64,000 bases of DNA, from NCBI GenBank assembly GCA_017849585.1, contig JAFIGT010000020.1, positions 1-64,000 on the forward strand. The letters are read 5' to 3'. Positions 1 through 64,000 of the stretch are shown here, one piece after another. Under the pieces are notes generated by a model. That model was given only the letters and a program-made list of their open reading frames with translations. It was not told where the DNA came from and searched no databases. A program made the position numbers and the translations under genes. How positions within the stretch are numbered: position 1 is the first letter of the stretch; the number at the start of each line of letters is the position of its first letter. The stretch is from Verrucomicrobium sp. (GTDB lineage Bacteria > Verrucomicrobiota > Verrucomicrobiia > Methylacidiphilales > UBA1321).

Positions 1-13
1 CACAATCAACCGA

Positions 14-62
14 TCCATCGCTGACTCCGCTCGGGCTTCGCCCTCCCTGCGTCACCGATGGA
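14..62. repeat. Long imperfect stem-loop at the window edge
   Basis: Outer arms TCCATCG and CGATGGA pair, followed by TGAC/GTCA, a symmetric internal loop of seven bases on each side, and an inner GGGC-TTC-GCCC hairpin. It lies downstream of the minus-strand gene block ending at 131. It could be a terminator-like or REP-like element; there is no T-run, so termination is not supported. Confidence 0.5.
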
Positions 63-130
63 CAAATCACCCACAACCAACTATAACCCAAATCATCCAG
101 ATACTAACTCTTCCTCTGGCTCTAATAGGC

Positions 131-277
131 TCACCCGGTCAATTGCTCCGGGGTATAACCCAAGCGATAAGCAATCACCTGCGCTTGCGAGAAGTAAGCG
201 ACCACGAGCAATAAAAGAAGAAGTATCGCCAGTCTAAGCTGACCCAAAGTAGTGAATGGTAAAATGCGGGCAAACAT
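131..277 (-). CDS. Small single-span membrane protein (48 aa)
   Basis: A 48-codon frame opens with ATG at 277, preceded by an AGGAG ribosome binding site about 8 bases upstream, and ends with TGA at 131-133. The product has one strongly hydrophobic segment (about residues 16-28, a run of Leu/Val with Ala) followed by a short polar tail. It starts 14 bases after the stop of the 171-aa membrane protein gene, so the two are probably co-transcribed. No family is recognised. The good RBS, the tight spacing and the sensible membrane topology argue that it is real. Confidence 0.55.
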   Translation of the reverse strand: MFARILPFTTLGQLRLAILLLLLLVVAYFSQAQVIAYRLGYTPEQLTG

Positions 278-291
278 TCACTGCTCCTTGA

Positions 292-807
292 TTAACGATT
301 CTTCAGCTCTTGATCAACTCGATTGAGAAAAGTCAAAACACCTGAAAGAAAAACAGGAACTCTAATATATCCGTAACTATTTGTTTCTATGATATGCCAC
401 TGCATGGATTGAGAAAAACGCCGCTTATAAATTGCGCTCCAAGGTATCTGGCGGTTTGAGCGCCACGGGCTGAAGCAGTAAATAAACTGATCATCAAATG
501 CAATACGAACAAAAAAGGACTCTAAAGCAAGGGGTATCGTAATCACCGCGAATAACACAACGGCTAAAGCTGCTGCCAGATGGTCCTTGGGTGAAGCCTG
601 TGACGCTCCAACGAGTATGCCCAAGAATATCAGAATAAAAATAATAGATACGCCCTTCATCGGTAAACCATAGTCAAGAATCCATTTTCCTGAGTCTTGC
701 GCAGGATCTTGTTTCGCACTTTTCATCAGCCAATTCGCAATCAGAGCCGTCAGTGCAACAGTCAATCCAGCGACGAGTCCACTACTAAGCTCAGAATCCC
801 ATTTCAT
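292..807 (-). CDS. Hypothetical membrane protein with PH-like cytoplasmic tail
   Basis: A 171-residue protein with three predicted membrane segments (about residues 9-28, 52-68 and 77-99) and a soluble C-terminal part. The tail has Trp-rich strands ('SPWRSNRQIPWSAIYK', 'QWHIIETNSYGYIRVPV') of the kind seen in bacterial PH-like membrane proteins, but the family assignment is only a guess. It begins 12 bases after the Ser/Thr kinase stop and is followed at once by a 48-aa membrane protein, so it is the distal part of the eno-ftsB-kinase transcript or a unit of its own. The stretch is visibly more A+T-rich than the genes upstream, which may mark an accessory insertion. Confidence 0.7.
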   Translation of the reverse strand: MKWDSELSSGLVAGLTVALTALIANWLMKSAKQDPAQDSGKWILDYGLPMKGVSIIFILIFLGILVGASQASPKDHLAAALAVVLFAVITIPLALESFFVRIAFDDQFIYCFSPWRSNRQIPWSAIYKRRFSQSMQWHIIETNSYGYIRVPVFLSGVLTFLNRVDQELKNR

Positions 808-819
808 ATCATTTGAGCG

Positions 820-1695
820 CTACACCGCCGCGCAATCTTCCAAGGGCGGAAGCGTCTTCAGCGCTTCGAGCGCGGACTGGGGACGGTGCAGCGGATTCTT
901 CTCGAGGAAGGTCATCACCCACGTTTCCAGTTGGGGACTGATCTCGGGCCGGAGTTGGTGCAGCGGCGCGGGATGATCGTAGAGGTGAGAGTGGATGATT
1001 TGCGAAACGGCGTCGCCGTAGAAGACATTGTATCCGGTCAGGATTTCGTAGACCACGCAGCCGAAAGCGTAGAGATCGGTGCGGTGATCGACCGGCTTGC
1101 GACTGAACTGTTCCGGAGCCATGTAATAGATGGAACCCATGATGGAATTCATCTGATCGGTCGATTGCGGTCGCGGTGCGTTGACGTACTTTGCGAGGCC
1201 GAAGTCGAGAATCTTGACGGTGAATCCCAAAGGCGAGCCGAGGTGCTCGAGCATGAAGTTGCCCGGTTTGATGTCGCGGTGGACGATACCGTGCTCGTGT
1301 GCCACTTCGAGCGCGCGCAACGTCTCATCGGTAAAATGGAGGAAGTCGATCAGTTGCAGTGGGCCACGTTCGAGTACTTGCTCCAGGCTCTCGCCTTCGA
1401 TGAGCTCCATGACGATGTAGGCGCCGGTGGCATCGAAGCCGAGGTCGTAGACGCGGACGATATTGGGATGCTTGAGATTCGCGGCAGCGATGGATTCACG
1501 CCACGCCTGCTCGATGAGATTGCGCTCGTTCTGATCGTCCGCGCGGTTCATGCGCTTGAGCGCGACCGTGCGGTTCAGTTGACGATCGAATGCCTCGTAG
1601 ACGGTGCTGAGGCCCCCAGTGCCAATAACCTTCTGGAGTTCGTAGCGTCCCGCTACGTCCGGCAACTTCTGAGTGTCCCGCCCCCCCAGTGACAT
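820..1695 (-). CDS. Soluble Ser/Thr protein kinase (Hanks type)
   Basis: A 291-aa protein that is essentially only a kinase domain. The glycine loop is 'IGTGGLSTVY' (24-33), the ATP-binding Lys is K47 in 'VALK', the catalytic loop is HRDIKPGN (139-146), then DFG (164-166) and APE (193-195). It should phosphorylate Ser/Thr on protein targets. There is no membrane segment and no PASTA or other sensor region, unlike PknB-type receptors, so it acts in the cytoplasm. I chose the ATG at 1695 because the kinase homology begins right after it; further upstream, the frame runs into ftsB. It follows ftsB by 7 bases, which places it in an eno-ftsB-kinase operon and suggests a link to division or glycolysis. 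Confidence 0.9.
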   Translation of the reverse strand: MSLGGRDTQKLPDVAGRYELQKVIGTGGLSTVYEAFDRQLNRTVALKRMNRADDQNERNLIEQAWRESIAAANLKHPNIVRVYDLGFDATGAYIVMELIEGESLEQVLERGPLQLIDFLHFTDETLRALEVAHEHGIVHRDIKPGNFMLEHLGSPLGFTVKILDFGLAKYVNAPRPQSTDQMNSIMGSIYYMAPEQFSRKPVDHRTDLYAFGCVVYEILTGYNVFYGDAVSQIIHSHLYDHPAPLHQLRPEISPQLETWVMTFLEKNPLHRPQSALEALKTLPPLEDCAAV

Positions 1696-1702
1696 AATGG
1701 AA

Positions 1703-3356
<1,654 letters not shown>

Positions 3357-3404
3357 CTAGGTTAAGGTTTAAGGGTTGTTTTGACGTAATGGCTGTCAAA
3401 GGGG

Positions 3405-5231
3405 TTATTTTTTGTAGGCTTCGATCTTTTGGATCGTGACCTTGCGTTCGCCGGCGGTTTCCGTCGGCAGGGTGATGACTTCTCCCACTTCGCGCTTGAA
3501 GAGGGCCTTGGCCACCGGCGTCAGATAGGAAATGATTCCCTGCTGCACGTCGCTGTCCCAGGCGCCGAGAATGGTGTAGGTGGAGACGGCCTTGCTTTCG
3601 TTGTCGACGAAGGTGACCTTGGTGCCGATGTTGACTTCCTTGGTGTCCACATTGGCAAAGTCGGTACCCTGCGCGCGGGTCAGCATCTGCTCCAGCTCGG
3701 CCTTGCGGCGCATGAGCACGGTTTGCATTTCCTTGGCGGCCTTGAACTCGTGGTTTTCCCGCAAGTCGCCATAGGAACGGGCGATGCCGATTTCCTTGGA
3801 GTTTTCGGGAATCTTCTTGTTGACGATTTCCTCGAGCTCGGCCTTGCGGCGGGTGAGGCTCTCCCACGAGACGATGAGGGCGGCGTCTTCGGTCGTCTTT
3901 TCACCGCCGATGATCATGCTCTGCACTTCGGGGAAGAGTTTTACAATCGTTGCCAGGAGCGAACGCTTGTCGAGTTCCTCGAACACGGGGCTGAGGAGGA
4001 TCGCGCGGGTGACGTCGCGGACGTCTTCAAACGGCGCGGCCTTCAGGATCGCGGAGATCAGCTCCTTGTCGCTGAGGATGAGTTCATACAGCTTGGTGCC
4101 CTTCTTGTAATCGGAGAACTGATCGGCTTCGAGCACCGACAGAATCGCCATGATCAGGTGCGGTTCGAACAGATCCTTGAAAATATCCAGTCGCGACTTA
4201 CAGAACCAGAACATGAAGTCGCAGGTGATGCTGCGTTCGCGCAGAAGGCGGTTGACAGCGGCGAAAATTTCGTCGGCGCGACCGTCTTCCACAAACGCTT
4301 CCACGATGGCTTCCGTCACGCGGCCATTGGCGCGGGAGAGAATGCCGACGTACAGCTCGGACCAGTATTCGCCGAGATCCGCCTTCAAGCTCTTCATGAG
4401 CTTGACCTGCTTCAGGCCGGGCAGCTCTTCGAGAATTTCGCTGAACTCATCGGCCGTTTTCGGCGTCAAGGTTACCACCGACAGCGGTCCCTGTTCCTTC
4501 GGGCGTCCGGCTTCGGTGAGAAATTCATCGCGGGCAATGGCCAGTTCGATGGCCGAGGCAAGTTGCGTCCGGGGAATCTTGGCAATGGTCTGGTTGATCG
4601 CGGCCAAAACTTCGTCGGCCAGCGCATCATTCTTCAACTCGCTCCAGTACTTGCGCAGCGTATCGAGTGACGCGAGAATCGCTTTCGGACCCACCGCGCT
4701 GCGGAAGGCTTCGAGCGCCTGTTCGCCCAGCGCCGCAGGGGCGTCGAGCACACGGAGGGCTTCTGTCTTGCGAGAGGGGATGTAGAAATGGCCATCCTTC
4801 TTGAGTGCGCGCTTGCAGGAATCCCACCATTTTTTGTAAGCACTGGCGGGAATGACGGAGGGCGAAAGCTCTTCCGCAATTGCCTGCGCGGTCGCCTTGT
4901 CACCAAGACTGAGGATACATTGACGTGCGACCGCCACGGGGTCCGAGGCAATCCGTTTCTTGAGGTTTTCCAAATCGGTCGCCTTCTGCACATAGATATG
5001 ATCCGGTGCGAGTGCGGTGAGGGATTCGGCGGCGTACTGCGCCTGCATGGCGTGACCAGACTTGCTGGAGAAATCGATGATCAGGCGACCATCATCCGTG
5101 ACTTCCTTGATCAGGCCGTAACCCCAACTACGGTGAAAGCAAAAGGTTCCAGTGGTGAGAAGAGACAATTTCTGAGCGAGAGCGGGCGAAAGGCTATCCG
5201 TAGCCGAGCCCGATGAAAGATCGGTATCCAT
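3405..5231 (-). CDS. Long GreA/GreB-family transcription elongation factor
   Basis: A 608-aa protein, whereas ordinary GreA is about 158 aa. The last ~155 residues are a GreA module: an antiparallel coiled coil from about residue 455 with the tip motif GDLRENHEF (488-496, D489 and E492 being the acidic tip residues that reactivate backtracked RNA polymerase), then the FKBP-like C-terminal domain. The first ~75 residues ('FHRSWGYGLIKEV...LIIDF') look like a small beta-barrel, possibly CarD/Tudor-like. The middle ~380 residues are helical and unrecognised. Such large GreA-domain proteins are known from Verrucomicrobia and Lentisphaerae. It is first in a minus-strand gene block, with an A+T-rich upstream region. 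Confidence 0.88.
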   Translation of the reverse strand: MDTDLSSGSATDSLSPALAQKLSLLTTGTFCFHRSWGYGLIKEVTDDGRLIIDFSSKSGHAMQAQYAAESLTALAPDHIYVQKATDLENLKKRIASDPVAVARQCILSLGDKATAQAIAEELSPSVIPASAYKKWWDSCKRALKKDGHFYIPSRKTEALRVLDAPAALGEQALEAFRSAVGPKAILASLDTLRKYWSELKNDALADEVLAAINQTIAKIPRTQLASAIELAIARDEFLTEAGRPKEQGPLSVVTLTPKTADEFSEILEELPGLKQVKLMKSLKADLGEYWSELYVGILSRANGRVTEAIVEAFVEDGRADEIFAAVNRLLRERSITCDFMFWFCKSRLDIFKDLFEPHLIMAILSVLEADQFSDYKKGTKLYELILSDKELISAILKAAPFEDVRDVTRAILLSPVFEELDKRSLLATIVKLFPEVQSMIIGGEKTTEDAALIVSWESLTRRKAELEEIVNKKIPENSKEIGIARSYGDLRENHEFKAAKEMQTVLMRRKAELEQMLTRAQGTDFANVDTKEVNIGTKVTFVDNESKAVSTYTILGAWDSDVQQGIISYLTPVAKALFKREVGEVITLPTETAGERKVTIQKIEAYKK

Positions 5232-5460
5232 AGACGTCTGTTCATCGTTGCGGAAAAGCGCCGCAATTGCAACGAGTTTTCAGCACAATTCCCCGACTTC
5301 CTACAGAATAACTTTATTAAATAGGCTTATACTGCGTTGAGACTAATCGAATTAAGTTTCATGTCCGTCCAAAAAAATACTCAATCTTCCACACCATTTC
5401 GTCCCTCCTTTATTCAGATTATTAAAGTTTGAGGCCCCTCGACCTTTGAAGAAGCAACCT

Positions 5461-6924
5461 TTACCTTCTTCGATCTTTCAATTCCGCTTTGATCGACTCA
5501 ATCTGATCTGGAGTCAGTTTTCCAGTATGCGCGTCAATCCAAGCCTGAATCACTGCCCAATCCGCATCAATGTCTTTGCGAGACCGACATCCTAGAGCAA
5601 CTGAAAATCCTTGGGACGCGCTAGGAACGTCCTCTATCTCCAGTAGGAATAAAATGTCCTTGGGCTCCGGGACTATGTGTCCTAAAGAATTCAGGAAAGC
5701 TTCCTTTGCCTCGTCATCACTCTGGGTATAAAGCTCCGCAAATTGTGCTCCGGAAGCCCTCGCTAGCGGCCCCACCGCTTGCAATGTGCGAAATCCATAT
5801 TCTCCATGCGTCAGGGATGGCTTCAACCACTGAATCATCTGATCGGCGCGAGTCTGGGCATACTCGCGCAACACGTCTCGTCTCCGCTCTGAATCTTTGG
5901 GATCTGTACCCATTAAATACTCGCAAACCTGTCCGCGTATTTCGTTCGCATTGCTATTGCGACTGTCTCGCTGCAAAGAATCGACCGTCTTTAAAAGGGA
6001 CGCGATTACACTTAAATCCACAAATTCCTCATAGCTAGTGGACGTCTTGCAACTCTGGTACCTCTCCAGAAACGCTTCCATATTTCGAGTAACGCCCAAG
6101 GTCAAATCGCGAATCTCTCCATCCGGCCACTGTTTTTTCCACAGAGCGGCCAATCCTTTGTCACCAAACTGCCCAGGCCGTTGCACTACTAAAGGGATCG
6201 TCCAGACATCGCGGTTCGATACAAAAGCGCGCACTCTCTGCTGCTCGGTGGCATCCTCTTGTCCATTGGGCATAAGCGGCCAGGAAACACATATTTCTCT
6301 TTTTGGAGAGTCTTCGCCTTGCGTCATATTCAAGTAAACAATCGAACCATTATATAGAAGAAAGGCGGTGAAGCCGCGATAATCGTTGGTGAGATAGCGA
6401 TGCTTCGTCGGATAAAACACCGCTTCACCATCGGAATTGGTTATCGCGGACGAAAAATTCGAAATGATTAACTTACTTGAATGCTCCGCAAGAACCGCCA
6501 CATTCCGAACCGGCTCACCATTTGGGTACGTCACGCAGACACGAACCGTTTCCGTGGTGAATATGAAAAGAAGCGCCCAAGCTCCCAGAAAAAATGCTAC
6601 CCCAGCCGTTGAGAGCCACAGGCTCCAGACGCGCGGGCGTTTCCAAAGCAACATCCCAAAAAGAACCAAAATCGGTGAGATCTGCACCAGAAATATAAAA
6701 AATATCCTAGAGTAGTGTTCCCGCGCGACCCATAAAGAGGCCGCAACCAACCAACCGAAGGCGCCAAGAGATCCAACCGCTGGAATCCACAAGATGGGAT
6801 ACCACTTTTTATCTCGAGCAAAAAAGCCCGTTATCGTTACCAGCAATAACGCAGAAATCCACCCCAGAATCCATATACCCATGAACTGCTTTATGGCGCA
6901 GTGGCCATCAACCGTCAACGTCAA
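5461..6924 (-). CDS. Hypothetical membrane protein, four TM segments and large soluble tail
   Basis: No family recognised. The longest frame starts with TTG at 6924 (487 aa); an ATG at 6882 directly before the first membrane helix ('MGIWILGWISALLLV') is at least as likely (473 aa). Four hydrophobic segments occupy roughly residues 17-35, 43-67, 74-91 and 103-123. They are followed by a carboxypeptidase-regulatory-like beta-sandwich (about 130-200; 'VRVCVTYPNGEPVRNVAVL' with a later 'NSDGEAVFYPT'), then a helical region that could be HEAT-like. It is clearly more A+T-rich than neighbouring genes, suggesting later acquisition. It is divergent from aat. Confidence 0.7.
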   Translation of the reverse strand: MTLTVDGHCAIKQFMGIWILGWISALLLVTITGFFARDKKWYPILWIPAVGSLGAFGWLVAASLWVAREHYSRIFFIFLVQISPILVLFGMLLWKRPRVWSLWLSTAGVAFFLGAWALLFIFTTETVRVCVTYPNGEPVRNVAVLAEHSSKLIISNFSSAITNSDGEAVFYPTKHRYLTNDYRGFTAFLLYNGSIVYLNMTQGEDSPKREICVSWPLMPNGQEDATEQQRVRAFVSNRDVWTIPLVVQRPGQFGDKGLAALWKKQWPDGEIRDLTLGVTRNMEAFLERYQSCKTSTSYEEFVDLSVIASLLKTVDSLQRDSRNSNANEIRGQVCEYLMGTDPKDSERRRDVLREYAQTRADQMIQWLKPSLTHGEYGFRTLQAVGPLARASGAQFAELYTQSDDEAKEAFLNSLGHIVPEPKDILFLLEIEDVPSASQGFSVALGCRSRKDIDADWAVIQAWIDAHTGKLTPDQIESIKAELKDRRR

Positions 6925-6982
6925 CCGATGGCTTGCTTTCCGCTTTGCCTTTTCGATTTTGAAATTACGATAATAGGTTGAA

Positions 6983-7645
6983 ATGGTTCTTCTGCATCCC
7001 GAACAAATTCAGTTCCCTGACACGAACCGTTGCAATCGCGACGGTTTGCTGGCCATTGGGGGGGATTTGTCCGTGCCGCGACTTCTGCTGGCCTATCGCT
7101 CGGGTATTTTTCCGTGGACGGACGAACCGATCACGTGGTGGTCGCCGCATCCCCGCGCGATTTTTGATCTGCAGACCTACCAGCCTCCGCGTCGCCTCGC
7201 GGATAAAATGAAGAAGCGGCCGTTCGAGCTGACCTTCGACCGCGATTTCGCGAGTGTGATCCAGAATTGCTCGAAGCCTGCGCCCGGTCGCGAAACGACC
7301 TGGATCAGCCCGGCCTTCATAGCCGCCTACACGGCGCTTCATCGCGCAGGCCATGCGCACAGCGTGGAGGCGTGGAAGGAAGGCAAACTTGTCGGCGGCG
7401 TATACGGAGTGTGCATCGGCGGATTCTTTGCTGGGGAATCGATGTTTCACCGCGAGACGGATGCCTCGAAAATCGCGCTCACGCATCTGCTCTTCCGCTT
7501 GCGCGATGCGGGCTTTCAGCTCTTTGACACGCAGGTGCTTTCTCCGCTGACCGAACGACTCGGTGCGTTCGAAATTCCGCGAGCGGATTACCTGCAGCGA
7601 CTCGCTGCAGCCACGGCGCTACGGGTTGAATTTCCGCGCGAATAA
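6983..7645 (+). CDS. aat: Leucyl/phenylalanyl-tRNA-protein transferase
   Basis: Transfers Leu or Phe from aminoacyl-tRNA to proteins with N-terminal Arg or Lys, creating an N-degron read by ClpS/ClpAP. The 220-aa protein shows the family landmarks in order: 'GLLAIGGDLSV', 'GIFPW', 'WWSPHPRA', 'HSVEAWKEGKLVGGVYGV' and 'FFAGESMF'. Length is normal. The ATG at 6983 is the first in frame, and the motif block begins about 20 residues later. It stands alone between a divergent membrane protein gene and a convergent MATE gene. Confidence 0.96.
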   Translation: MVLLHPEQIQFPDTNRCNRDGLLAIGGDLSVPRLLLAYRSGIFPWTDEPITWWSPHPRAIFDLQTYQPPRRLADKMKKRPFELTFDRDFASVIQNCSKPAPGRETTWISPAFIAAYTALHRAGHAHSVEAWKEGKLVGGVYGVCIGGFFAGESMFHRETDASKIALTHLLFRLRDAGFQLFDTQVLSPLTERLGAFEIPRADYLQRLAAATALRVEFPRE

Positions 7646-7648
7646 GAG

Positions 7649-7791
7649 GGAAGTCCGTAGATTTCGCCGATGGAAGCAGCTTTTTTAAAGGCTTTTTCGG
7701 AAATTCAAGTAAGTGATTTTGGTGGTCCTTCTTTCTGATAACGCTTTTTGTCTTTTTAATCTGTGTGAATCGGCGAAATCTGCGGACTTCC
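7649..7791. repeat. Palindromic repeat element, copy 1
   Basis: Between aat and the convergent MATE gene, a 23-bp arm at 7649-7671 (starts GGAAGTCCGTAG) is repeated inverted at 7769-7791 with one mismatch. The right arm touches the MATE stop codon. Both arms, including the extra inner stretches GGAAGCAGC and CTGTGTGAAT, recur in inverted order at 25851-25958, so this is a two-copy element in the window. It may be MITE-like or REP/BIME-like; no ORF lies inside. Confidence 0.75.
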
Positions 7792-9116
7792 TATTCCCTT
7801 AATTTCACCCAGACCCGAGTGGTCAGCACCACCGCGGCGAAGGCGAGTCCGGTAGCCAGGCCTATCCAGAAACCCACGGCTCCCCATTTCACGCCGAAGC
7901 ACAGCCATGCGCCGAGGGGCATGGCGATGCCCCAGTACGAAACTCCTGCCAGAACGGCTGGGGCGCGCACATCCTTCAGTCCGCGCAGCGCGCCGATGCT
8001 CACTACCTGGGCTCCATCGAAGAGTTGAAAAATGGCTGCCAGCACGAGCAACGATGACGCCATTGCCACGACGGGCGCATCACTGGTGAAGGCCCGCGCG
8101 ATTGGTTCGCGAAAAATGCAGAAGACTGCCGCCGTCACGCCCATGATCACCAGGCTCAATGTGTGCGCGCCGAGAATGATCGCCCCAGCACGGTCCCGTT
8201 CCCCGGAGCCTACAGCTTGTCCGACGCGAATCGTCAAAGCCAGCGACAATCCTAGCGGCAGCATGAAAGTTGTCGCCGCGCAGGTGATGGCTACTTGATG
8301 CGCCGCCAGTGGCACCGCGCCGAGCCAGCCGAGCATCACCGCCGTGAGCGCAAAGACACTCATCTCCAGCAGCATTTGCCCCATGATCGGCACCATGATC
8401 ACGCCCAGCCGCCACATCTCGGCGTGATCCAGCTTCGCCAGCCATCGCTCCGGCCGGTTCTCCTCGAAATGCTCCTCTGCATGCAAATACCACCAGAGCA
8501 CTGCGAGCGCAATGGATCGCGCCAGAAATGTCGCCAATCCGGTCCCGGTGAGCCCAAGCGGGGGCACGCCGAGACCGCCGAAAATCAGCCACCAGTTGAG
8601 AATAATATTCAACAACACGCTACCGGCCAAAATCCAGAACACAGGCCACACCTTGTTCTGCCCCTCGCTGTAACTCTTCAGCGACATTGTCAACATCATC
8701 GGCATCATCGAGGCGGCCATCCAAAACAGAAACGGCGGCGACTTGGCCACGACTTCCTCCGGTTGCCCAAACCAGCCCAATACTGGAATCAAACTCCATA
8801 AAAAAGCCGTGACCACCACGGCCAATGCCGCGGCCCACGCCACACCATGGCGCACAGCCTCCCCTATGCCACGATGATCACTGGCGCCGTAAGCATGGGA
8901 TACCTGGACCGAGACTGCGGAAGACAGTCCCGCGCCGACCACGATTGGCACTGTCATCAATACATTGACGAATGCCGAGGCGGCCAGTTCGACTGTTCCC
9001 ACGTGACCGATCATCAGCGTATCTGCCATGCCCTGCAGCATGAAGGTGAGCTGCCCGGCCATCATCGGAAAGGCCAGTACCAGCGTGGGCTTGCTCTCGC
9101 TCCAAATTTTTCGCAT
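7791..9116 (-). CDS. MATE-family multidrug/toxin exporter
   Basis: A 441-aa polytopic protein with about 12 membrane helices in the two-bundle MATE arrangement. It begins 'ESKPTLVLAFPMMAGQLTFMLQGMADTLMIGHVG', the usual N-terminal helix 1, and has the second-half repeat 'PIMGQMLLEMSVFALTAVMLGWLG' and the late 'GALRGLKDVRAPAVL' motif. It would export organic cations or drugs in exchange for Na+ or H+. The ATG at 9116 is preceded by AAGGA at good spacing. A terminator at 9174-9204 separates it from the mntR gene upstream on the same strand. Confidence 0.93.
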   Translation of the reverse strand: MRKIWSESKPTLVLAFPMMAGQLTFMLQGMADTLMIGHVGTVELAASAFVNVLMTVPIVVGAGLSSAVSVQVSHAYGASDHRGIGEAVRHGVAWAAALAVVVTAFLWSLIPVLGWFGQPEEVVAKSPPFLFWMAASMMPMMLTMSLKSYSEGQNKVWPVFWILAGSVLLNIILNWWLIFGGLGVPPLGLTGTGLATFLARSIALAVLWWYLHAEEHFEENRPERWLAKLDHAEMWRLGVIMVPIMGQMLLEMSVFALTAVMLGWLGAVPLAAHQVAITCAATTFMLPLGLSLALTIRVGQAVGSGERDRAGAIILGAHTLSLVIMGVTAAVFCIFREPIARAFTSDAPVVAMASSLLVLAAIFQLFDGAQVVSIGALRGLKDVRAPAVLAGVSYWGIAMPLGAWLCFGVKWGAVGFWIGLATGLAFAAVVLTTRVWVKLRE

Positions 9117-9173
9117 CGATTTCCTTGTATTTCGAAACTCCAGTGAGCCGAACGTTTCGACCGAGGGCGGAAA

Positions 9174-9204
9174 TAAAAAACCGCCGAAGGGAAACTTTCG
9201 GCGG
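9174..9204 (-). terminator. Rho-independent terminator
   Basis: On the minus strand a 10-bp stem (CCGCCGAAAG / CCTTCGGCGG with one G-U pair) closes a TTTC loop and is followed by TTTTTTATTT. It would stop transcription coming from the MntR gene before the MATE gene. Confidence 0.85.
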
Positions 9205-9483
9205 TGACTGGAGGACTCGTTATCTGTGATTTATTTTTTAAGAGTTTCCATGACCCGCCAGGCGACGAAACATCATCGCCCCGGCTTTTGAAGGCGAAGC
9301 TGGACGGACGATTCGTTTATGGAATGCAGACGATATCATGGAAATCGTAGAGATCTTACCCCAACTCCATTGGCTTGGCAAGTCAGCCTCATCACCCGGA
9401 ATTTTGCGGCTGGGCGGTGGTGCAGGCTTTGTTACGGTGCCTTCCGGCCCCAGTGCCGCCCCGAAAAGATTGTAAACGGGCTC
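9205..9483 (-). other. Space between MntR stop and its terminator, open in frame
   Basis: About 280 bases with no gene I can support. In the minus strand the frame of the MntR gene stays open for 81 codons after its TAA (9483 to 9241), ending in TAA at 9238-9240, some 30 bases before the terminator. The first ATG in that frame is halfway in. On the plus strand, 9338-9475 gives a 45-codon frame without an RBS. Neither resembles a known family. Confidence 0.3.
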
Positions 9484-9951
9484 TTAAGCCAGCGGATGTT
9501 TCTTAAGGTGTCGAATCAACTTCTGAAAGTGGGGCAGAGCTGCATCGCTAAGGTGATGCTCCAGTCCCTCGATATCATTCTGGAATTGATCCGGATCGAG
9601 CCCGATCTGGACAAACAATTCCGTCAGCAATGCATGCCGGTGTTGAATCGCCTCGGCAATTGTCTGACCCTTGGGCGTCAGCACAAATCCCCGGTACGGC
9701 TCACGCTTGAGATAGCCGCCATCCGCCAGCCGCTTGATCATCAGGGAAACGCTGGGGCGAATTAGGTCTAAGGTGTCCGCCACATCCGATACTGAGGCAA
9801 AACCGTTGCGCTGGATCAAATTGGAAATGCACTCCAGATAGTCCTCTGCGCTTTCCGTCAGGCCGGAACGATGATGGGCGCTCAGCTTGGTCCGGCGTGG
9901 GGCTAATGCGGAAGTTCGCCGGGAGGAGGGACTCGAATCAGATCGTGCCAT
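9484..9951 (-). CDS. mntR: MntR/DtxR-family metal-dependent repressor
   Basis: A 155-aa winged-helix regulator. Residues about 31-92 are the DNA-binding domain; the rest is the dimerisation and metal-binding part. Positions equivalent to the Bacillus MntR Mn(II) ligands are present: D37 and E40 in 'AEDYLE', H106 in 'HRHALL', and E128, E131, H132 in 'NDIEGLEHHLS'. It is therefore probably a Mn-responsive repressor of Mn (or Fe) transport genes, none of which is in this window. The N-terminal ~30 residues are basic, Ser-rich and extra to the family. The start at ATG 9951 is the only one close to the domain; its RBS is poor. Confidence 0.88.
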   Translation of the reverse strand: MARSDSSPSSRRTSALAPRRTKLSAHHRSGLTESAEDYLECISNLIQRNGFASVSDVADTLDLIRPSVSLMIKRLADGGYLKREPYRGFVLTPKGQTIAEAIQHRHALLTELFVQIGLDPDQFQNDIEGLEHHLSDAALPHFQKLIRHLKKHPLA

Positions 9952-10150
9952 GTGTGATTGATATAAACAAAACGACTGTCCCCTCGCAATAGGGAAGTCG
10001 CCCGAATGACCGGGGCTTCCGTCGCACGCTGGGGATGGATGCCTGCGTCTCATTTCAATTTCGCAAGCGCAATCAAAAAACTCTCCGTCTTTTATTGCGA
10101 CAGCTCTAACTATTTCCGGGCAATGTGCCGTTGTAGGTAAGAGTTGCCTG

Positions 10151-11674
10151 ATGGTATGCGGCGACGCCACCATGACTGCAGACTTTGAGACGTTTATCAC
10201 ACGGACGGATGCCGACTGGAAAGCGGCGTTGGTGGGCATTGCCTCGAGTCGCAAGGATGTTTTATTGGTGTCGGGCGACGTGGCTGATCCGACTGAGGCG
10301 GGGTATCGCCTGCAAGCGCACATGTTGGTGAATCCGACTCTGGGTATTGTGGGCGCGACGACTTTAAAGCCGTTCACATGGTTTGAGGAACGTGCGGTGC
10401 GGGTCTTTTCAGCGGGGCGTCGTATTCTGACTCCGCTTGGTTTGGCGGCGGAGCGGATCAATCGTTTTTGGGGGGAGATGCCCGGGGTGGCGACGGCTTC
10501 GCCGACGGTGACCGCGGTGGAATCGGTTTGGGGTTCCGTCGTGCTGGTGAGGCGTGCCTTGCTGGACAAGGTGGCGGGTTTCGATTCGGACTTTGTGGTG
10601 AAGGGAAAGGGCTGGGTGCCGAACTTGTTGATCGATGACCTGTGTTTGCAGGCGCGGTTGGCGGGATTTGAAGTGGGCTGTGCCTCGGATGTATCGGCGG
10701 TTGTGAATGAGGCCGCAGTGGAGTATCCCAAGGAGGAGTGCCCGGCCTATTCACATTGGCAGTCGAAGTGGGGATGGGACCCGCGGGTGCCGAATATTTA
10801 TCATTTGCGCCAGAGATGGAACGGGACGCCGATTGGTCGACCGATGATCGAGGATCTACTCGATGTGTGGGACGCGGAGGAGCCGAGCGTGGAGGTGATC
10901 ATGCTGACGGGTAATTCGCTGCCGAAATTGCAAGTGTGCCTGTCGAAGCTGTCGCAGGTGAATTATCCGCGATTGCGCGTGCATCTTTTATTGAACGGCA
11001 GTGGCGAGCCGGTGACAAGGTATCTCTCCAAGCTGATGGGAGCGGGCTATCCATTCTTCATTGATCTGGTGCGCAGCCCGGTGAATATAGGCGTGCCTGC
11101 TGGTTTGAACTGGCTGTTAACGCGATGCACAGCTCCGATCGTGATGCGGATGGATGATGATGTGGAGTTGCCGCCAGAGGGATTGCGCCATTTGGTGGGG
11201 ACATTGCGGCGATTCCCGTTGGCGGGGGCCGTGCTGCCCGCGATGTTGGTGCCGCGGGTGGATGGGCAGACGAATTATGTGGCACCGTTGCGCTTGTATC
11301 CGAAGATGGCTTCCAATCAGCCGGAGGAGAAAATGGCACCGTGGAGGTCGCTGTATTTGACGAATTTCATGAGCGGGGCTCTGGTGGTGTACCGGCGCAA
11401 GGCGATTGAGCGGGCGGGGATGTTCGACTTGCATTATTCACCGACGCAGAATGAGGATATCGATCACGGCATGGCGGTGCGGGCCGAGGGTTATGATTTG
11501 ATTGTTGATGGTCGCATGACGGTGGTGCATCACACGGAAGGCATTACCAGCGGCGGGCAGCACTACGCGGAATCGTGCCGGGCGCAGAGACAGTTTTTCG
11601 CGCGCAAATGGGGTGTCGCTCCCTCGGTGCTGGAATCGGCATTGGATCGGGATGGAAGGATTATCGAGGTCTGA
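10151..11674 (+). CDS. Two-domain GT2-like glycosyltransferase
   Basis: A 507-aa protein (500 aa if it starts at ATG 10172) with two glycosyltransferase-2-like halves. The N-terminal half ('LLVSGDVADPTEAGYR', 'VESVWGSVVLVRRALLDKVAGFD', 'LLIDDLCLQARLAGFEVG') has the late motifs of a GT-A fold but no obvious DxD, so it may be inactive or regulatory. The C-terminal half carries 'VMRMDDDVELPPEGL' (metal/nucleotide binding) and 'NEDIDHGMAVRAEGYDL'. It should transfer a sugar from a nucleotide donor to an unknown acceptor. It is divergent from mntR and followed by an Hpt gene after about 30 bases. Confidence 0.82.
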   Translation: MVCGDATMTADFETFITRTDADWKAALVGIASSRKDVLLVSGDVADPTEAGYRLQAHMLVNPTLGIVGATTLKPFTWFEERAVRVFSAGRRILTPLGLAAERINRFWGEMPGVATASPTVTAVESVWGSVVLVRRALLDKVAGFDSDFVVKGKGWVPNLLIDDLCLQARLAGFEVGCASDVSAVVNEAAVEYPKEECPAYSHWQSKWGWDPRVPNIYHLRQRWNGTPIGRPMIEDLLDVWDAEEPSVEVIMLTGNSLPKLQVCLSKLSQVNYPRLRVHLLLNGSGEPVTRYLSKLMGAGYPFFIDLVRSPVNIGVPAGLNWLLTRCTAPIVMRMDDDVELPPEGLRHLVGTLRRFPLAGAVLPAMLVPRVDGQTNYVAPLRLYPKMASNQPEEKMAPWRSLYLTNFMSGALVVYRRKAIERAGMFDLHYSPTQNEDIDHGMAVRAEGYDLIVDGRMTVVHHTEGITSGGQHYAESCRAQRQFFARKWGVAPSVLESALDRDGRIIEV

Positions 11675-11690
11675 GGGTTGTGAGATTCTA

Positions 11691-11698
11691 AAAGGAGG
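11691..11698 (+). promoter_or_regulatory. Strong Shine-Dalgarno of the Hpt gene
   Basis: AAAGGAGG lies seven bases before the ATG at 11706. It fixes the start of the Hpt protein even though the frame stays open further upstream. Confidence 0.85.
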
Positions 11699-11705
11699 AT
11701 GGAAG

Positions 11706-12059
11706 ATGAATGCGGATCTGGATGTGAATGCATTGGAACAATTGCGCTCCCTCGACGCGCCGGGCTCGAACGAGATGTTCAAGCGATTGGTGGAGAGTTT
11801 CGTGAATGACACGCCGAAGTTGCTGGTAAAGCTTGCCGACGCGATCGCGGCGCAGGATTGGAAGATGGCGTCAAAGCATGCGCACGCGGTGAAGGGGAGT
11901 GCGGGAAATTTCGGGGCGCGTCGATTGGTGGCGTTATGCCTGGAGATCGAACAAGCTGGCCATGTTGACGATGCGGCGACAATTTTGCGGGCGGGTAGTC
12001 ACGTGGAGCAGGAGTATGAATCGGCCCGCGATGCGCTACTAATTCTAAGTCAGCAGTAG
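11706..12059 (+). CDS. Stand-alone histidine phosphotransfer (Hpt) protein
   Basis: A 117-aa four-helix Hpt domain. The phosphorylatable His is H60 in 'HAHAVKGSAGNFGARRL', the standard Hpt signature. It would relay phosphate between a hybrid kinase's receiver and a response regulator. No hybrid kinase adjoins it; the nearest candidate in the window is the kinase-receiver protein at 24512, and any pairing is speculation. A strong RBS (AAAGGAGG) sets the start. It lies between the glycosyltransferase and lexA. Confidence 0.92.
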   Translation: MNADLDVNALEQLRSLDAPGSNEMFKRLVESFVNDTPKLLVKLADAIAAQDWKMASKHAHAVKGSAGNFGARRLVALCLEIEQAGHVDDAATILRAGSHVEQEYESARDALLILSQQ

Positions 12060-12112
12060 GCTCTGACACCATTCCCTATTTTAGGGATAATCTCTTATTA
12101 CCCATGGCAGGC

Positions 12113-12147
12113 TTGACATCGGGTGGCTCTCTATTATACAAAAGTAT
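12113..12147 (+). promoter_or_regulatory. lexA promoter with candidate operator
   Basis: A perfect -35 (TTGACA, 12113-12118) is followed after 16 bases by TATACA (12135-12140). The dyad ATAC-AAAA-GTAT (12136-12147) overlaps the -10 and start-point region directly before lexA, which is where an autoregulatory LexA box would sit. The promoter is well supported; the operator is inference from symmetry and position only. Confidence 0.65.
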
Positions 12148-12152
12148 TAATC

Positions 12153-12791
12153 ATGAAAACCGCCGAACGCCGCTCCGGGGATTCACGCCAGATGGTACTG
12201 GATTTTATCGAAGCCTACGCCGACGAGAATCATCGCCCCCCAACGGTGCGTGAGATTCAGGAGCATTGCGGTTTCAAGAGCCCACGGGCGGTGTCGTACA
12301 TTCTGGAAAAGCTGGAGGCGACAAAGTTGATCATCCGGCAGGCGCATTCGCGGGGGATCCAACTGGTGAATCCGAAGAACGAGGCGGAGGATGACGAGAC
12401 GGTGCAGTTGCCGCTGTTCGATTCCATCCCGGCGGGACTGCCGGATCGTTTCGACGGCAGCGAAGCGCCGCAGACGATGCGGTTTCTGCCAGCGACACTG
12501 GGCATTGGCGATCCGCAACGGGCCTTCGCGGTGCGGGTGCGGGGCGATAGCATGCGCGACGCGGGCATTCTCTCCGGCGATACGGTAGTACTGGAGAAGA
12601 AGGAAGCGCGGGCAGGGGATATTGTGGCAGCGTTGCTAGACGGGGAGAGCACGTTGAAGCGCCTGGTGAAAGCCAATGGCGGTTACTTTTTGAAGGCGGA
12701 AAATCCGGATTACCCCAACTTGGAGCCGATCGAGGAATTGGCCATCCAGGGGGTAGTTGTCAGCGTGCTGCGCCGCATGGCGCAGGGCTGA
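12153..12791 (+). CDS. lexA: LexA repressor
   Basis: SOS-response repressor, 212 aa. An N-terminal winged helix (about 1-70, 'HRPPTVREIQEHCGFKSPRAV') is followed by an S24 self-cleaving domain. The scissile bond is Ala94-Gly95 in 'SIPAGLPD'; the catalytic pair is S133 in 'GDSMRDAGI' and K169 in 'ESTLKRLV'. RecA filaments on damaged DNA stimulate cleavage. I chose ATG 12153 because it directly precedes the domain and lies just behind a clear promoter; an in-frame start at 12123 would sit inside that promoter. Confidence 0.96.
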   Translation: MKTAERRSGDSRQMVLDFIEAYADENHRPPTVREIQEHCGFKSPRAVSYILEKLEATKLIIRQAHSRGIQLVNPKNEAEDDETVQLPLFDSIPAGLPDRFDGSEAPQTMRFLPATLGIGDPQRAFAVRVRGDSMRDAGILSGDTVVLEKKEARAGDIVAALLDGESTLKRLVKANGGYFLKAENPDYPNLEPIEELAIQGVVVSVLRRMAQG

Positions 12792-12832
12792 GCTCCCGCT
12801 CTTCGTGTCTTAGGCGGCAGCCTCCCTTCTCT

Positions 12833-14485
12833 TTACGCCACCACTAATTCCTTGTCGTCTTTTTCCGTCGCTCGGGCGGAATAGTTTGAGGATTGCATTT
12901 CGCCGCGGACGCATTGCCGCGCGTAGGTGATGAGGTGGTGCGCGACCATGGCGATCTGAAAGACGTTTTCCACGTTGCCCTGACGTATCTGCGTCCAGGC
13001 CATTTTCCAGAATTCGGCGCGATAGGGCGAGCGGAGGCCGATACGCCAGAGGATGCGGCCAAGAATGGCGATGCCGCGCCGGATATTGGGCCACGTGGCC
13101 TGCGCCATCGGATTTTTCGGTTTAACGCGATTGGGATAGGTGTGGACGGAGTTGTAGTGGTAGCGGGCGTAGAGATTTTTGGCGTCGAAGACGTAACCGA
13201 TCACTTTTTTCCAGCGGGCTTCGACTTCTTCATACGGGATGAGAAATTCAATATTGGAGTCGCGACTGTCGGCGTTGGGGAGAAGGCGTCCGGCTTTTTC
13301 AAGTCGGTCATAAAGCGCCGTGTTGGGCAGGGCGTAGAGGATGTTCACCGTCATGATCGGGATATTGGAGTGATCGGCGAAATCCATGATCGCTTGCGGA
13401 GTGAGATCCGTGTCGGTATCGAGTCCCATGATGATGCCGGAGGCGACCTCCATGCCGTAGCGGTTGAGTGTGTCGACCGATTCCAGAATGGGGGCGCGCA
13501 GGTTTTGCCCCTTCTTCATGAACTTGAGTGCGCCGTGTTCAGGCGTCTCGATGCCGCAGAAGACATTCGTGAAAAAAGCTTCGCGCATGAGCTCGAGGAT
13601 TTTGATATGCGAGGCGATGTTGAGCGTGGCTTCGCAGGAGAGGCGCACTTGATAGTCGCGCTTTTTTTGCCACGCGATGAGGTGGGGGAGAAGTTCCTGC
13701 GCGGCTTTCGGGTTGCCGATGAAATTGTCGTCGACGAAGTAAACGGAGACCGCGCCGCCGTCGGCGAGTTGGTCGAGTTCGTGGATGATCTGCTCGGGGG
13801 ACTTGAGGCGTGGATTGCGACCGTAGAGGCCGGGGATGTCGCAGAATTCGCAGGTGTAGGGACAGCCGCTGGAAAATTGCACGCTGCCGAGCAGGTATTG
13901 CATCACGTCGATGAGATGATAAGCGGGCGAGGGGAATTGCGTGAGCGGAAGCCGTTCGACGGTGCGGAGAATGAGTTGTTCGCTGGGCCGCTCGATGGTG
14001 CGGTCGATGTATTCCCAGAGTCGCGTGGTGCTGTCTCCGGCTTCGCCGCAATGGAGGATGTCGGCTTCGGGATAGAAATCGGGCGCGGAGGAGACGGAGG
14101 GACCACCGAGAGCGATCAGTTTTCCGGCGGCGTGGGCACGACGACAGAGGTCGTTGATCTGGCTGCGCTGGATGTGCATGCCGGAAGTGAGGACGACGTC
14201 GGCCCAAGCGAAATCTTCGGATGTGACGGGACGGATATTTTCGTCGATGAAGCGGACTTCCCATTCCTTGGGGACGAGCGCGGCGATGAGCAGGATGCCT
14301 TGCGGCGGCATGAAGCCTTTCACATTGCCCATGAGCGGAAAGGCGTGGTTGAACGTGCCGAAGGATTGGCTGTAGCGCGGAAACGCGCACAGGATACGTC
14401 GCCGCTGGCGCGGTTGGTACGGCTGCCACGCGGTGGAATCGGAAGCCTCCGGGGTCATAAGCTCAAAATTAGCATTGATGTTCAT
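12833..14485 (-). CDS. B12-binding radical SAM protein (HpnP/DUF4070-like)
   Basis: A 550-aa protein with an N-terminal cobalamin-binding domain (about 45-165), a radical SAM core and a C-terminal DUF4070-like region. The [4Fe-4S] motif is C208-x3-C212-x2-C215 in 'SGCPYTCEFCDIPGLYGR', followed by 'VYFVDDNFIGNPKAA' and 'GIIMGLDTDTD'. This layout and wording match class B methylases near the hopanoid C-2 methylase HpnP, but many DUF4070 proteins have other or unknown substrates, and no hopanoid gene is nearby. It is divergent from hpt. A methyl transfer from methylcobalamin to an unactivated carbon is the likely chemistry. Confidence 0.82.
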   Translation of the reverse strand: MNINANFELMTPEASDSTAWQPYQPRQRRRILCAFPRYSQSFGTFNHAFPLMGNVKGFMPPQGILLIAALVPKEWEVRFIDENIRPVTSEDFAWADVVLTSGMHIQRSQINDLCRRAHAAGKLIALGGPSVSSAPDFYPEADILHCGEAGDSTTRLWEYIDRTIERPSEQLILRTVERLPLTQFPSPAYHLIDVMQYLLGSVQFSSGCPYTCEFCDIPGLYGRNPRLKSPEQIIHELDQLADGGAVSVYFVDDNFIGNPKAAQELLPHLIAWQKKRDYQVRLSCEATLNIASHIKILELMREAFFTNVFCGIETPEHGALKFMKKGQNLRAPILESVDTLNRYGMEVASGIIMGLDTDTDLTPQAIMDFADHSNIPIMTVNILYALPNTALYDRLEKAGRLLPNADSRDSNIEFLIPYEEVEARWKKVIGYVFDAKNLYARYHYNSVHTYPNRVKPKNPMAQATWPNIRRGIAILGRILWRIGLRSPYRAEFWKMAWTQIRQGNVENVFQIAMVAHHLITYARQCVRGEMQSSNYSARATEKDDKELVVA

Positions 14486-14511
14486 GAGGTCTAGTACTCA
14501 TTGTAGGGAAA

Positions 14512-15066
14512 ATGAAATCCAGTGGCAAAATGCACGGTGCGGAAACAGTAGCGGGCAAGACGTTGATTTCGCAACGCGCCATTGCACGGCGGGTGCGGGA
14601 GTTGGGCGGGGCCATCGAGAGTCACTACGCGAAGCGGAAGCCGGTCGTATTGGGCTTGATGGACGGTGCGATCTTTTTTCTGGCGGATCTGCTGCGCGAG
14701 TTGCCGCCGACGTATGAGGTGCGGTGCGTGCCGGTGAAGAGCTATCATGGCACCGCGTCGACGGGCAAGATCCGCGGGCTCGATGGCATCGAGAGGTCGT
14801 TCAAGGGGCGGGAGGTATTGATCGTCGATGACGTGCTCGATACCGGACTGACCCTCGCGTCGGTGCGGGAACGGTTGCTCAAGCTCGGCGCAAAGCGGGT
14901 GGAGATCTGCGTGCTCGTCAGCAAACGCAAGGTGCGCGACAAGGCGGTGCGGGCGCGCTGGGTCGGATTTGAAATCGACGATCATTTTATTATTGGCTAC
15001 GGTCTGGATTACGACGGCCTGTATCGCGGCTTGCCGGATGTGCAAATTTTGACTGAAAAACCTTAA
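14512..15066 (+). CDS. hpt: Hypoxanthine phosphoribosyltransferase
   Basis: Purine salvage: hypoxanthine or guanine plus PRPP gives IMP or GMP. At 184 aa it has the family's length. It shows the PRPP-binding motif 'VLIVDDVLDTGLTL', the flexible-loop 'VKSYHG', and the purine-binding 'VGFEIDDHFIIGYGLDYDG' that separates HPRT from other phosphoribosyltransferases. The ATG at 14512 has TAGGGAAA just upstream; a second ATG at 14530 is possible. It is followed after 19 bases by the enoyl reductase gene. Confidence 0.94.
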   Translation: MKSSGKMHGAETVAGKTLISQRAIARRVRELGGAIESHYAKRKPVVLGLMDGAIFFLADLLRELPPTYEVRCVPVKSYHGTASTGKIRGLDGIERSFKGREVLIVDDVLDTGLTLASVRERLLKLGAKRVEICVLVSKRKVRDKAVRARWVGFEIDDHFIIGYGLDYDGLYRGLPDVQILTEKP

Positions 15067-15085
15067 CCCCTCTTTCTGATTTTTT

Positions 15086-16072
15086 ATGAACAAAACGCTC
15101 GTTGTCTCCTACTCTGAACACGGCAAAGCGCATGAAGTTGCTCGCGTCGAAGAACAAAATTTACCGCCGGTGGGCCCGACGCAGGTACTCATCGAAGTGA
15201 AACTCGCGATGATCAATCCAAGCGACGTGAACACGCTGGAGGGTACGTACGCCACGTTGCCGCCGTTGCCCGCCGTGGGCGGTCGCGAGTCGGTCGGCGT
15301 GGTGGCCGAGGTCGGTTCCGCTGTGAAGGATCTCAAGGTGGGGCAATGGGTGCAGCCGCCGCAATCGCTCGGCGCGTGGCGTCAGGCCGTGGTCGCGGAA
15401 GCCGCCGAGGTGGTGCCGTTCCCGGAAGGACTGTCGCTCGAACAGGCGGCGATGCTGAGTGTGAATCCGGCCACGGCGTACTTGATGCTGTCGGAGTTCG
15501 TGAAGCTGAACGCGGGCGATTTCTTTATCCAGAATGCAGCGAATTCCGGCGTGGGCCGGTGCGCGATTGAGATCGCGAAAGCGCGGGGCTTGAAGTCGAT
15601 CAATCTGGTGCGTCGCGAGGAACTGATTCCCGAACTGAAGGCGCTCGGAGCGGATTACGTGGTGCTGGATGATGATAACCTCCGTCACAAGCTGAAAGAG
15701 ATCACGGCGGGCGCGCCGATCAAACTGGCGCTCAACACGGTGGGCGGCGACAGTTCGTTCCGCATGAGCTTCGCGCTCGCGCCGGGTGGTGCGATGGTGA
15801 CGTACGGGGGCATGAGCAAGCAGCCGGTTCGCGTGGGGACGGGGCTTCTGATTTTCAAGGATATCCAGCTGCGCGGCTTCTGGGTGTCGCGCTGGTACAA
15901 GAAGGCGTCGCGCGAACAGGTGACGCAACTCTGGGAAGAGTTGGCGGTGCTGGCTCGCCAGGGCGCGTTCCGGGTGCCGATCGAAAAACGTTACCCGCTT
16001 TCGGAAGCCAAGGCGGCGCTCGAACACGCCCAGCAAAGTTCGCGTGGCGGCAAGATCGCTTTCCAGCTATGA
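15086..16072 (+). CDS. MECR-like 2-enoyl thioester reductase (zinc-free MDR family)
   Basis: A 328-aa NAD(P)H-dependent medium-chain reductase without the zinc ligands of alcohol dehydrogenases. The sequence follows the MECR/ETR subfamily closely: 'NPSDVNTLEGTYATLPPLPAVGGRE', 'SVNPATAYLML', 'FFIQNAANSGVGRCAIEIAKARGL', then 'INLVRR'. Those enzymes reduce trans-2-enoyl-ACP/CoA in fatty acid synthesis; whether this is the main enoyl reductase here or works on another enoyl or quinone substrate cannot be told. It lies between hpt and a GST-methyltransferase fusion gene and may share a transcript with both. Confidence 0.85.
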   Translation: MNKTLVVSYSEHGKAHEVARVEEQNLPPVGPTQVLIEVKLAMINPSDVNTLEGTYATLPPLPAVGGRESVGVVAEVGSAVKDLKVGQWVQPPQSLGAWRQAVVAEAAEVVPFPEGLSLEQAAMLSVNPATAYLMLSEFVKLNAGDFFIQNAANSGVGRCAIEIAKARGLKSINLVRREELIPELKALGADYVVLDDDNLRHKLKEITAGAPIKLALNTVGGDSSFRMSFALAPGGAMVTYGGMSKQPVRVGTGLLIFKDIQLRGFWVSRWYKKASREQVTQLWEELAVLARQGAFRVPIEKRYPLSEAKAALEHAQQSSRGGKIAFQL

Positions 16073-16094
16073 TTGAAGGACTCCGCCCTCCAAA

Positions 16095-16143
16095 CCTCCA
16101 AGGGTATCATACCCTTGGAGGGGGTATGGGGGCAGAGCCCCCA
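16095..16143 (+). repeat. Two adjacent perfect hairpins before the fusion gene
   Basis: A perfect 12-bp stem (CCTCCAAGGGTA, loop TCA, 16095-16121) is followed after five bases by a perfect 7-bp stem (TGGGGGC, loop AGA, 16127-16143). The second ends 13 bases before the ATG at 16157 and abuts the GAAAGG ribosome binding site. With no T-run they are not an ordinary terminator; they may control processing or translation, or be a copy of a dispersed palindrome. Confidence 0.75.
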
Positions 16144-16156
16144 AGAAAGGTTTGTC

Positions 16157-17614
16157 ATGAATAATGAGCCTCGTATCCGGTTGTATCAGTACGCGCACAG
16201 TCCGTATTGCATTCCGATTGAATGGATGTTGCGTCATTCGGGGGTGCCGTACGAGGTGGTGAATCTCAATATTTGTGAACCGTCGCCGGTGGTGATGCTG
16301 ACGAAGGGGCAATATTATCAGGTGCCCGTGATCGAGGATTTGCTCTCGCGCGAGACCATCTGGGAGCAGGCGGAGGGCGGTCAGGATGTGGCGCGGCACA
16401 TTGACATGATCGCCCAGTTGAAATTATTCCCGCAGAATCAGGCGGGGCTGCAGCAGGTGATCACGCATTACATCGAGAACGATTGCGAGGGCGCGGGATT
16501 CAGGATCGGCGATGCTTATTGGGAAAGCTGGATCAAGACGGACTTGGAGCGCGGCCTTTTTCGCCGTCACAAGGAACGTAAATTTGGAGCCGGTTGTCTG
16601 GAATTATGGAAACGGGACGTTCTGGAGCTGACGGCGGAATTTATCCGCAAGATCAAACCGTTCGAGCAGCGGCTGACTCAGACGCCGTTTCTGCTGGGAG
16701 ATCGGCAGACGTATGCGGACTATGCGCTTGCGGGCGTGATCGGAAACTATTTGTACTGTGGCGTCACATCGTTGCCGTCGGATTTTGTCATGCTGAACGC
16801 GTGGTATGAAAAGGTGAAGAAGGGCGAATTCCCCAAGACGCTCGACGAGATTCAATCTGCCTCGGCGGAACAATTCGGCAAGCAGAGCGAACGTTACGGC
16901 AAGGACCACATTCTCGCCAACGTGGCGGATGTGGAAGCGGCGATCAAGCCGCTCAACATCAAGCCCGGTCGCAAAGCGCTCGACGTCGCGACGGGGGGCG
17001 GTCACACGGCGGTGTACCTGGCCTCGCAGGGACTGGATGTGACGGCGAGTGATATCACGCCCGCGATGCTGCAGCGCACGGGCGAACTGGCCGCGGAGCG
17101 CGGAGTGACGGTGACGTTGAAGGAGCATCCGGCGGAAGCGTTGCCGTACGAGGATGCGACGTTCGATATCGTGACGTGCCGCGTGGCACCGCATCATTTC
17201 AGCGATCCTCAGAAGTTCGTGGCGGAGTCATCGCGGGTGTTGAAGATGTACGGTCATTTCGTGGTGATCGATGGGGTGGTGCTGGATGATCACCCGGAGG
17301 CGGGCGATTGGCTCAATGAGCTGGAGAAGCTGCGTGATCCGAGCCACGTGAAATTGCGTCGTCCCCGGGACTGGAAACAGTGGTGTCAACTGGCCGGTCT
17401 GACGGTGGCGAAGTGCGAGCTGCAGTCGTTGAAGATGCCGGATATCAATTGGTATCTCGAGGTGGCCAATACGACGGAAGAGAATCGCAAGAAGGTTCTG
17501 GAGATGGTCGCCCGCGTGCCGAGCTTCATTCGCGAGGTGTACCGGATCGGTCAGGAAGATGGCAAGATCGTCTGGTACTGGCCCCGCATGACGTTGGTTG
17601 CCGGAAAAGTATGA
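16157..17614 (+). CDS. Glutathione S-transferase - SAM methyltransferase fusion
   Basis: A 485-aa fusion. Residues about 6-80 are a thioredoxin-fold GST N-domain ('YQYAHSPYCIPIEWMLRHSGVPYE', with 'YYQVPVIED' as the cis-Pro strand); about 90-225 are the helical GST C-domain ('PFLLGDRQTYADYALAG'). From about 240 on there is a class I methyltransferase with motif I 'LDVATGGGHTAVYLA' (275-289), 'SDITPAML', 'LPYEDATFDIVTCR' and 'HFVVIDGVV', closest in style to UbiE/Methyltransf_11. The combination suggests methylation of a glutathione conjugate or of a thiol, but this is inference. The start at ATG 16157 has GAAAGG ahead of it. Confidence 0.85.
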   Translation: MNNEPRIRLYQYAHSPYCIPIEWMLRHSGVPYEVVNLNICEPSPVVMLTKGQYYQVPVIEDLLSRETIWEQAEGGQDVARHIDMIAQLKLFPQNQAGLQQVITHYIENDCEGAGFRIGDAYWESWIKTDLERGLFRRHKERKFGAGCLELWKRDVLELTAEFIRKIKPFEQRLTQTPFLLGDRQTYADYALAGVIGNYLYCGVTSLPSDFVMLNAWYEKVKKGEFPKTLDEIQSASAEQFGKQSERYGKDHILANVADVEAAIKPLNIKPGRKALDVATGGGHTAVYLASQGLDVTASDITPAMLQRTGELAAERGVTVTLKEHPAEALPYEDATFDIVTCRVAPHHFSDPQKFVAESSRVLKMYGHFVVIDGVVLDDHPEAGDWLNELEKLRDPSHVKLRRPRDWKQWCQLAGLTVAKCELQSLKMPDINWYLEVANTTEENRKKVLEMVARVPSFIREVYRIGQEDGKIVWYWPRMTLVAGKV

Positions 17615-17662
17615 ATGAACTGGAGCGCGGTTTCAAACCACCGCGCCCGAGTGGATCGAGCC

Positions 17663-18322
17663 CTATTTGGCTAGATTGGGCTCGAGCTGGACGGCGCGTT
17701 TCATGGCGGCGTCGGCTTCGATGTTTTCCCCGAGGGCTTTGCGTACGAGGCTGAGGCTGTACCAAGCGCGGGAATAAGTCGGCTCGATTTTCACCGCACT
17801 GAGGAAGCATTCGCGTGCGTCCGGATATTTGCCTTGGGATGCGTAGCAATTGCCGAGGCTATACCATGCTCCGGCGAATCGCGGATTGATCGTGATGGCC
17901 CGTTTGTAGGCTTCCACGGCATCGTTGTAGCGTTTCATGGCGCGGCAGGTGTTGCCGAGATTCAACCAGGCACCTGCATACTTGTCGTTTACTGTCACCG
18001 CTTTGCGGTAGCAATCGAACGCTTCGGGGTAGTGATGTGATTTAAAGTGGAGCAGTCCGAGATTGTTCCAAGCCTTGGCCGACATGGCGTTGATGCCCAC
18101 CACGCGTTCGAGCGCGGCTTTTTCGACATCTGTTTGACCGGCTCGCTTGGCTGCTATGGCGAGATCGTACCACGCGCGCGCGTCGCCATTGTGGGCATTC
18201 GCGTAGTCGACGTAACGTTTCAGCTCCTTGGCGGTGATGGTGGTGGTCGATGCGGCGGTCAGGGGACTGAGCGTTGCGAGCAGCGCGAGGATGGAAATGA
18301 GGAGGGGGAGGGGACGGTTCAT
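17663..18322 (-). CDS. Exported TPR-repeat protein
   Basis: A 219-aa protein with a signal peptide (residues about 1-24, ending 'SPLTAA') followed by about five tetratricopeptide repeats, each with the AW..L/LGN..... pattern ('AKAWNNLGLLHF', 'AGAWLNLGNTCRA', 'AGAWYSLGNCYAS', 'SRAWYSLSLVRKA'). It likely sits in the periplasm as a protein-binding scaffold. Its ATG overlaps the stop codon of the upstream lipoprotein gene (ATGA), so both are translated from one transcript. Confidence 0.85.
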   Translation of the reverse strand: MNRPLPLLISILALLATLSPLTAASTTTITAKELKRYVDYANAHNGDARAWYDLAIAAKRAGQTDVEKAALERVVGINAMSAKAWNNLGLLHFKSHHYPEAFDCYRKAVTVNDKYAGAWLNLGNTCRAMKRYNDAVEAYKRAITINPRFAGAWYSLGNCYASQGKYPDARECFLSAVKIEPTYSRAWYSLSLVRKALGENIEADAAMKRAVQLEPNLAK

Positions 18323-18555
18323 GGCTGTGAGGTGGGTGGGCCGAAGTCGACTTCTTCGTAGTTGTAGATGCCGCCGTAGGGATCGAATCCGGTGCCGACT
18401 TCCTCGCTTTTCACAACATCCGCCCCTTGGATGCCATACGGACCGGAAGGATCTCCATAGATATTGCCGCCGTATTCGCCTGAAGGAGCGTAGCAGCCCG
18501 TGAGGCCGAGCATGGCGGAACCGAGAAGGAGTAATCGAGCGCGAGTCACACGCAA
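18319..18555 (-). CDS. Small Gly/Tyr-rich lipoprotein
   Basis: A 78-aa protein with an N-terminal hydrophobic signal and a lipobox 'LGLTGC' (Cys21 is the predicted lipidated residue). The mature part is rich in Gly, Tyr and Pro and has no known domain. Coupling through an ATGA overlap to the TPR gene suggests that the lipoprotein and the TPR protein act together at the envelope. Function unknown. Confidence 0.8.
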   Translation of the reverse strand: MRVTRARLLLLGSAMLGLTGCYAPSGEYGGNIYGDPSGPYGIQGADVVKSEEVGTGFDPYGGIYNYEEVDFGPPTSQP

Positions 18556-18660
18556 AGGGTGCGGACAGATTGCGTTGTGGTCAAGCGCGAGCTTGCTAGA
18601 AACGGATTCTGTCGTACTGTCTGGCCGGGGAAGTGTGAAACGGCGCTCCCCTATGCATTT

Positions 18661-19755
18661 ATGAGTGATACCACTTTGAACAACCTGTCTCCCGAGCGGG
18701 TCCTGATTCTATATCGTCCCTGCTCCAATCAACGTTTCGTGAAGGAGCTGCTGAAGCGGGGGACGGGTATTTTTTGTCCACCGAAAGATCGAGACAAGGT
18801 GGCGACGCATCAAAAGATGTTCACGTGGAAAGAGTGGTTGCGGTTACGTCGGGAGCTGGCCGAGGGCCGGTATGACGCGGTCGTGTGCTTCGGTTTGGCG
18901 GAAGGACTGTGGCGTCCGGGCCGTTTCTGGCTTTCGAACGTGCTGAAGCTCATTAAACGTTTTTTTACCTCGTTTGCGAGCTTTGGCCCGCACTTGCTTT
19001 TACCGACGATCACCAAGTATCGAGTACCATTGATCGTGTACGAATGGGAGGATAGCCAGGCTATCGCGCGCAAAAACTGGCCGCTGCTGGAAGCCTGTAC
19101 GCTCTATTATAAAACACAATGCCCGGTGAATCTTTTCAAGGCGTTTCTCTGGCAGGACAAGCGCAACGAATGCGTGTTCAATGTCAGCCGTTCGCCCCGC
19201 TATCAGAAATGGGCGCAAAAGATTCGCCCTCTTTCCTACGGCGTGACGGAGGTCGACTATCTCGCGGACTGCATCGCCCCGGAAAAGACAGTGGATGTCT
19301 TTTTTGCAGGCGGGGTGAGTTATTCATGGATTCGTCCCGACGGCTTGCGGCAATTGCGGGAATTGGCGCAGGAAGAGGGCGTGATCATCGATATTCCCGA
19401 CAAGGCCATACCGCATCGGGAGTATCTGCAGCGCATGTCGCGTGCCTGGCTGGTTTTTTCGCCGGAAGGGGCGGAGTGGGATTGCACTCGACACCATGAA
19501 TCCCTGCTGGTCGGTACGGTGCCGGTGATCAATCAGCCGAATATCCGTCGCTATAAACCATACCTCGATGGGGAGCATGCACTTTACTATAACGTGGAAG
19601 AAGACGGTCTCAAAAAGGTTATTCGCGCCGCCTTGGCGGACAAGGAACGACTCCGGGCTATTGGTCGCTGCGGCGCAGAGCACACCCGCCGCTACCACTT
19701 GCATACGCGCCTGGCCGATGCCATGTTGAGTGCCGTTCAACCCACCGTCCTATGA
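18661..19755 (+). CDS. Glycosyltransferase-like protein (GT-B C-terminal region)
   Basis: A 364-aa protein. The N-terminal half contains 'RVLILYRPCSNQRFVKELLKRG' and resembles no specific family. The C-terminal part has the GT1/GT4-type nucleotide-sugar region: 'REYLQRMSRAWLVFSPEGAEWDCTRHHESLLVGTVPVI' then 'YKPYLDGEHALYYNVEEDGLKKVI'. It is probably an envelope glycan glycosyltransferase. The frame stays open to 18559; I chose the ATG at 18661, which begins 'MSDTTLNN'. No clear RBS. It overlaps the next gene by four bases (ATGA). Confidence 0.72.
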   Translation: MSDTTLNNLSPERVLILYRPCSNQRFVKELLKRGTGIFCPPKDRDKVATHQKMFTWKEWLRLRRELAEGRYDAVVCFGLAEGLWRPGRFWLSNVLKLIKRFFTSFASFGPHLLLPTITKYRVPLIVYEWEDSQAIARKNWPLLEACTLYYKTQCPVNLFKAFLWQDKRNECVFNVSRSPRYQKWAQKIRPLSYGVTEVDYLADCIAPEKTVDVFFAGGVSYSWIRPDGLRQLRELAQEEGVIIDIPDKAIPHREYLQRMSRAWLVFSPEGAEWDCTRHHESLLVGTVPVINQPNIRRYKPYLDGEHALYYNVEEDGLKKVIRAALADKERLRAIGRCGAEHTRRYHLHTRLADAMLSAVQPTVL

Positions 19756-20105
19756 GTCGATCTCTTTCCTCCGGATTAAAGAAGGCTGGTATTGCCGGCG
19801 CCAAGAAGCATCTGTTTTTATGCCTCGGGCCGGACTGCTGTTCGCCCCGGGAAGGGGAGAAGGTGTGGGATTATCTGAAATCGGAATCGAAGGATCTCCA
19901 CCTGGAAGTGATGAGGACGAAGGTCGGCTGCTTCCGGATTTGCACGCGGGGACCGTGGCTGGTGGTGTACCCGGAAGGGATTTGGTATGCGCAGGTAACG
20001 GTCGAACGTTGCCGACGGATTTTGATGGAGCACATTCTCGATGGAAAGCCGGTCACCGAGTGGATTGTGGCCGAAAATGATCTGGGTAGAGCTACCAAAA
20101 TGTAG
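19752..20105 (+). CDS. Thioredoxin-like [2Fe-2S] ferredoxin domain protein
   Basis: A 117-aa protein with Cys24, Cys29 (plus Cys30), Cys60 and Cys64, giving C-x4-C ... C-x3-C, the ligand spacing of thioredoxin-fold [2Fe-2S] proteins such as NuoE and Shethna-type ferredoxins. 'FLCLGPDCCSPREGEKVWDYLK' and 'KVGCFRICTRGPWLVVYPEGIWYAQV' bracket the fold. It would carry electrons for an unknown partner. It is translationally coupled to the upstream glycosyltransferase-like gene. It lacks the helical N-terminal part of true NuoE, so I do not call it nuoE even though that subunit is missing from the nuo operon. Confidence 0.85.
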   Translation: MSRSLSSGLKKAGIAGAKKHLFLCLGPDCCSPREGEKVWDYLKSESKDLHLEVMRTKVGCFRICTRGPWLVVYPEGIWYAQVTVERCRRILMEHILDGKPVTEWIVAENDLGRATKM

Positions 20106-20200
20106 GCTTGAAAGGTCATTCAGTATAACCCCGGCTTTTTGATTAATAAGATTTATCGTTGACGTGACGAACACACATCCTTACGTTGATTGCCCTTTTT

Positions 20201-21379
20201 ATGGCCGAAGAACTCAGTTACGTTATTATTAACCCGTACACCGTCTCGAAATCACGCACCGGGGGTATCATCGCCCGGTTGCTGACCCGCACGGCGTTGG
20301 ATTTGGTTAGCGCGCAGATGTTTGCCCCCAGCGCCCAACTGGTGGAAGAATATAACAAGCACGTGGTGACAGACAAAGACCCTCAGGATCGCTTCATCCA
20401 GGAGCTGATTCGCGATTACATCAAGGAGAATTTCTCTCCTGATCCGATCTCCGGCCAGCGCAAGCGTCTGATGATGCTTTTGTTCCGCGGCGATGATGCC
20501 GTGCGCAAGGTGCGTGAAGCGGTGGGCAACATCAAGAAGAACTCTCCGCGTGGCGAAACCATCCGTGAGACTTACGGCGACTTTATTCTTAACCGGGATG
20601 GCACGGTCCGTTACTTTGAACCCGCGGTGCTCGCTTCTCCCAATGTGGAGGAAGCCCGCACCAAGTTGAAGATCTGGGCCAAGTATTCCGAAGGCGACGG
20701 CGGTCTGCTCGATAGCAAGCTCATCACCTTGCCGACAGCGACGGACCCGCAGCACGAGCGGACGTTGGTCATTATCAAGCCCGACAATTTCCGTTACCCG
20801 AGCGGTCGCCCGGGCAACATCATCGACATTTTCTCACGCACTGGACTGGCCATCACCAGCATCAAGCTGCACCGCATGTCAGTGGCGGAAGCGGAGGAGT
20901 TCTATGGTCCCGTTCGCCAGGTATTGCGCGAAAAACTGGGCAGTTCGATTGCCGACCGCGCTGGTGAGTTGCTCGAGACGGCGATGGATTTGAAGATCGA
21001 CAAGGATACCCGCGCCAATCTCGCGAAGTTGCTCGGACCGCTCGCAGGAGATCAGCAGTTCAACAACATCGTCAAGTTCATGACGGGCCGTTGTCCCAGT
21101 GAATGTCCTCCCGAAGAGCGCACGATGCTTGGTTTGGAAAAATGCATCGTCCTCACCTACGAAGGCGTTGACGCGGTGCGCAAGATCCGCGAGGTCCTCG
21201 GGCCAACCGACCCCTCCAAGGCACCTCCCGGCTCGATCCGCCGCGAATTCGGCCAGACCATCATGGTCAACGCCGCGCACGCCTCCGACTCGGCGGAGAA
21301 CGCCCAGCGTGAGCAGGGGATCGTCAAGGTCCGCCAGAATAATTTCAAGTCCGTGGTTGAGTCTTTCTACGGGGATTGA
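20201..21379 (+). CDS. ndk: Tandem-domain nucleoside diphosphate kinase
   Basis: A 392-aa protein with two NDK folds; the usual enzyme is about 140 aa. Domain 2 (about 186-392, with an insertion near 240-310) keeps the active site: 'TLVIIKPD' with K193 and the phospho-His motif 'NAAHASDS' with H360. Domain 1 (about 5-160) aligns ('YVIINPYTVSKSRTGGIIARLL', 'GETIRETYGDFI') but has NPY where KPD is expected and 'PAVLASPNVEEA' where the His motif should be, so it should be catalytically dead. ATP-driven NTP synthesis from NDPs is expected from domain 2 only. I chose ATG 20201; an in-frame start at 20186 lacks an RBS. Confidence 0.88.
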   Translation: MAEELSYVIINPYTVSKSRTGGIIARLLTRTALDLVSAQMFAPSAQLVEEYNKHVVTDKDPQDRFIQELIRDYIKENFSPDPISGQRKRLMMLLFRGDDAVRKVREAVGNIKKNSPRGETIRETYGDFILNRDGTVRYFEPAVLASPNVEEARTKLKIWAKYSEGDGGLLDSKLITLPTATDPQHERTLVIIKPDNFRYPSGRPGNIIDIFSRTGLAITSIKLHRMSVAEAEEFYGPVRQVLREKLGSSIADRAGELLETAMDLKIDKDTRANLAKLLGPLAGDQQFNNIVKFMTGRCPSECPPEERTMLGLEKCIVLTYEGVDAVRKIREVLGPTDPSKAPPGSIRREFGQTIMVNAAHASDSAENAQREQGIVKVRQNNFKSVVESFYGD

Positions 21380-21405
21380 GACCAGTCGGGCCTTTTTTGA
21401 AGGCA

Positions 21406-21447
21406 AAGAGCGCGATACGTGGTTGCTTTTTTTCGTATTGCGCTCTT
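21406..21447. terminator. Long hairpin between ndk and the aminotransferase gene
   Basis: Arms of 14 bp (AAGAGCGCGATACG and CGTATTGCGCTCTT, one G-U pair) enclose a 14-base loop containing seven T residues. No T-run follows the stem, so termination is uncertain; it lies 41 bases before the next start codon. Confidence 0.55.
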
Positions 21448-21488
21448 AACTGACCACTTCACAACACATCACAATATAGATTGGAAAA

Positions 21489-22661
21489 ATGATTATGGAA
21501 CCTTCTCGTCGCGTTCAGGAACTGACGCCCTCGCTGACCCTCGCCATTGATAGCAAAGCCAAAGCCATGAAGGCTGAAGGCATTGATGTCATCGGTTTTG
21601 GTGCGGGCGAACCCGACTTTGACACGCCCGAACACATTAAAGCCGCGGCGATGGGCTCCCTTGACGCCGGCTTCACCAAATACACGCCGTCTTCGGGTAT
21701 TCCGGAATTGCGCACCGCGATCAGCGAGAAGCTCAAGAAGGACAACCGTCTCGATTACAAACCGTCGCAGATCATTGTCAACTGCGGCGCGAAGCATTCC
21801 TGTTTCAACGCACTGCTGGCCACCCTCGATGAAGGCGACGAAGTCATCATTCCGGCCCCGTATTGGCTGAGCTATCCTGAAATGGTCAAGCTCGTTGGCG
21901 GCGTGCCCGTGATTGTCCCCACGACGGCGGAGAGCGGTTACAAAATCACTCCCGACCAGTTCCGCGACGCGATGACGCCCCGCACGAAGATGATCATCAT
22001 CAACACCCCGGGCAACCCCACGGGCGCGGTCTACACCGAAAACGAACTCGCTGGTCTGGCCGACGTGGCGCTCGATGAAGACATCCTGATTCTCTCGGAC
22101 GAAATTTACGAGAAGTTCGTCTACGATGACGCCAAGCACATCAGCATCGCCACGCTGAGCAATGACGTCTACAATCTCACGCTCACCGTCAACGGCTTCA
22201 GCAAGCCCTATGCGATGACCGGATGGCGACTCGGTTACGTCGCTGCCCCTGAGGGCGTTGCGAAGGTAATCGACTCGCTTCAGAGCCACAGCACTTCCAA
22301 CCCCACTTCCTTCGCGCAAAAGGGAGCCCTCGCGGCTTACAAGGGACCGCAGGATTGTGTCATGGAAATGCACAAGGAATATGATCGCCGCCGCAAGCGC
22401 GTGATGGAACTGGTTGACGGCATTGGCCGCATCAGTTACGTCCGCCCGCAGGGAGCGTTCTATATTCTGCTCAACATCGCGCAGACTGGTCTGAACTCCA
22501 CACAGTTCGCCGAACAGCTCCTCGCCAAGGAAAAGGTCGCGGTTGTTCCCGGCCTCGCCTTTGGTGACGACTCCACGGTTCGCTTGTCCTATGCCACCAG
22601 CATGGAGAACATCGAACAGGGTCTCGCCCGCATCGGCGAATTCGTCGGCAAGCTGTCGTAA
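21489..22661 (+). CDS. aspC: Aspartate aminotransferase-type class I aminotransferase
   Basis: PLP-dependent enzyme of 390 aa. It reads like subgroup Ib aspartate/prephenate aminotransferases: 'IGFGAGEPDFDTPEHIK', 'YTPSSGIPELR', 'NTPGNPTGAVY', 'LSDEIYEKFVYD', the PLP lysine in 'NGFSKPYAMTGWRLGY', and a C-terminal 'VRLSYATS' containing the carboxylate-binding Arg. It probably exchanges Asp/2-oxoglutarate for oxaloacetate/Glu, perhaps with prephenate activity as in some members. It starts at ATG 21489, with a second ATG two codons on. It sits between ndk and icd, separated from each by a long hairpin. Confidence 0.9.
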   Translation: MIMEPSRRVQELTPSLTLAIDSKAKAMKAEGIDVIGFGAGEPDFDTPEHIKAAAMGSLDAGFTKYTPSSGIPELRTAISEKLKKDNRLDYKPSQIIVNCGAKHSCFNALLATLDEGDEVIIPAPYWLSYPEMVKLVGGVPVIVPTTAESGYKITPDQFRDAMTPRTKMIIINTPGNPTGAVYTENELAGLADVALDEDILILSDEIYEKFVYDDAKHISIATLSNDVYNLTLTVNGFSKPYAMTGWRLGYVAAPEGVAKVIDSLQSHSTSNPTSFAQKGALAAYKGPQDCVMEMHKEYDRRRKRVMELVDGIGRISYVRPQGAFYILLNIAQTGLNSTQFAEQLLAKEKVAVVPGLAFGDDSTVRLSYATSMENIEQGLARIGEFVGKLS

Positions 22662-22694
22662 AAAAACAGCGAGATCGAGTCCCCCGGCTGAATG

Positions 22695-22759
22695 AACGGA
22701 TGGAACGAAAGAGTTGAGAAAGCGTAAAAGCCTCTTAAACTCTTTTCGTCCCATCCGTT
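22695..22759. repeat. Long inverted repeat between aminotransferase and icd
   Basis: Arms at 22695-22715 (starts AACGGATGGAACG) and 22738-22759 pair over 21-22 bases with one wobble and one bulge, around a 22-base loop. It is about 40 bases upstream of the icd start. No T-run follows. It could act as an attenuator, an RNase processing site or a dispersed palindrome. Confidence 0.65.
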
Positions 22760-22797
22760 AATTTTATCAACCTAATCCCCTAATCGGCCCCCACATC

Positions 22798-24087
<1,290 letters not shown>

Positions 24088-24126
24088 CCAGTGATGCGAC
24101 TGCCCCGGTACAGTTTGGGGGCCATG

Positions 24127-24161
24127 AAAAAGGCGGTGCACCTCGGGTGTGCCGCCTTTTT
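24127..24161 (+). terminator. Strong terminator after icd (likely bidirectional)
   Basis: A 16-bp stem (AAAAAGGCGGTGCACC / GGTGTGCCGCCTTTTT, two G-U pairs) with a TCG loop ends in a T-run, 39 bases after the icd stop. The A-run on its left side would give a T-run on the other strand too. Confidence 0.92.
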
Positions 24162-24511
24162 GTTTCGTGATGATGGAGCCAATTTCAGGTTTATTATTAC
24201 ATTGGTAAGCATCCCAACCGATTTTTCGACAAGTTCAGGATGACCAGCGCGACGCTGGCCCAGTATTGGCGTCCCGCGTCAGCGGTACTGAATGTAACGT
24301 GAGATGGCTTTGGGCGTGGAGACGTTACCGCAGATACCAGAAGGAGCCTCGTAACGTGTCAAAATGGGGTCCGGTGTCACGCTGGCTTGCCTGATTTAGA
24401 GCTGTTTATGGATGCGAGCCGCCGACCTTTAGGGGTAATCGCAAGAGGAAGAAAAATTCATATTTCCACTGTTGCGACAGCGGGCATCACGGGAGTAGAA
24501 ACGATCCCATC
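24162..24511. other. Non-coding stretch upstream of the histidine kinase
   Basis: 350 bases with no gene I can support on either strand. A segment around 24217-24244 (CGACAAGTTCAGGATGAC) resembles the short palindrome-derived sequences dispersed in many bacterial genomes and loosely matches 59529-59552. Any promoter of the kinase gene must lie here, but I see no clear -35/-10 pair. Confidence 0.4.
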
Positions 24512-25795
24512 GTGCAAGATTCTCCCTCTCCTTCGCGGCATCACAACGACGCACTATCGAATCGGCAACTTCGGGCCCTGGGCGAGATCGCCAGCGGGGT
24601 AGCGCATGAGTTTAACAACCTCCTTGCTCCGATGATGCTGCAGACGCTTTCCATCGAGCAGACTTGGGGCAAGGACCGGGAACTCGTGGAAGAGTTGCAG
24701 CCGCTCAAGCAGGCTATCCAACAGGCCACGGAGCTCTGCCAGCGCATTCTCTTGCTCGGTCGGCGCTCGGCGGACACGCGCGAACGGGTTTACCTGAACG
24801 ACCTCGTCTCAAACACGCTCAAGCTTATCGGCAGCACGGTCGATCGTCGCATTCAGATTCAGTCGGTATTTGACGAGACCTTGCCCCGACTCTACACGTC
24901 CAGCGCGCTTGTCAGTGAGATGATCATCAATCTTTTCTTCAATGCCCGCGATACGTTGCTGGACGGTCTGCAGCAGCGGTCACCGGACAGCGATTGGACG
25001 CCTCGCATTCGGGTGGAGACGAGCGGGTATTGGGTGCAGGGGGAGACGTCCCAGTTTTTTCAACGCATTACGATTTCCGATAACGGCATGGGCATGACCG
25101 AAGCCGTGCGTCAGCAGATCTTTCAACCGTTCTTCACGACGAAAAAGACGGGGAAGGGCACCGGGCTCGGTCTCGCGGTGGTCTGGAGCTGTATCCATGC
25201 GCTCGACGGTAAGATTCAAGTCGAGAGTGAGCCGGGCAAGGGCTCCACGTTCATCCTCGAAATACCGGCCGAGGCGCGCGCCGCAAAGAAGGTCAAACAG
25301 GTCGTGCCGGATGCCGCCCTGCTGCCCGCCTCGGGGAGTCACCGGTCGCGGATTTTGCTCGTGGACGACAACGAGCTTGTGGTGCGCAGCTTCTCGCGCT
25401 ACCTCACTCGCTCGGGGCATCATGTCACGACCATCAGCGATGGCCAGGACGCCCTGCATTTGCTCCAGCGTGAGCATGAAAACTTCGATTTCATCCTGAC
25501 CGACCTGAACATGCCCGGTCTTTCCGGGTCGGATCTGATCGACGCGGTGCGTCTACTGCCATTCCGGGGTCGAATCATCGTCATGAGCGGCTTTGTCACG
25601 CCTGAGCAAAAGGAATCGCTGCTGCTCAAGGGCGCGGCGGTGGTCCTGAGCAAGCCAATCACCCCGGACCGCTTACTCAAGGAGTTGTCGGTCGATCCGA
25701 TCTTCTGGCAACAGACGAACCTGGCGATGAATGCGCATCATGCCCATGCGCACGACCACGATCAGGAACCGCACGAGTTGCCGATTCCGGCGTAG
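24512..25795 (+). CDS. Histidine kinase - receiver hybrid without sensor domain
   Basis: A 427-aa cytoplasmic protein. HisKA helix with phospho-acceptor H32 in 'GEIASGVAHEFNNLLAPM'; HATPase with N-box N144 ('NLFFNARD'), G1 'DNGMGM' (190-195) and 'KGTGLGLAVV' (215-224). The receiver domain (about 280-395) has D285/D286, phospho-acceptor D331 in 'LTDLNMPG', S359 and K381. There is no input domain, so the signal must come from a partner, as with NtrB/CheA-like soluble kinases. The tail (409-421) is His-rich ('HHAHAHDHD'). It starts with GTG 24512; GGGAG lies somewhat far upstream (about 16 bases). A phosphorelay with a separate Hpt protein is plausible. Confidence 0.88.
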   Translation: MQDSPSPSRHHNDALSNRQLRALGEIASGVAHEFNNLLAPMMLQTLSIEQTWGKDRELVEELQPLKQAIQQATELCQRILLLGRRSADTRERVYLNDLVSNTLKLIGSTVDRRIQIQSVFDETLPRLYTSSALVSEMIINLFFNARDTLLDGLQQRSPDSDWTPRIRVETSGYWVQGETSQFFQRITISDNGMGMTEAVRQQIFQPFFTTKKTGKGTGLGLAVVWSCIHALDGKIQVESEPGKGSTFILEIPAEARAAKKVKQVVPDAALLPASGSHRSRILLVDDNELVVRSFSRYLTRSGHHVTTISDGQDALHLLQREHENFDFILTDLNMPGLSGSDLIDAVRLLPFRGRIIVMSGFVTPEQKESLLLKGAAVVLSKPITPDRLLKELSVDPIFWQQTNLAMNAHHAHAHDHDQEPHELPIPA

Positions 25796-26106
25796 GGCAG
25801 GGCATTGATCAATTCCAATTGACAAATGCCAATTGGAGAAGAGGAGTGTTCGCAGATTTCGCCGATTCACGCAGTTTTAACGGCAGATTTTTAATCAGAT
25901 CATCAAGCAATGGATTTTGCCTTTAAATCGGCTTCCATCTGTGAAGTCTACGGACTTCTTTTTTCTTTCTCCTAATTGGTATTTGGCGATTGAAAATTGG
26001 CAATTTCCCCTCTTTGCCCGTGACAACGGCACGACGGTGCAATTCAGGGCTTGCGCGTTGGGCGACCTGCTTTATAACCGAAGGCCACTATCTACGCTGA
26101 CTTTTT
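25796..26106. other. Repeat-rich intergenic space before carB
   Basis: 311 bases without a gene. It holds copy 2 of the palindromic element (25851-25958), flanked by outer inverted AATTGG-rich arms (25815-25840 and about 25968-26000). No clear promoter for carB stands out. Confidence 0.6.
25851..25958. repeat. Palindromic repeat element, copy 2
   Basis: Left arm 25851-25874 (CGCAGATTTCGCCGATTCAC then GCAG) matches the complement of the right arm of copy 1 near 7761-7783; the right arm 25929-25958, read on the complement, matches the left arm of copy 1 (GAAGTCCGTAGA... GGAAGC). The element is thus inverted relative to copy 1, with a different and shorter centre. No ORF inside. Confidence 0.7.
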
Positions 26107-29100
26107 ATGCCCAAACGTACCGATCTTCACTCCATTCTCCTCATCGGCAGCGGCCCGATTATCATCGGCCAAGCCTGCGAATTCGATTATTCTGGCGTTC
26201 AAGCCTGTAAGGCGTTGAAAGAGGAGGGTTTCCGCGTTATTTTGATCAATAGTAATCCGGCCACGATCATGACCGATCCGGAGTTCGCGGATCGCACGTA
26301 TATCGAGCCGATTACGCCCGAAGTGGTGGAGAAGATCATCGAGCGGGAAAAGCCCGATGCGTTGCTGCCCACATTGGGCGGTCAGACGGCCCTCAATACC
26401 GCCATGTCGCTCTTTGAATCGGGCGTGCTGGCCAAGCACAATGTTCAGATGATCGGTGCGAACGCCGAGGCGATCAAGAAGGGCGAAGACCGCCTCTTGT
26501 TCAAGGAAGCGATGTTGAAGATTGGGCTCGATGTGCCGATCTCCGGCGTGGCGCATACCATTGAAGAAGCGCGCGCCATTGCGCTGCGCATCGGCCGCTA
26601 TCCGCTCATCATTCGTCCCGCGTTCACCATGGGTGGCACGGGCGGCGGCATCGGTTACAACCGCGAGGAATTCGAAGAGATCGTCCAGCGCGGACTCGAT
26701 TTGTCTCCTGTCACCGAAGTGCTCATTGAGGAATCGCTCCTCGGCTGGAAAGAGTACGAGATGGAGGTCATGCGCGACCGCAAGGACAACTGCGTCATTA
26801 TTTGTTCTATCGAGAATTTCGATCCGATGGGCGTGCATACCGGCGATTCGATTACAGTTGCTCCCGCGCAGACGCTCACGGACAAGGAATATCAGCTCAT
26901 GCGTGACGCCTCGTTCGCGGTCATCCGCGAGATTGGCGTTGAAACCGGCGGCTCGAACATTCAGTTCGGTGTTTGCCCTGAGACGGGGCGCATGGTCGTG
27001 ATCGAGATGAACCCGCGAGTGTCGCGTTCCTCGGCGCTGGCGTCGAAGGCGACCGGCTTTCCGATTGCGAAGATCGCGGCGAAGCTCGCGGTTGGTTACA
27101 CGCTCGATGAAATCCGCAACGACATCACGCGCGAGACCCCGGCCAGCTTTGAGCCGACCATCGATTACGTCGTAACGAAGATCCCGCGGTTCGCGTTCGA
27201 AAAATTCCCGCAAGCTGATGCGACTCTCACCACGCAGATGAAGAGCGTGGGCGAGGCGATGGCCATTGGTCGCACGTTCAAGGAATCTCTACAAAAGGCG
27301 CTCCGTTCTCTCGAGGTCGGCGCATGGGGCTTCAGCGGCGGCAAACTCGGTGGTCGCACCTTGCCCGCGATGGATGTCATTCAGCAGAAGTTGACCACGC
27401 CCAATGGCGAACGCATTTTCTACATCCGGCAGGCATTCCGCGCCGGGCTCTCGGTCGAGCAGATTTTTGAACTGACGAAGATCGACCGCTGGTTCCTCGA
27501 TAACCTCAAGCAGATTGTCGACGAGGAAGAAATTCTCTTCGTGAAGCCGAATCCCGATAATCTCGCGAAGATCAAGTCACTCGGTTTTTCCGACCGCCAG
27601 ATCGCGGCGGCGTGGAACAAGACGGAGAGTGAAATTCGTGTGCTTCGCAAGCAAAAGGGCGTCGTTCCGAGCTACCGTTTGGTTGACACCTGCGCGGCGG
27701 AATTCGAAGCGTACACACCCTACTTTTATTCTACCTACGACACTGACGACGACGAAGTGCGCGAGACAGAAAAGAAGAAAATCATGATCCTGGGCGGTGG
27801 TCCGAATCGTATCGGACAGGGGATCGAATTCGATTACTGTTGCGTGCATGCCGCGTTCGCGTTGAAGGAAATTGGTTTTGAAACGTTGATGGTCAATTCC
27901 AATCCGGAAACCGTCTCGACCGATTACGATACCTCTGACAAGCTGTTCTTTGAACCGCTTACGCTGGAAGATGTCCTGAATATCTACGAGCGCGAAAAAG
28001 TGTGGGGCGTCATCGTTCAGTTCGGTGGACAGACTCCGCTCAATCTCGCGGCTGGTCTGAAAGCCAATGGCGTGAACATCATCGGTACTTCTGTCGAATC
28101 GATCGACCGCGCCGAAGATCGCAAGCTGTTCCAGGAAATGCTGCATCACCTCAAGATTCGCCAGCCGACAAACGGTACCGCGACGAATGAGGAGGAAGCT
28201 ATTGCGGCCGCGAAGAAGATCGGTTACCCCGTGCTCGTGCGTCCCTCGTTCGTGCTCGGTGGTCGCGCCATGCAGATCGTCTACAGCGACGAAGAGCTGA
28301 GCTATTACATGCGCAACGCCGTAGCGGCTTCGCCCGAGCGTCCGGTGCTGATCGACGATTTCCTTGAGGATGCGGTTGAAGTGGATGTGGATTGTATCGC
28401 CGACGGCGAAACCGCCGTCATCGGGGCGATCATGCAGCACATTGAACAAGCGGGCGTGCACTCTGGCGACAGCGCCTGCGCGATCCCGGCCCCAAGCCTT
28501 TCCGATACGGTCAAGAGCGAGATTCGCCGCGCCACCCTGGCGATGGCGAAAGAGCTCAACGTCAAGGGACTGATGAACGTCCAGTTTGCCGTGAAGGACG
28601 ACATTGTGTACGTGCTCGAAGTCAATCCCCGTGCGTCGCGGACCGTGCCGTTTGTCAGCAAGTCCATTGGCGTGCCGCTGGCGAAACTCGCCGCGCAGAT
28701 CATGGCGGGCAAGACGCTGAAGGAACTCGGCTTCACGCAGGAAGTGACGCCGAAACATTACTCGGTTAAGGAAGCGGTGTTCCCGTTTGCGAAGTTCCGC
28801 GGCGTGGATATTTTGCTTGGACCGGAAATGAAGTCGACCGGCGAAGTCATGGGCATCGACGACGATTTCGGCACCGCCTACGCGAAAGCGCAGATGGCCG
28901 CCGCTCCGGCGCTCCCGCTCAAGGGCAACGTGTTCATCAGCGTGCGCGATTCGGACAAGCCTGCCGCCGTGGAATTGGCCAAGCAATTGGTCGAGCTCGG
29001 CTTGAAGATTTATAGCAGCGCGGGAACCACGAAAGCGTTGCGCGAAGCGCAGGTGCCGTGCTTGCCGCTGTTCAAGATCACCGAGGGTCGCCCCAACATC

Positions 29101-29328
29101 CTCGACATGCTCAAGAACAACGAGATGGCGCTCATCATCAACACGCCGCACGGGCCAGTCGCCCGCGCCGACGAGGTGAAGATCCGCACCACCGCGCTCT
29201 ACCAGAAGGTCCCTGTCATGACCACGATGGCCGCCGCCGCCGCAACGGTGGAAGGTATCCGCTCCATGCAGAAGGAACCGCTCCAGGTGAAGTCGCTGCA
29301 GGAATATCACGCGGCTGCGAAAGCCTAG
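26107..29328 (+). CDS. carB: Carbamoyl-phosphate synthase large subunit
   Basis: Makes carbamoyl phosphate from bicarbonate, two ATP and ammonia delivered by CarA, for arginine and pyrimidines. At 1073 aa it is full length. There are two ATP-grasp halves, each opening with a Rossmann motif ('[21 protein letters not shown]' near residue 10 and '[20 protein letters not shown]' near 560), and a C-terminal MGS-like allosteric domain (about 935-1073, '[17 protein letters not shown]'). carA is not adjacent. A perfect terminator follows. Confidence 0.98.
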
Positions 29329-29342
29329 TAGGTTCGCTGAGG

Positions 29343-29379
29343 GAAAAGGCGTCTCGACTTCGAGACGCCTTTTCTTTTT
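29343..29379 (+). terminator. Perfect terminator after carB
   Basis: A perfect 14-bp stem (GAAAAGGCGTCTCG / CGAGACGCCTTTTC) with an ACTT loop, followed by TTTTT, starts 14 bases after the carB stop. The core GGCGTCTCG...CGAGACGCC resembles the first hairpin of the element at 59416. Confidence 0.93.
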
Positions 29380-29414
29380 GACTCTGTGAAAATCGGCGTA
29401 AGCTGGGTGGTGTT

Positions 29415-30575
29415 ATGACCACTCCCGCCATTGAGCACGTCATTGCCAACGACTCCATCCGTCACGATTGGTTTCCGGTCACGCGCAATCGCATCTTTCT
29501 CGGTCATGCCGGAGTGTCGCCGATTCCGCGCGTCGCGGTGGAATGCCTGCAACGCGGCGCGCAAGCCGCAGCGGAGGATCAACAGGAAGCGGGCGATTTT
29601 ATTGGCCGCGTCGAAGCGGTGCGCGAAGCGGGTGCGAGCCTGATCGGGGCGCACAAGTCCGAGATTGCGTTGCTCGGGCCGACGTCGCTCGGCTTGAATC
29701 TCGTGGCGCTGGGCCTTGACTGGCAGGCGGGCGATGAAGTGATTTTCTATCCTGACGATTACCCCGCCAATGTCTACCCGTGGCAGCATCTCGCCGAGCG
29801 CGGGGTGAAGATCGTTCCGCTACAACCTGCGCGCGTGGGGGAGATCACGCCGGAGTTGGTTCGTGCAGCGATCACATCGAAGACAAAGCTGGTCGCGCTT
29901 GCCTCGTGCCATTTTTTGACGGGCTATCGACTCGACTATCGCGCGATTGGTGAGGAGTTGAAGAAGCGCGGGATTCTCTTTTGCCTGGATGGGATTCAAT
30001 CCTTGGGCGCAACGACGATTGACGCGCAATACATCGATTTTCTCAGCGCGGACTCGCACAAGTGGATGCTCGGGCCCTCGGGTGCCGGGGTTTTCTATGT
30101 GAAGAAGGAGCATTTCGACCGACTCAAGCCGGTGCTGGTCGGTTCCTGGAATGTCCGCTCGCCGAACTTTATCGCACAACCGGAGATCAAGTTTGAAGCC
30201 AGCGCACGCCGTTACGAACCGGGCAGTCTCTACCTGCTCGGCCTCGAAGGCATGAAAGCGAGCATCGATCTGCTAGTCGGCGTCGGCATCGAAGCCATTG
30301 AAAAGCGGCTCCAGTATTTGCGTCGATTCGTGGTGGAGGCGGCGGCGCAGCGCGGGCTCTCCGTGCTCTATGCGGAGCGTCCCGTCGAGCAGATGAGCGG
30401 AATTTCCACCATCTCGCTCGCGGGCAAGGATGCCGTCGCCATCGGCAAACGATTCAGCGAAGCGAAGGTGTCCGTCTCGATCCGGCACGATCGCGCGGGT
30501 GTGCCGCACCTGCGACTCTCGCCGCACTTCTACAATACTGAAGCGGAGCTGAAGACCGCATTGGAATTGGTGTAG
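29415..30575 (+). CDS. Class V aminotransferase (cysteine desulfurase-like fold)
   Basis: A 386-aa PLP enzyme. 'FLGHAGVSPIPRVAVE' opens the fold, 'ALLGPTSLGLNLVALGLDW' and 'FCLDGIQSLGATTID' contain the cofactor contacts, and the PLP lysine is in 'SADSHKWMLGPSGAG'. The family includes cysteine desulfurases, isopenicillin epimerase-like proteins and kynureninase relatives. No Cys-containing active loop of the IscS/SufS type is obvious, so desulfurase activity is not claimed. It stands between the carB terminator and rpmH. Confidence 0.85.
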   Translation: MTTPAIEHVIANDSIRHDWFPVTRNRIFLGHAGVSPIPRVAVECLQRGAQAAAEDQQEAGDFIGRVEAVREAGASLIGAHKSEIALLGPTSLGLNLVALGLDWQAGDEVIFYPDDYPANVYPWQHLAERGVKIVPLQPARVGEITPELVRAAITSKTKLVALASCHFLTGYRLDYRAIGEELKKRGILFCLDGIQSLGATTIDAQYIDFLSADSHKWMLGPSGAGVFYVKKEHFDRLKPVLVGSWNVRSPNFIAQPEIKFEASARRYEPGSLYLLGLEGMKASIDLLVGVGIEAIEKRLQYLRRFVVEAAAQRGLSVLYAERPVEQMSGISTISLAGKDAVAIGKRFSEAKVSVSIRHDRAGVPHLRLSPHFYNTEAELKTALELV

Positions 30576-30773
30576 GGGAAACGGAAAACTGCGGGCTACC
30601 TTTTCTGATCCTGCTGAGCCGCGGCGAGTTGCATCGGGAACGTGCTATTCCGCAAGCAGGATTGGGTATGTGAGGCGCCAAAGGAGAAAAAACTGCTTCC
30701 TTGGCGATAAAAACCTCTTGTCATCACCGCAGTTACTGGTAGTTTCTACCCTTCCCAGAACAAGAGTTATTTT

Positions 30774-30947
30774 ATGAAGAGAACCTATCAGCCGTCGAAG
30801 AAGCGCCGTGTGCGTCAGTTTGGATTTTTGAGCCGTACCCGCACCAAGAACGGTCGCGCCATTTTGAGCCGCCGTCGCGCCAAGGGCCGCGTCCGTTTGG
30901 CCGGCAAGCGCACCTCGGTCAAGTTTACGCCCCACACCAAGGGTTAA
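30774..30947 (+). CDS. rpmH: 50S ribosomal protein L34
   Basis: A 57-aa very basic protein, too short for most ORF cut-offs. It begins '[21 protein letters not shown]', the diagnostic L34 opening, and continues '[19 protein letters not shown]'. L34 lies on the large subunit near 23S domain I. It is slightly longer than the usual 44-46 aa because of a C-terminal tail ('[10 protein letters not shown]'). It heads the conserved rpmH-rnpA-yidD-yidC-jag cluster. About 200 bases of untranslated DNA precede it; a weak TTGTCA (30718) may be part of its promoter. Confidence 0.97.
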
Positions 30948-30948
30948 T

Positions 30949-31353
30949 TTGGTGGAGCTACCGGCCAGCGGCGTATCGAATCCGCGGCGACGGGAGAAAT
31001 TACCGCGCCGCCAGATCATTCGCCGCCGCGTCGTCATCCAAGGGCTTCGGACCCAGGGTAAACGGCAGTCTAATCGCTGGTTCGTACTGCTCGTGCAGGA
31101 GGCTCCGGCAGGAGAAGAACCCCAATCCGCCTTTTTTACCCCGAAACGCATCGGGGCGGCTCATGTCCGCAACCGCCTTCGCCGGCGGATGCGGGAAGTA
31201 TACCGGCGGTTCATCGCCCCGGAAGTGACAGGTGGGAAGCTGCTCTGGCTTTGGTCGGCGCGGCCGGAAGCGGCCACAATGACCTTCGTAGAGTTGAAGG
31301 ATGCGATGGTGCAATTGAGCGGCCGGCAAAAAATCAGTCGACGCAGCTCATAA
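30949..31353 (+). CDS. rnpA: Ribonuclease P protein component
   Basis: Protein subunit of RNase P, which matures tRNA 5' ends together with the RnpB RNA. The signature '[17 protein letters not shown]' (RNR motif) and the preceding '[10 protein letters not shown]' identify it; 134 aa is normal. There is no ATG: the candidates are TTG 30949 and GTG 30952, both served by AAGGG at the end of rpmH (30939-30943), so initiation is coupled to rpmH translation. The N-terminus is atypical, lacking the usual 'RLxxxxDF' opening, but has '[15 protein letters not shown]'. Confidence 0.9.
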
Positions 31354-31372
31354 AGTTGCTTTGATCGCTGCC

Positions 31373-31636
31373 ATGAAACAGGTCGCCATATGGCTGATTG
31401 AAGGGTACCGCTGGATTGTGGCGCCGTTCAAGGCGACGTTCGGCTTGTCTGGATGTTGTCGGTTTCACCCGACCTGCTCGCACTATGCGCAGCAGGCGAT
31501 TCGGACGCACGGGTTGGTCATGGGAGCGTGGCTGACAATCAAACGCCTCGGACGGTGTCACCCTTGGGGTGGCAGCGGGTTTGACCCGGTGCCGGAGGGG
31601 CCGATCAGCGCAGCGCTGCATCGCTCGAAAATTTAA
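31373..31636 (+). CDS. yidD: YidD membrane protein insertion efficiency factor
   Basis: An 87-aa member of the UPF0161/YidD family: N-terminal amphipathic helix '[20 protein letters not shown]', then '[20 protein letters not shown]' with the conserved Cys-rich 'P-T-C-S-x-Y', and '[21 protein letters not shown]'. It helps YidC-dependent insertion at the inner membrane. The ATG at 31373 is chosen over an in-frame TTG at 31361 because homology starts there. It sits between rnpA and yidC, as in most bacteria. Confidence 0.95.
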
Positions 31637-31655
31637 CGAAAGAAACGGATTTTTC

Positions 31656-33419
31656 ATGGATCGCAAGAGTTGGTTTGGAGTTGTCGTTTGCATGCTGCTG
31701 CTGGTCGGCTGGAATTTCTACGCCGAGCATCGTTGGCCAAGCCGTTCGGCCAAAAAAAATGCACCAACCACGGCTACGGCGTCCGCTCCAGTTACGGCGA
31801 CGTCAGCTGTCCCCGCCACGGCTAGCAAGCCCGCCAATGGCGATGTGCCTTCGCTCGGCAATACGACGGCTTCTGCTAAACTACCCGAGCCGAAAATTCC
31901 CGCCAACGCAGGCGTCGAACAATTTGCCACGCTGGAAAACGATCTTTTCATTGTTCACTTCACCAGCTTGGGTGGCGCGATCAAGACGGTGGAACTGAAG
32001 AAGCATGTCGATGAGGGCGAGCGGAAGGTCACGCTCAATCGCTACGGTCATGAAGCCATTTTTAATCTCGTGGGCTGGGATGGCGATTACACACAGATGC
32101 CGTACACGATGGAAAAGACGGACGATACCGTGATTTTCTCGCGTGTACTGTCTTCTGGTGCGGTGCTCAAGCGCACGTACCGGTTGGCCCCTAATTATCA
32201 AATCCAGCTCGATCAGCAGGTGAGCAATCCGACTACGAAGGATGTGGTGTTGCCGGAGTATCACCTGAACGTCGGCACGGCCGCGCCGAGTCACGTCCTA
32301 GATAATGCGATTTATCTTTTCGGTAGCTATTGTTTGGAACAGGGTACCTCGTTCCATAAGGTAAATGTAACCGATTTTCAGGCCAGCAGTACTTTTGGTT
32401 TTTTTGCCCATGAAGCGCGCAATCGCATTTCCAGTGAGGGGACGCCCTTATTGTGGTCGGCGGTGAATAATCAGTTTTTTACTTTGATTCTTTCTCCGCG
32501 AGACAAGCTCATGCTCAAGGGCGCGGCGTTTGAGCCAATCAAACTTGTCGATTTTGGTCCGAAGACATCCACAGTTCCGGAAGGAATTCGTGGTCAGGCC
32601 GTAGTAGCTGGTTATTCCGTTCCGGCTGGGCAGAGTGTGATGCAGCCGTTTTCGTTGTACGCGGGGCCCAAGACCTACGCGCACTTGGATCTTTTGCCGC
32701 GCCGGGAAAATCTGGCGATGGATCATTGGGATGTCACCGCTTTCATTGTGCGTCCCCTCGTGGCACTCATGAGTATGGTGCACAAGTTCATCCCGAGTTG
32801 GGGTTGGACGATCGTTGTCATGACGATTCTCATCAAGCTCGTTCTTTGGCCGCTGCAATCCATCGCCAACAAGAGCATGAAGCAGATGCAGGCGCTGCAA
32901 CCGAAGATGGAGCAGATCCGCCAGAAGTATAAGGATGACCCGCAAAAGATGAACATTGAGGTCATGCAGCTTTACAAGGACTACGGCGTCAATCCCGTCG
33001 GCGGATGCCTCCCGATGCTGGTTCAGATGCCGATCTTCATCGGCTTCTACGTCATGCTCCAGAGTGCGGTCGAATTGCGCGGCCATTCCTTCTGGTGGAT
33101 ACACGATCTCGTGCAGCCGGACACCGTGGCCAGCTTCATGTTGCTTGGCTACAATATCGCCATTAATCCGTTGCCATTGCTCATGACGGCCACGCAGGTG
33201 TTGCTGATGCGCATGACACCCACCACAGGGGATAATCAGCAGGCCAAGATGATGCAGTGGATGCCCGTGGTGCTGCTTTTTGTGCTCTATAACTTCGCGG
33301 CGGCGCTGGCCCTTTACTGGACCGTGAGCAACTTGATCTCGATGATTCAAACTTACGTCAACCTGCGCAAGCCGGTGCCGATCATGAAGCGCGTGCCGAA
33401 GACTAAGGCACTGAAATAG
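31656..33419 (+). CDS. yidC: Membrane protein insertase YidC
   Basis: A 587-aa Gram-negative-type YidC. First membrane helix at about 5-22; a Pro/Ala/Thr-rich linker; a large periplasmic beta-sandwich (about 80-360, 'EQFATLENDLFIVHFTSLGG'). The Oxa1 core (about 370-570) has 'WGWTIVVMTILIKLVLWPL', the cytoplasmic hairpin 'KPKMEQIRQKYKDDPQKMN'-like segment and 'GCLPMLVQMPIFIGFYVML'. It inserts inner-membrane proteins alone or with SecYEG. The start at ATG 31656 directly precedes helix 1. Confidence 0.97.
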   Translation: MDRKSWFGVVVCMLLLVGWNFYAEHRWPSRSAKKNAPTTATASAPVTATSAVPATASKPANGDVPSLGNTTASAKLPEPKIPANAGVEQFATLENDLFIVHFTSLGGAIKTVELKKHVDEGERKVTLNRYGHEAIFNLVGWDGDYTQMPYTMEKTDDTVIFSRVLSSGAVLKRTYRLAPNYQIQLDQQVSNPTTKDVVLPEYHLNVGTAAPSHVLDNAIYLFGSYCLEQGTSFHKVNVTDFQASSTFGFFAHEARNRISSEGTPLLWSAVNNQFFTLILSPRDKLMLKGAAFEPIKLVDFGPKTSTVPEGIRGQAVVAGYSVPAGQSVMQPFSLYAGPKTYAHLDLLPRRENLAMDHWDVTAFIVRPLVALMSMVHKFIPSWGWTIVVMTILIKLVLWPLQSIANKSMKQMQALQPKMEQIRQKYKDDPQKMNIEVMQLYKDYGVNPVGGCLPMLVQMPIFIGFYVMLQSAVELRGHSFWWIHDLVQPDTVASFMLLGYNIAINPLPLLMTATQVLLMRMTPTTGDNQQAKMMQWMPVVLLFVLYNFAAALALYWTVSNLISMIQTYVNLRKPVPIMKRVPKTKALK

Positions 33420-33453
33420 TCGCACTTCACATTATAGAAGTGGGAGACAGTGT

Positions 33454-33480
33454 GGGACGGTCTTTGCAGACCGTCTCTTT
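33454..33480 (+). terminator. Hairpin between yidC and jag, terminator-like
   Basis: A 10-bp stem (GGGACGGTCT / AGACCGTCTC with one G-U pair) and a TTGC loop, followed by TTTG only. It is probably a weak or partial terminator, or a processing site, since jag follows on the same strand. Confidence 0.5.
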
Positions 33481-33539
33481 GTGGGCAAGAATCGTTAAAA
33501 AAAGCTTTAAGTCATTTTCATAGAGATTAAAGTTTCACC

Positions 33540-34001
33540 ATGGTGCAAAGCTCTGCCAAAGAAACCCTCGAGTTGATGCTCGGCCATCTCGGATTTGTTT
33601 TCTCGATTGAGGAACAGACGCGTGGCGAACGGCAGGTCTTGAACGTTCTGACTCGCGATCCCGGTCGGCTCATCGGCCGCGACGGCCACACGCTCGAGGA
33701 GCTGCAATACTTGCTCAACCGCGTGACCCATGGTGCGGAGGATTCTCCCGCGCGAGTGGTCGTGGATGTGGAAAATTACCGCATGAAGGAGGAACAGGAT
33801 TTCCTCGTCCGTGTGCGGGAAATTGCCGAACGAGTCCGGCGGACTGGACATTCGGAAAAACTTCCGGCGATGAATTCGTTTGATCGCCGCGCAGTGCACC
33901 AAGCCTTCGCCGACGATCCTGACATTCGCACCGTGAGCGACAGCAGCGATGCACGACTCAAGCAGATCACGGTGGAATTGCGCCAGCCCCGCTCTAAATA
34001 A
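33540..34001 (+). CDS. jag: Jag/KhpB-type KH-R3H RNA-binding protein
   Basis: A 153-aa protein with a KH domain (about 30-80; GxxG loop in '[19 protein letters not shown]') and a C-terminal R3H domain (about 100-150; '[19 protein letters not shown]'). It lacks the Jag-N domain found in Firmicutes, as is usual in this cluster in other phyla. Jag/KhpB binds RNA and is tied genetically to yidC and to cell wall elongation. Its start lies 120 bases after yidC; gmd follows after 32 bases. Confidence 0.93.
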
Positions 34002-34033
34002 GCGAAGGGCGTTTGTTTTCGGGTTACTTTTTT

Positions 34034-35044
34034 ATGCCTAAAGCTCTCATTACCGGAATTACCGGCCAGGACGGTTCCTACCTCGCTGAACTGTTACTGA
34101 ACAAGGGTTATGAGGTTCATGGCATCATTCGCCGGGCCAGTACGTTCAATACCGAGCGGATCGATCACCTCTACAAGGATTTGCATGTGCACGGCGTAAA
34201 GCTCTTCCTGCACTATGGCGATCTGAGTGATTCCGCGTCGTTGATGAAGTTGCTCTATGATCTGCATCCGGACGAGGTGTATCATCTCGGCGCGCAGAGC
34301 CACGTGCGCGTCAGCTTCGATATTCCCGAATATACGGGGGATGTGACGGCGATTGGCACGACGCGTCTTCTCGAAGCGTTACGCGAAGCAAACCTGACCA
34401 AGACCCGTTTCTATCAGGCATCGAGTAGTGAGATGTTCGGCCTCGTGCAGGAAGTGCCGCAAAAGGAAACGACGCCCTTTTATCCCCGCAGCCCGTACGG
34501 CGCGGCCAAGGTTTACTCCTACTGGATGACCGTGAATTACCGCGAGAGCTACAAGATGCATGCCAGCAACGGCATTCTCTTCAATCACGAATCGCCCCGC
34601 CGCGGGGAGACCTTCGTCACGCGCAAGATCACTCGTGCTGTGGCTCGCATTAAGGCCGGGCTGCAGAGAGAGCTTTTCCTTGGTAACCTCGAAGCGAAGC
34701 GCGACTGGGGTTACGCCCCGGAATATGTTGAGGCGATGTGGCTGATGTTGCAGCAGGACCAGCCGGACGATTATGTGATCGCCACGGGCGAAACCCACTC
34801 GGTGCGAGAGTTTCTCGAAGTCGCTTTTTCGCATGCCAATCTTGACTGGCAGAAATACGTCAAAATCGACGAGCGCTATTTCCGTCCTGCGGAGGTGGAA
34901 CTCCTCATTGGTGATGCGTCCAAGGCGCGCAAGGCACTGAATTGGCAGCCGAAGACGACTTTCAAGCAACTGACGGAAATCATGGTCGATGCCGACATTG
35001 CCCATTTGCAACGTCAACTGGACGGCAAGGACATCCGCTCCTGA
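34034..35044 (+). CDS. gmd: GDP-mannose 4,6-dehydratase
   Basis: First step from GDP-mannose to GDP-L-fucose, via GDP-4-keto-6-deoxymannose. A 336-aa extended SDR: the NADP motif is '[19 protein letters not shown]', then '[18 protein letters not shown]', the catalytic 'ASSSEMFG' and the Y-x3-K pair in '[12 protein letters not shown]'; '[16 protein letters not shown]' is diagnostic for the enzyme. The ATG at 34034 is chosen over an upstream in-frame start because the Rossmann strand begins at residue 3. It is followed after 19 bases by fcl. Confidence 0.97.
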
Positions 35045-35063
35045 TCGCTGGGAGAACTTTCTC

Positions 35064-36005
35064 GTGGATCACTCAACCCGCATCTACATCGCCGGCCATC
35101 GGGGCATGGTGGGCTCGGCCTGCCTGCGGTTGCTGCAAAAGCGCGGGTTCACGAATTTGCTGACCGCGACGCGGCAGGAGCTTGACCTGACCCAGTCGGC
35201 TGCCGTGGAGGCGTTCTACGCGAAGCATCGACCCGAGATGGTCATCGTTGCGGCTGCGAAAGTTGGGGGCATTCTGGCGAACTCGCAGCAGCCCGTGGAA
35301 TTTCTAACTGAAAATCTGACGATTCAGAATAACCTCATCACCGCTGCTCATCGTCACGGCGTAAAGAAGCTACTTTTCCTGGGCAGTTCCTGCATTTATC
35401 CCAAGCTGGCACCGCAGCCGATTTCAGAAACGGCACTGCTAACGGGGCCGCTCGAACCAACCAACGACGCTTACGCGTTGGCCAAGATCTGCGGCATTCG
35501 GCTTTGTCAGGCATACCGTCAGGAATACGGTGATCATTACATCTCCGTTATGCCGACCAATCTTTACGGGCCAGGGGATAATTACGACCTACAGACCTCG
35601 CACGTTATGGCGGCCTTGCTGCGCCGTTTTCACGAGGCGAAGGAACAGAATCAAGCGACGATCACCCTATGGGGAAGTGGCACGCCACGCCGGGAATTTC
35701 TACACGTCGACGATCTCGCAGATGCGTGTCTCTTTCTTCTGGAAAGCTATGACAGCGGAGAGATTGTTAATATCGGCTGTGGCGAGGACATTACGATTGC
35801 CGAGCTGGCGCAGAAAATCAGTACTCTTGCTGGCTACAATGGGGGGATTCTGTGGGATCGTTCCAAGCCGGATGGCACGCCGCGCAAGCTATTGGATATC
35901 TCGCGGTTGAAAAATCTCGGATGGACCCCGCGCATTTCCCTCGATACGGGGTTGAAGTTGGCATATCAATCCTTTCTGCAAAGCTTGGAGCAGGCCGCGT
36001 TATGA
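35064..36005 (+). CDS. fcl: GDP-L-fucose synthase
   Basis: Epimerase-reductase that turns the Gmd product into GDP-L-fucose. A 313-aa SDR with 'IYIAGHRGMVGSACLR', 'AAKVGGILAN', 'FLGSSCIYPKLAPQPI', catalytic Y-x3-K in 'NDAYALAKICG', and 'PTNLYGPGDNYD'. The start is GTG 35064, with GGGAG nine bases upstream. The stop overlaps the ATG of the sugar transferase (ATGA). Gmd plus Fcl make a complete fucose donor pathway from GDP-mannose. Confidence 0.96.
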   Translation: MDHSTRIYIAGHRGMVGSACLRLLQKRGFTNLLTATRQELDLTQSAAVEAFYAKHRPEMVIVAAAKVGGILANSQQPVEFLTENLTIQNNLITAAHRHGVKKLLFLGSSCIYPKLAPQPISETALLTGPLEPTNDAYALAKICGIRLCQAYRQEYGDHYISVMPTNLYGPGDNYDLQTSHVMAALLRRFHEAKEQNQATITLWGSGTPRREFLHVDDLADACLFLLESYDSGEIVNIGCGEDITIAELAQKISTLAGYNGGILWDRSKPDGTPRKLLDISRLKNLGWTPRISLDTGLKLAYQSFLQSLEQAAL

Positions 36006-37408
36006 TGCTGCGCCGTCATCAGGAATTGTATTTTCAGCTCTTTCAGGTGCTAGACGCTTTTCTGCTGTGCTTCGCCTTATGGCTTTCGCACACGATCCGT
36101 TACACTCTGGTTCCGGAATTGTCCTTTCTCGATATTTCCGCCATCGCTCCGTTTTCCGGCTACATTTGGATGTTGGTGCTGATCATTCCCCTCGGACCAT
36201 TCATCCTCGAGCGACAGGGATTTTATCGTCTTAATTTTTCCGGATCGATCATGCAGAGCTTTTTCACGGCGCTGCGCAGCGTGGCGATTCTCGTGTTCGT
36301 ACTGGCGGTTTTTATCGTCGTTTTTCGCGTGCCGCAACAAACGATGAGCCGCGCGGCGATGATTCTCTTTGTGCCCGTGGCTACGGCGACGCTTTGCCTG
36401 CGCGAGATGCTTTCCTGGTCGTTGGTGAATCGCCGCCGCCGCTCGGAAATCAACCGGCAGCATATCCTACTCTGTGGGGCGAATGTCGATCTTGAGGGTT
36501 GGCACACCGATCTCAAGAATGTGCCCGGCGGCTTGTACAAGGTTTGCGGCAGGGTGGATTTGAACACGGAGCCGCTCCCGCAATTCATCAAGCGTTTGCA
36601 CGACGATATGATCGATGTGGTGATTTTTTCAATTGAGCATGCTAATTTCCCGACGATCCGCGAAGCATTGCACATTTGCGAGTCCGAAGGCATTGAGGCA
36701 TGGATTGGCGCTGACTTTTTCCGTACTTCATTGGCCAAGCCGCAATTCGACCAATTCTCGGGCCGCCCTCTGCTGGTCTTCCGTTCCACTCCAGACGCCT
36801 CCTGGGAGTTGATCACCAAGCGCGCGATGGATTGGTTCCTCTCTGCGCTGCTGCTTGCGATCCTTGGGTTGCCGATGGTGATTCTGGCTTTTCTGGTTTG
36901 GTGTACATCGGGCCGTCCGGTGATCTTTGCTCAACGGCGCAGTGGGATTTATGGCCGGCCATTCACGATGTATAAGTTTCGCACAATGGCGACCAATGCA
37001 GAACAGACACGTGAGGAGCTCCAGGCATTCAACGTGATGAGCGGCCCCGTATTCAAGGTGGATAAAGATCCGCGCGTGACGCCCATTGGGAAATGGCTGC
37101 GCAAGACAAGTCTCGATGAATTGCCCCAGCTCTGGAACGTGCTAAAGGGCGAGATGAGTCTGGTGGGCCCCCGCCCGTTACCGCTCTACGAAACGGAGAA
37201 TTTCAGCGACATCACGCAACGCCGCCGGATGAGTGTGCGACCAGGCCTGACCTGTCTGTGGCAGATCAGTGGTCGTAACAAAATCACGAATTTCGCTGAA
37301 TGGGTGCGGCTCGATCTCGAGTACATCGATAATTGGTCGCTTTGGTTGGATATCAAAATTCTACTGATGACGATTCCGGTCGTGATCTTCCGTCACGGCG
37401 CAAAGTAA
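36002..37408 (+). CDS. Polyprenyl-phosphate sugar-1-phosphate transferase (WcaJ/EpsE-like)
   Basis: A 468-aa membrane enzyme. The N-terminal half has four to five membrane helices (first at about 12-30) and a nucleotide-binding-like cytoplasmic domain (about 150-270). The C-terminal bacterial sugar transferase domain starts at 'KRAMDWFLSALLLAI' and includes 'YKFRTMATNAE', 'TPIGKWLRKTSLDELPQLWNVLKGEMSLVGPRP' and 'VRPGLTCLWQISGR'. It starts lipid-linked polysaccharide synthesis by loading the first sugar phosphate on undecaprenyl phosphate. It is translationally coupled to fcl, which suggests a fucose-containing exopolysaccharide or colanic acid-like polymer. Confidence 0.92.
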   Translation: MMLRRHQELYFQLFQVLDAFLLCFALWLSHTIRYTLVPELSFLDISAIAPFSGYIWMLVLIIPLGPFILERQGFYRLNFSGSIMQSFFTALRSVAILVFVLAVFIVVFRVPQQTMSRAAMILFVPVATATLCLREMLSWSLVNRRRRSEINRQHILLCGANVDLEGWHTDLKNVPGGLYKVCGRVDLNTEPLPQFIKRLHDDMIDVVIFSIEHANFPTIREALHICESEGIEAWIGADFFRTSLAKPQFDQFSGRPLLVFRSTPDASWELITKRAMDWFLSALLLAILGLPMVILAFLVWCTSGRPVIFAQRRSGIYGRPFTMYKFRTMATNAEQTREELQAFNVMSGPVFKVDKDPRVTPIGKWLRKTSLDELPQLWNVLKGEMSLVGPRPLPLYETENFSDITQRRRMSVRPGLTCLWQISGRNKITNFAEWVRLDLEYIDNWSLWLDIKILLMTIPVVIFRHGAK

Positions 37409-37409
37409 A

Positions 37410-37440
37410 GTAATAGGGCGGTACGATCCCGCCCTATTAC
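37410..37440. terminator. Perfect palindrome between convergent genes
   Basis: A perfect 12-bp stem (GTAATAGGGCGG / CCGCCCTATTAC) with a seven-base loop lies right after the sugar transferase stop, between two convergent genes. Placement fits a bidirectional terminator; the lack of T-runs fits a dispersed palindrome equally well. Confidence 0.6.
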
Positions 37441-37457
37441 CGGAAGCGACTTTTCCC

Positions 37458-40238
37458 TTACTTCACTTCTTTCAGCTCCAGGCCGTCGAACCACGCTTTG
37501 TCCGTTCCGGCATAGACCACGATGGAGATCACGTTATCCGGATTGTTCGCTGGAGCGGTGAAGCGGGCCGTGAAGCGTCGGAATTCGCCGCTATTGGCAT
37601 TCGACTCAGATAGCACTGCCAGCTCCTTGCTCAGCGAGCGCGACCAGACTGAGACGGCCGCCTTGGGCTTGGTGGAGGGTGTAGCGTTCGCGGTTTCAGT
37701 ACGTATCCAGCCAGAGATCTCGTAGGCGTTACCACTGATGAGTGTGATGTCCTGTACGACGGTTTCCTTGTCTTCCTTGGGGCTTTCCAGACGGAGGGAC
37801 GCTTTGCCTTCCTTGTAGATTTTCGTATCGGCGGCGTAACGTCCCTTGTCGTGATAGGGGGAGGGGGGCCAGGACTTTGGAATCAATGCGCCGATGCCGG
37901 CGTCTCCGTCGAGATCTTCGAAGTTGCCGTTGATCAACGGTTGGAATGAAATTTCCGGCTGCTTTAGCTGTGCCAGCTTGAACGGTAAATCCGGCGCAGC
38001 TGTGACATAGCGGACTTCGGGAGAGCCCTTGAGTGTGAGGACTCCATTGGGGGTATCGACGAGATTGCTTTCGCCGAACAGGTCGGTGACCTTCACTTTG
38101 TCGACTCCGACCTGGATTTTGAGATCGGTCTTGCCCCATGAGATCAGGAGCGGACCCTCCTTGCCGTCGAAGTAATGCACATTGAAACCAGCGAGGCGAC
38201 CCGCATAGGTGCGTTCTCCTATCATGCGATAGAAGAAGGGGACTACGAAGGATTCAATCTGCGGCACGCCGCGCTTGAAGTAATCGAAATGCGGATGGGC
38301 GATGTAGACGGGGACATCCATCGCCATGGTTTCCACGATATCGGGAATCTGCAACAGGTACATATCCTGATAGCCGGTGCCGTCCATGTTGTTGCGGCTG
38401 GTGAGTTTTTCTGTTTGCCAGATTTCGCCTTTGTAGCCGGCGTCGCGGAACAGCTTGATTTGCGTGCCGAAGAAAGGATTTCCGCCGTAGCTATGCATGC
38501 CGACGATGTCGCAATACTGCATGCCACCGAGCTTGATCACGTCGCGGACAAAGTTTGCATCGGCCATCGGCGTGCAGGCGATACCGGGGAAGAGAATCTT
38601 CGCGGTCGGGTCGAGTTTGCGGATGACCTCTGCATTGATCTTCATCTGCTCGACAAATTGTGGCGTGGTGCCGCCGTAGGCGAAGCCCACGGTCTGCGGT
38701 AAGTGCCAGTCGGGCTCGTTATAGTGCTCCCAGTAGATGCCCTTGCCCTTGTAGCGGTCGACCAGCTTGGTGACGTAATTGCGGTATTCCTCCGGATTAC
38801 CTGGACGCCAATTGTATTTCCACGAATTGACCTTCCACTCGTTGGGACCGCCCTTGAATTCGTCGTAATTATCCGGGCGCACAGCGGCCCACTCCGGAGC
38901 CAGACCCAGCACGGCCATGATCTTGACTCCATTCGCTGCGGCAGCGGCGACGTCCGCATCGGTGCGGGTGAAGTCAAACTCGCCTTTACGGGGTTCCATT
39001 AGGTGCCAGTTCCAGTGATTATTGTGCGGGCGAATCCATGTCATACCCAGCTTCTTCATGGAAGACCATGGAACATAGGTGGAGCCATAGTAATCGAGGC
39101 CGAATTCGTAACGCGACTTGGCCGGAGGGGGGATGACGAGACATGGCGTGTCGAAGCTGGAGAGCACCTTGTCGCCGGTGGAGATTTCCACGTTGACTGA
39201 ATACCATCCGATCTTGTTCTTGAGTGGAAGAGGAACCGTCAGGCTTTGCCAGCCCGCCTTATCTTGGGGTGTCACCTGAATTTTGGCCTTGGCGGCTTCC
39301 GCGCCTCGGAAGGTCTTTGCCGTGGCGGTAAGGGTGAGCGGGATGGTGTTTCCAGAGCGGGAATTGAAGAGCATAACGTCGACGGCGACATCCTCTCCTG
39401 GCGCGTAGATGTTATTATTGGCAGAGTCGATGTTGAAGTCTCGCGGATTGATCGCAAGGATCGAGGACTGGCTGGCGCGCCATTCGGTGATCTCGCCCTC
39501 GAAGGTCAGCGAACCGTCAAAATGCATAAGGACGAGGGTATTGGCATCGAGCTGCGGAGCCTGACCGGGCTTCGCTTGTGCGGTCATATAAGCTGCATCG
39601 CGCTGGATATCGGAGATTTTGAGTTCGTCGAGAATCAGATTGGCGGGCATGCCGCCGGTGGCATGGCGTCCCACGCTGATGGCGGAGGGAGCATCGGATT
39701 GAAAGCCGCCCGTGTACGGATTTTCACCGGCGAGTTGGCCATCCAGATAGAGCCGCATGCCTGTCGGGCCCCATGTTGCAGCGATGGTGTGTGTGGAGCC
39801 AGCTTTCCAATCGAGTCCTTTCGCATTAATCAGGTAGGACTGGGTTCCGTTCTTGATAGTGAAGACCAGACCGCCCTCGGAGAAACCGAGTTTTGACTCC
39901 TCGGGGGTGAAAATAATCGAGAGCTGATTATTGAACTTTTGTCCTGGAGCGGGCGGCAAGGAAATGAGTGTGCGGTAATCGCTATAGGGCCGGAGATCGT
40001 GGGGGAGTTTGACTTTGAGCTCGATCGTACCCGCATCTTTGCGAATGAAGCCTGCTCCCGGTAGTAGTGCGTAGGCGGCGTAGCCGCAGTTGAGTCCCTG
40101 GTTATTTTCCGTTGCAGCGTAGGAGGCTTTCAGATTTGCTGGGCCAAACGCATCGAAGCGAATAGTAGCAGGACCTGCATGGATTCGCGCTGTGACGGCA
40201 ATAAGACAAATCACCACTGGAAAAAGTAATCTCCTCAT
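37458..40238 (-). CDS. Secreted multidomain clan GH-A glycoside hydrolase
   Basis: A 926-aa exported protein. Signal peptide (about 1-21, ending 'ARIHAG'); LamG/concanavalin-like lectin domain (about 60-225, 'HTIAATWGPTGMRLYLDGQLAGE'); a beta-sandwich (about 270-365); a TIM-barrel (about 375-680). Likely acid/base E508 lies in 'YWEHYNEPDW' and nucleophile E610 in 'IWQTEKLT', about 100 residues apart as in retaining clan GH-A enzymes. A carbohydrate-binding-like sandwich ends the protein (about 770-926, 'NGNFEDLDGD'). The substrate cannot be read from the sequence; GH39, GH5 and uncharacterised clan members remain possible. It stands alone. Confidence 0.82.
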   Translation of the reverse strand: MRRLLFPVVICLIAVTARIHAGPATIRFDAFGPANLKASYAATENNQGLNCGYAAYALLPGAGFIRKDAGTIELKVKLPHDLRPYSDYRTLISLPPAPGQKFNNQLSIIFTPEESKLGFSEGGLVFTIKNGTQSYLINAKGLDWKAGSTHTIAATWGPTGMRLYLDGQLAGENPYTGGFQSDAPSAISVGRHATGGMPANLILDELKISDIQRDAAYMTAQAKPGQAPQLDANTLVLMHFDGSLTFEGEITEWRASQSSILAINPRDFNIDSANNNIYAPGEDVAVDVMLFNSRSGNTIPLTLTATAKTFRGAEAAKAKIQVTPQDKAGWQSLTVPLPLKNKIGWYSVNVEISTGDKVLSSFDTPCLVIPPPAKSRYEFGLDYYGSTYVPWSSMKKLGMTWIRPHNNHWNWHLMEPRKGEFDFTRTDADVAAAAANGVKIMAVLGLAPEWAAVRPDNYDEFKGGPNEWKVNSWKYNWRPGNPEEYRNYVTKLVDRYKGKGIYWEHYNEPDWHLPQTVGFAYGGTTPQFVEQMKINAEVIRKLDPTAKILFPGIACTPMADANFVRDVIKLGGMQYCDIVGMHSYGGNPFFGTQIKLFRDAGYKGEIWQTEKLTSRNNMDGTGYQDMYLLQIPDIVETMAMDVPVYIAHPHFDYFKRGVPQIESFVVPFFYRMIGERTYAGRLAGFNVHYFDGKEGPLLISWGKTDLKIQVGVDKVKVTDLFGESNLVDTPNGVLTLKGSPEVRYVTAAPDLPFKLAQLKQPEISFQPLINGNFEDLDGDAGIGALIPKSWPPSPYHDKGRYAADTKIYKEGKASLRLESPKEDKETVVQDITLISGNAYEISGWIRTETANATPSTKPKAAVSVWSRSLSKELAVLSESNANSGEFRRFTARFTAPANNPDNVISIVVYAGTDKAWFDGLELKEVK

Positions 40239-40397
40239 GGCGTGATTATTTCAATTGTTTTACAAAAGCACAAATGACAAAAGTATCACGATTCCCTCAT
40301 TCGCTTTTATTATTTGATCATAGATCGAATCAAACGAGTGCAAAGCAACTGAATGATAGGGAGATTGAAAAGGCTGAAGAAGGAAACGGCGAAAAAA

Positions 40398-40472
40398 TGG
40401 TGCGCGGTAACAGGTTTGAACTGTTGACCCCTACAGTGTCAATGTAGTGCTCTACCACTGAGCTAACCGCGC
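40398..40472 (-). tRNA. tRNA-Val (anticodon GAC)
   Basis: A complete cloverleaf on the minus strand: acceptor GCGCGGT/ACCGCGC, D arm GCTC-AGTGGTA-GAGC, anticodon stem CTACA/TGTAG with loop TTGACAC (anticodon GAC), T arm AACAG-TTCAAAC-CTGTT. Discriminator A and an encoded CCA end the gene, followed by six T residues. It starts 94 bases after the nuoN stop and has its own promoter. Confidence 0.97.
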
Positions 40473-40494
40473 AAAGTTGTAACGGGGAGTTGTG

Positions 40495-40523
40495 AATCTA
40501 TGAGTTTCGGTGAATTCTGGCAA
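40495..40523 (-). promoter_or_regulatory. Promoter of tRNA-Val
   Basis: On the minus strand TTGCCA (40523-40518) and TAGATT (40500-40495) are separated by exactly 17 bases and lie 22 bases before the tRNA 5' end. This fits a sigma-70 promoter with a short leader, independent of the nuo operon. Confidence 0.7.
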
Positions 40524-40565
40524 TAACTTTTGGTCGAAATTTATTGGATTTGATTCCAATTCCAT

Positions 40566-42050
40566 TCAACCCGCGAGCGAACACCGGATAAAGTGGATGA
40601 TCGGATCGGGGAACATACCGCCGATGAGGACAAGCAGCGCCAGAAGGCCGAGACAGATCCATTCGGCGTTCGTGACGCGGATCGGTGCGGGTGTGTCAAC
40701 CGGATCGTTGACAAAGCTAACCTTGAGCACGCGTAGGTAGTAGTAGAGCGAGACAGCGCTCATGATCAAAGCCAGACCGACGAGCCAATACGCGCCTTCA
40801 TACCACTTCGCGATGGTGGGCTGCGCTTCGATGGCGGAGAAGAAGAGATAGAATTTGCCAATGAATCCCGCCAGCGGCGGGATGCCAGCGAGGGAGAGGA
40901 AGAAGACGGCGGTGAGCAGCGCGAGGAGCGGACTGCGTTTCCAGCAGCCGGCGATGTCCTGAATGTCCGCGGTGAGTCCATTGCGATCACTGACGAGATT
41001 GATCACACCGAACGCGCCAAGGTTGGCGAGGGCGTAGATGCTCACGTAGAAGAGGACGGCGGCCATGCCTTCCACCGTGCCGCTGAGCACGCCGATGAGC
41101 ATGTATCCAGCGTGACCGACCGCGCTGTAGGCGAGGAGTCGTTTGAGATTGGATTGGCGCAACGCCCCGAGATTGCCGATGAGGAGGCTCAACGCGGCAC
41201 CGAGGGCGACTCCACCCATCCAGATGGCCTTGGTTGAGGACGTGATGGCGACGGGTTGGAGAATCTTGATGAGGACGAAGAATCCAGCCACTTTGGAACC
41301 GCTGGCGATCCATGCAGCAACCGGGGTGGGCGCGCTTTGGTAAACATCCGGCACCCAGAAATGGAAGGGGGCCATGGCGACTTTGAAACCGAGACCGACG
41401 AGAATCAACAGGATAGCCACTCGCAACAGCGGCGGAATGGCTTCCAGCGAGGTGATCGCGAGTGTGGCATCGTGCAGGTTGAGGGTTTGGACGACGCCAT
41501 AGAAATAGCTGAGTCCGAACAGCAGGAATGCGGAGGAGACGGCACCGAAGGTGAAATATTTCAAACCCGCTTCCGCCGAGGCGCGCGAGGATTTGTTGAA
41601 GGCGGTGAGCGCATAGAGGCTCAGGCTGACCAGTTCCAACGCGACGAAGATGAGCAGGAGGTTCTCCGTGCAGACGAGGAATCCGGCACCGAGCGTGCTA
41701 AGCAGAATGAGCGCGTAGTATTCGCTGACGTGCGTGTTCGGTGCCTGATCGGCCGACAGGATGCAAACGATCGTGGCGAGACCGAAGAGCAACGCCTTGG
41801 CGCCGAGAGTCAACGACGTGAGGACAATCTGATCCTGACCCAGCGAGCGGGGCGCGAACCACAACATTTGTCCGATGATGACGGCGATGCCGACGACCAG
41901 CCCGATGCAGGCGATGCTTGCAGCAATGCGGCTGCGGGTGGGCAGGGGATGATGGCGCAGCAGTCCGTAGTCTACGCCGAGGGCGGCAAAGAGCGACAGG
42001 ACGACGAAGAGTTCCGGCAGAAGCGCCGTCAGGAGAATCGAATAATTCAT
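40566..42050 (-). CDS. nuoN: Complex I subunit N
   Basis: Antiporter-like membrane subunit of NADH:quinone oxidoreductase, 494 aa with about 14 helices. The TM5 glutamate is present in 'FVALELVSLSLYAL' and the TM7 lysine in 'GLGFKVAMAPFHFWVPDVYQSAPTPVAAW'. 'NLKRLLAYSAVGHAGYMLIG' follows. It forms the proton-pumping half-channel nearest NuoK. It is the last gene of the operon, and its ATG overlaps the nuoM stop (ATGA). Confidence 0.96.
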   Translation of the reverse strand: MNYSILLTALLPELFVVLSLFAALGVDYGLLRHHPLPTRSRIAASIACIGLVVGIAVIIGQMLWFAPRSLGQDQIVLTSLTLGAKALLFGLATIVCILSADQAPNTHVSEYYALILLSTLGAGFLVCTENLLLIFVALELVSLSLYALTAFNKSSRASAEAGLKYFTFGAVSSAFLLFGLSYFYGVVQTLNLHDATLAITSLEAIPPLLRVAILLILVGLGFKVAMAPFHFWVPDVYQSAPTPVAAWIASGSKVAGFFVLIKILQPVAITSSTKAIWMGGVALGAALSLLIGNLGALRQSNLKRLLAYSAVGHAGYMLIGVLSGTVEGMAAVLFYVSIYALANLGAFGVINLVSDRNGLTADIQDIAGCWKRSPLLALLTAVFFLSLAGIPPLAGFIGKFYLFFSAIEAQPTIAKWYEGAYWLVGLALIMSAVSLYYYLRVLKVSFVNDPVDTPAPIRVTNAEWICLGLLALLVLIGGMFPDPIIHFIRCSLAG

Positions 42051-43552
42051 GGGGTCACCGCTCCGGTTGCGAGGGCGGCCACGAGCGGAGCCAGGCCGGA
42101 GTTAATGAGTTCAATCAAGGGTTTCGGATAGAGACCAACACCCAGCGCGGCCGCAATGAGCACGACGAGGGCGACTGTTTCGGGGCAGGTCAACGGCGGA
42201 TACTTTTCGGGGAGCGGATGGGCTGGATCATTCGCGGTGGCCGAGCGGCGGAAGAACGCTTCGTGAATCTTGATCAGCGTATAGGCGAAGGTGACGATGA
42301 TGCCGAGACCCGCCACAACGAGAATCCAGACGGAGAAGAGTGGCTGCTGCCACGCGCCGATGAGGACGTGCAGTTCCGCGACGAAGCCGCTGAAACCGGG
42401 CATGCCCATGGAGGCGAGACCCGCGACGATGAAGAGCCACGCGATGGTCGGCATCCGGTCGATCAGGCGGTCAAAGTCGGCGAGTTGACGCGTATGCGTG
42501 CGGCGGTAAATCGAACCTCCGACCAGCGCGAAGAGCAGGGCGCCGATCACGCCGTGGGAGAACATTTGCAGCACCGCGCCGTTCAGGCCGGTGGTGTTCA
42601 GCGTGGCGAGACCAAGCAGGACAAAGCCCATGTGGCTGACGCTTGAGTAACCAATAACGAACTTGAAGTCTGACTGGACGAGGGCGATCAAGGCTCCATA
42701 AAGGATGTTGATCACTGCGATGACCGCGATCCATTGCGCCCAATGTTGCGCGCCGAGCGGGAGGAGTCCAATGGCGACGCGCAGGCAGCCGTACGCGCCG
42801 AGTTTCATCACCACGCCCGCGAGGAGCATTGAGGCGGCGGTTGGCGCGGCCACGTGACCGGTGGGCGCCCACGTATGGAAGGGCCACATACCGGCTAGCA
42901 CCGCGAAGCCGATGAAGACAATCGGGAAGACGACGATCTGGAAGGTCTGCGAATAGTGTGCCTCGGTGGTGAGGCGGGTGAGGTCAAAGGTATTCAATCC
43001 CGCGCCGAAGTAGAGGGCGAGCAAGCTGAAGAAAATGAGCGAGCTGCTGGTGAAGGAGTAGATCACGAGCTTCATCGCGGCGTATTCGCGGCGCGTGCTG
43101 CCCCAGATGGCGATGAGGAAATACTTCGGAACAATCGCAATCTCGTAGAAGACGAAGAGCATCACCAAGTCGAGCGAAAGGAAAACACCATACACGCCGC
43201 CGATCAGGGCGAGGAAGAAGGCGAAGAATTCATTCGCGCGATGTTCGATGTCCCATGAGAACAGGACGCCGCAAAAAGCGATGAGGCCGGTCAACAGGAG
43301 GAGCGAGAGGCTGATACCGTCGACGCCGGACTTGAACTGAATGCCGAGCGAGGTGACCCACGGGAGGCTGACGACCGATTGATAACCGCCGTCGGCAATG
43401 TGGTATTGCAGCGTGGCGAACGCCGCGGTGATCAGTCCGAGCAAGGCGGTGATGAGAGCGGTCCAGCGGATCGTGCGGAGACGTTCGGGAGGCGTCAGGC
43501 CGACGGCCAGCGCGCCCACGAAGCTGAGGATGACGGTGAAAAGGGGCAGCAT
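42047..43552 (-). CDS. nuoM: Complex I subunit M, copy 1 (variant TM7)
   Basis: A 501-aa antiporter-like subunit. TM5 glutamate E137 is in 'FVFYEIAIVPKYFLIAIWG'; TM8 lysine K250 is in 'VVMKLGAYG'; a TM12 glutamate is in 'FSGFVAELHVL'. The TM7 lysine that most NuoM carry in 'FAVKxPxxPFHTW' is replaced: the sequence reads 'FAVLAGMWPFHTWAP' with Leu at 219. It is distal to a second NuoM gene. It still looks like a pumping subunit, but with an altered central proton relay. Confidence 0.93.
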   Translation of the reverse strand: MLPLFTVILSFVGALAVGLTPPERLRTIRWTALITALLGLITAAFATLQYHIADGGYQSVVSLPWVTSLGIQFKSGVDGISLSLLLLTGLIAFCGVLFSWDIEHRANEFFAFFLALIGGVYGVFLSLDLVMLFVFYEIAIVPKYFLIAIWGSTRREYAAMKLVIYSFTSSSLIFFSLLALYFGAGLNTFDLTRLTTEAHYSQTFQIVVFPIVFIGFAVLAGMWPFHTWAPTGHVAAPTAASMLLAGVVMKLGAYGCLRVAIGLLPLGAQHWAQWIAVIAVINILYGALIALVQSDFKFVIGYSSVSHMGFVLLGLATLNTTGLNGAVLQMFSHGVIGALLFALVGGSIYRRTHTRQLADFDRLIDRMPTIAWLFIVAGLASMGMPGFSGFVAELHVLIGAWQQPLFSVWILVVAGLGIIVTFAYTLIKIHEAFFRRSATANDPAHPLPEKYPPLTCPETVALVVLIAAALGVGLYPKPLIELINSGLAPLVAALATGAVTP

Positions 43553-43556
43553 AAAG

Positions 43557-45053
43557 TTAGCGGTAGTTTTTCAGGATATAATCGACGACCTCGGAGCTGG
43601 CGCGCAGCCAGTAGCCGGGAGTGACGCCGACCCAGACGATGAGCACGATGAGCGGTCCGGCAGTGATCCATTCCACCAGCGACAGATCGGGAATCGATTT
43701 CCACTTTTCCACGAGCGGTCCGGTGAAGACGCGCTGCAGCATGGTGAGGAGGAAAATCGCCGTCGTGAGGAGGGCCGGAATCGCCGCGAGCGTGAAGACG
43801 GGGGCGAGGCCGTAACTGCCGTAGAAGATGGGGAATTCACTCGCGAACCCGGCCAGGAACGGCAGGCCGATCGAGGAGAAGGTGAGGATCGTGAAGAGTG
43901 TCGCGAAGCGCGGCGTCACAGCGCGGAGGCCGCCGAAGTCGGTCAGATAGCGCGACCCAGTGCGGGCTTCGAGGCGACCGACGAGGTAAAACAATCCTGC
44001 AACGGTCAACCCGTGGCTGAACATTTGCAGGATCGCACCTTGCAGTGCGGGCGTCTGTGCATCGACGTTCAATCCCGTGCGGGTCGCGCCCACCGCGCAG
44101 ATGCCGAGCAGGCAGTAGCCGACGTGGTTCAGCGAGGAATAGGTCAGCAACTTCTTCAGATCGTTCTGGCGCATCGCGGCGAACGCTCCGAGCAGGATCG
44201 TCGCCGCCGTGATCGTGAGCAGGAAAACCGAGTGGGCCTTGAACGCCTCGGGGAAGATCGGGAGGATCAGCCGGAGGAATCCGTACACGCCGAGCTTCGA
44301 GAGCAAAGCGGAAAGGAGAATGCTCACCGCCGTGGGGGCTTGCGTGTACGCTTCGGGCTGCCAGATATGGAACGGAACGAGCGGAGTTTTAACCCACAGG
44401 CCAAGCAACACCGCGAGGAAGATCCAGCCGTAAAGCGGGCCAACCATCGCGGGGAGATTGCCGGTCGAGGCGAGTCCGGCCAGCGCGAGGAAATCAAACG
44501 TGCCGGTCTTGAGATAGAGCAACTGGAAGCCGAGGAGCATCGCCACGCTGCCGAGCACGGTGAAGAGGAAGAACTTCATGGCCGCTTCGTCGCGCCGTTC
44601 GCCGCCGAAGAATTTGATCAGGAAGAACACCGGCACGAGGCTCAGTTCGAAGTAGAGGAACCAGTGGTAGAAATTCAACGCGGTGAACGCGCCGAACAAT
44701 CCCGTGAACTCCAGCGACAGGAGCGGGAAGTAGATCGATTTCTTGTCTTGCACATCCCACGAGGCGAGCACCGAGACGGGCGCGATGATGGCCGCGAGGA
44801 GGAGGAGGAGGAAATTGAGTCCGTCGACACCGACGAAATATTGAATGCCGAGTGAGGGAATCCATTCGTGGCGTTCGACGAATTGCACGCCGCCGCCGAC
44901 GGTGATGAAGCTCCACGCGAGTTTCAGCGTCAGCGCGAGCGAAGCCAGAGAACCGCCGAGCGCCCAGGCGCGGGCGAGGCGTCCGTCGCGGCCCGGTTGC
45001 AGGAACGCGCCGAGAGCGGCAATGAGGGGAATTAAAGTGATTGCGGTGATCAT
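43557..45053 (-). CDS. nuoM: Complex I subunit M, copy 2
   Basis: A 498-aa antiporter-like subunit with the complete canonical set: TM5 glutamate E136 in 'LYFELSLVPVFFLIKFFGG', TM7 lysine K222 in 'LWVKTPLVPFHIWQPEAYTQAPT', TM8 lysine K253 in 'LLSKLGVYG' and the TM12 glutamate in 'LAGFASEFPIF'. It lies between nuoL and the other nuoM, four bases before the latter. The two copies differ widely, so this is not a recent duplication. A complex I carrying both would have four antiporter-like subunits (L, M, M, N) instead of three. Confidence 0.92.
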   Translation of the reverse strand: MITAITLIPLIAALGAFLQPGRDGRLARAWALGGSLASLALTLKLAWSFITVGGGVQFVERHEWIPSLGIQYFVGVDGLNFLLLLLAAIIAPVSVLASWDVQDKKSIYFPLLSLEFTGLFGAFTALNFYHWFLYFELSLVPVFFLIKFFGGERRDEAAMKFFLFTVLGSVAMLLGFQLLYLKTGTFDFLALAGLASTGNLPAMVGPLYGWIFLAVLLGLWVKTPLVPFHIWQPEAYTQAPTAVSILLSALLSKLGVYGFLRLILPIFPEAFKAHSVFLLTITAATILLGAFAAMRQNDLKKLLTYSSLNHVGYCLLGICAVGATRTGLNVDAQTPALQGAILQMFSHGLTVAGLFYLVGRLEARTGSRYLTDFGGLRAVTPRFATLFTILTFSSIGLPFLAGFASEFPIFYGSYGLAPVFTLAAIPALLTTAIFLLTMLQRVFTGPLVEKWKSIPDLSLVEWITAGPLIVLIVWVGVTPGYWLRASSEVVDYILKNYR

Positions 45054-45065
45054 AGTTGCAAGCCG

Positions 45066-47042
45066 TTAAAATGCGGACCACCAGAAGAGCACGCCGAGCA
45101 GCACCGCACCGAGGGCGATGAAGCGCAGGTAATTGGTGAGGTAACCGTTTTGCGCGCGGGTGGTGACGAACGAGGCGTTGCGCAGTGTCTGGCAGAAGCC
45201 GTCGAAGCTCCATTGGTCGATAAGCAGGCGGTCGCCGCGGAACGCGAAAAGATTGCTGAGCTGGCGCACGCCGAGGACGATCAGTTCGCTGAAGACCAGC
45301 AGGAACGCGTCGATCATTTCGGCAGCGAAGGCGAGCCATTTCCAGAGCGCGCCGACCGTGGCGGCATACAGCTCGTCGAGATAACCGCGATTTTCGAGGA
45401 AGCGATAGCCGGGGCTGGAAACTTTTTCAATCGCGTCCGGCTCCGTGGCGCTCAGCGTGCGGCGGAAGCCATAGACCCAGAAACCGACGAGCAAACCGCC
45501 GAGCGCGACGGCCAGGCTGACCACCGTGACGGTGAGGGAGTGGTGCGGCGCGGTGAATTCAGCGTCGAGATACGTGGCGATTTCAAAGTGTTTGGCGATG
45601 CCGCCGAAGGCGAGGGCGAAGATCGCGAGGATCGCGAGCGGCGCGGTGATGGGCCACGGGCTTTCGTGCGGATGACCGTGCGAGCGGGTCTTGCCGAAGA
45701 AGACGTAGCAGATCTGGCGCATCATATAGAATGACGTGCAGAACGCCGCGGCCGCGCCGACGAAGAAGAGCGGTCGATTGCTGGTCCACGCACAGAGCAA
45801 AATTTCGTCCTTGCTGAAGAAGCCGGATGTCAGCGGGAAGGCACACAAGGCCGCCGCGCCGCAGAGATAGCAGGCGGTCGTGATCGGCATGCTCTTGAGC
45901 ACGCCGCCGAGCTTGCGGATGTCCTGTTCGCCGTGGCAACCGTGAATGATCGATCCGGCACCGAGGAAGAGCAACGCCTTGAAGAACGCGTGGCTGAGGA
46001 GATGGAACATGCCGGGCGCGGTGCCACCGACGCCAAGGCCGAGCATCATCATGCCGAGCTGGCTGACGGTCGAATAGGCGAGGATGCGTTTGAGATCATT
46101 CTGGCCAATTGCGATGAGTCCCGCGAACAGGGCAGTGATGCCGCCGACCCACGCTACGATGGTGAGCGAGACGGTATCGGCTTGGAACAAAACAATCGTG
46201 CGGGCGACGAGGAACACACCCGCCGCAACCATCGTGGCCGCGTGGATGAGTGCGGAGACCGGGGTCGGACCTTCCATCGCGTCGGGGAGCCAGATGTGGA
46301 GCGGGAATTGACCCGATTTGCCGACCGCGCCGATGAAAATGAGGGTGCTGATGCCGGCGGCCGCGCTGATGCCGAAGAGCGGTTCGCCCGCCGTGGCAAT
46401 CGTGGTCACGCCACTTTCGAGGAGGCCGGTGCCGTTATTGTAGAAGAGCAACGTGCCGGTTTCCTTGAACGCCCAGAGCAGACCGATGAAGAGACCCAGA
46501 TCGCCGATGCGCGTGGTGATGAACGCTTTCTTCGCCGCAGCGGCCGCGGACGGCTTCCTGTACCAGAATCCAATCAGCAGGTACGACGCGAGGCCGACGA
46601 TTTCCCAGCACATGAACAGCAGCAGAAGGCTGTTGGCAATGATCAGCCCGAGCATGCCCGCCGCGAAGAGCGACAGGTAGTAGAAGAACCGCGTTTGATC
46701 CGGGTCCTCGGCCATGTAGTTGCCGGAGTAGAAGAAAATCAGGAAACCGATGAAGGTGACCATGGCCACCATCGAGGCCGAGAGCGGATCGAGCACCACG
46801 CCGAAATCGACACTGGCGCCGCCGAGTTGCATCCACTGGAAATTGTAGAAGCGCGTGGCGGGATTCTCGATGTTGAGCTTCAGCGCGTAAAGCGACAGCA
46901 CGAGCGAGATGCCGAGGCCGAGCAGACCCGCGCCGACGGCGGCACGTTTCCACGACGGTTTGATCAGCGCGATCACAGCTGCCGCGATCAGCGGGCAGAG
47001 CGGGATGGCGGCGATCCAGAGGATGCAGGAATTGTCAGGCAT
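45066..47042 (-). CDS. nuoL: Complex I subunit L
   Basis: A 658-aa distal antiporter-like subunit. TM5 glutamate in 'LLFMCWEIVGLASYLLIGFWY', then 'AAKKAFITTRIGDLGLFIG', TM7 lysine in 'GAVGKSGQFPLHIWLPDAMEGPTPVSALIHAATMVAAG' and 'NDLKRILAYSTVSQLG'. The C-terminal part ('ENRGYLDELYAATVGALWKWLAF' to the end) provides the lateral helix that runs along the membrane arm. Length is only slightly above the usual ~615 aa. It follows nuoK by 6 bases. Confidence 0.96.
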   Translation of the reverse strand: MPDNSCILWIAAIPLCPLIAAAVIALIKPSWKRAAVGAGLLGLGISLVLSLYALKLNIENPATRFYNFQWMQLGGASVDFGVVLDPLSASMVAMVTFIGFLIFFYSGNYMAEDPDQTRFFYYLSLFAAGMLGLIIANSLLLLFMCWEIVGLASYLLIGFWYRKPSAAAAAKKAFITTRIGDLGLFIGLLWAFKETGTLLFYNNGTGLLESGVTTIATAGEPLFGISAAAGISTLIFIGAVGKSGQFPLHIWLPDAMEGPTPVSALIHAATMVAAGVFLVARTIVLFQADTVSLTIVAWVGGITALFAGLIAIGQNDLKRILAYSTVSQLGMMMLGLGVGGTAPGMFHLLSHAFFKALLFLGAGSIIHGCHGEQDIRKLGGVLKSMPITTACYLCGAAALCAFPLTSGFFSKDEILLCAWTSNRPLFFVGAAAAFCTSFYMMRQICYVFFGKTRSHGHPHESPWPITAPLAILAIFALAFGGIAKHFEIATYLDAEFTAPHHSLTVTVVSLAVALGGLLVGFWVYGFRRTLSATEPDAIEKVSSPGYRFLENRGYLDELYAATVGALWKWLAFAAEMIDAFLLVFSELIVLGVRQLSNLFAFRGDRLLIDQWSFDGFCQTLRNASFVTTRAQNGYLTNYLRFIALGAVLLGVLFWWSAF

Positions 47043-47048
47043 GGGCGA

Positions 47049-47360
47049 TTACTCGTGAAGGGACGTCATTTTTTCGAGGTCCGGCGTCTTGTAGAAACGA
47101 TAGACGGCGATGACCAGGGCCAGGCCGACGGCGGCTTCCGCTCCGGCGATGGCGATGGAAAACAGGGTGAAAAGCTGGCCGAGGAGCAGGTCCGGATTCG
47201 GGCCGAAACGCCAGAAGGCGATGAAGTTCAGATTGGCCGCGTTGAGCATGATCTCCACGCCGATGAGGACGATGATCGCGTGACGGCGCGTGAGCACGCC
47301 GAGCAATCCCACAAAAAAGAGAATGGCGGAGACAACCAGATAATAGTGGAGCGGGACCAT
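47049..47360 (-). CDS. nuoK: Complex I subunit K
   Basis: A 103-aa subunit with three membrane helices and the two buried glutamates of the family, in 'IGVEIMLNAANLNFIAF' (TM2) and 'IAGAEAAVGLALVIAVYR' (TM3). It forms part of the proton channel next to NuoN and NuoJ. Length and motifs are standard. It follows nuoJ by two bases. Confidence 0.96.
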   Translation of the reverse strand: MVPLHYYLVVSAILFFVGLLGVLTRRHAIIVLIGVEIMLNAANLNFIAFWRFGPNPDLLLGQLFTLFSIAIAGAEAAVGLALVIAVYRFYKTPDLEKMTSLHE

Positions 47361-47362
47361 AA

Positions 47363-47881
47363 TCAGGACTTCTTTTCTTCCTCGGATTTTTCCGGGCTGA
47401 TGGCAATCACCACCGCGCCGAGCAGGGCAGCCGTTAACAGCAATGCGATCACTTGCAGGGCGATGGCATACGGCGACATCAGATTCAAGCCGAGTGCGCG
47501 CACGGACGGATCAATCGTTTCCACCACCGGTTGCAACGGCAGGGCGGTTTTCAAAATGGCGGGCAACAGCAGCGTCAGCAAAACGGCGGTGGCTCCCGCC
47601 AGACCCCACAACGCGCCGTGCGCCTCGATATGTTCCTTCACATTGCCGGTCACCTGTTGAGTGAGCATGATCGCGAACAGGATCAGGATTCCGACCGCGC
47701 CGACGTAGACGAGGATTTGCACGGCGGCGAGAAACTCGGCCATCAGCAGGATGAAAAGTCCGGCCAGTGCGACGAAGAACGCCATCAGAGTGAGCGTGGC
47801 ATGAACGAGGTTGCGCAGGCGCACGGCGAGCAGCGCGCTGATCACGGCAATGACGGAGAGGATGGAAAAGGCGATGATCAT
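47363..47881 (-). CDS. nuoJ: Complex I subunit J
   Basis: A 172-aa subunit with five membrane helices; 'EFLAAVQILVYVGAVGILILFAIML' is the diagnostic pi-bulge helix 3 whose movement couples quinone reduction to pumping. I set the start at ATG 47881, which overlaps the nuoH stop (ATGA); an upstream in-frame ATG would lie well inside nuoH. The C-terminus is highly charged ('SPEKSEEEKKS'). Confidence 0.94.
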   Translation of the reverse strand: MIIAFSILSVIAVISALLAVRLRNLVHATLTLMAFFVALAGLFILLMAEFLAAVQILVYVGAVGILILFAIMLTQQVTGNVKEHIEAHGALWGLAGATAVLLTLLLPAILKTALPLQPVVETIDPSVRALGLNLMSPYAIALQVIALLLTAALLGAVVIAISPEKSEEEKKS

Positions 47882-49131
47882 GAGGCGTAGTGGTAAACGC
47901 GTTGAGCGGTCTTCGGTCCGCGATTGAGGCGGCCGATGCATTCATAGCTGAGGTACATCACGAGGAAACCGATGGGCCAGCCGACGACCGGGATGCCGTG
48001 CCAGCGGGGAGCGTAGTAATAGAACCCGCCGACGAAGATATTCATGATGGCGAGCGGCAGGAGGAATTTCCACGCGAAGCCCATCAGGTGATCCACCCGG
48101 AGGCGGGGCAGCGTGCCGCGAATCCAGATCATGACCAGCATCAGCGCGAACATCTTGGCGAAGAACCAGACAAAGCCGGGGATCAGAAGCGCATTGGGAT
48201 CATCCGACCACGGAGGGCGGATATTCGGACCGCTCCAGCCGCCGAGGAACAGCGTGGTGGAGAGACCGTTGATCGCGAAGGCGCTCACATACTCGCTCAT
48301 GAAGAAGAGTGCGTACTTGAAACCGCTGTATTCAGTCAGGTGACCCGCCACGATTTCGGAATCGGCTTCCGGCAGATCGAATGGGCAACGATTGATTTCC
48401 GCCAGCGAAGCGACAAAGAAGATGAGAAAGCCCGCGAAGCCCCAAGGTGTGAACACATTCCAGCCGATGATCTGGCCGAGGCATTGCAATCCCGCGTTGC
48501 TGCTTTGAATCCATTCGGAAAGCTGCTGTTGCGCGACGATCTTGGTCGTATCGAGCGACCCGGTCATCATGATCACCGTCACACCCGAAAGGACGAGGGG
48601 CAATTCGTAGCTCACCATCTGCGCGATGGCACGCATGCCGCCGAGCAGGGAATACTTATTGCGGGATGACCAGCCGGCCATGAACACCGCCAGTGTGCTC
48701 ACCGAGCCGAGCGCGAAAAAGAGAATCACGCCGGTATCGACGGCGGCCGGGATCATGTTGCGGTTGAACGGCAACACGGAAAGAATCGTGAAAGCCGGAA
48801 CCATCAACACGACCGGAGCGAGGAAATGAGCGAGGCGGTCGCTGGTCTTCGGCACGATGTCTTCCTTGAGCAACATCTTGATGCCGTCGGCAATCGGTTG
48901 AAGCATGCCTAGAAAACCAGTTCGATTTGGACCGATGCGGTTCTGAATTCGCGCGAGGCCCTTGCGCTCCAGCCACGTTGTAATGGCGAAGCATATTGGA
49001 AATACGGCGACGAGAGGCACGGTGGAAAGCAGGATTGCCACCAGAACGGCTACGAGCGGATAGCTGTCCAGAAAGGACAACGCCCACTGCGTGAGTTGAA
49101 CAATAAGTTGGTCGGGATTGATCGGCGTCAT
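47878..49131 (-). CDS. nuoH: Complex I subunit H
   Basis: A 417-aa membrane subunit that binds the quinone site to the membrane arm. 'AITTWLERKGLARIQNRIGPNRTG' (loop 1), 'QPIADGIKMLLKEDIVP', 'SLAEINRCPFDLPEADSEIVAGHLTEYSGFKYALFF' (the acidic funnel) and 'RGTLPRLRVDHLMGFAWK' are all present. An N-terminal extension precedes helix 1. Gene order is unusual: nuoI comes before nuoH and overlaps it by four bases. Confidence 0.96.
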   Translation of the reverse strand: MTPINPDQLIVQLTQWALSFLDSYPLVAVLVAILLSTVPLVAVFPICFAITTWLERKGLARIQNRIGPNRTGFLGMLQPIADGIKMLLKEDIVPKTSDRLAHFLAPVVLMVPAFTILSVLPFNRNMIPAAVDTGVILFFALGSVSTLAVFMAGWSSRNKYSLLGGMRAIAQMVSYELPLVLSGVTVIMMTGSLDTTKIVAQQQLSEWIQSSNAGLQCLGQIIGWNVFTPWGFAGFLIFFVASLAEINRCPFDLPEADSEIVAGHLTEYSGFKYALFFMSEYVSAFAINGLSTTLFLGGWSGPNIRPPWSDDPNALLIPGFVWFFAKMFALMLVMIWIRGTLPRLRVDHLMGFAWKFLLPLAIMNIFVGGFYYYAPRWHGIPVVGWPIGFLVMYLSYECIGRLNRGPKTAQRVYHYAS

Positions 49132-49673
49132 GCGGCAGGGGTGGAAGGAGTGGGAGCAGGTTTCTTCTGTTTCGCCGCGAGACGGTCGTCGACTTCCTGC
49201 GCTTCGTCGGGGTGGATCTTGTGGAAATACGTGTTCGATTTCAGCAAGTGTTCCCGTTTCAGCAGCAGGCCCTCAAAGCGGTCGGGCGTGGAAAGTTCAA
49301 AGGTGCTGTCCATCTTGATCGATTCGAACGGGCACACCTCGACGCAAATCTGGCAGCCCATGCAGACGGAGATATCGATGTCGAATACCTTGGGACGCTT
49401 GGCCGGTTTGCCGTTGGCGTCTTTTTCCATGACGATGTAGATGCACTGCGGCGGGCATTCCTTCTCGCAAATCTTGCACGCCACGCAACGCATCGTGCCG
49501 AGCGGATCTTCGTCGTTGTCGTACACGAGGAACGGAATATTGCGGCTGAACAACGTCACTGAATTGCCCGCTTCCGGGTACTGGAGCGTGGGCAATAGCC
49601 GCTTGTTGACGAAGCTTCCGAAGAAGTTCTTCGCCGTGATGGCCATGCCTTTGAGGATTCCGATGCCGAGCAT
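49128..49673 (-). CDS. nuoI: Complex I subunit I (two [4Fe-4S] clusters)
   Basis: A 181-aa peripheral ferredoxin-like subunit that carries clusters N6a and N6b to NuoB. The two ligand sets are 'CVACKICEKECP' and 'CMGCQICVEVCP', in the right order and spacing. The C-terminal tail ('KQKKPAPTPSTPAA') is extra. It sits directly after nuoD (one base gap) and overlaps nuoH by four bases; in most operons nuoI follows nuoH. Confidence 0.96.
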   Translation of the reverse strand: MLGIGILKGMAITAKNFFGSFVNKRLLPTLQYPEAGNSVTLFSRNIPFLVYDNDEDPLGTMRCVACKICEKECPPQCIYIVMEKDANGKPAKRPKVFDIDISVCMGCQICVEVCPFESIKMDSTFELSTPDRFEGLLLKREHLLKSNTYFHKIHPDEAQEVDDRLAAKQKKPAPTPSTPAA

Positions 49674-49674
49674 A

Positions 49675-50826
49675 TTAGCGGTCCACCTCTCCGAGGACGA
49701 TGTCGATACTGCCGAGGATGATCACCGCGTCGGCGATCTTCTGGCCGAGGCACATGTCTTCGAGGACAGTCAGGTTGATGAAGGACGGCGGACGCACATG
49801 ATACCGGTGCGGCTTGGGCGTGCCGTCGCTGACGAGATAGAAACCGAGTTCGCCCTTCGGACCTTCGATGCGGCCGTAGGCTTCAGCCGGCTTGGGGCGG
49901 AAATTGCGCGCCTTGCTGTCGTTCACGGGACCTTCCGGAATCGTGGCCAGCGCCTGCTTGAGAATCTTGACGCTCTCGCGCATTTCCAATAGGCGGATCA
50001 TGAAGCGATCATAGCAATCGCCCACCGAACCAAGCGGTACTTTGAAATCGAAACGGTCGTAGACGCCGTACTTGTCGACCTTGCGGATGTCGTAATCGAC
50101 GCCGCTGGCGCGCAGGCAGGGACCGGTGATGCTCGCGTTGATCGCCAGATCGCGCGGCAGCACGCCCACGTTTTGGCAACGACTCAGGATGATTTCGTTG
50201 CCGGTCAGCAACGTTTCGAATTCGTCCATGAAGGCGGGGAAATCGTCGACCACCTTCTTGCACTGCGCGAGCCAGCCGGAGGGCAGGTCGTTGCGCACGC
50301 CGCCGAAGCGCATGTAATTGCACATCATGCGCGCGCCGCTGGCCCATTCGAAGAGATCCAGAATGTGTTCCCGTTCGCGGATGGCGTAGAGCAGGGGAGT
50401 GCCGCTCGCGCCGAGATCGTTCGTGAGGAAGCCGACCAGCGAGGCGTGATTCTGCAGGCGGGTCAACTCGGCCATGATGACGCGGATGTACTCCGCGCGT
50501 TCCGGTACGGCCAGACCGGCCATCTTTTCCACTGCGAGGGCGTAGGCCCAGTTGTTCGTCATCGAACAAAAATAATCGAGCCGGTCCGTGTACGGCATCG
50601 AGCCGAGGTACGAGGTCGTCTCCGCGATCTTCTCGTGATTGCGGTGCAAATAGCCGAAGACCGGCTTCAGTTTCACCACGGTTTCGCCATCGAGCGACAC
50701 ATCCATGCGGAACACGCCGTGCGTGCTCGGATGTTGCGGTCCCATTGAAATTTCTAGCACGTTTGTGCGGAGGTCGTCGCCGGAATAAATCTGATACTCG
50801 CGCGGGGCGATGGTCTCGGTATTCAT
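49675..50826 (-). CDS. nuoD: Complex I subunit D (49-kDa)
   Basis: A 383-aa quinone-site subunit. '[16 protein letters not shown]' contains the His of the quinone pocket; '[12 protein letters not shown]', '[14 protein letters not shown]' (the Tyr that contacts the quinone head group lies in this region of the fold) and the C-terminal 'DIVLGEVDR' are typical. Separate from NuoC, not fused as in E. coli. Its ATG overlaps the nuoC stop. Confidence 0.96.
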
Positions 50827-51413
50827 GAAGCGGCCTCCGTCGACGTCGAAGCTTTGGGGTAGTGCGCCTTCGCCTTGGCTAGAACGGCGTCATGCGGGGT
50901 TGGCTCGTATTCGTAATCGTCGGGCTCGACGTAATCCTTGCGCATCGGGAAATCCTTGAACTCGTCCCACATCAGGATGCGGCGCAGATCGGGGTGACCC
51001 TCGAACTGGATGCCGAAGAGATCAAACGCCTCGCGTTCCTGAAACTCCGCGCCGCGATAGATCGGGGTGAGGGAGGTGACCGCCGGATTTTCGCGGGTGG
51101 TGACTTGCTTGATCGTGATCGGCCCGTGCTTCAGGGCCATCGAGTAGAGGTGATAAACCACTTCCATCGAACCGGGCTTCTTTGTGACCACTTCCCTTTC
51201 AGTGCCGTCGGGCTGCTTGACCTTGGTCTTCTTCTCGACCGGGAGCGTGTCGACGCCCGCGACGTTGCTGGCGTAATCCATCCGGTAGGCGGGATCATCG
51301 CGCAGCCACTTGGCCACTTCGAGCGCCAGGGCTTGAGGCACGATCAGCGCGTTGGCCGCAGCGTCGTGCTTCACCGTGGGAAACTTGGCGAGAATGGGGG
51401 CGAGGTCGATCAT
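50823..51413 (-). CDS. nuoC: Complex I subunit C (30-kDa)
   Basis: A 196-aa structural subunit of the connecting arm. The family signature is '[30 protein letters not shown]', followed by 'FPMRKDYV'. A basic segment with a [19 protein letters not shown]-like loop (about 70-90) is an insertion relative to shorter homologues. It overlaps nuoD by four bases; nuoB ends 33 bases upstream. Confidence 0.94.
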
Positions 51414-51446
51414 GGGTCGTAAATGGGGGCTGAAAGCTAAGTGGGC

Positions 51447-52100
51447 CTACGCTTCGCGGACAATCGTATGGGGTTTCCAGACTTCCGGGTTGTACGGAGG
51501 AACGAGATCGTGCTCGCCGAATTCCGGGATCGGGCATTCGCGATTTTCGCCGCGGTAAGCAGGATTAGTCCGGCGCGCATCGGAGCCGAGGGTACGTTGA
51601 TTCTCGATCTTGCGTTGCAGCGTCATCAGCGCGTGCAAGAGTGCTTCCGGTCGCGGCGGGCAGCCGGGGATGTGGACGTCGACGGGAATGAACCGGTCCA
51701 CGCCCTTGAGGACGTTATAGCCTTGCTTGAACGGACCGCCCGAAATGGCGCACGCGCCCATCGCGATGACGTACTTCGGTTCCGGCATCTGGTTGTACAA
51801 GCGGATCACTTGCGGCGCCATCTTCTTGGTCACCGTGCCGGCCACGATCATCAGATCGGCCTGCCGGGGAGAGGGGCGGAACACTTCCGCGCCGAACCGG
51901 GAGAGGTCGAAGCGCGAGGCGGCGGTACAAATCATTTCAATGGCGCAGCAGGCGATGCCGAACCCGAGCGGCCAGATCGAGCTCTTGCGGCCCCAGTTAT
52001 AAACCCATTCCAGCGAGACGACAAAGACGCCCGCTTTCTGGAGTTCGCTCCGCAAGCCTTCATCGGCGGCGAAACTGGTATTCGTGGGAAGAAGCGTCAT
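51447..52100 (-). CDS. nuoB: Complex I subunit B (N2 cluster)
   Basis: A 217-aa subunit holding the terminal [4Fe-4S] cluster N2 that reduces quinone. Tandem cysteines in '[13 protein letters not shown]', a further Cys in '[12 protein letters not shown]' and one in '[12 protein letters not shown]' are the ligands. A C-terminal extension of about 40 residues ('[17 protein letters not shown]...') is longer than in E. coli. It follows nuoA by four bases. Confidence 0.96.
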
Positions 52101-52104
52101 AGGT

Positions 52105-52491
52105 TTATTTCCACTCCAGCAGGCCCTTGCCCCAAAGGTAGATGAGACTTTCGACCAGGATCAGGATAAAGACTGACATCGCGATGAAGCCGCCGAGGCC
52201 GACCCCGGTAAAGGCTACCGCCCACGGATAAAGGAACACCGCTTCGATGTCGAAAATCACGAACGCCAGCGCATACAGGTAGTACTGCACCTTGAACTGC
52301 ATCCACGGATCGCCCTTCGATTCGATACCGCACTCGTACGATTCGTTTTTCGTCTTGCCTGGCTTTTTCGGTGCCAACACCCAGGCGATGGCCAAGGGGG
52401 TGCAAGCGAAGATCACGGCAATTACGCCAAGAATGGCAATCAAGAGATAATGGTAGAAGTAAGTGGCCACAAAAATGTAGGTTTCTATCAT
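52105..52491 (-). CDS. nuoA: Complex I subunit A
   Basis: A 128-aa membrane subunit with three helices. The loop '[45 protein letters not shown]' is the diagnostic NuoA region with the conserved Cys and acidic residues. I set the start at ATG 52491; a GTG at 52509 would add six residues. A TTGACA on the minus strand (52523-52518) lies upstream but is not followed by a convincing -10. First gene of the nuo operon. Confidence 0.94.
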
Positions 52492-52558
52492 ATAGCCTAA
52501 TGACTGCACTCCGAAAGTGTCAAGTATTAGGAAATATAATTTTTTTCAAATTGGAAAA

Positions 52559-53020
52559 TCAGGCGTTTTTCGCCATTTCTTCCATATTCTTTATTGTTAA
52601 AGTTTCCAATAGGAGGCTAACTTTTTCGTGAATTTCAGGTAGAGCCAACGCTGGTTCCGCAAAATCAATATCATGGACGTGCCAGTATACAATTTTGTCG
52701 GACCAGGCCGGGAATTGCGTTTCCATCATGGGCCGATGCTCTTTTTCCTTCAGCGCAATCACGAGATCGGCACTGTTCAGATCCTCCTCGGACAACTGGA
52801 CCGGGCGTTCGCCGGTATGGGTGAGCGGGATTTGCATCTTCGCCAGCGCTTCGACCGTATTGGCGGAAATCAGTGCCTCGCCATAGACCAACCACGTGGC
52901 GAGACCGCGGGAGAAGGCCCGGATATTGAGATTACGTGCCGTGGCGGCGTGGTTGAAGACCGCCTCCGCGAAGCGACTGCGGTAATAATTGCCGGTGCAG
53001 ATGAACAAGACACGTCGCAT
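52559..53020 (-). CDS. Low-molecular-weight protein tyrosine phosphatase-like protein
   Basis: A 153-aa protein with the P-loop C-x5-R-S near the N-terminus: C8 to R14 in 'VLFICTGNYYRSRFAE', the position used by LMW-PTP and ArsC-type arsenate reductases. The later catalytic Asp expected in a 'DP' motif is not evident: the comparable region reads 'ADLVIALKEKEHRPM'. Catalysis is plausible but not certain. It is about 65 A+T-rich bases upstream of nuoA on the same strand; any functional link is unknown. Confidence 0.78.
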   Translation of the reverse strand: MRRVLFICTGNYYRSRFAEAVFNHAATARNLNIRAFSRGLATWLVYGEALISANTVEALAKMQIPLTHTGERPVQLSEEDLNSADLVIALKEKEHRPMMETQFPAWSDKIVYWHVHDIDFAEPALALPEIHEKVSLLLETLTIKNMEEMAKNA

Positions 53021-53066
53021 ACGGGAAGTGTAGGCGTTCCCCGATCCGCTGGCAAGTCGGGGCGTG

Positions 53067-53804
53067 TTAAGTTTCGCTCATACCGGACCGGCGTGATCGG
53101 CATTGGCGTACCGCATCGATCGCGGCAAAGGGCAGGTAATAGATGACGAAAAACGCGAGGGCCAGCAGCGTCGTTACCGGTATATACCACGGCCACGGGC
53201 CAAAGTAATCGAGCAGCGAAGCGCCGGCCGGTTTGGCTCGGAGATAGCCGTAGTTCACGCTCAGCAACCAATCCACCATTCCGGCGCAGGCGGCATAGAC
53301 GAGCAACCAGCCATAAGCCCGCGGAATGGACGCCCATGTCGGCCGCAGCGGAAAGGCAAAGGTCAGGTAAAGGATGGTGGCGACCAAGCCACTATGGGAC
53401 AGGAAAAAAATGAAAAACGATGGCTCGGGAAAACCATAGCGCAGATCCGGCGTGATCACCGCTTGCAGCGTTCCTGCCAATCCCCAGAAGTAGCTCAGCT
53501 CATAGGACCAACGTTGACGCCAGAGGCAGGTGATCGCCGTGGTGAAGGTCGCCCAGTCGCACAAATGCATGGGCAGGCCATTGTGCCAGCCGATGATGCC
53601 GAGGTGCCATTTCCAGAAGAATGAAAACCCCTCATTCAGCAGCAGAATCGTACCGAGCGTGAGAGCAATCCGCGAATCGAGCGTTGCGGACCTGCTATAT
53701 TTTACCCACGCCGTCAAAACGACCGGAATCGCCACGGTCAAGATCAAGACCGTGACATGTGCTGGCCCGAACAGGACGAAGGTCGATTCCATGACGCGCC
53801 ACAC
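53067..53804 (-). CDS. YwaF/TIGR02206-type integral membrane protein
   Basis: A 245-aa protein with six to seven membrane helices. 'FGPAHVTVLILTVA', 'GLPMHLCDWATFTTAI' and 'YGFPEPSFFIFFLSHSGLVATILYL' are hallmarks of the YwaF family, whose function is unknown. The ATG at 53804 is the longest start; ATG 53792 fits the family start slightly better. It lies between metH and the phosphatase-like gene, all on the minus strand. Confidence 0.85.
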   Translation of the reverse strand: MWRVMESTFVLFGPAHVTVLILTVAIPVVLTAWVKYSRSATLDSRIALTLGTILLLNEGFSFFWKWHLGIIGWHNGLPMHLCDWATFTTAITCLWRQRWSYELSYFWGLAGTLQAVITPDLRYGFPEPSFFIFFLSHSGLVATILYLTFAFPLRPTWASIPRAYGWLLVYAACAGMVDWLLSVNYGYLRAKPAGASLLDYFGPWPWYIPVTTLLALAFFVIYYLPFAAIDAVRQCRSRRSGMSET

Positions 53805-53850
53805 CGTGCCCGGTTTTAAAACCGGGTCAAGTCAAATGGAGCGAGAGCGT

Positions 53851-57540
<3,690 letters not shown>

Positions 57541-57552
57541 GATAGGTAAATG

Positions 57553-57580
57553 AACATATCAAGGAATCTTGATGCGTCAA
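57553..57580 (-). promoter_or_regulatory. metH promoter with an inverted repeat in its spacer
   Basis: On the minus strand TTGACG (57580-57575) and TATGTT (57558-57553) are 16 bases apart. The spacer contains the perfect dyad ATCAAG-ATTC-CTTGAT (57573-57558). The implied transcript would begin only about 10 bases before the metH ATG. The promoter is well formed; a repressor binding the dyad is inference from its place, and ArsR-type SahR/SamR regulators of methionine genes are one possibility. Confidence 0.68.
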
Positions 57581-57779
57581 TATATTCGTTTTATTGCAAA
57601 GTGCGGTGCTTGGCTGGGCAATCTTTGCCGCTTTGCGCATTTAGTTAATCCCAGGAAAAACTTCACCGATAAGTTCTCTCGTGAGCCGCGCAAATGGACT
57701 AATGCGCGGGGTGGATTCGCGGTTGATGCCGGGTTCCTACATTTGAGTCCGGCATTTAGCAACGGAGTTGAAAGAAAGT

Positions 57780-59372
57780 ATGAGCGCGTTATCCCTGAAG
57801 GCGAAGTTGATTCTTGGGTTCCTGATCATGGCAGTCCTGCCGCTCGGCATCGGTATTTTTACGAATGTGCACGTGCACGAGTTGTCCGATGATTCGCTTA
57901 TTCGTGAGGATATCAACCAGATCTACATCGAGATGCTCAACGCTCGTCGCCGCGAAAAGGATTTCTTCCTGCGCAAGGACGAGCAGTACATCGCCAAGAA
58001 CAAGGAGCATGTCGCCAACATGCTGAAACTCGCCGAGACCCGGGCGGCCGACACGGATCTCTCGGAAAAGGACCGGGTGGCGATGCGGGACGTGTGCGAG
58101 GCGATTAAAAGCTATGGAGCCATTTTCCTGAGGCAAGTCGCCTTGGAAAAGGAGGCCAATCCCGAGAACGCGGCCTCCATCAAGGAACAGGAAAAACAGG
58201 TGGTGGACGCCGCGCACCGGATCGAAAAAGGCGTCAAGAGCGTGAACGCCGATTTGCAGGCGAAGATGAAGGACGCCTTCCGGAGCATCATCTGGTTGAA
58301 TAATGTGATCACCGGCTTCTCGCTGCTGATCGGTGTCGTGCTCGGAGTCGGCCTGTCCCTTTCTCTCTCCCGGCAGATCATGAAAGTGGCTGCTGCCTTG
58401 GGGCTCGCCTCGGGTCAAACCACCGAGGCCTCCAGTCAAGTGTCCAGCTCCAGCCAGCAACTTGCCCAAGGCGCGAGTGAACAGGCTTCCTCCCTGGAAG
58501 AAACCTCCGCCTCGATGGAGGAGATTGCCAGCATTATTAATTCCAATGCGGAGCATGCCAATTCGGTGAAAGGGCTCACCACGGAAACACGCACCATCAC
58601 GGAAAAGAACGCCCGCGAAATGGAAGTCTTGCAGGAACAGTTGACGGAGCTGGGAAGATCCTCCGGGCAGATGACTCAGGCCATTGGCGAGATTCAGACC
58701 TCCAGCGATTCGATTTCCAAGATTATCAAGACCATCGACGAGATTGCCTTCCAGACGAACATTCTCGCGCTCAATGCGGCCGTCGAAGCGGCTCGTGCGG
58801 GCGAGGCGGGCATGGGCTTCGCCGTCGTCGCCGATGAAGTTCGCTCCCTCGCCAAGCGCAGTGCCGACGCGGCCAAGGAAACTTCCGCGTTGATCGAAAA
58901 CGCCATTGCGAAAAGTCACGCCGGTGTCCGCGTCAACGAATCCATCACCAAGTCCCTCACAGAAGTGAGTGCCAAGGCCCGTGCGGTGCAGAGTGGGTTG
59001 CAACTGATCACTGGCAAGGTGGAGAACGTCGACAACTCCATGAGCGAGATTGTCAGCGCATCGAAGGAACAGAGCCGCGGAGTCGAACAGATCAACGGCG
59101 CCTTGACCCAACTCGACAAGGTTACCCAAAGTAACGCTGCCTGCGCCGAACAAGTGGCCAGTGCCTCGGAAGAATTGAACGCCCAGGCGATGGAACTCAA
59201 GGTCATGGCCGAAAAGCTCGATCTCATCGTGCGCGGCGGTGAGGGGAATGCCTCCACTTCCTCGCACTCGTCTCCGCAGGCGTATGCCAGCTCCACACCT
59301 TCCGCGGCCCAGCGGCCCTCGTCGCCCGCCCGGCGCGGCGACTCCAAGCCCGTCTCGTCCGAGTGGAATTAG
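57780..59372 (+). CDS. Methyl-accepting chemotaxis protein
   Basis: A 530-aa transmembrane chemoreceptor. TM1 (about 7-28), a helical periplasmic four-helix-bundle-like sensor (about 30-170), TM2 (about 178-200), no obvious HAMP domain, then a signalling coiled coil whose tip is '[35 protein letters not shown]'. It should control CheA in a polar array; no che genes are nearby. The C-terminal linker is Ser/Pro-rich and ends 'SSEWN', without the NWETF docking pentapeptide. I chose ATG 57780, with GAAAGAAAG upstream; an in-frame ATG at 57768 exists. Confidence 0.93.
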
Positions 59373-59415
59373 GGTGATCGATTGATGGCACTTTAGGGTG
59401 TTTCTGCTGATTCCC

Positions 59416-59465
59416 CTGTAGGGCGTCTCGATGAGACGCCATGGCGCTTCACCAAAGCGCTACAG
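59416..59465. repeat. Y-shaped palindromic element
   Basis: Terminal hexamers CTGTAG and CTACAG are inverted and enclose two hairpins in a row: GGCGTCTC-GAT-GAGACGCC (59422-59440) and GCGCTT-cacca-AAGCGC (59444-59460). The DNA or RNA would fold as a three-way junction of 50 bases. It lies 44 bases after the chemoreceptor stop. This is the shape of REP/BIME-type extragenic palindromes. Confidence 0.7.
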
Positions 59466-59619
59466 CAGCATGTGCGGGCCGGAGACAGAGTGAGTTCGCA
59501 CGCCCACGATTTTTTCTCCCCACCTCCGTCATTTCGACCTTGTCGAGAAATCAGCTTGGAAGCTCATCGATTCCTTTCTGGTTTGGGTCCGACTCTTGGA
59601 CCTGGTTTCGAGTGTCCCT

Positions 59620-59657
59620 AAAAAACGAAAGGAGACCGGATGGGATTTCCGATCTCC
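59620..59657 (-). terminator. Terminator of the asnB/glycosyltransferase operon
   Basis: On the minus strand a 10-bp stem (GGAGATCGGA / TCCGGTCTCC with one U-G pair) and a seven-base loop are followed by TTTCGTTTTTT, 35 bases after the stop of the 140-aa gene. Confidence 0.88.
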
Positions 59658-59692
59658 TGTGAGATTGTTAAGAGCGCGCTGCTTCGCGCGGT

Positions 59693-60115
59693 TCAGCGTT
59701 TCGGCGTGGGGGTGTACTGATATTGCGGCGGTTTCGGCTGCTGCACGATGATGCGCTGGGTCGAGTTGGTCCCGGAGTTCGCATCCTTGTTTTCGCTCGA
59801 GAGCGTATGGATGAAGTTATCAAAGAGCGTCACCGCTTGCGGGCGTTGCATCCGGTCGTTCACATTCTTGAGCGTGATGCGTTCCACGTTGTTGCGGAAT
59901 TCCACGCGGATCTTGCCCTGCGTGAGCAGGCTCACCACGATCGACAGGAGCTGGGAATTCGAGAAGCCCAGTCGCAACAAATATTCGCGCAACTTCACAT
60001 CGAGCGTCACCGTGGCAGTGCTTTGTTCCGGGGTTTCACCCCAATCCAGGGTCAATGGCAGGGTTGTCACGACCACGAGAATTTCCTGCGGGGTTTTGGT
60101 AGCGGGGGTGTTCAT
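59693..60115 (-). CDS. Hypothetical protein coupled to the asparagine synthase-like gene
   Basis: A 140-aa soluble protein of unknown family. An N-terminal beta-rich stretch ('EILVVVTTLPLTLDWGE', 'STATVTLDVKLREYLLRLGF') and a helix-strand segment ('QLLSIVVSLLTQGKIRVEFRNNVERITLKNVND') suggest a compact alpha/beta fold; the tail is Pro/Gln-rich ('QPKPPQYQYTPTPKR'). Its ATG overlaps the asnB stop (ATGA), so it is translated with it and ends the operon. There is no signal peptide or membrane segment. I cannot propose a function. Confidence 0.75.
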   Translation of the reverse strand: MNTPATKTPQEILVVVTTLPLTLDWGETPEQSTATVTLDVKLREYLLRLGFSNSQLLSIVVSLLTQGKIRVEFRNNVERITLKNVNDRMQRPQAVTLFDNFIHTLSSENKDANSGTNSTQRIIVQQPKPPQYQYTPTPKR

Positions 60116-62004
60116 GCGTCTGTCCTTATGGTTTCTAGCTTACGACGAAATTCCTGGTGCCACGCCGCATACATCCATAGGGCGTAGAACGGCGAGGGCG
60201 GACAGAGGCCGTCGAGGAACGCTTTCCATGCCACGCGCAGGCGCACGGGATCGAGCAAGCCGGGCAGGACGGAAGTGGTATCAAAAAGGGCGGCCTCCAA
60301 TTGTGGGCGTAACGGGCCGCGCAGCCAAGGAGCCAGAGGGATCGGAAATCCCTTCTTCTCACGGCGCAATAGATCCGGGAAACGCCTTTCCAGGCATTTG
60401 AACAGAACCCACTTGCCCGCTCCTCCGGGTGGCAGCTTTAGACCCATGTCCATTCTATCGGCAAGTTTTTCTATTTCACTATCAAGAAATGGTGCTCGGA
60501 GCTCAATTGACGCCGCCATGCTCATCCGATCGGCCTTGACCAGCAGGCTTTCTGGCAATTGCCACCGTCGATCCAGATGCAAAAGGGTTTCCAAGGGGGA
60601 TGTGTATTCTTTGTAAGTAGTTGCGGCGTAATGGAGGGCACGTTTATCGAGACGCTGGAGCTGTTCCGGACTCAGGAGGAGGGGCGAACGCACGTCGCCG
60701 GGGAAACCTTCCACCCGTAACAGAATTGTTTCCTGCGCCGGGCTCAAATGCGTGCGATGTAGCGCGCGGAAGAACGCGGAATTGTTTTCCAATCCATTTT
60801 TCGCCGGCAGCCAGCCCATCCACTGGCGCAATTTCCGGGAGCGCTCCAGCGTGGCGAGCATTCCATGATAACGGCCAGTATAGCCCGCAAAAAGCTCATC
60901 CGAGCCTTCGCCGCCGAGCAGCACCTTCACATGCTGGCGCGCATATTGGCAGACTTTATAAATTGCGAAGGCCGCCGGATCGGCGATCGGTTCGTCGAGA
61001 AACCACGCGATGGCGGGGAGATTATCGGCCAGATCCTGCGCGCTGAGGGGAATGTTGTGGTGACTGGACCCGATGAGCTTCGCGGTGGTTTCTGCGCCGT
61101 GCTGTTCGGAATCCCCTTCGTGAAAGACGGCGGTAAAGGTGGAAAGTTGTCCGGGGCGTTGATCGTGGACATAGGAGGCCACCGTCTGGCTGTCGATGCC
61201 GCTGCTCAGGAGCACGCCAACCGGCACGTCGGCGCGGAGGTGAATCTCGGTCGATTCCCGCAGCGCCGCGTCGAGCGCAGTAACGGCGCTATCGAGATCG
61301 GTGAGAGGAATGTCCTTACGGATTTCCGCGAAGGCTTTCACTTCCCCCGCCATCGGATTGGCCAGATTCAACCACAAGCTTGAGCGCGGGGGGAGTTTGT
61401 GGATGTGGCGAAAATGGGTTTCTGGGGCGGGCAGGCAATGCCATGAAATGTAATCCCAAAATGCATCGGGATTGGCTTCGTCTGGGACAAAGGGAAGAGC
61501 GAGGAGCGCCTTGATCTCCGAACCAAAGGCAAAGCGGTGGGCATCGCGGTAATAAAAGAGCGGTTTTTGTCCGCTGGGATCACGAGCCAGCAGTAAGCGA
61601 CGATTCCGGAGATCATACAGCGCTATGGCGAACATCCCGCGCAATGAGTCGAGCATCGCCTCTCCATCTCGTTCGAATAGATGGACCAGTACCTCCGTAT
61701 CGCTCTGTGTGCGGAAACGGTGCCCCGCCGCTTCGAGCTCACGCCGCAATTCGAGGTAATTATAAATCTCGCCATTAAAAAAAACGGCGAGGGTCATATC
61801 TTCATTCCAGATGGGTTGCTGGCCTCCGGACAGGTCAATAATGCTCAGCCGCCGCATTCCCAAGTGCAGGCCTTGGGAGGCATCGCTCCATGTTCCTTGC
61901 CCGTCCGGGCCGCGATGTGCGATGGCCTGTAACATCCGGGACAGATTTTTTTTGGCGACTCCTTCCGGTAATGAGGAGTTAAAGAATCCGGCAATTCCAC
62001 ACAT
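60112..62004 (-). CDS. asnB: Asparagine synthase (glutamine-hydrolysing) family protein
   Basis: A 630-aa class II glutamine amidotransferase fused to an AsnB synthetase domain. Cys2 is the glutaminase nucleophile ('MCGIAGFF'), with 'RGPDGQG', 'RRLSIIDL' and 'FNGEIYNY' around the active site. The PP-loop 'GVLLSSGIDSQTVA' and 'LLGGEGSDELFAGY' bind ATP. It may make asparagine, but its place among glycosyltransferases is typical of AsnB homologues that amidate sugars or glycans in surface polysaccharide clusters, and I favour that role. It lies 62 bases after the GT gene and overlaps the 140-aa gene. Confidence 0.9.
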   Translation of the reverse strand: MCGIAGFFNSSLPEGVAKKNLSRMLQAIAHRGPDGQGTWSDASQGLHLGMRRLSIIDLSGGQQPIWNEDMTLAVFFNGEIYNYLELRRELEAAGHRFRTQSDTEVLVHLFERDGEAMLDSLRGMFAIALYDLRNRRLLLARDPSGQKPLFYYRDAHRFAFGSEIKALLALPFVPDEANPDAFWDYISWHCLPAPETHFRHIHKLPPRSSLWLNLANPMAGEVKAFAEIRKDIPLTDLDSAVTALDAALRESTEIHLRADVPVGVLLSSGIDSQTVASYVHDQRPGQLSTFTAVFHEGDSEQHGAETTAKLIGSSHHNIPLSAQDLADNLPAIAWFLDEPIADPAAFAIYKVCQYARQHVKVLLGGEGSDELFAGYTGRYHGMLATLERSRKLRQWMGWLPAKNGLENNSAFFRALHRTHLSPAQETILLRVEGFPGDVRSPLLLSPEQLQRLDKRALHYAATTYKEYTSPLETLLHLDRRWQLPESLLVKADRMSMAASIELRAPFLDSEIEKLADRMDMGLKLPPGGAGKWVLFKCLERRFPDLLRREKKGFPIPLAPWLRGPLRPQLEAALFDTTSVLPGLLDPVRLRVAWKAFLDGLCPPSPFYALWMYAAWHQEFRRKLETIRTDA

Positions 62005-62066
62005 ATAGACAGACAGCAGCTTTGGAAAAAGCTAAAGCGGGTTATCTAATATGCAAATATAAATTA

Positions 62067-63113
62067 TTAACCAAAGAGTACTTTGTGGTACTGTTCGGTA
62101 CATTGTCGGGCGATGGTGGTCCAAGAAATTTGCTCCCGCCACGCTTGCGCGGCGGCATAATCGGGCTGAAGCGCTAAGGCCTGATTTAATTGATCGGCAA
62201 AATTTTCCTTCATTTCTTCAAAACGTAGCACAAAAGAAGAGGGTTCGCTGAGATCAATGGTGGTAAGTCTTCTGGGCAGGAGGATTGGCACTCCCCAAGA
62301 ACGGGCCAGCGAGGCAGCTCCAGAAGTGAAAATCCGGCGGTAATTGAACACGCAGACGCTGGCGGCGGAAAGCCAGAGGCCGAGTTCCTGTTCGGTTACG
62401 CGTTGTGGATGCCAATGGATTGCGGCACTTTCACCGATCTGGTGCGCGAGCAAGCTGCCATACTCTTCGCAGTAGGGTTCCCCCACAATGGCGAGCTGGG
62501 TGTCGGGACGATGTTCCTTCCACCAAGTCACCACTTCCTCAATGCCCTTATAGGGCTCCAGCCGGCCAAACATGAGGGCAATCGGACGGCAGGAATCGAG
62601 TTTCAGAACGGAGCGGGCCTCTGCTTGGGGTGTTGGCAAGCCGAGGTCGATGGACAGATCGCCATGGGGAATCACCGCACAACGGGATGGATCAATCTCG
62701 AACATCCGGCTCAATTCCTCGAGTGCGCCTTGGGAATGGACGAAAATCTGATCGACCATCCGCAGCGTTGCCTGCACGGCAGTGCGAATGGGAGGCGTGG
62801 GCTGGACATTGTGCGGCCAGAGATTGTGCGCGGTGTAAACGATGGGTTGATGCAAGCGCGCCAATTGCAGGTCGACGGGATGACGCAACGGGCGGAACGG
62901 ATCGAGCCGTCCCCCGCGCTCCGACCAATACGCCTCGGGCCAATGCAGATGCAGGATATCACAGTGCTGATCGCGCACCATCCGGTAGAGCGGCAACACC
63001 CGCCGGGTGCCGTGGGGAAACTCGACGTGAACGTCGCAATGCGCCAACGCTTCGGACAGCAGTCGCTGATAGGGAACACCCTGTCGCCAATCGGGTGCAA
63101 AGAGAACGTTCAC
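62067..63113 (-). CDS. GT-B glycosyltransferase (family 1/4 type)
   Basis: A 348-aa glycosyltransferase. The N-domain begins 'MNVLFAPDWRQGVPYQRLLSEAL' and has 'IVYTAHNLWPHN' and 'QIFVHSQGALEELSRMF'. The C-domain has 'RPIALMFGRLEPYKGIEEVVTWW', 'QLAIVGEPYCEEY' and 'VCVFNYRRIFTSGAASLARSWGVPIL', the nucleotide-sugar site. It probably retains the anomeric configuration, like GT4. Its ATG overlaps the stop of the upstream gene (ATGA), so the two are coupled. Donor and acceptor unknown. Confidence 0.88.
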   Translation of the reverse strand: MNVLFAPDWRQGVPYQRLLSEALAHCDVHVEFPHGTRRVLPLYRMVRDQHCDILHLHWPEAYWSERGGRLDPFRPLRHPVDLQLARLHQPIVYTAHNLWPHNVQPTPPIRTAVQATLRMVDQIFVHSQGALEELSRMFEIDPSRCAVIPHGDLSIDLGLPTPQAEARSVLKLDSCRPIALMFGRLEPYKGIEEVVTWWKEHRPDTQLAIVGEPYCEEYGSLLAHQIGESAAIHWHPQRVTEQELGLWLSAASVCVFNYRRIFTSGAASLARSWGVPILLPRRLTTIDLSEPSSFVLRFEEMKENFADQLNQALALQPDYAAAQAWREQISWTTIARQCTEQYHKVLFG

Positions 63114-64000
63114 GCGACGGCCTCCGGCAGTAGGAGCGATTTCAACCGGGGCAAGCCTTCCGCGTAAAACTCGTTGCGCACGGCCCCGACATAATGTCTC
63201 GCAGTAGCCGTGGCTGCGCCGCGTCGGGCAAGGGTGACCTCATAGGCGCGGGGCAGAAGGCCGCCCGGCCCATAGCGACTCGCGCTCAGAGCGAAAAGCG
63301 TTTGCTCCACGCGCCAGATATGTCCTTTCAGAATGGAGGTATGCTCTAGTGCTTTTTCACAAAAGGGTGCCGACACGGCGGCGCTGGGGAGCAGGCAGAG
63401 GCCGGAATTCACTCGCGGCCAAAGTTCCACTCCGAGCTGGGCCAGCGCCTGCTCGGCGGTGACGTTGCTGGCCTCGGCTACATCCTGGATGAAACGACAT
63501 TCGTTTCGTTTTGCCTCCACCCAGTCGAGAATTTCATCCGGTCGCGCAAAGAAAAGTACATCGCTATCGAGGATGAGTAAGCGCTCCGCACGGGTCAGGG
63601 CAGCCATGTCGAAAATTTTCAATCCAAGTGGATGCGATTGGCGATACGCCCAGCAATGGGGAAACGGGGCCAATAACCGCTGCATTCGCACATCGGCTTC
63701 GGCCCGGGGAATCACCCGCAGATCGGGAAACGCCTCGCGCAAGGCCGTGACGGCTTCCGGTGGCAGCGTGCCGTCGTCATGCACGATCACGTTCCAGCGC
63801 CGTTGCGTGAAGTGATGAAAGCTCGCCAGCATCCAGAGGGCGAGGAGCCAGTCGTTTTTCCCGGTCAGGAGATGAATCGGAATCTCGCTGCGCCGGCCTG
63901 CGAAATCCGGGCAACGGTAACGCTGGATTTGCGGAGCGGTCTGGTAATCATGCCATGAGGCCCGCCATCCGCGGTCGAGGTCGCGGCGCAGCAGATAAAG
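63110..64000 (-). CDS. GT-A-like glycosyltransferase, 5' end outside window
   Basis: The frame is open without a stop to the window edge, so at least 297 residues are encoded and the start lies beyond 64000. An internal ATG at 63832 is not the true start, because the upstream codons (for example 'IPIHLLTGKNDWLLALW') read as a normal N-terminal strand. 'LKIFDMAALTRAERLLILDSDVLFFARPDEI' carries the DxD metal motif, as in GT8-like enzymes, and 'PRVNSGLCLLPSA' and 'WRVEQTLFAL' follow. It is the first visible gene of the minus-strand glycan operon. Confidence 0.82.
   Translation of the reverse strand, partial: LYLLRRDLDRGWRASWHDYQTAPQIQRYRCPDFAGRRSEIPIHLLTGKNDWLLALWMLASFHHFTQRRWNVIVHDDGTLPPEAVTALREAFPDLRVIPRAEADVRMQRLLAPFPHCWAYRQSHPLGLKIFDMAALTRAERLLILDSDVLFFARPDEILDWVEAKRNECRFIQDVAEASNVTAEQALAQLGVELWPRVNSGLCLLPSAAVSAPFCEKALEHTSILKGHIWRVEQTLFALSASRYGPGGLLPRAYEVTLARRGAATATARHYVGAVRNEFYAEGLPRLKSLLLPEAVA

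Follow-up and report, generated by a model that had tools for sequence, protein, structure and literature searches.

A Verrucomicrobium complex I operon encoding two NuoM lineages, with a putative lysine swap in the second

The twelve-gene operon and its two NuoM proteins

On the minus strand of the window, by which we mean the whole stretch of 64,000 nucleotides that was analyzed, we identified a complex I operon of twelve genes in the order nuoA-B-C-D-I-H-J-K-L-M-M'-N (52509-40566). The intergenic gaps range from -64 to 33 bp and are mostly 12 bp or less, and the run looks like a single transcription unit. The GTG-initiated nuoA (52105..52509) is an open reading frame corresponding by orthology to the gene that heads the conserved operon, and nuoB (51447..52100), likewise part of the conserved operon, encodes the CC pair and the further cysteines of cluster N2. 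nuoC (50823..51413) is not fused to nuoD and was assigned from its place in the conserved operon and from a TIGR01961 match lying under the curated cut-off of that family, and nuoD (49675..50826) was assigned from PRK12322 and TIGR01962. Family matches identified nuoI (49128..49673), which carries two CxxCxxCxxxCP motifs, as well as nuoH (47878..49131), nuoJ (47363..47941), and nuoK (47049..47360). The 64 bp overlap of the run is that of nuoJ with nuoH, and the true start of nuoJ is probably downstream of the listed ATG. With two 4Fe-4S motifs in NuoI and the N2 cysteines in NuoB, the motifs for iron-sulphur wiring from NuoI to NuoB are present. No nuoE, nuoF, or nuoG was found in the operon of the window, and by this gene content the cluster does not encode a 14-subunit NADH:quinone oxidoreductase. 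By family match and alignment to Escherichia coli, nuoL (45066..47042) encodes a protein of 658 aa in which all key residues are retained (E147, D181, K242, K318, H351, K355, K411, and D412), and nuoN (40566..42050), also identified by family match, retains E139, K223, K253, and K399.

Between nuoL and nuoN lie nuoM (43557..45053) and a second nuoM (42047..43552), whose products are referred to here as M and M'. The preliminary description of this DNA had pointed to two adjacent, divergent NuoM proteins, and both were recovered as minus-strand open reading frames, only 35% identical to each other. What was there called copy 1 is M', the NuoM gene transcribed second, adjoining nuoN. Both score well above the cut-off of the NuoM family TIGR01972 (465.9 bits for M and 427.0 bits for M', cut-off 263.8). 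A kinship of either copy with Mrp- or Hyf-type subunits, which the description had considered, was not borne out (NDH_I_M 466 and 427 bits vs 188 and 171 bits for the best Mrp D matches), and an Mrp or hydrogenase origin is ruled out by these family scores. The complete pump set of TM5 Glu, TM7 Lys, TM8 Lys, and TM12 Glu, which had been ascribed to M, is indeed found there as E136, K222 (codon 44388..44390), K253, and E406, corresponding to E144, K234, K265, and E407 of E. coli NuoM. The set is incomplete in M', where Leu219 (codon 42896..42898) stands at the position of K234 while E144, K265, and E407 are kept as E137, K250, and E393, again as first described; the alignment places no lysine elsewhere in TM7 of M'.

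Comparison of M' with its nearest relative gave a dN of 0.0054 and a dS of 0.187, and with a 79%-identical relative a dN of 0.153 and a dS of 0.741. Purifying selection is strong on M', matching that on M, L, and N, and M' is therefore not a decaying copy, a reading ruled out by dN/dS well below 1. The predicted model of M' has a pLDDT of 89.6, and its closest folds are cyanobacterial NdhD and bacterial NuoM (TM-score 0.92-0.93).

The 2M complex I, with four pump subunits, was reportedly described by Chadwick et al. in 2018, and published 2M work is said to point to convergent origins of the 2M clades. In the operon analyzed here, the span of the NuoL lateral helix (HL; residues 557-635, codons 45138..45374) covers 79 residues by alignment, compared with 53 in this genome's canonical NuoL and 49 in that of E. 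coli. Across the 2M NuoL proteins measured, the span is 77-79 aa, the sole exception being interrupted by an ambiguous base, and it is 53 in four canonical NuoL proteins. AlphaFold predicts this region of NuoL as mostly helical (helices 552-611 and 613-624), with a confidence of 40-54 over residues 600-640. The HL of the operon is thus about 25 residues longer than the canonical one, comparable to the 26-aa insertion in the lateral, amphipathic helix of NuoL published as the 2M hallmark (PMC9040806; PMC6606698). Since this extension is combined with two nuoM genes between nuoL and nuoN, we assign the operon to the 2M type, as had been suggested from the second NuoM. Its architecture is of a known kind and not new, examples being found in Nitrospira, Chloroflexi, and Acidobacterium capsulatum (PMC6606698, PMC7117926, PMC11636273).

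Distribution and origin of the two copies

We scanned named bacterial genomes for M' and recovered 80 loci, nearly all from Verrucomicrobiota or Acidobacteriaceae, together with one record titled Deltaproteobacteria; among the named genomes, Verrucomicrobia bacterium Tous-C9LFEB matches the window best (99%). In 75 of the loci M and M' are neighbours, in 60 L, M, M', and N are contiguous, and none of the 80 contains an E, F, or G homologue. No additional gene, for instance one for a ferredoxin or a stand-in for EFG, was found conserved next to the operon in the upstream flanks of 29 loci and the downstream flanks of 64. Within the phylum M' is patchy, being detected in 16/289 sampled genomes at E <= 1e-120, a threshold that misses diverged copies. 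At one locus of Verrucomicrobia LW23 (L042:4559-7771), M' and nuoN adjoin a nuoD-like gene, and the 16-19 kb inspected to each side contained no nuoL or M; the 2M operon of LW23 appears to be rearranged or partly lost. Three records titled 'Akkermansia muciniphila' (L099, L113, and L119) carry the operon, and their M' and M most resemble those of environmental Verrucomicrobiota, with which a record titled Proteobacteria (L072) also groups. These four titles are probably wrong.

Compared with the compact 2M operon, the genes for this genome's canonical complex I are divided between two contigs, with nuoB-C-D-E-F-G-H on contig C6 (L043) and nuoI-J-K-L-M-N on contig C12 (L008). A cluster starting at nuoI is also seen in genomes G001, G003, G012, and G024. 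An ordinary complex I alongside one with a duplicated nuoM is also described for A. capsulatum (PMC11636273). The Nitrospira 2M cluster is reported without nuoE, nuoF, and nuoH and with an enlarged nuoG, whereas here nuoH is present and E, F, and G are absent, and the Chloroflexi 2M genes form a split operon with a fused nuoCD, whereas here nuoC is separate from nuoD. Complex_I_3 of Ca. Manganitrophus resembles the 2M enzyme in having extra pump subunits and a 26-aa insertion in the subunit with the lateral helix, but it has five pump subunits, and two MrpD-like proteins replace NuoL (PMC9040806). Among solved structures, the nearest to M' and L in sequence are 6hum_D and 6hum_F, and NDH-1 is also the closest by fold. 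The NDH-1 of cyanobacteria and chloroplasts lacks NuoEFG, as is the case here, but contains one NdhD per complex, and in the alignment NdhD keeps the TM7 lysine.

The origin of the pair was examined in trees of 52 and 92 NuoM proteins, the larger with a NuoN outgroup. M' clusters with the canonical NuoM proteins that lack the TM7 lysine, with SH-aLRT values of 90 in the 92-NuoM tree, 100 in the 52-NuoM tree, and 99.9 when five trait columns were removed, and M makes up its own clade on the lysine-bearing side of the trees. The adjacency of the two genes would fit a tandem duplication of M, after which relaxed selection on a redundant copy would have cost M' its lysine. Against this reading stand the purifying selection on M', the invariance of its K143, and the tree test, in which M and M' as sisters were rejected (p-AU 0.00015, and 1.6e-5 without the trait columns). 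Tandem duplication of one NuoM is therefore ruled out, its residual probability being negligible, and the pair was assembled from two NuoM lineages and not by recent duplication.

The TM7 lysine and its candidate substitutes

Across the operon family, the TM7 position is L or M in 83/83 rows for M' and K in 67/67 rows for M, a few rows representing the same genome twice. The lysine is also absent in 30/31 canonical NuoM proteins, sampled mostly from the same order and including the single canonical NuoM of this genome (contig C12, L008:5364-6845), which has a Leu at this position. The missing lysine is thus not specific to the extra copy and, being shared with the canonical NuoM of the genome and its order, is to be regarded as a long-standing trait of a NuoM lineage. 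The preliminary description was right to suspect that the loss alone is nothing special, and this now rests on the single NuoM proteins of the order. Its further proposal, that the loss is special in combination with a canonical second copy, does not hold, as this combination is instead the rule of the operon family. Having recognized the 2M type and the lysine loss, the description had overlooked that M' gained a lysine in TM5, that nuoEFG is missing, and that M and M' arose separately.

The gained lysine is K143 of M' (codon 43124..43126), located six residues past the TM5 glutamate at E. coli position 150. It is invariant in M', and a search of the alignment for group-specific charges found no lysine at this position in M or in canonical NuoM. 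The canonical NuoM proteins of Verrucomicrobiota without the TM7 lysine, such as that on contig C12, form the clade nearest to M' and share the Leu at the TM7 position, but have K264 and H259 in TM8 and H143 in TM5 (E. coli numbering) in place of the TM5 K150, and their partner NuoL is without the HL extension. M has TM5 charges of its own, a His at position 138 (66/67) and a Lys or Arg at position 155 (67/67), which are absent in M' and canonical NuoM and may mark the M-M' interface.

We extended the survey to 297 distinct NuoM proteins from Verrucomicrobiota, Acidobacteriota, the phylum of record L102, and E. coli. K234 is present in 167, none of which carries a substitute. Among the 130 proteins without K234, 87 have K150 (all of the M' type), 42 have K264, and one has neither. 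The last (L244, NuoM open reading frame from base 1345) is the only lysine-less NuoM with no substitute lysine in TM5 or TM8, and has a His at position 263 and an Asn at position 143. In another protein (L254, open reading frame from base 42), in which the TM7 lysine is also missing, the TM8 lysine is shifted by one residue (K264, Q265). Highly regular as this mutual exclusion of the lysines is, the groups defined by it are clades and represent about one loss and two gains and not 130 independent events. The needed positive charge seems to have been relocated from TM7 to other helices. The TM7 lysine might accordingly be dispensable in NuoM modules, its role having moved to TM5 in M' and to TM8 in the verrucomicrobial NuoM, a reading we put forward tentatively and hold at somewhat less than even odds.

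Putative architecture and electron input of the enzyme

The operon very probably encodes a 2M-type, quinone-reducing, and proton-translocating enzyme with L, M, M', and N in a row and a NuoL HL some 25 residues longer than usual. In this enzyme, four antiporter-like subunits would stand in line instead of three, clamped by the lengthened HL and with M' placed between M and N. Electrons would pass from the two NuoI clusters to N2 in NuoB and on to quinone, a path taken from complex I biochemistry and for which the motifs are present, and the quinone chemistry would drive the modules in the order N, M', M, and L, as suggested by conserved residues and gene order. In M', K143 in TM5 may functionally replace the missing TM7 lysine. 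Each module would move one proton, so that the fourth would add one proton per two electrons. Such an extra proton per cycle has been proposed for 2M complex I (PMC6606698), and no biochemical proof of it was found in the open-access literature. The low confidence of the HL prediction around residues 600-640 weighs against the four-module reading.

M' could instead be a spacer or a passive proton relay, giving a longer enzyme that still translocates four protons per two electrons, as current pumping models give a central place to the TM5 Glu/TM7 Lys ion pair (PMC9271201) and the lysine is missing in every M'. However, the canonical NuoM of this genome and most of those sampled from its order lack the same lysine, every other pumping residue of M' is invariant, and its clade has a TM5 lysine of its own, and we consider a non-pumping M' unlikely. 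The low identity and separate origins of M and M' would also fit alternative subunits of two three-module complexes, like the cyanobacterial NdhD isoforms. This is made highly improbable by their placement in a compact operon that has just one nuoL and gaps of 4 and -4 bp, and by the HL extension of the operon NuoL, which is missing from canonical NuoL proteins.

For electron entry into the four-module enzyme, a low-potential carrier such as ferredoxin could act at NuoI, or NuoEFG could be shared with the canonical enzyme. A NuoF homologue is present somewhere in 14/14 of the M'-bearing genomes tested, as expected if the 2M complex is an NADH dehydrogenase borrowing the canonical NuoEFG. The best-scoring NuoF, where checked, lies near canonical nuo genes and away from the 2M operon, and here the sole nuoF is on contig C6 next to the nuoD of the canonical complex; with the genome at 96% completeness, however, a second nuoEFG could be missing from it. 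As EFG is missing in all 80 loci, a ferredoxin-like or other low-potential donor is slightly favoured, and borrowing is the less probable of the two, though a serious contender.

A NuoM without the TM7 lysine, or a lysine swap, was not found reported in the open-access literature. The swap appears to be unreported and is the most interesting feature of the operon. For the mechanism of complex I, the swap offers a direct mutational test of how strictly pumping depends on the TM5 Glu/TM7 Lys pair. Conserved 12-gene operons are available for studies of 2M complex I, including those of cultured Acidobacteriota (Terracidiphilus gabretensis, L116). If the relocation is true, the TM5 Glu/TM7 Lys pair would be one of at least three wirings, and a single enzyme would contain two of these next to each other, in M and M'.
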